Assembly: GCA_002435585.1 (NCBI GenBank)
Contig: DJDY01000038.1
Location: 1-17,415, forward strand
Length of the DNA: 17,415 bases
DNA from: Lachnospira sp. UBA5912
Lineage (GTDB): Bacteria; Bacillota; Clostridia; Lachnospirales; Lachnospiraceae
Direction of reading: 5' to 3'
This document shows, one piece after another, positions 1-17,415 of this stretch (within the stretch, counting starts at the first letter, position 1; every line of letters begins with the position of its first letter). The position numbers and the translations under genes were made by a program. The notes beneath the pieces were generated by a model, which saw only the letters and a program-made list of their open reading frames with translations, ran no database searches and was not told where the DNA came from.

Positions 1-51
1 CTGAAACTCATCGTTACGAGCCCCACTGCTCTTCCCTATTTTTTCAACATG

Positions 52-60
52 TGTTATAAT
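52..60 (+). promoter_or_regulatory. Candidate extended -10 element upstream of gdpP
   Basis: TGTTATAAT fits an extended -10 (TG, one base, TATAAT). The -35 position (32-37, TTCCCT) is a poor match, so the call rests on the -10 alone. It would give a leader of about 140 nt before gdpP. That leader contains a short inverted repeat, GGACAT-ATT-ATGTCC, at 157-171. Nothing else in positions 1-208 looks like a gene. Confidence 0.3.
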
Positions 61-208
61 CCAGTTATGCTTTTGCATATATGAAGAATGGAACATATAT
101 TTACAATTTATATATATTCCAGGGAATTGTATTATTGTGCTAATCTGATTAAACAAGGACATATTATGTCCACCATATAAATCTGATCTGCATAAGAATG
201 GAGACATT

Positions 209-2263
209 ATGAATAATAAGCAGGAAAAGTCATTTCGTCCATCAGGAAGGCTTAACTCAGTTTTTGTGTGGCCTGTAGCTCTTGGAATAGTACTTATTGT
301 AGTTGATTTTGCATTGTATTTTATAAATGTGCCAGCAGCATCGGTAGTTGCTGTGTTTGCATTTATATATGTATTGGTGTGTGCATTTATGATATTGTAT
401 TACAAGCCAAGAATTATAAAGGAAATCGTTGAATTTTCTTCTAATTATTCACAGGTTCAGAGACAATTACTTTATAATCTTAGTATTCCTTATTGTCTGC
501 TGGACAACAAGGGTAATATATTGTGGATGAATTCTGCCATGCAGCATTGCATAAACAAAAAGAACGATTATAACAAGAATATATCAACAATAATTCCTGA
601 ATTGTCAGCCAATGTATTTAGAAACTTTGATGATTATAAAGAAGTAAGGATTGCTCTTAATGACAGGGATTATAAAGTTGAAATGAAAAGAATAAGTGCA
701 GATATTCTTACCCAGGGAGTTAATATACTTTCAAAGGATTATAATTCATCACTTGTTGCCATGTATATGTTTGATGAGACAGATGTTAACAAATATATCC
801 AGAAAATCAAGGACGAGAGATTCGTTGTTGGTCTTGTATATATTGATAATTATGAGGATGCACTTGAAAGTGTGGATGACGTAAGAAGGTCTCTTTTTGT
901 TGGCCTTGTAGATAAGAGAGTTAACAAGTATTTCTCGGCAGGAGCAGCAATTATAAGAAAAATGGAAAAGGATAAGTATCTGGTAGTATTCAGATATAAG
1001 TTCCTTGAACGTATTTTTGCAGATAAGTTCAGTTTAGTAGAGGATATAAAGAGTGTCAAAGTTGGCAATGAGAAAACATTGACCTTAAGTATTGGTGTTG
1101 GAACAGGTGCCAGCGATTACGCGAAAAACTATGAGGTTGCCAAGGCGGCCATGGATCTTGCATTAGGTCGTGGTGGCGACCAGGCAGTTATCAAAGATGG
1201 CGAGAAGATATACTATTATGGTGGCAAGAGCCAGCAGATGGAGAAGAATACGAGAGTAAAGGTGCGTGTAAAAGCCCACGCTTTAAGGCAGATTCTTGAA
1301 GCTAATGATAATGTGCTTATTATGGGGCATAGTCTTCCAGATATTGATTCATTTGGCTCGGCTCTGGGCATATATATTATAGCCAGAAAGCTTGGCAAAG
1401 AGGCCCACATTGTGTTTGGAGAGATTTCAACAAGTGTGAGACCTTTTATGAATCGTTTTATTAATAAAGACGATTATCCTAATGATATGTTCATAAGTAA
1501 AGATTCAGCTGAGAGTTATCTTAAACCATCAACCGTTGTTATTGTTGTTGATGTTAATCGTGCACAGAGAACAGAATGTCCGTCACTTCTTGATAAGTGT
1601 AAGACGGTAATAGTGTTTGATCATCACAGGCGTTCAAGTGACACCATATCAGGTGCTGTTCTTTCATATGTTGATCCATATGCATCCTCTGCATGTGAGA
1701 TGATAACAGAGATGATACAGTATGTAGATGACGGAATCAGATTAAAGGCATTTGAGGCAGATGCATTATATGCTGGTATATCAATAGATACAGATGGATT
1801 TAACAGTAAGTCAGGTCCTCGTACATTTGAAGCGGCAGCATTTCTTAGAAGGCATGGAGCTGATGTTACAAGAGTAAGAAAAATGCTGCGTAACGATATG
1901 GATGAATATAAGGCGATAGCTTCTGCGGTGAGTAAGTCAGAGGTCTATAGAAATGCGTTTGCAATAACTGTATTTGATGGAACCGGACTTGAAAGCCCAA
2001 CAATCGGAGGAGCTAAGGCAGCTAATCAGCTGCTTGATATATCTGGTATAAAAGCTTCGTTTGTTATTACGGCTTACGAGGATAAACTGTATATCAGTGC
2101 CAGATCTATAGATGAGGTAAACGTCCAGCTCGTCATGGAAAAACTTGGAGGCGGAGGACATATGAGCATCGCCGGAGCCCAGCTTTCAGGCTGCACCACA
2201 GAGCAGGCTGTTAACACAATAAAACTCACCCTCGACAAAATGCTCGAAGATGGCGAGATATGA
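209..2263 (+). CDS. gdpP: GdpP-type cyclic-di-AMP phosphodiesterase (DHH/DHHA1, degenerate GGDEF)
   Basis: This is a membrane-bound phosphodiesterase that hydrolyses the second messenger c-di-AMP, which controls potassium and osmolyte balance and wall stress in Firmicutes. The 684-residue length is close to the family's usual 650-660. Two membrane helices lie at about residues 18-65, followed by a PAS-like segment (about 85-150) and a degenerate GGDEF domain (about 200-320) without a GGDEF signature. The DHH domain follows, with GHSLPDIDS (373-381; H374, D378 and D380 as likely metal ligands), VVDVNR, and the DHH triad at 471-473. The DHHA1 domain ends the protein, with GGGGH at 647-651. The ATG at 209 has GGAG 6 nt upstream. 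The adjacent rplI and dnaB genes match a common Firmicutes order. The TGA stop is also the first three bases of the palindromic element that follows. Identity is secure; c-di-AMP specificity is inferred from family architecture. Confidence 0.95.
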   Translation: MNNKQEKSFRPSGRLNSVFVWPVALGIVLIVVDFALYFINVPAASVVAVFAFIYVLVCAFMILYYKPRIIKEIVEFSSNYSQVQRQLLYNLSIPYCLLDNKGNILWMNSAMQHCINKKNDYNKNISTIIPELSANVFRNFDDYKEVRIALNDRDYKVEMKRISADILTQGVNILSKDYNSSLVAMYMFDETDVNKYIQKIKDERFVVGLVYIDNYEDALESVDDVRRSLFVGLVDKRVNKYFSAGAAIIRKMEKDKYLVVFRYKFLERIFADKFSLVEDIKSVKVGNEKTLTLSIGVGTGASDYAKNYEVAKAAMDLALGRGGDQAVIKDGEKIYYYGGKSQQMEKNTRVKVRVKAHALRQILEANDNVLIMGHSLPDIDSFGSALGIYIIARKLGKEAHIVFGEISTSVRPFMNRFINKDDYPNDMFISKDSAESYLKPSTVVIVVDVNRAQRTECPSLLDKCKTVIVFDHHRRSSDTISGAVLSYVDPYASSACEMITEMIQYVDDGIRLKAFEADALYAGISIDTDGFNSKSGPRTFEAAAFLRRHGADVTRVRKMLRNDMDEYKAIASAVSKSEVYRNAFAITVFDGTGLESPTIGGAKAANQLLDISGIKASFVITAYEDKLYISARSIDEVNVQLVMEKLGGGGHMSIAGAQLSGCTTEQAVNTIKLTLDKMLEDGEI

Positions 2264-2434
2264 TGCCCCAAGGGTAGAAAGTACAATGTCCGTTCGTGCT
2301 GGCACGAAAAGGACATTGTACTTTCTACCCGCTCAAACATGAGAAAGGAGCGATTTACGAAGTAAATCAGCGGAATTCGAATGTTTGAAGAATTGCGTGA
2401 GTGCGAAGCGGCGGAGCAATTCGTAGGGGCATCA
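2261..2434 (+). repeat. Cloverleaf-forming palindromic element between gdpP and rplI
   Basis: An outer stem pairs TGATGCCCC (2261-2269) with GGGGCATCA (2426-2434). It encloses three arms. Arm 1 is a perfect 20-bp stem, 2272-2291 with 2311-2330, topped by TTCGTGC (2293-2299) paired with GCACGAA (2302-2308). Arm 2 pairs TCAAACAT (2333-2340) with ATGTTTGA (2381-2388) and holds the hairpin GATTTAC-GAA-GTAAATC (2352-2368). Arm 3 pairs GAATTGC (2390-2396) with GCAATTC (2416-2422). The stop codon of gdpP lies in the outer stem. The element could be a structured RNA, a processing or attenuation site, or a genome-specific interspersed repeat. I do not recognise it as a known riboswitch or L9 leader. 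The pairing is seen directly; the function is unknown. Confidence 0.8.
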
Positions 2435-2475
2435 AAAGTAGTAGTATACATAACAATACAGGAGGCATAAGAATT

Positions 2476-2922
2476 ATGGAAGTTATATTATTAGAAGATG
2501 TCAGAACTCTTGGAAAGAAGGGTCAGATTGTAAAGATAAATGATGGATATGCAAGGAACTATGTTTTACCTAAGAAGTTAGGAATAGAGGCAACACCTAA
2601 GAATCTTAATGATCTTAAGCTTCAGAAAAAGAGAGAAGAAAAAGAAGCGGCAGAAGAACTTGCAAGAGCAAAAGAACTTGCAGCAAGTATAGAAGATAAG
2701 TCAGTTACATTGTCTATGAAAACAGGAGAAGGCGGAAAGACATTTGGAACTATATCAACTAAGGAAATAGCTGTCGCAGCAAAGGAACAGCTTGGTCTTG
2801 AAGTGGATAAGAAAAAGATGAAGCTTGATGAACCTATTAAGACTCTTGGAACACACATAGTAGCACTTAAGCTTCATAAAGATGTAACAGCCAAGCTTAC
2901 AGTTAAAGTTGTAGAAAAATAA
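2476..2922 (+). CDS. rplI: 50S ribosomal protein L9
   Basis: This protein of the large ribosomal subunit binds 23S rRNA and projects from the subunit near the L1 stalk. The 148-residue length is normal for L9. The N-terminal rRNA-binding domain (about 1-50) contains the family signature, with [17 protein letters not shown] at 13-29. A long Lys/Glu/Ala-rich linking helix (about 45-75) and a C-terminal domain ending in LTVKVVEK follow. The ATG at 2476 is chosen over any upstream start because AGGAGG lies 11 nt upstream (2460-2465) and because homologues begin MEVILLEDV or similar. The frame is open further upstream, but that stretch runs through the palindromic element and does not look coding. 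dnaB follows after 16 nt, so the two are very probably co-transcribed. Confidence 0.97.
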
Positions 2923-2938
2923 TTATAAGTGAGGAACT

Positions 2939-4279
2939 ATGGAAGATATAAGCGTTACCAGAATTATGCCAAACAGCCTTGAAGCAGAACAATCTGTTAT
3001 AGGTTCGATGATTATGGACAGGCAGGCCATTATAACAGCAGGAGAAATGCTTGTTCAAGATGATTTCTATAACAGGCAGTATGGCATAATGTTTCAGTCT
3101 ATGGTTGAGATGTGCAACGAGGGAAAGACTGTCGATATTGTAACATTACAGGAAAAATTAAAAGAAAAGGACGTTCCACCAGAGGTATACAGTATAGAAT
3201 TCGTAAGAGAATTGTTATCAGCCGTTCCTACGTCTGCCAATATACGTCAGTACGCATCTATTGTAAAGGATAAGTCCATACTACGTAACATTATAAGAGT
3301 TAATGAAAAGATAGCAAACGATTGTTACGCAGGAAAAGAGAGCACGAAAGATATCTTAGAGGAAACAGAGAAAAGGATATTTGAACTTGTAAGAAATAAA
3401 GGAGAAAGTGATTATAATCCTATAGATAAGATAGTTCTTGAAGCTCTAGATAAGATATCTACAGCAGCAAAGAACAGAGGTGCTGTAACAGGAGTTCCAA
3501 CAGGATTTAAGGATCTTGACAGTTATCTTTCTGGTCTTCAGCCATCAGATTTCGTACTTGTTGCAGCCAGACCGTCTATGGGTAAAACTGCATTTGTGCT
3601 TAATGTCGCTGAAAATGTTGCTATAAAGCAGGGCATAACAACAGCTGTGTTCAGTCTGGAAATGTCAGATGTCCAGCTTGTTAACCGTATGCTTTCTCTT
3701 GAATCATCAGTGGATGCTGATAAGTTAAGAAAAGGACGTCTTGATTCGAATGACTGGGGAAAGCTGATAGAAGGTGCTGATAGTATAGCAAAGTCGAAGC
3801 TTATCATAGATGCTACACCAGGTATATCAATAGCAGATTTAAGGTCCAAGTGCCGTAAGTATAAGATGGAGAATAATCTTGGACTTATTATTATTGATTA
3901 TCTTCAGTTAATGAGTGGCAGCGGAAAGACGGAGTCAAGACAGCAGGAGATATCAGATATATCACGTTCATTGAAAGCACTTGCCAGAGAACTTGATGTT
4001 CCTGTAGTTACGCTTTCACAGCTTTCAAGAGCGGTAGAGCAAAGGCCTGACCACAGACCTATGTTATCAGACCTTCGAGAGTCAGGAGCTATAGAGCAGG
4101 ATGCCGATGTTGTTATGTTTCTTTACAGAGATGATTATTATAATAAAGATACAGAACTTAAGGGTATTGCTGAGATAATCATAGCCAAGCAGAGAAATGG
4201 TCCAATAGGAACTGTTAAGATGGCATGGATACCTGAGCAGACAAGATTCGCTGACCTTGCAAAGAGCCCAGCAATGTAG
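2939..4279 (+). CDS. dnaB: Replicative DNA helicase DnaB
   Basis: This is the hexameric helicase that unwinds DNA at the replication fork. The 446-residue length is typical. The N-terminal primase-interacting domain spans about 8-115, beginning with NSLEAEQSVIGSM. The RecA-like domain begins near residue 180. Walker A is ARPSMGKT (210-217), and the Walker B strand LIIIDYLQLM has D320. The later motifs SQLSRAVEQRP and LRESGAIEQDAD are standard. There is no sign of an intein, which some dnaB genes carry in these motifs. The GAGG at 2931-2934 is well placed for the ATG. The gene follows rplI by 16 nt, and no clear terminator lies directly after its stop. Confidence 0.97.
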   Translation: MEDISVTRIMPNSLEAEQSVIGSMIMDRQAIITAGEMLVQDDFYNRQYGIMFQSMVEMCNEGKTVDIVTLQEKLKEKDVPPEVYSIEFVRELLSAVPTSANIRQYASIVKDKSILRNIIRVNEKIANDCYAGKESTKDILEETEKRIFELVRNKGESDYNPIDKIVLEALDKISTAAKNRGAVTGVPTGFKDLDSYLSGLQPSDFVLVAARPSMGKTAFVLNVAENVAIKQGITTAVFSLEMSDVQLVNRMLSLESSVDADKLRKGRLDSNDWGKLIEGADSIAKSKLIIDATPGISIADLRSKCRKYKMENNLGLIIIDYLQLMSGSGKTESRQQEISDISRSLKALARELDVPVVTLSQLSRAVEQRPDHRPMLSDLRESGAIEQDADVVMFLYRDDYYNKDTELKGIAEIIIAKQRNGPIGTVKMAWIPEQTRFADLAKSPAM

Positions 4280-4283
4280 CTAC

Positions 4284-4354
4284 TTACTTTTCTATGTCAT
4301 TAACAAACGAACAGACATTTACTTTTCTTGCGCCATTAACGAACGAACAGACAT
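4284..4354 (+). repeat. Two tandem ~35-nt direct repeats downstream of dnaB
   Basis: Copy 1 (4284-4318) and copy 2 (4319-4354) both begin TTACTTTTCT and both end in CATTAAC, then AAACGAACAGACAT or GAACGAACAGACAT. They differ mainly in a short central stretch. Copy 2 runs into a hairpin, CATGC-GAA-GCATG (4352-4364), followed by a G-rich segment with AGTGCGGTAGCACGG. The CGAAG loop resembles the hairpin at 2352-2368, so this may be a degenerate copy of a genome repeat family. There are only two units and no spacer, so this is not a CRISPR array. Confidence 0.65.
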
Positions 4355-4490
4355 GCGAAGCATGACTGGAGAGTGCGGTAGCACGGGTTTGTGAGTGTAT
4401 GGATGTTAAAGAATAAATTATGCTATAATGAGCGCAAAAGCTCAGACTCATGAGTTTATGATGAATAAAGATTAAATATGACAATAAAAA

Positions 4491-4526
4491 TCCCCCGGAA
4501 TCATATTTTACTATGGTTCCGGGGGA
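4491..4526 (-). terminator. Rho-independent terminator of the ferredoxin gene
   Basis: CCCCCGGAA (4492-4500) pairs with TTCCGGGGG (4517-4525). Read on the - strand, the stem is followed by a T-rich tract (GATTTTTATTG). On the + strand no T tract follows, so the terminator serves the ferredoxin gene and not dnaB. Confidence 0.85.
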
Positions 4527-4549
4527 CTAATTCGTTATGTATCTACAAA

Positions 4550-4720
4550 CTACTGTGGGTTTGGAGCGCCAACTGGACATGTGCTAGCACAAGCACCGCA
4601 ATCTACACATACGTCTGCGTTGATTTCGTAATGAGAAGCACCTTCGCTGATAGCTTCTACTGGACATCCAGCAGCACAAGCACCACAACTGATACAATCA
4701 TCATTAATTACATATGCCAT
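4550..4720 (-). CDS. 2[4Fe-4S] ferredoxin, 56 residues
   Basis: This is a small cytoplasmic electron carrier of the clostridial type. Reading the - strand from the ATG at 4720 gives 56 residues with two cluster motifs: CxxCxxCxxxCP at C9, C12, C15 and C19, and the same pattern at C38, C41, C44 and C48. Both are complete, so two low-potential [4Fe-4S] clusters are expected. The sequence begins MAYVINDDC and ends in CPVGAPNPQ, as is usual for these proteins. An AAGGAGG ribosome site lies at 4730-4736. The gene has its own promoter (4754-4782) and terminator (4491-4526), so it is a complete single-gene unit. It is transcribed divergently from the DUF1858 gene. Its redox partner cannot be told from this window. 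Confidence 0.96.
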   Translation of the reverse strand: MAYVINDDCISCGACAAGCPVEAISEGASHYEINADVCVDCGACASTCPVGAPNPQ

Positions 4721-4753
4721 AATAATATTCCTCCTTGGATTTATAGTATCAAC

Positions 4754-4782
4754 ATTATACGATAATGATTCAAAAAAAACAA
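4754..4782 (-). promoter_or_regulatory. Ferredoxin promoter
   Basis: On the - strand, TTGTTT (+ coordinates 4777-4782) and a perfect TATAAT (4754-4759) are separated by exactly 17 bp. The ferredoxin ATG lies about 33 nt downstream of the -10, leaving a short leader with AAGGAGG. Confidence 0.75.
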
Positions 4783-4850
4783 GGAGATTGATGTATTCTT
4801 AATAGAAATTATGGAAATATTAATCTTAGATAAAAATTAAAATATTAAGA

Positions 4851-4879
4851 TTGACGTATGTTTGTTAACGTAATATTAT
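4851..4879 (+). promoter_or_regulatory. Promoter of the DUF1858 gene
   Basis: TTGACG (4851-4856) and TATTAT (4874-4879) are separated by 17 bp. The predicted start of transcription, near 4886, falls inside the first arm of the repeated AGACACA element. Confidence 0.7.
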
Positions 4880-4882
4880 ATA

Positions 4883-4921
4883 AGACACACGCGTGATTTG
4901 TGTCTGTGTGCACCAGACACA
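4883..4921 (+). promoter_or_regulatory. Operator-like three-part repeat at the DUF1858 transcription start
   Basis: AGACACA (4883-4889), its inverse TGTGTCT (4899-4905) and a second AGACACA (4915-4921) are spaced by exactly 9 bp each time. The right-hand pair extends to 8 bp (TGTGTCTG and CAGACACA, 7-nt loop). The centre arm could pair with either flank in RNA, or the arms could be evenly spaced half-sites for a repressor. Because the predicted start point falls in the first arm, a DNA operator is the simpler reading. Confidence 0.6.
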
Positions 4922-4962
4922 GTATTGTAAGCGTTAAAATGTGCACAGAAATGAGGATTAAT

Positions 4963-5169
4963 ATGGCAAGAGTAAACAAGGACACTACTATTGGTGAAGT
5001 TATACAGATTGATGCAGGCGTAATTCCTATTCTTATGGGAGCAGGTATGCATTGTGTAGGATGCCCATCATCAGCAGGCGAAACATTAGAAGAAGCTGCT
5101 ATGGTTCATGGAATTGACAGTGATATGCTTGTAGAAGAAATCCAGAGCTATCTTGATTCATTGGCTTAA
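4963..5169 (+). CDS. DUF1858 domain protein (CxxC, possible redox or metal role)
   Basis: The protein has 68 residues, and the whole chain is the DUF1858 domain, matching the family pattern of KDTTIGEV near the start, a GMHCVGCPSS core and an ETLEEA..HGID..L helix near the end. The paired cysteines C31 and C34 could bind a metal or form a disulfide. The family's biochemical role is not settled; in other genomes it occurs alone or fused to redox proteins. The ATG at 4963 is preferred over longer upstream starts because GAGG (4953-4956) is correctly spaced and homologues begin here. It is divergent from the ferredoxin gene and convergent with mecA. Confidence 0.9.
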   Translation: MARVNKDTTIGEVIQIDAGVIPILMGAGMHCVGCPSSAGETLEEAAMVHGIDSDMLVEEIQSYLDSLA

Positions 5170-5283
5170 TAATCAATCAAATATTTCAGCTGTTACATCA
5201 TGTTAATATATAATTCGTATTATGTTATGTGATGGATTGAAGGATAGGCTAACTGAAGGATATTATAGGATTGAACAGTATTA

Positions 5284-5327
5284 AAAAGGTCAGAAAGCTT
5301 TGTTAGTGATAAGCTTTCTGACCTTTT
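5284..5327. terminator. Bidirectional terminator between DUF1858 and mecA
   Basis: A perfect 17-bp inverted repeat (5284-5300 with 5311-5327) has a 10-nt loop. Each arm carries four A/T pairs at its outer end, so both strands end in a short T run. It lies between two convergent genes and can serve both. Confidence 0.9.
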
Positions 5328-5372
5328 ATTAATGTTACTGATATACGTATATATCAAGTATGTTGACATGAA

Positions 5373-6311
5373 TCATAATGTTGAGGCAATCCTGATAGCA
5401 TGTTTGCCGATAATCAGTTCGCCATGTTCATTAAAGTAAGCGGCAGAATCTTCTGTGAAAGATTCTTTAGCAGCATATTCGGAAAGTATATTACATACTT
5501 TATTAAAGTTTACTGATGAGCAGCCTTCTTTCTTAAGAATAAGGTAATATCTGTCAGAGCCTGGCTTCTTATACAGTGAGTTAGTATCGTTATATATTGG
5601 AGCAACAGCCCTTGAAGCATCAGAGAAATCATCCATGGATTCAAAGGAATATATTCTGGTTTTAGTTGATGCCCTGGAATCTTTAGAGTCATCAGATGTC
5701 ATATCACTGCCGGATATTGCGGCAGATGTACCATCAGCCGGTACAACACCCATATCTTTACTATCTGAAGATTCTGTTTTCTTGCCAGCAAGGCTGGCGT
5801 TAGTGTCTGAGGATTTGGTGCTGCTGTTCAGGTACTCGCGTACTTTGCTGAACAGGTTCATAAGATCATCACCAATAACTCCTCCAGCGGAACTGTTTTG
5901 TCCGTTATCTATATCAAGTTCATCTCCTGCGGTTGGTGGTACTGATGAATCAGTATATGAAGAACCATCATCAATAGTTTCTATATCTGAATAATCATCA
6001 TCGTAGTCATATTCGCCATCATCAGAGGGAGAAAACTTTGAAAATCTTGTGTCAAGCTCTTCCGGATTCTCAACCTTTGTAACAATAAGTACGATACAGT
6101 CAGCTGATATAGGAATGGCTTCAATCATCAAAGGAATATCTTCGGCTTCAAAGCCTACTTCGTAGGATGCCTGCTGCATCATATCCCTGAAAAGTTCTTT
6201 TGCTTTATCGCTGCCATACGCAAGTTCGCTTATCTTTAATTGTCTTGAAGCAAGGTCATCCTTGTTGAGAGTGCAACGTATCTGATTCTCATTAACTCTT
6301 TCTATCTTCAT
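5373..6311 (-). CDS. mecA: MecA-like adaptor protein for ClpC, with long acidic linker
   Basis: MecA proteins deliver substrates to the ClpC unfoldase of the ClpCP protease and stimulate its assembly. The N-terminal substrate-binding domain (about 1-85) opens MKIERVNENQIRCTLNKDDL and contains ISELAYGSDKAKELF. The C-terminal ClpC-binding domain (about 219-312) begins near IYSFESMDDFSDASRAV and ends in HGELIIGKHAIRIAS. Between them lies a low-complexity Asp/Ser/Thr-rich linker of roughly 120 residues with a DYDDDY cluster. This makes the 312-residue protein about 90 longer than Bacillus MecA. The ATG at 6311 is preferred over the one at 6338 because AAAGGAGA lies 7 nt upstream and homologues start with MKIERV or MRIERV. 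The gene stands alone with its own promoter. Confidence 0.9.
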   Translation of the reverse strand: MKIERVNENQIRCTLNKDDLASRQLKISELAYGSDKAKELFRDMMQQASYEVGFEAEDIPLMIEAIPISADCIVLIVTKVENPEELDTRFSKFSPSDDGEYDYDDDYSDIETIDDGSSYTDSSVPPTAGDELDIDNGQNSSAGGVIGDDLMNLFSKVREYLNSSTKSSDTNASLAGKKTESSDSKDMGVVPADGTSAAISGSDMTSDDSKDSRASTKTRIYSFESMDDFSDASRAVAPIYNDTNSLYKKPGSDRYYLILKKEGCSSVNFNKVCNILSEYAAKESFTEDSAAYFNEHGELIIGKHAIRIASTL

Positions 6312-6361
6312 AACAATCTCCTTTCCTGCGAAATGCATAGTGAATTCATATCTATAAAAAT

Positions 6362-6390
6362 ATAATACTCATTTTTCATAGATATGTAAA
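6362..6390 (-). promoter_or_regulatory. mecA promoter overlapped by an inverted repeat
   Basis: On the - strand, TTTACA (6385-6390) and TATTAT (6362-6367) are 17 bp apart. Inverted 9-mers CATATCTAT (6347-6355) and ATAGATATG (6378-6386) bracket the -10 element, with the second overlapping the -35. This is a candidate operator. Confidence 0.65.
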
Positions 6391-6464
6391 GAAGTCAGAC
6401 ACCTACTTAAAATAAAAAATGTGTAAAATTTATCAATTTTTGACAAAAAATATAAAATTTGATA

Positions 6465-6493
6465 TTGATAATATATTTATTATATGGTATAAA
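6465..6493 (+). promoter_or_regulatory. Promoter of the kinase/P-loop gene pair
   Basis: TTGATA (6465-6470) and TATAAA (6488-6493) are 17 bp apart. TGG directly before TATAAA makes it an extended -10. The predicted start is near 6500, giving a short leader that holds GGAGGTGA at 6524-6531. A second TTGACA at 6440-6445 has only a weak -10 (TATTGA at 6463-6468). Confidence 0.65.
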
Positions 6494-6558
6494 ATAAGCA
6501 GAGTGAATATAACTGAATCAACTGGAGGTGAGAGTAAGAGTTTAACGAAAGATACGAA

Positions 6559-8091
6559 TTGATTAAAGAACTGGGAAGAACCAGTTATTCTAGTGTTTAT
6601 CTGGTAAGGCACACAGGATTAGATGTGTTGCGTATAGCCAAAGTTATCAACAAGGCTTCATATGATAAAGGCCATATCATAAGAGAAGCCAGTCTTATTA
6701 AGAATCTTAAACATCCCCACATACCGATTGTTTATGACATATATGAAGATGATATAAGTATTTGCATTATTGAAGAATATATATCTGGTAAATCTTTGCG
6801 GGAATTCGTGTATGAATCAGAAAAGCTAAGCATGAATCAGATATGTGATATAGGAATAAAGTTATGTAACATATTGGAGTATCTGCATAACTATTGCGGT
6901 GGAATAATTCATGGCGATATAAAACCTGATAATATAATAATAGATGACAATAATAATGTTAAGCTTATAGATTTTGGTAATTCATTATACAGTTATGAGA
7001 AACCGGAACAAAGTATGATAAGTCCAGGATTTGCGGCACCTGAACAATATCAGGACAGATATGCCACGGCAAGTATGGACATATACAGTGTAGGAATGGT
7101 TCTTAAATTTATGACTGATTATGCAAGTCAGATTAGTAATGTTAAGACACATGATATATGTGAATATAAAGGTGACTTAAAAAGAATCAGTCGTAACAGA
7201 TTATATCCAATAATAAGAAAGTGTACACGACATAAGCCGGAGTTAAGATATAGAAACATAGGGGCAGTGCGTGTAGAATTGCAGCAGGCAAACAGGCAAT
7301 CCTTAAGAGGATTGAATAAAAAAACAGACAGTAATAGTCACTCATATGTTATAAAAATATCCGGAACAAAAAGAGGTATAGGAGTTACTCATATAGTGTT
7401 AAGCATGGCATATATGCTAAACCATTACGGCATAAAATGTATAATAGCTGAAGAATCAGGAAGAAGTGATATACAGGAGATAATGCTTAATGGAAAGCTT
7501 GATGAAAAAGGTATATTTACGTATAGAGGCGTAAGTTTCATGGCTGACAATGTAGTTTATGAATCACATGATAATGGCAGCTTATCAGATTTTAATGTGA
7601 TTATAGTGGATGAAGGATTGCATGGCACTGATAAAGTTAACTATTATGAAGATAATATGTGCAGCAAAGATATTATATGCAGTCGTACAGATAATAATTA
7701 CAGAACTATAAATATTATTGTAGCAGGTGGAAAGTATGGCATTGTTAATGAGTGCAGCATCATTAATAAGAGTATACGGACAGCTGGCATTGTACTGAAT
7801 CTGTTAAGTGGAACACAATATTATGAATATGCAAACTATATTGCCAGAGACAGGGCATGTTACAGAATGCCATGTGTATATAGCTGGTATGAGCGTAATG
7901 AAGAGTTTGTTCTGGTAATGAAAGATTTTATTCAGGATAATATGCCTGAAATATGGGAAAATATAATAACAGACTTAAAAAAGGAGAAGCTGGGTTTATT
8001 ATATGAGAAAGTATGTATTATCAGATATAAAATCTTTAAAAATCTCCAGAAAATTATTAAAAATGTCAGGAATGAGGTTAAGAAAAGCTGA
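6559..8091 (+). CDS. Ser/Thr protein kinase fused to a degenerate ParA-like P-loop domain
   Basis: A cytoplasmic Hanks-type kinase domain occupies about residues 1-240 (numbered from the TTG at 6559). K28 (IAKV), E43 of helix C, HGD at 118-120, K122, N125 and DFG at 138-140 are all present, so catalysis is plausible. The glycine loop is eroded, with T8 and S11 replacing glycines. After APEQY and a short link, a second domain begins near 262. SGTKRGIGVTH (268-278) resembles a ParA/MinD deviant P-loop but has V276 where the nucleotide-binding lysine belongs. FNVIIVDEG looks like its Walker B strand. There are no membrane segments or PASTA repeats, unlike PrkC/Stk1. Only TTG at 6559 is a usable in-frame start. 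Homologues normally begin several residues before the RYE motif, encoded here from 6541, so the true start may be an unusual codon near 6538. The 3' end overlaps the next gene. Confidence 0.8.
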   Translation: MIKELGRTSYSSVYLVRHTGLDVLRIAKVINKASYDKGHIIREASLIKNLKHPHIPIVYDIYEDDISICIIEEYISGKSLREFVYESEKLSMNQICDIGIKLCNILEYLHNYCGGIIHGDIKPDNIIIDDNNNVKLIDFGNSLYSYEKPEQSMISPGFAAPEQYQDRYATASMDIYSVGMVLKFMTDYASQISNVKTHDICEYKGDLKRISRNRLYPIIRKCTRHKPELRYRNIGAVRVELQQANRQSLRGLNKKTDSNSHSYVIKISGTKRGIGVTHIVLSMAYMLNHYGIKCIIAEESGRSDIQEIMLNGKLDEKGIFTYRGVSFMADNVVYESHDNGSLSDFNVIIVDEGLHGTDKVNYYEDNMCSKDIICSRTDNNYRTINIIVAGGKYGIVNECSIINKSIRTAGIVLNLLSGTQYYEYANYIARDRACYRMPCVYSWYERNEEFVLVMKDFIQDNMPEIWENIITDLKKEKLGLLYEKVCIIRYKIFKNLQKIIKNVRNEVKKS

Positions 8092-8737
8092 CTATAGGTT
8101 ATATAAAGAGTATGGTAAGGCTTTAGAGCTGGCAGCGATTAAGACTATAGGTGTGGCTGGCTTGTGCAGTGGAGCCGGAGCAACGCAGTTATGTATAATG
8201 CTTGCTGCTTTTTTGGGTGGTGTCCTAAAGAAAAAGACAGCAGTTATAGGAGACGAAATAACTTATAGTCTTATGTTAAGGCAGATGCCACAGGCAAGGG
8301 CAATACAGCATAAAGGTATAGGAAGCAGGCATGCGTACAATGTATATGGCATTGATTATTATTGCGGTGCACAGGATGAGAGTATTGCAGTATTAAGGCA
8401 GCAATATGACATAATCATACAGGATATAAGCCTTAACAATTCAGAGGATACGCTTGCAAGGATTACTTCAAAACTGTCAGGGTGTGATGTAAAGATACTT
8501 GCAGGGTCAATGCTTCCATGGAAGTCAAGAGAATGTGAGAAGAAGATAGAAAGAATAGACAGATTTCTTAGTGTAAAGGGATTGAAAATGGTGACATTGA
8601 CAACTGGTGGGAAAGAGGTCATAAAATCCATAAACAGATATGGAGTTAAAGTAGTACTTATGCCGTTTGAGAGAAATCCATTTATGACAGGCAGCAAAAA
8701 CCTGAAGGATTTTATGGAACTTCTGGAGATAATGTAA
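8063..8737 (+). CDS. Degenerate P-loop (ParA/MinD-like) protein, partner of the kinase
   Basis: The 224-residue product (from the ATG at 8063) has no named family that I recognise. A hydrophobic strand leads into GLCSGAGATQ (33-42). This has the glycine spacing of a ParA-like P-loop, but alanine replaces the lysine. It matches the kinase's C-terminal domain in pattern (G-xxx-G-x-G-x-T, then a helix with two conserved Ala/Leu positions), and YDIIIQD matches that domain's FNVIIVD. The two look like paralogous domains, probably a complex. The start is uncertain. ATG at 8003 would overlap the kinase by 89 nt and has AAGGAG too far away (16 nt). ATG at 8063 or 8072 leaves an overlap of 29 or 20 nt, which fits translational coupling, but neither has a good ribosome site. 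Confidence 0.75.
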   Translation: MSGMRLRKADYRLYKEYGKALELAAIKTIGVAGLCSGAGATQLCIMLAAFLGGVLKKKTAVIGDEITYSLMLRQMPQARAIQHKGIGSRHAYNVYGIDYYCGAQDESIAVLRQQYDIIIQDISLNNSEDTLARITSKLSGCDVKILAGSMLPWKSRECEKKIERIDRFLSVKGLKMVTLTTGGKEVIKSINRYGVKVVLMPFERNPFMTGSKNLKDFMELLEIM

Positions 8738-9335
8738 CTAAGGTATTGATAAAGATATTAATACAGGTATTAATATCTATATCTATATCTTTATCAGATG
8801 AATTACGCAGTAATGCGGATAAGTAACAATAAATAACTTATTTAATACGTAGGTACAGAGGTTATTAATGGAAATATAATATCACGGGTAACAAAAGGCG
8901 GTCCCTTCGCTTACAATATATCATAAGGAAAAAGTTATTGTTTATTATTAATATACAGATTACGTTCAGTTCCGGAAATTGATATAGCTGTGAACAATAA
9001 CAAATAATAATGATTTCCTTGTGATATTTGCTAAAACACTTCGCATATCATATGTTTTATGTTAATATATGTATGATTATTATCGTGAATTAACAGTGAT
9101 ATTTCATACTTGGTATATTCTATTTTACAAACCGGGTATATGTTTTTAAAAAGCCTTGGGATATACAACAATGTGTGGGATACAGAAGCGGTAAGATATG
9201 AAAATACAGACATGATATTGTATGAGGTACTGACACAGTGGAGTATGTTAATATATATGAATAAAATATATTTATACACGGATATAATGTGTGTTGTAAT
9301 ACTGATACAATATGGTGTAAGAATGGAGATGGATT
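8738..9335. other. 598-nt intergenic region without a convincing gene
   Basis: The region is very AT-rich. It begins with a hairpin directly after the P-loop gene (8747-8796). Inverted 9-mers GTTATTGTT (8934-8942) and AACAATAAC (8993-9001) lie further on. A TATAAT at 9283-9288 could be the -10 of the GH18 gene, but no -35 is evident. Short open frames here have no recognisable product and unsuitable starts. Confidence 0.6.
8747..8796 (+). terminator. Hairpin after the kinase/P-loop pair, possible terminator
   Basis: TGATAAAGATAT (8747-8758) pairs with ATATCTTTATCA (8785-8796). An alternative inner stem, GATATTAATAC (8754-8764) with GTATTAATATC (8767-8777), competes for the same bases. No clear T tract follows, so terminator activity is uncertain. 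Confidence 0.45.
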
Positions 9336-11027
9336 ATGGCAGGTAAAAATAAGTCAGGATTAAGACCCGGATTATTAGGTGTTGCAGCAGCTGTAATACT
9401 TATAGTGATTGTGGTGGGAGCAGTGTTTGTGAAAAAATATTCGCCATCTAAGGAATATATGAGTGGCTATGAGTATTTTAATGTCGATGCGGCATCAGAT
9501 AGTGCTCTTATTATAATCGATGGTGCAAGGTACGAGAATACAGGTATAAACATTGATGGAAAATGGTATCTTCCGGCAGGTTTTGTGGCAGATAATATTA
9601 ATATAAGATTTTATAATGATGCGGAAAGTGGTGCAGTTCTTTATACGGATGATAAGAGGACATATGAGTATAAGCCGGGGAAGAACAGTTATACAGATAA
9701 TGAAAATAATGAATATAAGACAGATTATCCAATAACTATGCTTGTTAACGCAGATATGTACATATCATGGGAGTATGTTGCAGGATATACTAACTGCACA
9801 TATACATATGGCAGTGAACCAGCAAGAATATGTATATACAATATAGACGGTGAAGAAAAGTTTGTCACAGTAAATAAGGACACATATGTAAGATATCGTG
9901 GAGGGATAAAGAGTGATGTTCTTGAAAAGGTATCAAAAGGAAGCAGGCTCTATTATGTTGATGATCTTGAAGACTGGATTAAGGTGACAACGGATACAGG
10001 CTATACAGGTTATGTTAAGAGTACACATGTTGGAGAGGCTTATGCTGATACTAAAGAAGATACTTATGTAGAGAATTATACAAGAGTTATGTATGATAAA
10101 AAGATACGTCTTGGATGGTTCCAGGTAGGTGGAACAAGTGGTAACAGTTCGGCAGCAGGGCTTGCAGGATTATCATCTGTAAATGTTATATCACCAACGT
10201 GGTACAGTATTACGTCTGCACAGGGAGATGTTTCATGCTATGCGCAGGCTTCATGGGTTAATGATATGCATGCAAGGGGGATAAGCGTATGGCCGCTTAT
10301 TAATGATTTTAATAAGGATGTGGACTATAAGACATTATATTCTGTAAGAAGCAACAGAAAGACACTTGTTGACAGGCTTGTCAATGATGCTGTTTCTTAT
10401 GGATATGATGGCATTAATCTTGATTTCGAGAATGTAAAGAAAGACTATGCTGATGATTTTCTTCAGTTTGTAAGGGAACTTGCACTTGAGTGCCACAAGA
10501 ATAATATAATACTTTCTACTGATAATTATAAACCAGAGGCATATAATAAATTCTATAATCTTAAGGAACAGTCATCGTATGTGGATTATGTAATAGTCAT
10601 GGCTTATGATGAGCATTATGTGGGTTCAGAAGCAGGTTCAGTGGCTTCACTGCCATTTGTAAGGGAAGCTGTGAGTGATACAGTGGCATTAGTGCCATCC
10701 AAGCAGGTCATAGCAGGTATTCCGTTTTATACAAGGATATGGAGTATATCAGGTACTTCAACCACAAGCCGTGCAGTTGGTATGCAGGATGCACTGGATG
10801 AGCTTAATGCTGATGGTAAAACGGCCCCATGGAATGAAGATGCGGGTCAGTATGTAAGTTCATATGAGAAGAATGGTGTCACACAGAAGACATGGTATGA
10901 GGAAGATAAGTCTATAGAAGCAAAGCTTAAGGTTATATCAGAATATGATACAGCAGGTATTGCCGCATGGAAACTGGGATTTGAGAAGGCATCCGTGTGG
11001 AGTGTGATAAACAGGTATATTAATTAG
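9336..11027 (+). CDS. Membrane-anchored SH3–GH18 family glycoside hydrolase
   Basis: A 563-residue exported protein. An uncleaved signal anchor (about 12-32) follows a short basic start. A ligand-free stalk domain resembling copper-amine-oxidase-like N-terminal domains (about 45-165, with IDGKWYLPAGFVADN) comes next. A bacterial SH3 domain (about 174-232, ending DTGYTGYVKST) usually binds wall peptides. The GH18 domain runs from about 247 to the end. Its active-site strand is DGINLDFE (358-365) with E365 as proton donor. Asn in place of the third-position Asp is usual for the SleL/YaaH-type branch, whose members cleave peptidoglycan or spore cortex. Chitin hydrolysis is less likely. GGAG lies 7 nt before the ATG. 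The amidase gene follows by 55 nt, suggesting a shared transcript and joint work on the wall. The substrate is inferred. Confidence 0.85.
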   Translation: MAGKNKSGLRPGLLGVAAAVILIVIVVGAVFVKKYSPSKEYMSGYEYFNVDAASDSALIIIDGARYENTGINIDGKWYLPAGFVADNINIRFYNDAESGAVLYTDDKRTYEYKPGKNSYTDNENNEYKTDYPITMLVNADMYISWEYVAGYTNCTYTYGSEPARICIYNIDGEEKFVTVNKDTYVRYRGGIKSDVLEKVSKGSRLYYVDDLEDWIKVTTDTGYTGYVKSTHVGEAYADTKEDTYVENYTRVMYDKKIRLGWFQVGGTSGNSSAAGLAGLSSVNVISPTWYSITSAQGDVSCYAQASWVNDMHARGISVWPLINDFNKDVDYKTLYSVRSNRKTLVDRLVNDAVSYGYDGINLDFENVKKDYADDFLQFVRELALECHKNNIILSTDNYKPEAYNKFYNLKEQSSYVDYVIVMAYDEHYVGSEAGSVASLPFVREAVSDTVALVPSKQVIAGIPFYTRIWSISGTSTTSRAVGMQDALDELNADGKTAPWNEDAGQYVSSYEKNGVTQKTWYEEDKSIEAKLKVISEYDTAGIAAWKLGFEKASVWSVINRYIN

Positions 11028-11082
11028 GAATAAATGATGTAGACTGGCATACACTTTAAGTAAAAAAAGGTATGAGATTAAT

Positions 11083-11814
11083 ATGAAGTTCAGATTAAAA
11101 ATATTGACGGTATCTTTGTTTGTGCTTTTAGTTCTTATATGTGTATATATATTTTACTGTACATCAGGAGTTGAAAGTAAGAGAACGATAAGTGGTGAAG
11201 AAACTGAAAATGATTTTGAGATTAATATGTCAGAGACTGTTGTTGCTATTGACAGCGGACATGGTGGAATAGATCCCGGAAAAATAGGAGTTGGCGGGAT
11301 ATATGAGAAAGAAATTAACCTTGCTATAGCAGTTAAATTAAAAAAACTGCTTGAACAGTCCGGTATAACTGTTATAATGACAAGGTCAGATGACAAGGGT
11401 TTGTATGATGAGAGCGATACAAACAAAAAGGCTGTCGATATGAAAAAACGCTGCAGCATAATCAATGAGTCCGATGCGGTTTTAGCAGTAAGCATTCATC
11501 AAAACAGCTATGTATCATCAGATTCCCGGGGTGCGCAGGTGTTTTATTATAAATCATCGGATGATGGCAGGAAACTTGCTGGTATCATACAGAAGCATAT
11601 GGTTAAAGATGTTGATGCATCCAACAAACGGGAAGAAAAAGCCGATTCAACATATTATATGCTGCGTAACACGAAGGTGCCTACAGTCATAGTAGAGTGC
11701 GGTTTTCTATCCAATCCTGACGAGGCGGGTAAGCTTAAAAGCAATTCATATCAGCAGAAAATCGCCGAGGGAATATGCAGCGGAATTGTAGAATATCTGG
11801 CTGATAACAAATAA
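11083..11814 (+). CDS. cwlD: N-acetylmuramoyl-L-alanine amidase, CwlD-like
   Basis: This zinc amidase cuts the bond between muramic acid and the stem peptide of peptidoglycan. The 243-residue length and layout match CwlD: a single N-terminal membrane segment (about 5-28) followed directly by one Amidase_3 domain, with no wall-binding repeats. The expected residues are present: H60 in SGHGG, E75 in YEKEINL, H139 in SIHQN and E205 in VECGFLSNP. In Bacillus, CwlD acts with PdaA to make muramic-delta-lactam in the spore cortex, so this gene hints at a spore-former. Closely similar enzymes also act in vegetative cells, so the symbol is moderately sure. The ribosome site is modest (AAAGG about 12 nt before the ATG). 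Confidence 0.85.
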   Translation: MKFRLKILTVSLFVLLVLICVYIFYCTSGVESKRTISGEETENDFEINMSETVVAIDSGHGGIDPGKIGVGGIYEKEINLAIAVKLKKLLEQSGITVIMTRSDDKGLYDESDTNKKAVDMKKRCSIINESDAVLAVSIHQNSYVSSDSRGAQVFYYKSSDDGRKLAGIIQKHMVKDVDASNKREEKADSTYYMLRNTKVPTVIVECGFLSNPDEAGKLKSNSYQQKIAEGICSGIVEYLADNK

Positions 11815-11845
11815 ACATAAAGATTGCTAATAAAGTTATTATGAA

Positions 11846-11899
11846 TTGTTATTAAAACTATAGATTAATAATAAAAAGCATTATGGTAAAATCATAATG
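11846..11899 (+). promoter_or_regulatory. Candidate promoter region of the tsaC block
   Basis: TTGTTA (11846-11851) and TAATAA (11869-11874) are 17 bp apart. A second possible -10, TAAAAT (11887-11892, preceded by TGG), lies in the loop between inverted 7-mers CATTATG (11879-11885) and CATAATG (11893-11899). The sequence does not decide between them. Confidence 0.35.
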
Positions 11900-11934
11900 T
11901 TAAAATTATCAGGATAAAAGAGGTGTAAGTAACA

Positions 11935-12990
11935 GTGGAGACAATTGTTGCAAATATAACGGGTAATCCCCAGGAAGATGATAAAATATATGACAAGGCG
12001 GGGAAAATATTAAGGGCTGGTGGTCTTGTTGCATTTCCAACTGAGACAGTATATGGTCTTGGGGCGGATGCGCTGGATGAGGCTGCATCTGCAAAGATAT
12101 ATGCAGCGAAGGGAAGACCATCTGATAATCCACTTATCGTTCATATAGCAGATATGGATGCAGTATATAAGCTGGCAAGAGAAGTTCCGGATATAGCTAT
12201 TAAGCTTGCTAAGAAGTTCTGGCCGGGTCCGCTTACGATGATATTGAAAAAATCAGATATAGTACCAGATTCAATAACGGGTGGACTTGGTACAGTTGCA
12301 ATAAGGATGCCAAGTCATAAGGTGGCAGCAGAACTCATAAGAAAGTCGGGAGTATATATAGCTGCACCAAGCGCCAATACTTCTGGTAAACCAAGTCCTA
12401 CACTTGCAAGCCATGTTATCAAGGATCTTTCTGGAAAGATAGATATGATAATAGCGGATGATACTGTAGATATAGGTGTTGAATCAACAATTATTGATCT
12501 TAGCGAGGCTGTACCAACGATACTTAGACCAGGCTATATAACAAAAGAGATGTTTGAAGAGGTTGTAGGCAAGGTTATGATAGATCCTGCTATAACTGAT
12601 GGAGTCAAGGCAGGAGTTGTTCCTAAGGCACCGGGTATGAAGTATAAACATTATGCACCGGATGCAGATCTTAAGATAGTTGAAGGTGACATGAAAAATG
12701 TTGTTGATTACATCAATGAAAATACAAGAAAGCTTATAGATGAAGGTTATAAGGTTGCTATTATGACTACTGATGAAACAAGACATTTTTATACAGATGG
12801 AATAGTTATTTCAATGGGACATAAAAGCGATGAATTAAGCGTTGCAAGACATTTGTATGCAATACTAAGAGAGTTTGACAATGAACATATAGACTATGTA
12901 TTTTCAGAAAGCTTCGAGACGGAAAATGTAGGCCGTGCAGTTATGAATAGATTGATAAAAGCGGCGGGTCATACTATAATACACGTATAG
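11935..12990 (+). CDS. tsaC: L-threonylcarbamoyladenylate synthase (Sua5/TsaC type)
   Basis: The enzyme makes threonylcarbamoyl-AMP from threonine, bicarbonate and ATP. This is the first step of the t6A modification at position 37 of tRNAs that read ANN codons. The 351-residue length is that of the two-domain Sua5 form. The YrdC-like domain (about 15-205) carries PTETVYGLG (35-43), KGRPSDNPL (59-67), PSANTSGKPSPT (145-156) and GVESTI (181-186). The linker has the typical PGMKYKHYAP (233-242), and the C-terminal Sua5 domain follows. The start is GTG at 11935, with AGAGGTG upstream. The gene heads a run with ywlE, rpiB and the deaminase, an order close to the Bacillus ywlC–ywlE–ywlF region ahead of the atp operon. 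Confidence 0.95.
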   Translation: METIVANITGNPQEDDKIYDKAGKILRAGGLVAFPTETVYGLGADALDEAASAKIYAAKGRPSDNPLIVHIADMDAVYKLAREVPDIAIKLAKKFWPGPLTMILKKSDIVPDSITGGLGTVAIRMPSHKVAAELIRKSGVYIAAPSANTSGKPSPTLASHVIKDLSGKIDMIIADDTVDIGVESTIIDLSEAVPTILRPGYITKEMFEEVVGKVMIDPAITDGVKAGVVPKAPGMKYKHYAPDADLKIVEGDMKNVVDYINENTRKLIDEGYKVAIMTTDETRHFYTDGIVISMGHKSDELSVARHLYAILREFDNEHIDYVFSESFETENVGRAVMNRLIKAAGHTIIHV

Positions 12991-13030
12991 ATAATTAGAT
13001 TGCAGCGTTTGACCAGGATGGTGTTTCGTT

Positions 13031-13492
13031 ATGAACCGATTTAATAAAGTGATATTTGTATGCATGGGAAATACATGCAGAAGTCCTATGGCAGCTACTA
13101 TTATGGCAAATCTTATGCCAGATATGAGAAGCGAATCAAGAGGAATGGTTGTGCTTTTTCCAGAGCCTTATAATCCCAAGGCTGTGGCAGTGGCTTCAAG
13201 ACATGGTATGATTATGCCAAGTAATGTTTCAGCTCAGATAGCCAATGATGATTTCAGTGTTGATACACTTGTTCTTACTATGAATTCATCTATGAAACAG
13301 AAGATGTATGATACATTTGATAAGGCTATTAATGTTTTTACATTAAGTGAGCTTGCCGGAGAAGGTGATGTTGAGGTACCAGACCCATATGGCAAAGGCC
13401 TCGAAGAATATAATAAATGTTTTGAGCAGCTGTATAGTCTGGTAGTCAAAGTTATAGAAGTTATAACGTCACCAAGAAATGATGAGGATTGA
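13031..13492 (+). CDS. ywlE: Low-molecular-weight phosphatase, YwlE-like (probable protein-arginine phosphatase)
   Basis: The N-terminal phosphate-binding loop is FVCMGNTCRSP, with nucleophile C11 and R17 in the C-x5-R-S pattern. The general acid D118 lies in VPDPYG. At 153 residues it is a complete LMW-PTP fold. T15 occupies the loop position at which Bacillus YwlE has the threonine that favours phospho-arginine over phospho-tyrosine, so arginine phosphatase activity is the better guess. The position after tsaC and before rpiB matches ywlE in Bacillus. AGGATGG lies about 10 nt before the ATG. The specificity is inferred from one residue and synteny. Confidence 0.88.
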   Translation: MNRFNKVIFVCMGNTCRSPMAATIMANLMPDMRSESRGMVVLFPEPYNPKAVAVASRHGMIMPSNVSAQIANDDFSVDTLVLTMNSSMKQKMYDTFDKAINVFTLSELAGEGDVEVPDPYGKGLEEYNKCFEQLYSLVVKVIEVITSPRNDED

Positions 13493-13609
13493 AATAATAT
13501 TTTATACATCGATATTATGATGAATATTATAGATATAATAAAACAGCCGTATCAGATAAAATGGTTGGTTGTATAAAAACAATAGAATTGATAAAAGGAG
13601 ATAGTAACA

Positions 13610-14035
13610 ATGATAGCAATTGGATGTGACCATGGAGCACTTGAACTTAAGAATCAGATGATAGAGCATCTTAAGAAAAGAGGAATAGAGTGTAAGGATG
13701 TAGGAACATATACTAATGAATCATGTGATTACCCTGTATATGCACATAAGGTAACTGATCTTATAACAAGTGGAGAATGCGAGCTTGGTATTCTTATGTG
13801 TGGAACCGGCATTGGCATGAGTATGGCAGCTAACAAGGTTAAGGGTATAAGAGCAGCACTTTGTGGCGACTGCTTCAGTGCCCAGGCAACAAGGGAGCAT
13901 AACAATGCCAATGTACTCTGCCTTGGTGCAAGGGTAATCGGACCAGAGCTTGCTTTCAGAATAGCAGATACGTTTCTTGATTCAAAGTTCAGTAATGATG
14001 AGAGACATATACGAAGAATATCTATGTTTGACTAA
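13610..14035 (+). CDS. rpiB: Ribose-5-phosphate isomerase B
   Basis: The enzyme interconverts ribose 5-phosphate and ribulose 5-phosphate in the pentose phosphate pathway. The 141-residue chain is a typical LacAB_rpiB domain. CDHGA is at 6-10, the catalytic C64 is in ILMCGTGIGMS, and H97 is in the REHNNANVLCLG segment. The phosphate-binding arginine region RHIRRI lies at the C-terminus. The same family includes galactose-6-phosphate isomerase subunits, but no tagatose genes are nearby and the ywl-type context supports RpiB. AAAGGAG precedes the ATG. A 117-nt gap separates it from ywlE; no terminator is obvious there. Confidence 0.94.
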   Translation: MIAIGCDHGALELKNQMIEHLKKRGIECKDVGTYTNESCDYPVYAHKVTDLITSGECELGILMCGTGIGMSMAANKVKGIRAALCGDCFSAQATREHNNANVLCLGARVIGPELAFRIADTFLDSKFSNDERHIRRISMFD

Positions 14036-14075
14036 TATTATATCAGCTTTTTAGTTTTAGCGGAAATGGAGAAGT

Positions 14076-14561
14076 ATGAGCGATAAAAGAAAGGATTATA
14101 TATCATGGGATGAGTATTTTATGGGTGTTGCAAAGTTGTCAGCACTTCGTTCCAAGGATCCTAATACACAGGTTGGTGCCTGTATAGTAAGTAACGACAA
14201 TAAGATATTATCAATGGGATATAACGGACTTCCAAGAGGATGTTCGGATGATGAATTTCCGTGGTGCCGCGATGGCGATCCACTTGACAACAAGTACTTT
14301 TACACAACACACAGTGAACTGAATGCCATACTTAATTATCGTGGTGGTACACTTGATGGGGCTAAGATGTATGTTACATTGTTTCCATGTAATGAATGTG
14401 CCAAGGCGATAATACAGGCTGGTATTAAGACTATCGTGTATGATTGTGATAAGTATGCGGATACAGCTTCGGTTATAGCATCCAAAAGAATGCTTAATGC
14501 AGCAGGCGTAAGATATTATAAGTACGAGTCAACGAAAAGGGAGATTACTATTGAACTATAA
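14076..14561 (+). CDS. Deoxycytidylate (dCMP) deaminase
   Basis: This zinc enzyme converts dCMP to dUMP, which feeds thymidylate synthesis. The 161-residue chain carries the cytidine deaminase-family zinc site HSE (79-81), with H79 as ligand and E81 as proton carrier, plus PCNEC (104-108) with C105 and C108. The preceding SKDPNTQVGA and GYNGLPRG segments are typical of the dCMP branch (ComEB/Dctd), as opposed to tRNA adenosine deaminases. GGAG lies close before the ATG at 14076. It is the last gene of the tsaC-led run and faces the DUF402 gene across two hairpin structures. Confidence 0.92.
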   Translation: MSDKRKDYISWDEYFMGVAKLSALRSKDPNTQVGACIVSNDNKILSMGYNGLPRGCSDDEFPWCRDGDPLDNKYFYTTHSELNAILNYRGGTLDGAKMYVTLFPCNECAKAIIQAGIKTIVYDCDKYADTASVIASKRMLNAAGVRYYKYESTKREITIEL

Positions 14562-14604
14562 TGTAATAAGGTTGTGAATATGTGTTTATACTATCACATA
14601 ACCA

Positions 14605-14663
14605 AATGTCCACCATATAATAGAGTATGCGGAATACACATATTACAATATATGGTGGGCATT
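14605..14663 (+). terminator. Long hairpin after the dCMP deaminase gene
   Basis: Fifteen bases (14605-14619) pair with 14649-14663 with one G-U wobble, around a 29-nt loop. A short TTTTAAT stretch follows, so it could end the deaminase transcript. Fifteen bases of the left arm recur exactly at 166-180. Confidence 0.55.
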
Positions 14664-14677
14664 TTAATATTGTATTA

Positions 14678-14799
14678 TAATAATATGATATGAGTGTCAA
14701 AAGTAAATTTTGACACTCACTGATGTCCCAAGTAAAAAAGTCTTTTTCCGCAAGCAGAAAAAGACTTTTTATACTTTTGACACTTACATCATATTATTA
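14678..14799. repeat. 122-bp nested palindrome between convergent genes
   Basis: The outer arms 14678-14705 and 14772-14799 are complementary at 26 of 28 positions. Inside, the left arm can instead form its own hairpin, GAGTGTCAAAA (14692-14702) with TTTTGACACTC (14708-14718). The right half holds the strong hairpin at 14735-14770. The GTGTCAAAA sequence therefore occurs three times in alternating orientation. The element could be a gene-end structure or a miniature inverted-repeat element. It encodes nothing. Confidence 0.75.
14735..14770. terminator. Bidirectional terminator between the deaminase and DUF402 genes
   Basis: A perfect 14-bp stem, AAAAAGTCTTTTTC (14735-14748) with its complement (14757-14770), has an 8-nt loop and T runs on both strands. 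It suits the two converging genes. Confidence 0.88.
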
Positions 14800-14820
14800 A
14801 AATGTTTATATTATGCGGAA

Positions 14821-15300
14821 CTATAGGTTGTTTTCATAGCTTTCAAGCACTTCTATATACTGGCTGAATGTACCATTATATATACTGCTTAAAAGATTAT
14901 TCAGCTTGTGTAATGATTCTACGAGCATATTATTGGATATAAGACCATCGTTGCATGCATCTGCCAGTTCATCAAGATCAACCACACGGACAAAGCCGGA
15001 ATTCTCTATGATAACATCGGCTAAAAGGTCAGTGAATACGTATGCATCTGATGACTTGTCATATGATGTATCTATGATATCGCAATATATATAAGCCAGG
15101 GAGTTGTCCTGTTTGTAGAATTTGCTTATTTTAAATCCTTTTTTAAGAACATAATATGATATGCCGTGTGAAAATTCAGGCTTGGGGCGGAATGTTTTCC
15201 AGCTTGTTATGATTTTTTCTTCATCAATATGAATGATTGTATCATCTTTCAGGTTGACACATTCGCTTGGGATAAGACGCTTACGGAATAAAGTTGTCAT
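14821..15300 (-). CDS. DUF402 family protein (possible nucleoside di-/triphosphatase)
   Basis: The 159-residue protein has the DUF402 core: an acidic strand YCDIIDTSYD (about 72-81), then FTDLLADVIIENSGFVRVVDLDELADA with its many conserved Asp residues. Known relatives are the NtdP nucleoside tri- and diphosphatase and the FomD hydrolase. Their conserved aspartates bind divalent metal, so phosphoanhydride hydrolysis is a fair inference. The N-terminal third (RKRLIPSECVNLKDD) also fits the family's barrel start. AGGAGG lies at 15307-15312, 7 nt before the ATG. The gene is alone on its strand and has its own promoter. Confidence 0.82.
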   Translation of the reverse strand: MTTLFRKRLIPSECVNLKDDTIIHIDEEKIITSWKTFRPKPEFSHGISYYVLKKGFKISKFYKQDNSLAYIYCDIIDTSYDKSSDAYVFTDLLADVIIENSGFVRVVDLDELADACNDGLISNNMLVESLHKLNNLLSSIYNGTFSQYIEVLESYENNL

Positions 15301-15353
15301 ACGTATTCCTCCTGATTATGTATTGTATTGTAAATCACATATATATTATGGAA

Positions 15354-15382
15354 ATTATAACAAGCAGGTATACAATTTTCAA
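15354..15382 (-). promoter_or_regulatory. DUF402 gene promoter
   Basis: On the - strand, TTGAAA (15377-15382) and a perfect TATAAT (15354-15359) are 17 bp apart, placing the start about 45 nt before the ATG. Confidence 0.75.
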
Positions 15383-15604
15383 CCTAAAATATATGGCTTT
15401 TGAAGAGTTTTAAAATATATCCGGCTCGTTTTATTAGTCTTTAATTAATATGCGTATTATAATACCGGATTGACAATTTATAATAAAAATAAAATATATG
15501 CTGACTAGATGATAATTATAAATGATATACAACTTTGCTGATAAATTATTCAAAATGCCCATTAATTATATAAATTAGTGTTAATAATTGGGAAAGAAAA
15601 TATA

Positions 15605-15633
15605 TAGACAACATTTGCTTAAAAGGGTATAAT
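15605..15633 (+). promoter_or_regulatory. Main promoter of the ATP synthase operon
   Basis: TAGACA (15605-15610) and a perfect TATAAT (15628-15633) are 17 bp apart. The start, near 15640, gives a leader of about 50 nt to the first gene. Confidence 0.75.
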
Positions 15634-15691
15634 CGATATAGTATTTTTAAAGTGAGTGGGTTATCTTAAAGTATGGGAATGAGGAATTGCG

Positions 15692-15964
15692 TTGAAGAAT
15701 ATTGTATTAATATCCCAGCTTAGTATATGTGTTATGGTTCCAACATTTGTGTGTCTTGCGCTTGGACTATGGCTGGATAGAAAGTTTGGAACATGTTTTA
15801 CAATACCTTTGCTTATTATTGGAATTGCTGCAGGTGGCAGGAATGCATATGTGCTTGCCATGAATACCATAAAGCAGGATGAGATTAAGAAAAAACGTAC
15901 ACAGGAAAAAGAAATAGAGCAGAAGGTTGAAAGATATAATAACACACATAAGGATAACAACTAA
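15692..15964 (+). CDS. atpZ: AtpZ/AtpI-family small membrane protein (ATP synthase gene 1)
   Basis: The protein has 90 residues with two membrane helices (about 4-27 and 36-58) and a charged, helical C-terminal tail rich in Lys and Glu. QLSICVMVPTFVCLALGLWLDRKFG and the later GIAAGGRNAY match the family of small proteins encoded first in atp operons (ATPase_gene1). These are proposed to help assemble the c-ring or move divalent cations, but their role is not fully settled. The start is TTG at 15692: an in-frame stop lies at 15680-15682, and GAGG (15681-15684) is correctly spaced. It is followed by atpI after 18 nt. Confidence 0.85.
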   Translation: MKNIVLISQLSICVMVPTFVCLALGLWLDRKFGTCFTIPLLIIGIAAGGRNAYVLAMNTIKQDEIKKKRTQEKEIEQKVERYNNTHKDNN

Positions 15965-15982
15965 AAGAGAGGAGTATAATGT

Positions 15983-16384
15983 ATGATTGAAAAAATCAAA
16001 GATATTAATCCCTCTATCCCAGGTATGCTTATGGTACAGCTATTGTATCTTATCGTAGGGGAAGCTTTAATAATATGCATAGCTAAGACACCTCTTAAGC
16101 TGGCAGTTGGTTTTGCAGCAGGAGTGGTTTATGCGGTATTCAGTACTTTTCATATGAGTTTCCGTATAAGAAAAGTAGTGTATGGAGGGGCTAATACAAG
16201 TGTTACATTCGTGTTAGGTTATGTTATACGTCTTGTGGTTATGCTTGTATTGTTTTCAGTATTGTATTTTCTAGATCTTGGGGATTTGTTGTGTGCAATA
16301 CTGGGTATGTTTTCTATGAAGGTAGCGGCATATATGCAGCCGTTCACTGATAAATTAATTAACAAAATAAAAAAAGGAAGGTGA
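15983..16384 (+). CDS. atpI: ATP synthase subunit I
   Basis: The 133-residue protein has four predicted membrane helices (about 12-33, 38-58, 72-95 and 98-118) and a basic end. It matches the ATP-synt_I family, whose members aid assembly of the F0 c-ring and are not part of the finished enzyme. GAGAGGAG (15967-15974) is 8 nt before the ATG at 15983. An ATG at 15979 opens only a three-codon frame and is rejected. The stop lies 4 nt before atpB, which suggests coupled translation. The sequence is weakly conserved, so the call also rests on position. Confidence 0.88.
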   Translation: MIEKIKDINPSIPGMLMVQLLYLIVGEALIICIAKTPLKLAVGFAAGVVYAVFSTFHMSFRIRKVVYGGANTSVTFVLGYVIRLVVMLVLFSVLYFLDLGDLLCAILGMFSMKVAAYMQPFTDKLINKIKKGR

Positions 16385-16388
16385 GAAG

Positions 16389-17117
16389 GTGGGAAGCTCT
16401 TATGTTAACACGCTTGTAGCATGTGATTCGAGTTTTATGATTCAGAGCCTGAAGGAATTCCATATTCCTGGCATTGACTATACATTCAGTATTAACACGA
16501 CACACGTTGCTATGTTGCTGGTTTCAGTCTTCATACTTATCATGGCAGTTATTGCCAGAGTGAAGATTAATAAGGTCAAGCCTGATGATACACCTGGAAT
16601 GTTCCAGAATGCTATAGAGATTATAGTGGAGATGCTTGGAACCATGGTTGACGGTATTATGGGAAAGAATGCCAATAAGTTCGTCAATTACATTTCAACA
16701 TTGTTCCTGTTTATTATAATTTCCAATATATCTGGTCTTTTCGGACTCAGGCCACCAACAGCGGATTATGGTGTTACATTATGCCTTGGTCTGATTACGT
16801 TTATACTTGTTCAGTTCAATGGTATAAAGAAGAATAAGTTAGGACACTTTACTGCATTGTTCCAGCCAATCTGGTTCTTATTCCCTATTAACCTGATAGG
16901 TGAGTTTGCGGTTCCGTTGTCTCTTTCACTGCGTCTGTTTGGTAATGTCATGTCAGGAACAGTTCTTATGGGTCTTATATATGACCTGTTGAAGCCATTT
17001 ACTATTGGTTATCCGGCATTACTTCATGCATACTTTGACTTGTTCTCAGGATGTATCCAGGCGTATGTATTCTGTATGTTAACTATGGTTTATGTTAACG
17101 ACAAGATAGCAGATTAA
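16389..17117 (+). CDS. atpB: ATP synthase F0 subunit a
   Basis: This membrane subunit forms the half-channels through which ions cross to the c-ring. The 242-residue length is normal. Several hydrophobic helices are evident, and the conserved segment GEFAVPLSLSLRLFGNVMSG contains R182, the arginine essential for rotation. The GLFGLRPPTADYGVT stretch and the final membrane helix are also typical. Whether protons or sodium ions are carried cannot be told here, because the c-subunit binding site lies outside the window. The start is GTG at 16389, preceded by GGAAGGTGAG, which also spans the atpI stop. A structured 194-nt gap separates it from atpE. Confidence 0.95.
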   Translation: MGSSYVNTLVACDSSFMIQSLKEFHIPGIDYTFSINTTHVAMLLVSVFILIMAVIARVKINKVKPDDTPGMFQNAIEIIVEMLGTMVDGIMGKNANKFVNYISTLFLFIIISNISGLFGLRPPTADYGVTLCLGLITFILVQFNGIKKNKLGHFTALFQPIWFLFPINLIGEFAVPLSLSLRLFGNVMSGTVLMGLIYDLLKPFTIGYPALLHAYFDLFSGCIQAYVFCMLTMVYVNDKIAD

Positions 17118-17172
17118 GTGTGAAGTATAATCTTTGGATGCGATAGTCCGGGTATTATATTTTCATAAGTAA

Positions 17173-17201
17173 TCCAGGAGTGGATAAGGCACTTACCTGG
17201 A
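17173..17201 (+). promoter_or_regulatory. Hairpin in the atpB–atpE gap
   Basis: TCCAGG (17173-17178) pairs with CCTGGA (17196-17201), and AGTG (17179-17182) pairs with CACT (17190-17193) inside it. A second small hairpin, TGTGTA-ATG-TACACA, lies at 17234-17248. There is no T tract, so these are more likely RNA-processing or stability structures than terminators. Confidence 0.5.
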
Positions 17202-17311
17202 ATGTTGTATGCGAAAATGCATATAAGGCATATTGTGTAATGTACACATTAGGATTGCGCGGTAAGTATAACGAACAAGCGCTATAATTTTTATTAACGG
17301 AGGATTTTAAG

Positions 17312-17415
17312 ATGAATATTAGTGGACAGGAATTTATTCAGGCTATGTCAGCCATTGGTGCAGGTATTGCGATGATCGCAGGTGTTGGTCCTGGTGTTGG
17401 ACAGGGTATTGCAGC
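17312..17415 (+). CDS. atpE: ATP synthase F0 subunit c, 5' part (cut by window end)
   Basis: Only the first 34 codons are present. MNISGQEFIQAMSAIG is followed by the glycine-rich first helix (GAGIAMIAGVGPGVGQG), the usual signature of the c-subunit hairpin. The ion-binding carboxylate in the second helix lies outside the window. GGAGG (17299-17303) is 8 nt before the ATG, the strongest ribosome site among the atp genes here. This fits the many copies of subunit c needed per enzyme. Confidence 0.93.
   Translation, partial: MNISGQEFIQAMSAIGAGIAMIAGVGPGVGQGIA

Follow-up and report, generated by a model that had tools for sequence, protein, structure and literature searches.

The cloverleaf-forming element at positions 2261-2434, between gdpP and rplI, is very probably a lineage-specific insertion of a non-autonomous, transposon-like repeat of the MITE (miniature inverted-repeat transposable element) type, the folded core of which is the Clostridiales-1 sRNA of Rfam (RF01699). 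The family is dispersed and multicopy, has related inverted ends and is flanked by 7- or 8-bp direct repeats, and in these respects behaves like a transposable element of the MITE kind. A previous reading of this DNA from its letters (the sequence-only reading) had proposed an inserted repeat element as one explanation for the exact closure of the fold, and this is supported by the many copies, the inverted ends, the target-site duplications of the family and the empty sites in relatives. The relevant features of the window (the whole stretch of DNA analysed, 17,415 nucleotides) are:

209-2263, + strand: gdpP, its stop codon TGA (2261-2263) supplied by the element
2261-2434, + strand: whole element, cloverleaf core of the Clostridiales-1 / GAT..ATC repeat, with GAT..ATC at 2262-2433
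2261-2269, + strand: 5' strand of the closing stem, TGATGCCCC, the reverse complement of 2426-2434
2272-2330, + strand: arm 1, a perfect 20-bp stem, then a 6-bp inner stem and a loop of 4 nt
2333-2388, + strand: arm 2, an 8-bp stem (2333-2340/2381-2388), a conserved purine-rich internal loop and an inner hairpin
2390-2422, + strand: arm 3, a 7-bp stem (2390-2396/2416-2422), a conserved purine-rich internal loop and a small hairpin
2426-2434, + strand: 3' strand of the closing stem, GGGGCATCA
2476-2922, + strand: rplI (50S ribosomal protein L9), starting 41 nt past the element
14687-14790: second family member, internally deleted, with both GTGTCAAAAG inverted ends; RF01699 match on the - strand at 40.3 bits, below the cut-off

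The exact closure of 2261-2434 as a cloverleaf, described in the sequence-only reading, was confirmed together with its coordinates and arms. The outer stem (2261-2269/2426-2434) is perfect over 9 bp and does include the gdpP stop, as had been pointed out, the TGA at 2261-2263 forming its first three bases. Arm 1 pairs perfectly over 20 bp (2272-2291/2311-2330) and then over 6 bp (2293-2298/2303-2308), so that of the 20 plus 7 bp first attributed to this arm the 20 bp hold and the inner stem is one pair shorter. The inner hairpin of arm 2, GATTTAC-GAA-GTAAATC, lies at 2352-2368. Folded as RNA, 2251-2444 reaches a minimum energy of -91.1 kcal/mol, compared with -46.6 +/- 4.1 kcal/mol for 200 dinucleotide shuffles, none of which was as good (z -11.0). 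Among perfect 20-bp inverted repeats with loops of 3-30 nt, the one in the cloverleaf is the sole example in the whole window, and 20 mononucleotide shuffles of the window produced none.

No known family had been recognised from the letters. In Rfam 15, RF01699 matches 2264-2431 at 127.5 bits (cut-off 48) over the full length of the model (1-166), closing stem and three arms included; it is the only match above cut-off in the window and is typed 'Gene; sRNA'. The table row for Clostridiales-1 in Weinberg et al. 2010 (PMC2864571) gives 'y n n', Clostridiales and human gut, the three columns standing, in our reading, for RNA, cis-regulatory and switch. In the article text, none of the passages on repeats, palindromes, transposition, single-stranded DNA and DNA elements is about the Clostridiales-1 motif, and a full-text literature search by the name and accession of RF01699 found no description of the family as mobile.

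At the junction the window reads GAGATAT / GATGCC...GGCATC / AAAAG, and a Shine-Dalgarno-like AGGAGG occurs within the 41 nt separating the element from rplI (a gene name taken from the sequence-only reading; the protein matches the gene following gdpP in relatives). A gdpP match is present in 18 of 21 genomes of the same genus and missing from three, and the element is absent from the gdpP-rplI junction in all 18, which identifies the window element as an insertion. In these relatives gdpP ends at the same position with TAA or TAG. In 16 of the 18, rplI follows after -1 to 2 nt; the two others have gaps of about 15 and 42 nt. The nearest named GdpP (88%) is that of 'Lactobacillus rogosae' ATCC 27753, which we take to belong to Lachnospira and whose junction reads GAGATA-TAG with a gap of 42 nt; Lachnospira multipara and L. 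pectinoschiza follow among named species at 72%, which suggests that the genus is Lachnospira or a close neighbour. The junction was also read in 27 of 51 loci found in named species, and the element is absent from all 27; gaps measure -4 to 4 nt at 21 of these loci and 15-92 nt at five, and the remaining locus (L255) has a gap of 159 nt. Comparison of these junctions indicates that 2261-2434 is an insertion on the gdpP stop codon and that the inserted DNA now gives the stop. An Rfam scan of six junctions (L244, L245, L246, L255, L263 and L055) gave no RF01699 match above cut-off. The 159-nt gap of L255, which comes from another species, is a different, palindrome-rich sequence with no Rfam match above cut-off.

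Family copies in which both ends are present show what the complete element looks like. The typical sequence from end to end is GATRYY..RYATC; the inverted ends are related (GGGTCAAAAG), a GATRYYRGGGTCAAAAG-like sequence forming the terminal inverted repeat at both ends. A typical full copy consists of TGATACCAGGGTCAAAAGG, the cloverleaf and GGTATCA, then a hairpin ending TTTTGACCCCAACATCA, and complete copies are mostly about 185-215 bp long. Both ends were recognised by script in 62 of the 117 rows collected (55 went unscored, and one locus without duplication, L139 = L303, enters the 62 twice). Exact direct repeats flank 44 of the 62, of 7 bp in 31 and 8 bp in 13, with no other length among the 4 to 12 examined, and 18 rows have no exact duplication. 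Exchanging right flanks among copies yielded a mean of 1.5 and a maximum of 6 duplications in 1000 trials. The duplicated target is AT-rich and variable in sequence. Within the window's own genome (loci L001-L053), six of nine two-ended elements have a duplication of exactly 7 bp. A 5-bp reading of the duplication (26/59) was dropped, as placing the boundary at GAT..ATC explains more copies. The end pattern itself is specific: G252 has 17 forward and 16 reverse matches against 0 and 0 for a reversed-pattern control, which matched nothing in five genomes, and with two mismatches allowed the window's genome has 48 and 66 matches against 16 and 5 for the control.

Many one-ended and internally deleted copies occur alongside the full ones; the deleted copy at 14687-14790 in the window lacks an exact duplication of 7-8 bp, having just 4 bp at its ends. 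Inspection by eye revealed tandem pairs separated by the duplication (L313, L316, L319, L320 and L322). There are also short copies that have 7-bp duplications and no cloverleaf (L014 and, read by eye, L196), which may be later deletions. Tandem cloverleaf copies spaced by 146 or 190 nt are also found at G058:C4:37397-37842, C34:24570-24913 and C8:56613-56956. A variant of about 236 bp in G291 (L325, L326, L333 and L336) has an extra hairpin (..GTGCTGAACATCCAGTGGATGTTC..) at arm 3, which may be another element nested in the first.

A subgroup of copies (L079-L085, L134, L170 and L187), which stood outside the duplication scoring, has other outer stems and lies directly after T runs. In L079-L081 (G004, G003 and G002) the stems after the T runs are AGTGAC..GTCACT, and the arm sequences are very different while the conserved loops are similar. 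At least L082 (G001:C1:2019419-2019569) and L083 (G007:C118:3369-3519) are preceded, judged by eye, by a hairpin resembling an intrinsic terminator. These two copies belong to two other same-genus genomes, where they directly follow the hairpin and T-tract near the gdpP start, some 2 kb upstream of the 3' end of the gene, and partial arm 1 repeats come after the RF01699 copy.

The family is dispersed both within and among genomes. A covariance-model search of the genome and its relatives, the check suggested in the sequence-only reading, returned many scattered copies: 23 RF01699 matches at E<=1e-3 in the window's own genome, nine of them over the cut-off, and matches at E<=1e-8 in 178 of 397 Lachnospiraceae genomes, with seven candidates scored per genome. 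Within the genus, 17 of 22 genomes (own included) have a match at E<=1e-3, 13 of them over the cut-off, and at the class level 14 of 391 genomes have one at E<=1e-5 (11 from the same family, one from the same order and two from one other family of the class). None of 14 control genomes had a match. Copies at E<=1e-8 in nine genomes number at least 88, at least 70, at least 66, at least 40, 14, 12, 4, 3 and 3, the four largest counts being lower bounds based on scoring 125 of their 169-225 candidates. Seven G058 copies at different sites are 96.8-100% identical, evidence of recent spread. A 251-base query around a G058 copy had partial matches in one of 72,556 plasmids (Butyrivibrio fibrisolvens, three places) and in eight of 50,697 phage records, and IMG/VR contains two exact matches to the end pattern. 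In ten contigs of G047 (C7, C20, C22, C24, C37, C49, C64, C67, C69 and C72) an element end lies some 55-115 nt from the first base, and the repeat may therefore break assemblies.

From the combination of fixed-length duplications and inverted ends we infer a DDE-type transposase, which would recognise the ends and move the copies in trans. No transposase-carrying element with the same ends was found among the ends listed for G252, G339, G410 and G211 (complete, with up to one mismatch) and G291 (exact pattern, among the matches listed); G302 has one such end only and is uninformative. Three inward-facing end pairs 1.4-4.1 kb apart, the ones not obviously comprising two complete elements (L194 in G339; L323 and L324 in G291), enclose or lie next to ordinary genes, none of them a transposase (Pfam, 10 ORFs), as does the sole inward pair in G000 (C157, L073; Pfam, 3 ORFs). 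A 49.9-kb Butyrivibrio plasmid stretch has no matching ends, including beside its transposases. The IS256-type transposase (PF00872) was rejected as a general mobiliser, being present in four of 11 genomes and absent from the other seven, including the high-copy G058, G214 and G047 (40-88 copies), and the best inverted repeats beside seven of the PF00872 transposases found are different from the family ends. The other outer stems of the T-tract subgroup imply that one enzyme may not explain every RF01699 copy and that two or more systems may act on the core.

Selection on the structure of the core, one of the two options that the sequence-only reading had offered for the single copy, is supported for the family. 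In an alignment of 46 of the 48 nonredundant copies (L104 and L114 dropped), two-sided changes occur at 44 of 49 pairs in 401 cells, compared with 43-114 cells when the partner is slid by 1-3 columns and a mean of 129 (maximum 152) in shuffles; the shuffles ignore relatedness and the structure derives from the same alignment, so these numbers are not probabilities, and the excess is large. The window copy has standard pairs at 47 of the 48 letter-bearing pairs of the consensus from these 46 copies. This strong covariation, along with conserved unpaired purine motifs, is what would be expected of a bona fide small RNA gene, present in many copies, carried by recombination and acting in trans as RNA. 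Such a gene is also favoured by the folding of the + strand, which is better than that of the - strand in 97/97 copies with RNA parameters and 96/97 with DNA parameters, an advantage that we take to reflect the conserved purine-rich loops on one strand, and by helices that tolerate G.T somewhat more than A.C (25:12 in the 48 nonredundant copies, 78:20 in the 117 rows). However, an RNA gene does not account for exact target duplications at the outer ends, for up to 88 copies or for copies in both orientations relative to genes. Little upstream sequence is shared at fixed positions: flanks from -60 to -10 (50 nt) of 41 nonredundant copies have a mean information of 0.12 bits, with a background of 0.09 and a maximum of 0.52, which argues against a dedicated promoter outside the element, although a promoter at variable distance would escape this count. 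Helices of the family also contain fewer G.T pairs per 100 Watson-Crick pairs than those of RNase P (1.44 vs 3.95), but their A.C figure is reduced as well (0.69 vs 1.48), and what remains is that family helices are more perfectly paired than RNase P helices. We consider a small RNA gene quite unlikely.

The near absence of pairs other than Watson-Crick (about 1.4 G.T and 0.7 A.C per 100) would suit a core maintained as folded single-stranded or cruciform DNA, by analogy with integron attC, with folding as part of transposition. The position of the T-tract subgroup directly after T-tracts points the same way, as did the ratio of G.U to A.C in helix columns, which in the first count was 1.6 in the family, 18 in RNase P and 31 in TPP riboswitches of the same clade. 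Restricted to mainly Watson-Crick columns the ratios are 0.8-2.2, 6-12 and 3-8, the last based on few counts, so that the contrast with TPP is not clear. When the count is alignment-free and strand-neutral, nothing is left of the contrast with RNase P (family 2.0, interval 0.9-6.1; RNase P 2.6, 1.3-6.4; TPP 2.6), and we do not claim a DNA-like signal; an earlier alignment-free count on the + strand fold, biased by the folding model, was 58:4 and leaned the other way. Short copies with 7-bp duplications and no cloverleaf also speak against a need for folded DNA, unless, as noted above, they arose by later deletion. We regard maintenance of the core as folded DNA as possible but fairly unlikely. 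A third explanation, originally put forward in the sequence-only reading, is a structure in the mRNA that acts in cis, insulating or attenuating rplI downstream of gdpP. The fold in a gdpP-rplI transcript would be very stable, and 87 gene contexts, read with a simple ORF caller and setting aside the mechanical ORFs that 35 of 97 copies overlap, show a mild co-directional excess (31 co-directional, 17 opposite, 27 divergent and 12 convergent; 18 vs 11 among nonredundant copies between one-strand genes). This orientation bias is weak, and a role in separating expression is not needed to explain the element because copies between one-strand genes take both orientations. Family copies occupy all four gene arrangements, the element is absent here from the relatives and named loci read, and the row in PMC2864571 scores the motif 'n' in what we take to be the cis-regulatory column. 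A cis-acting function is highly improbable.

Returning to a MITE-type insertion, the copy in the window appears to be a relic. It ends at the closing stem without the usual 3' hairpin, and its flanks (..GAGATAT/GAT and ATC/AAAAGTAG..) show no target-site duplication; the copy is therefore unlikely still to be mobile. Its sole inverted end is the 9-bp closing stem, and the GGGTCAAAAG part differs; in arm 1, at the place where other copies have the GGGTCAAAAGG inverted end, it reads GGGTAGAAAGTAC. Judged by these features, it is probably an old, shortened copy that can no longer move and acts on gdpP and rplI only as a structured spacer, providing the gdpP stop and 174 nt before rplI. It may also affect rplI expression. 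With a TGA at both ends, an element could close a reading frame, and landing at the end of a gene, as at gdpP, would therefore be harmless. The folded core would be kept because it is helpful to the element, whether the folding takes place in the DNA during transposition or in a transcript.

Like MITEs, the family is short and non-coding and has inverted ends, target duplication, a high copy number and AT-rich targets; unlike them, it has a three-armed core conserved by covariation, and no parent element with the same ends was found. The Bacillus cereus repeat bcr1 is likewise a dispersed, structured, mobile-looking repeat, about 150 bp long with an average of 39 and up to 130 copies per strain; its mobility is linked to TTTAT and may be site-specific in mechanism (PMC6542083, PMC2267715). 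By contrast, duplications in the present family are 7-8 bp, variable and AT-rich rather than TTTAT, and the ends are GAT..ATC. An earlier case in which a search for RNAs yielded a structured motif attributed to mobile DNA is OTH-22-1, an attC-like motif from an ncRNA pipeline judged to be single-stranded DNA of a mobile system (PMC8632094). The attC site, with its RYYYAAC consensus, is a recombination site (PMC8632094), whereas the RF01699 family has target duplications.

The finding raises the question of why a transposon-like element keeps a covarying three-armed core. One proposal, which we regard as rather unlikely, is that the three-armed fold is the mobility determinant, and that these are gene-less transposons moving via a folded single strand, DNA or RNA, with a trans-acting enzyme; if this were true, the entire Rfam sRNA family would be a mobile element and not an RNA gene. 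RF01699 is filed as a small-RNA gene in Rfam, whereas the duplications, inverted ends and empty site indicate a mobile element. Its copies can cap genes, as with gdpP here, and can pass wrongly for regulatory RNAs.
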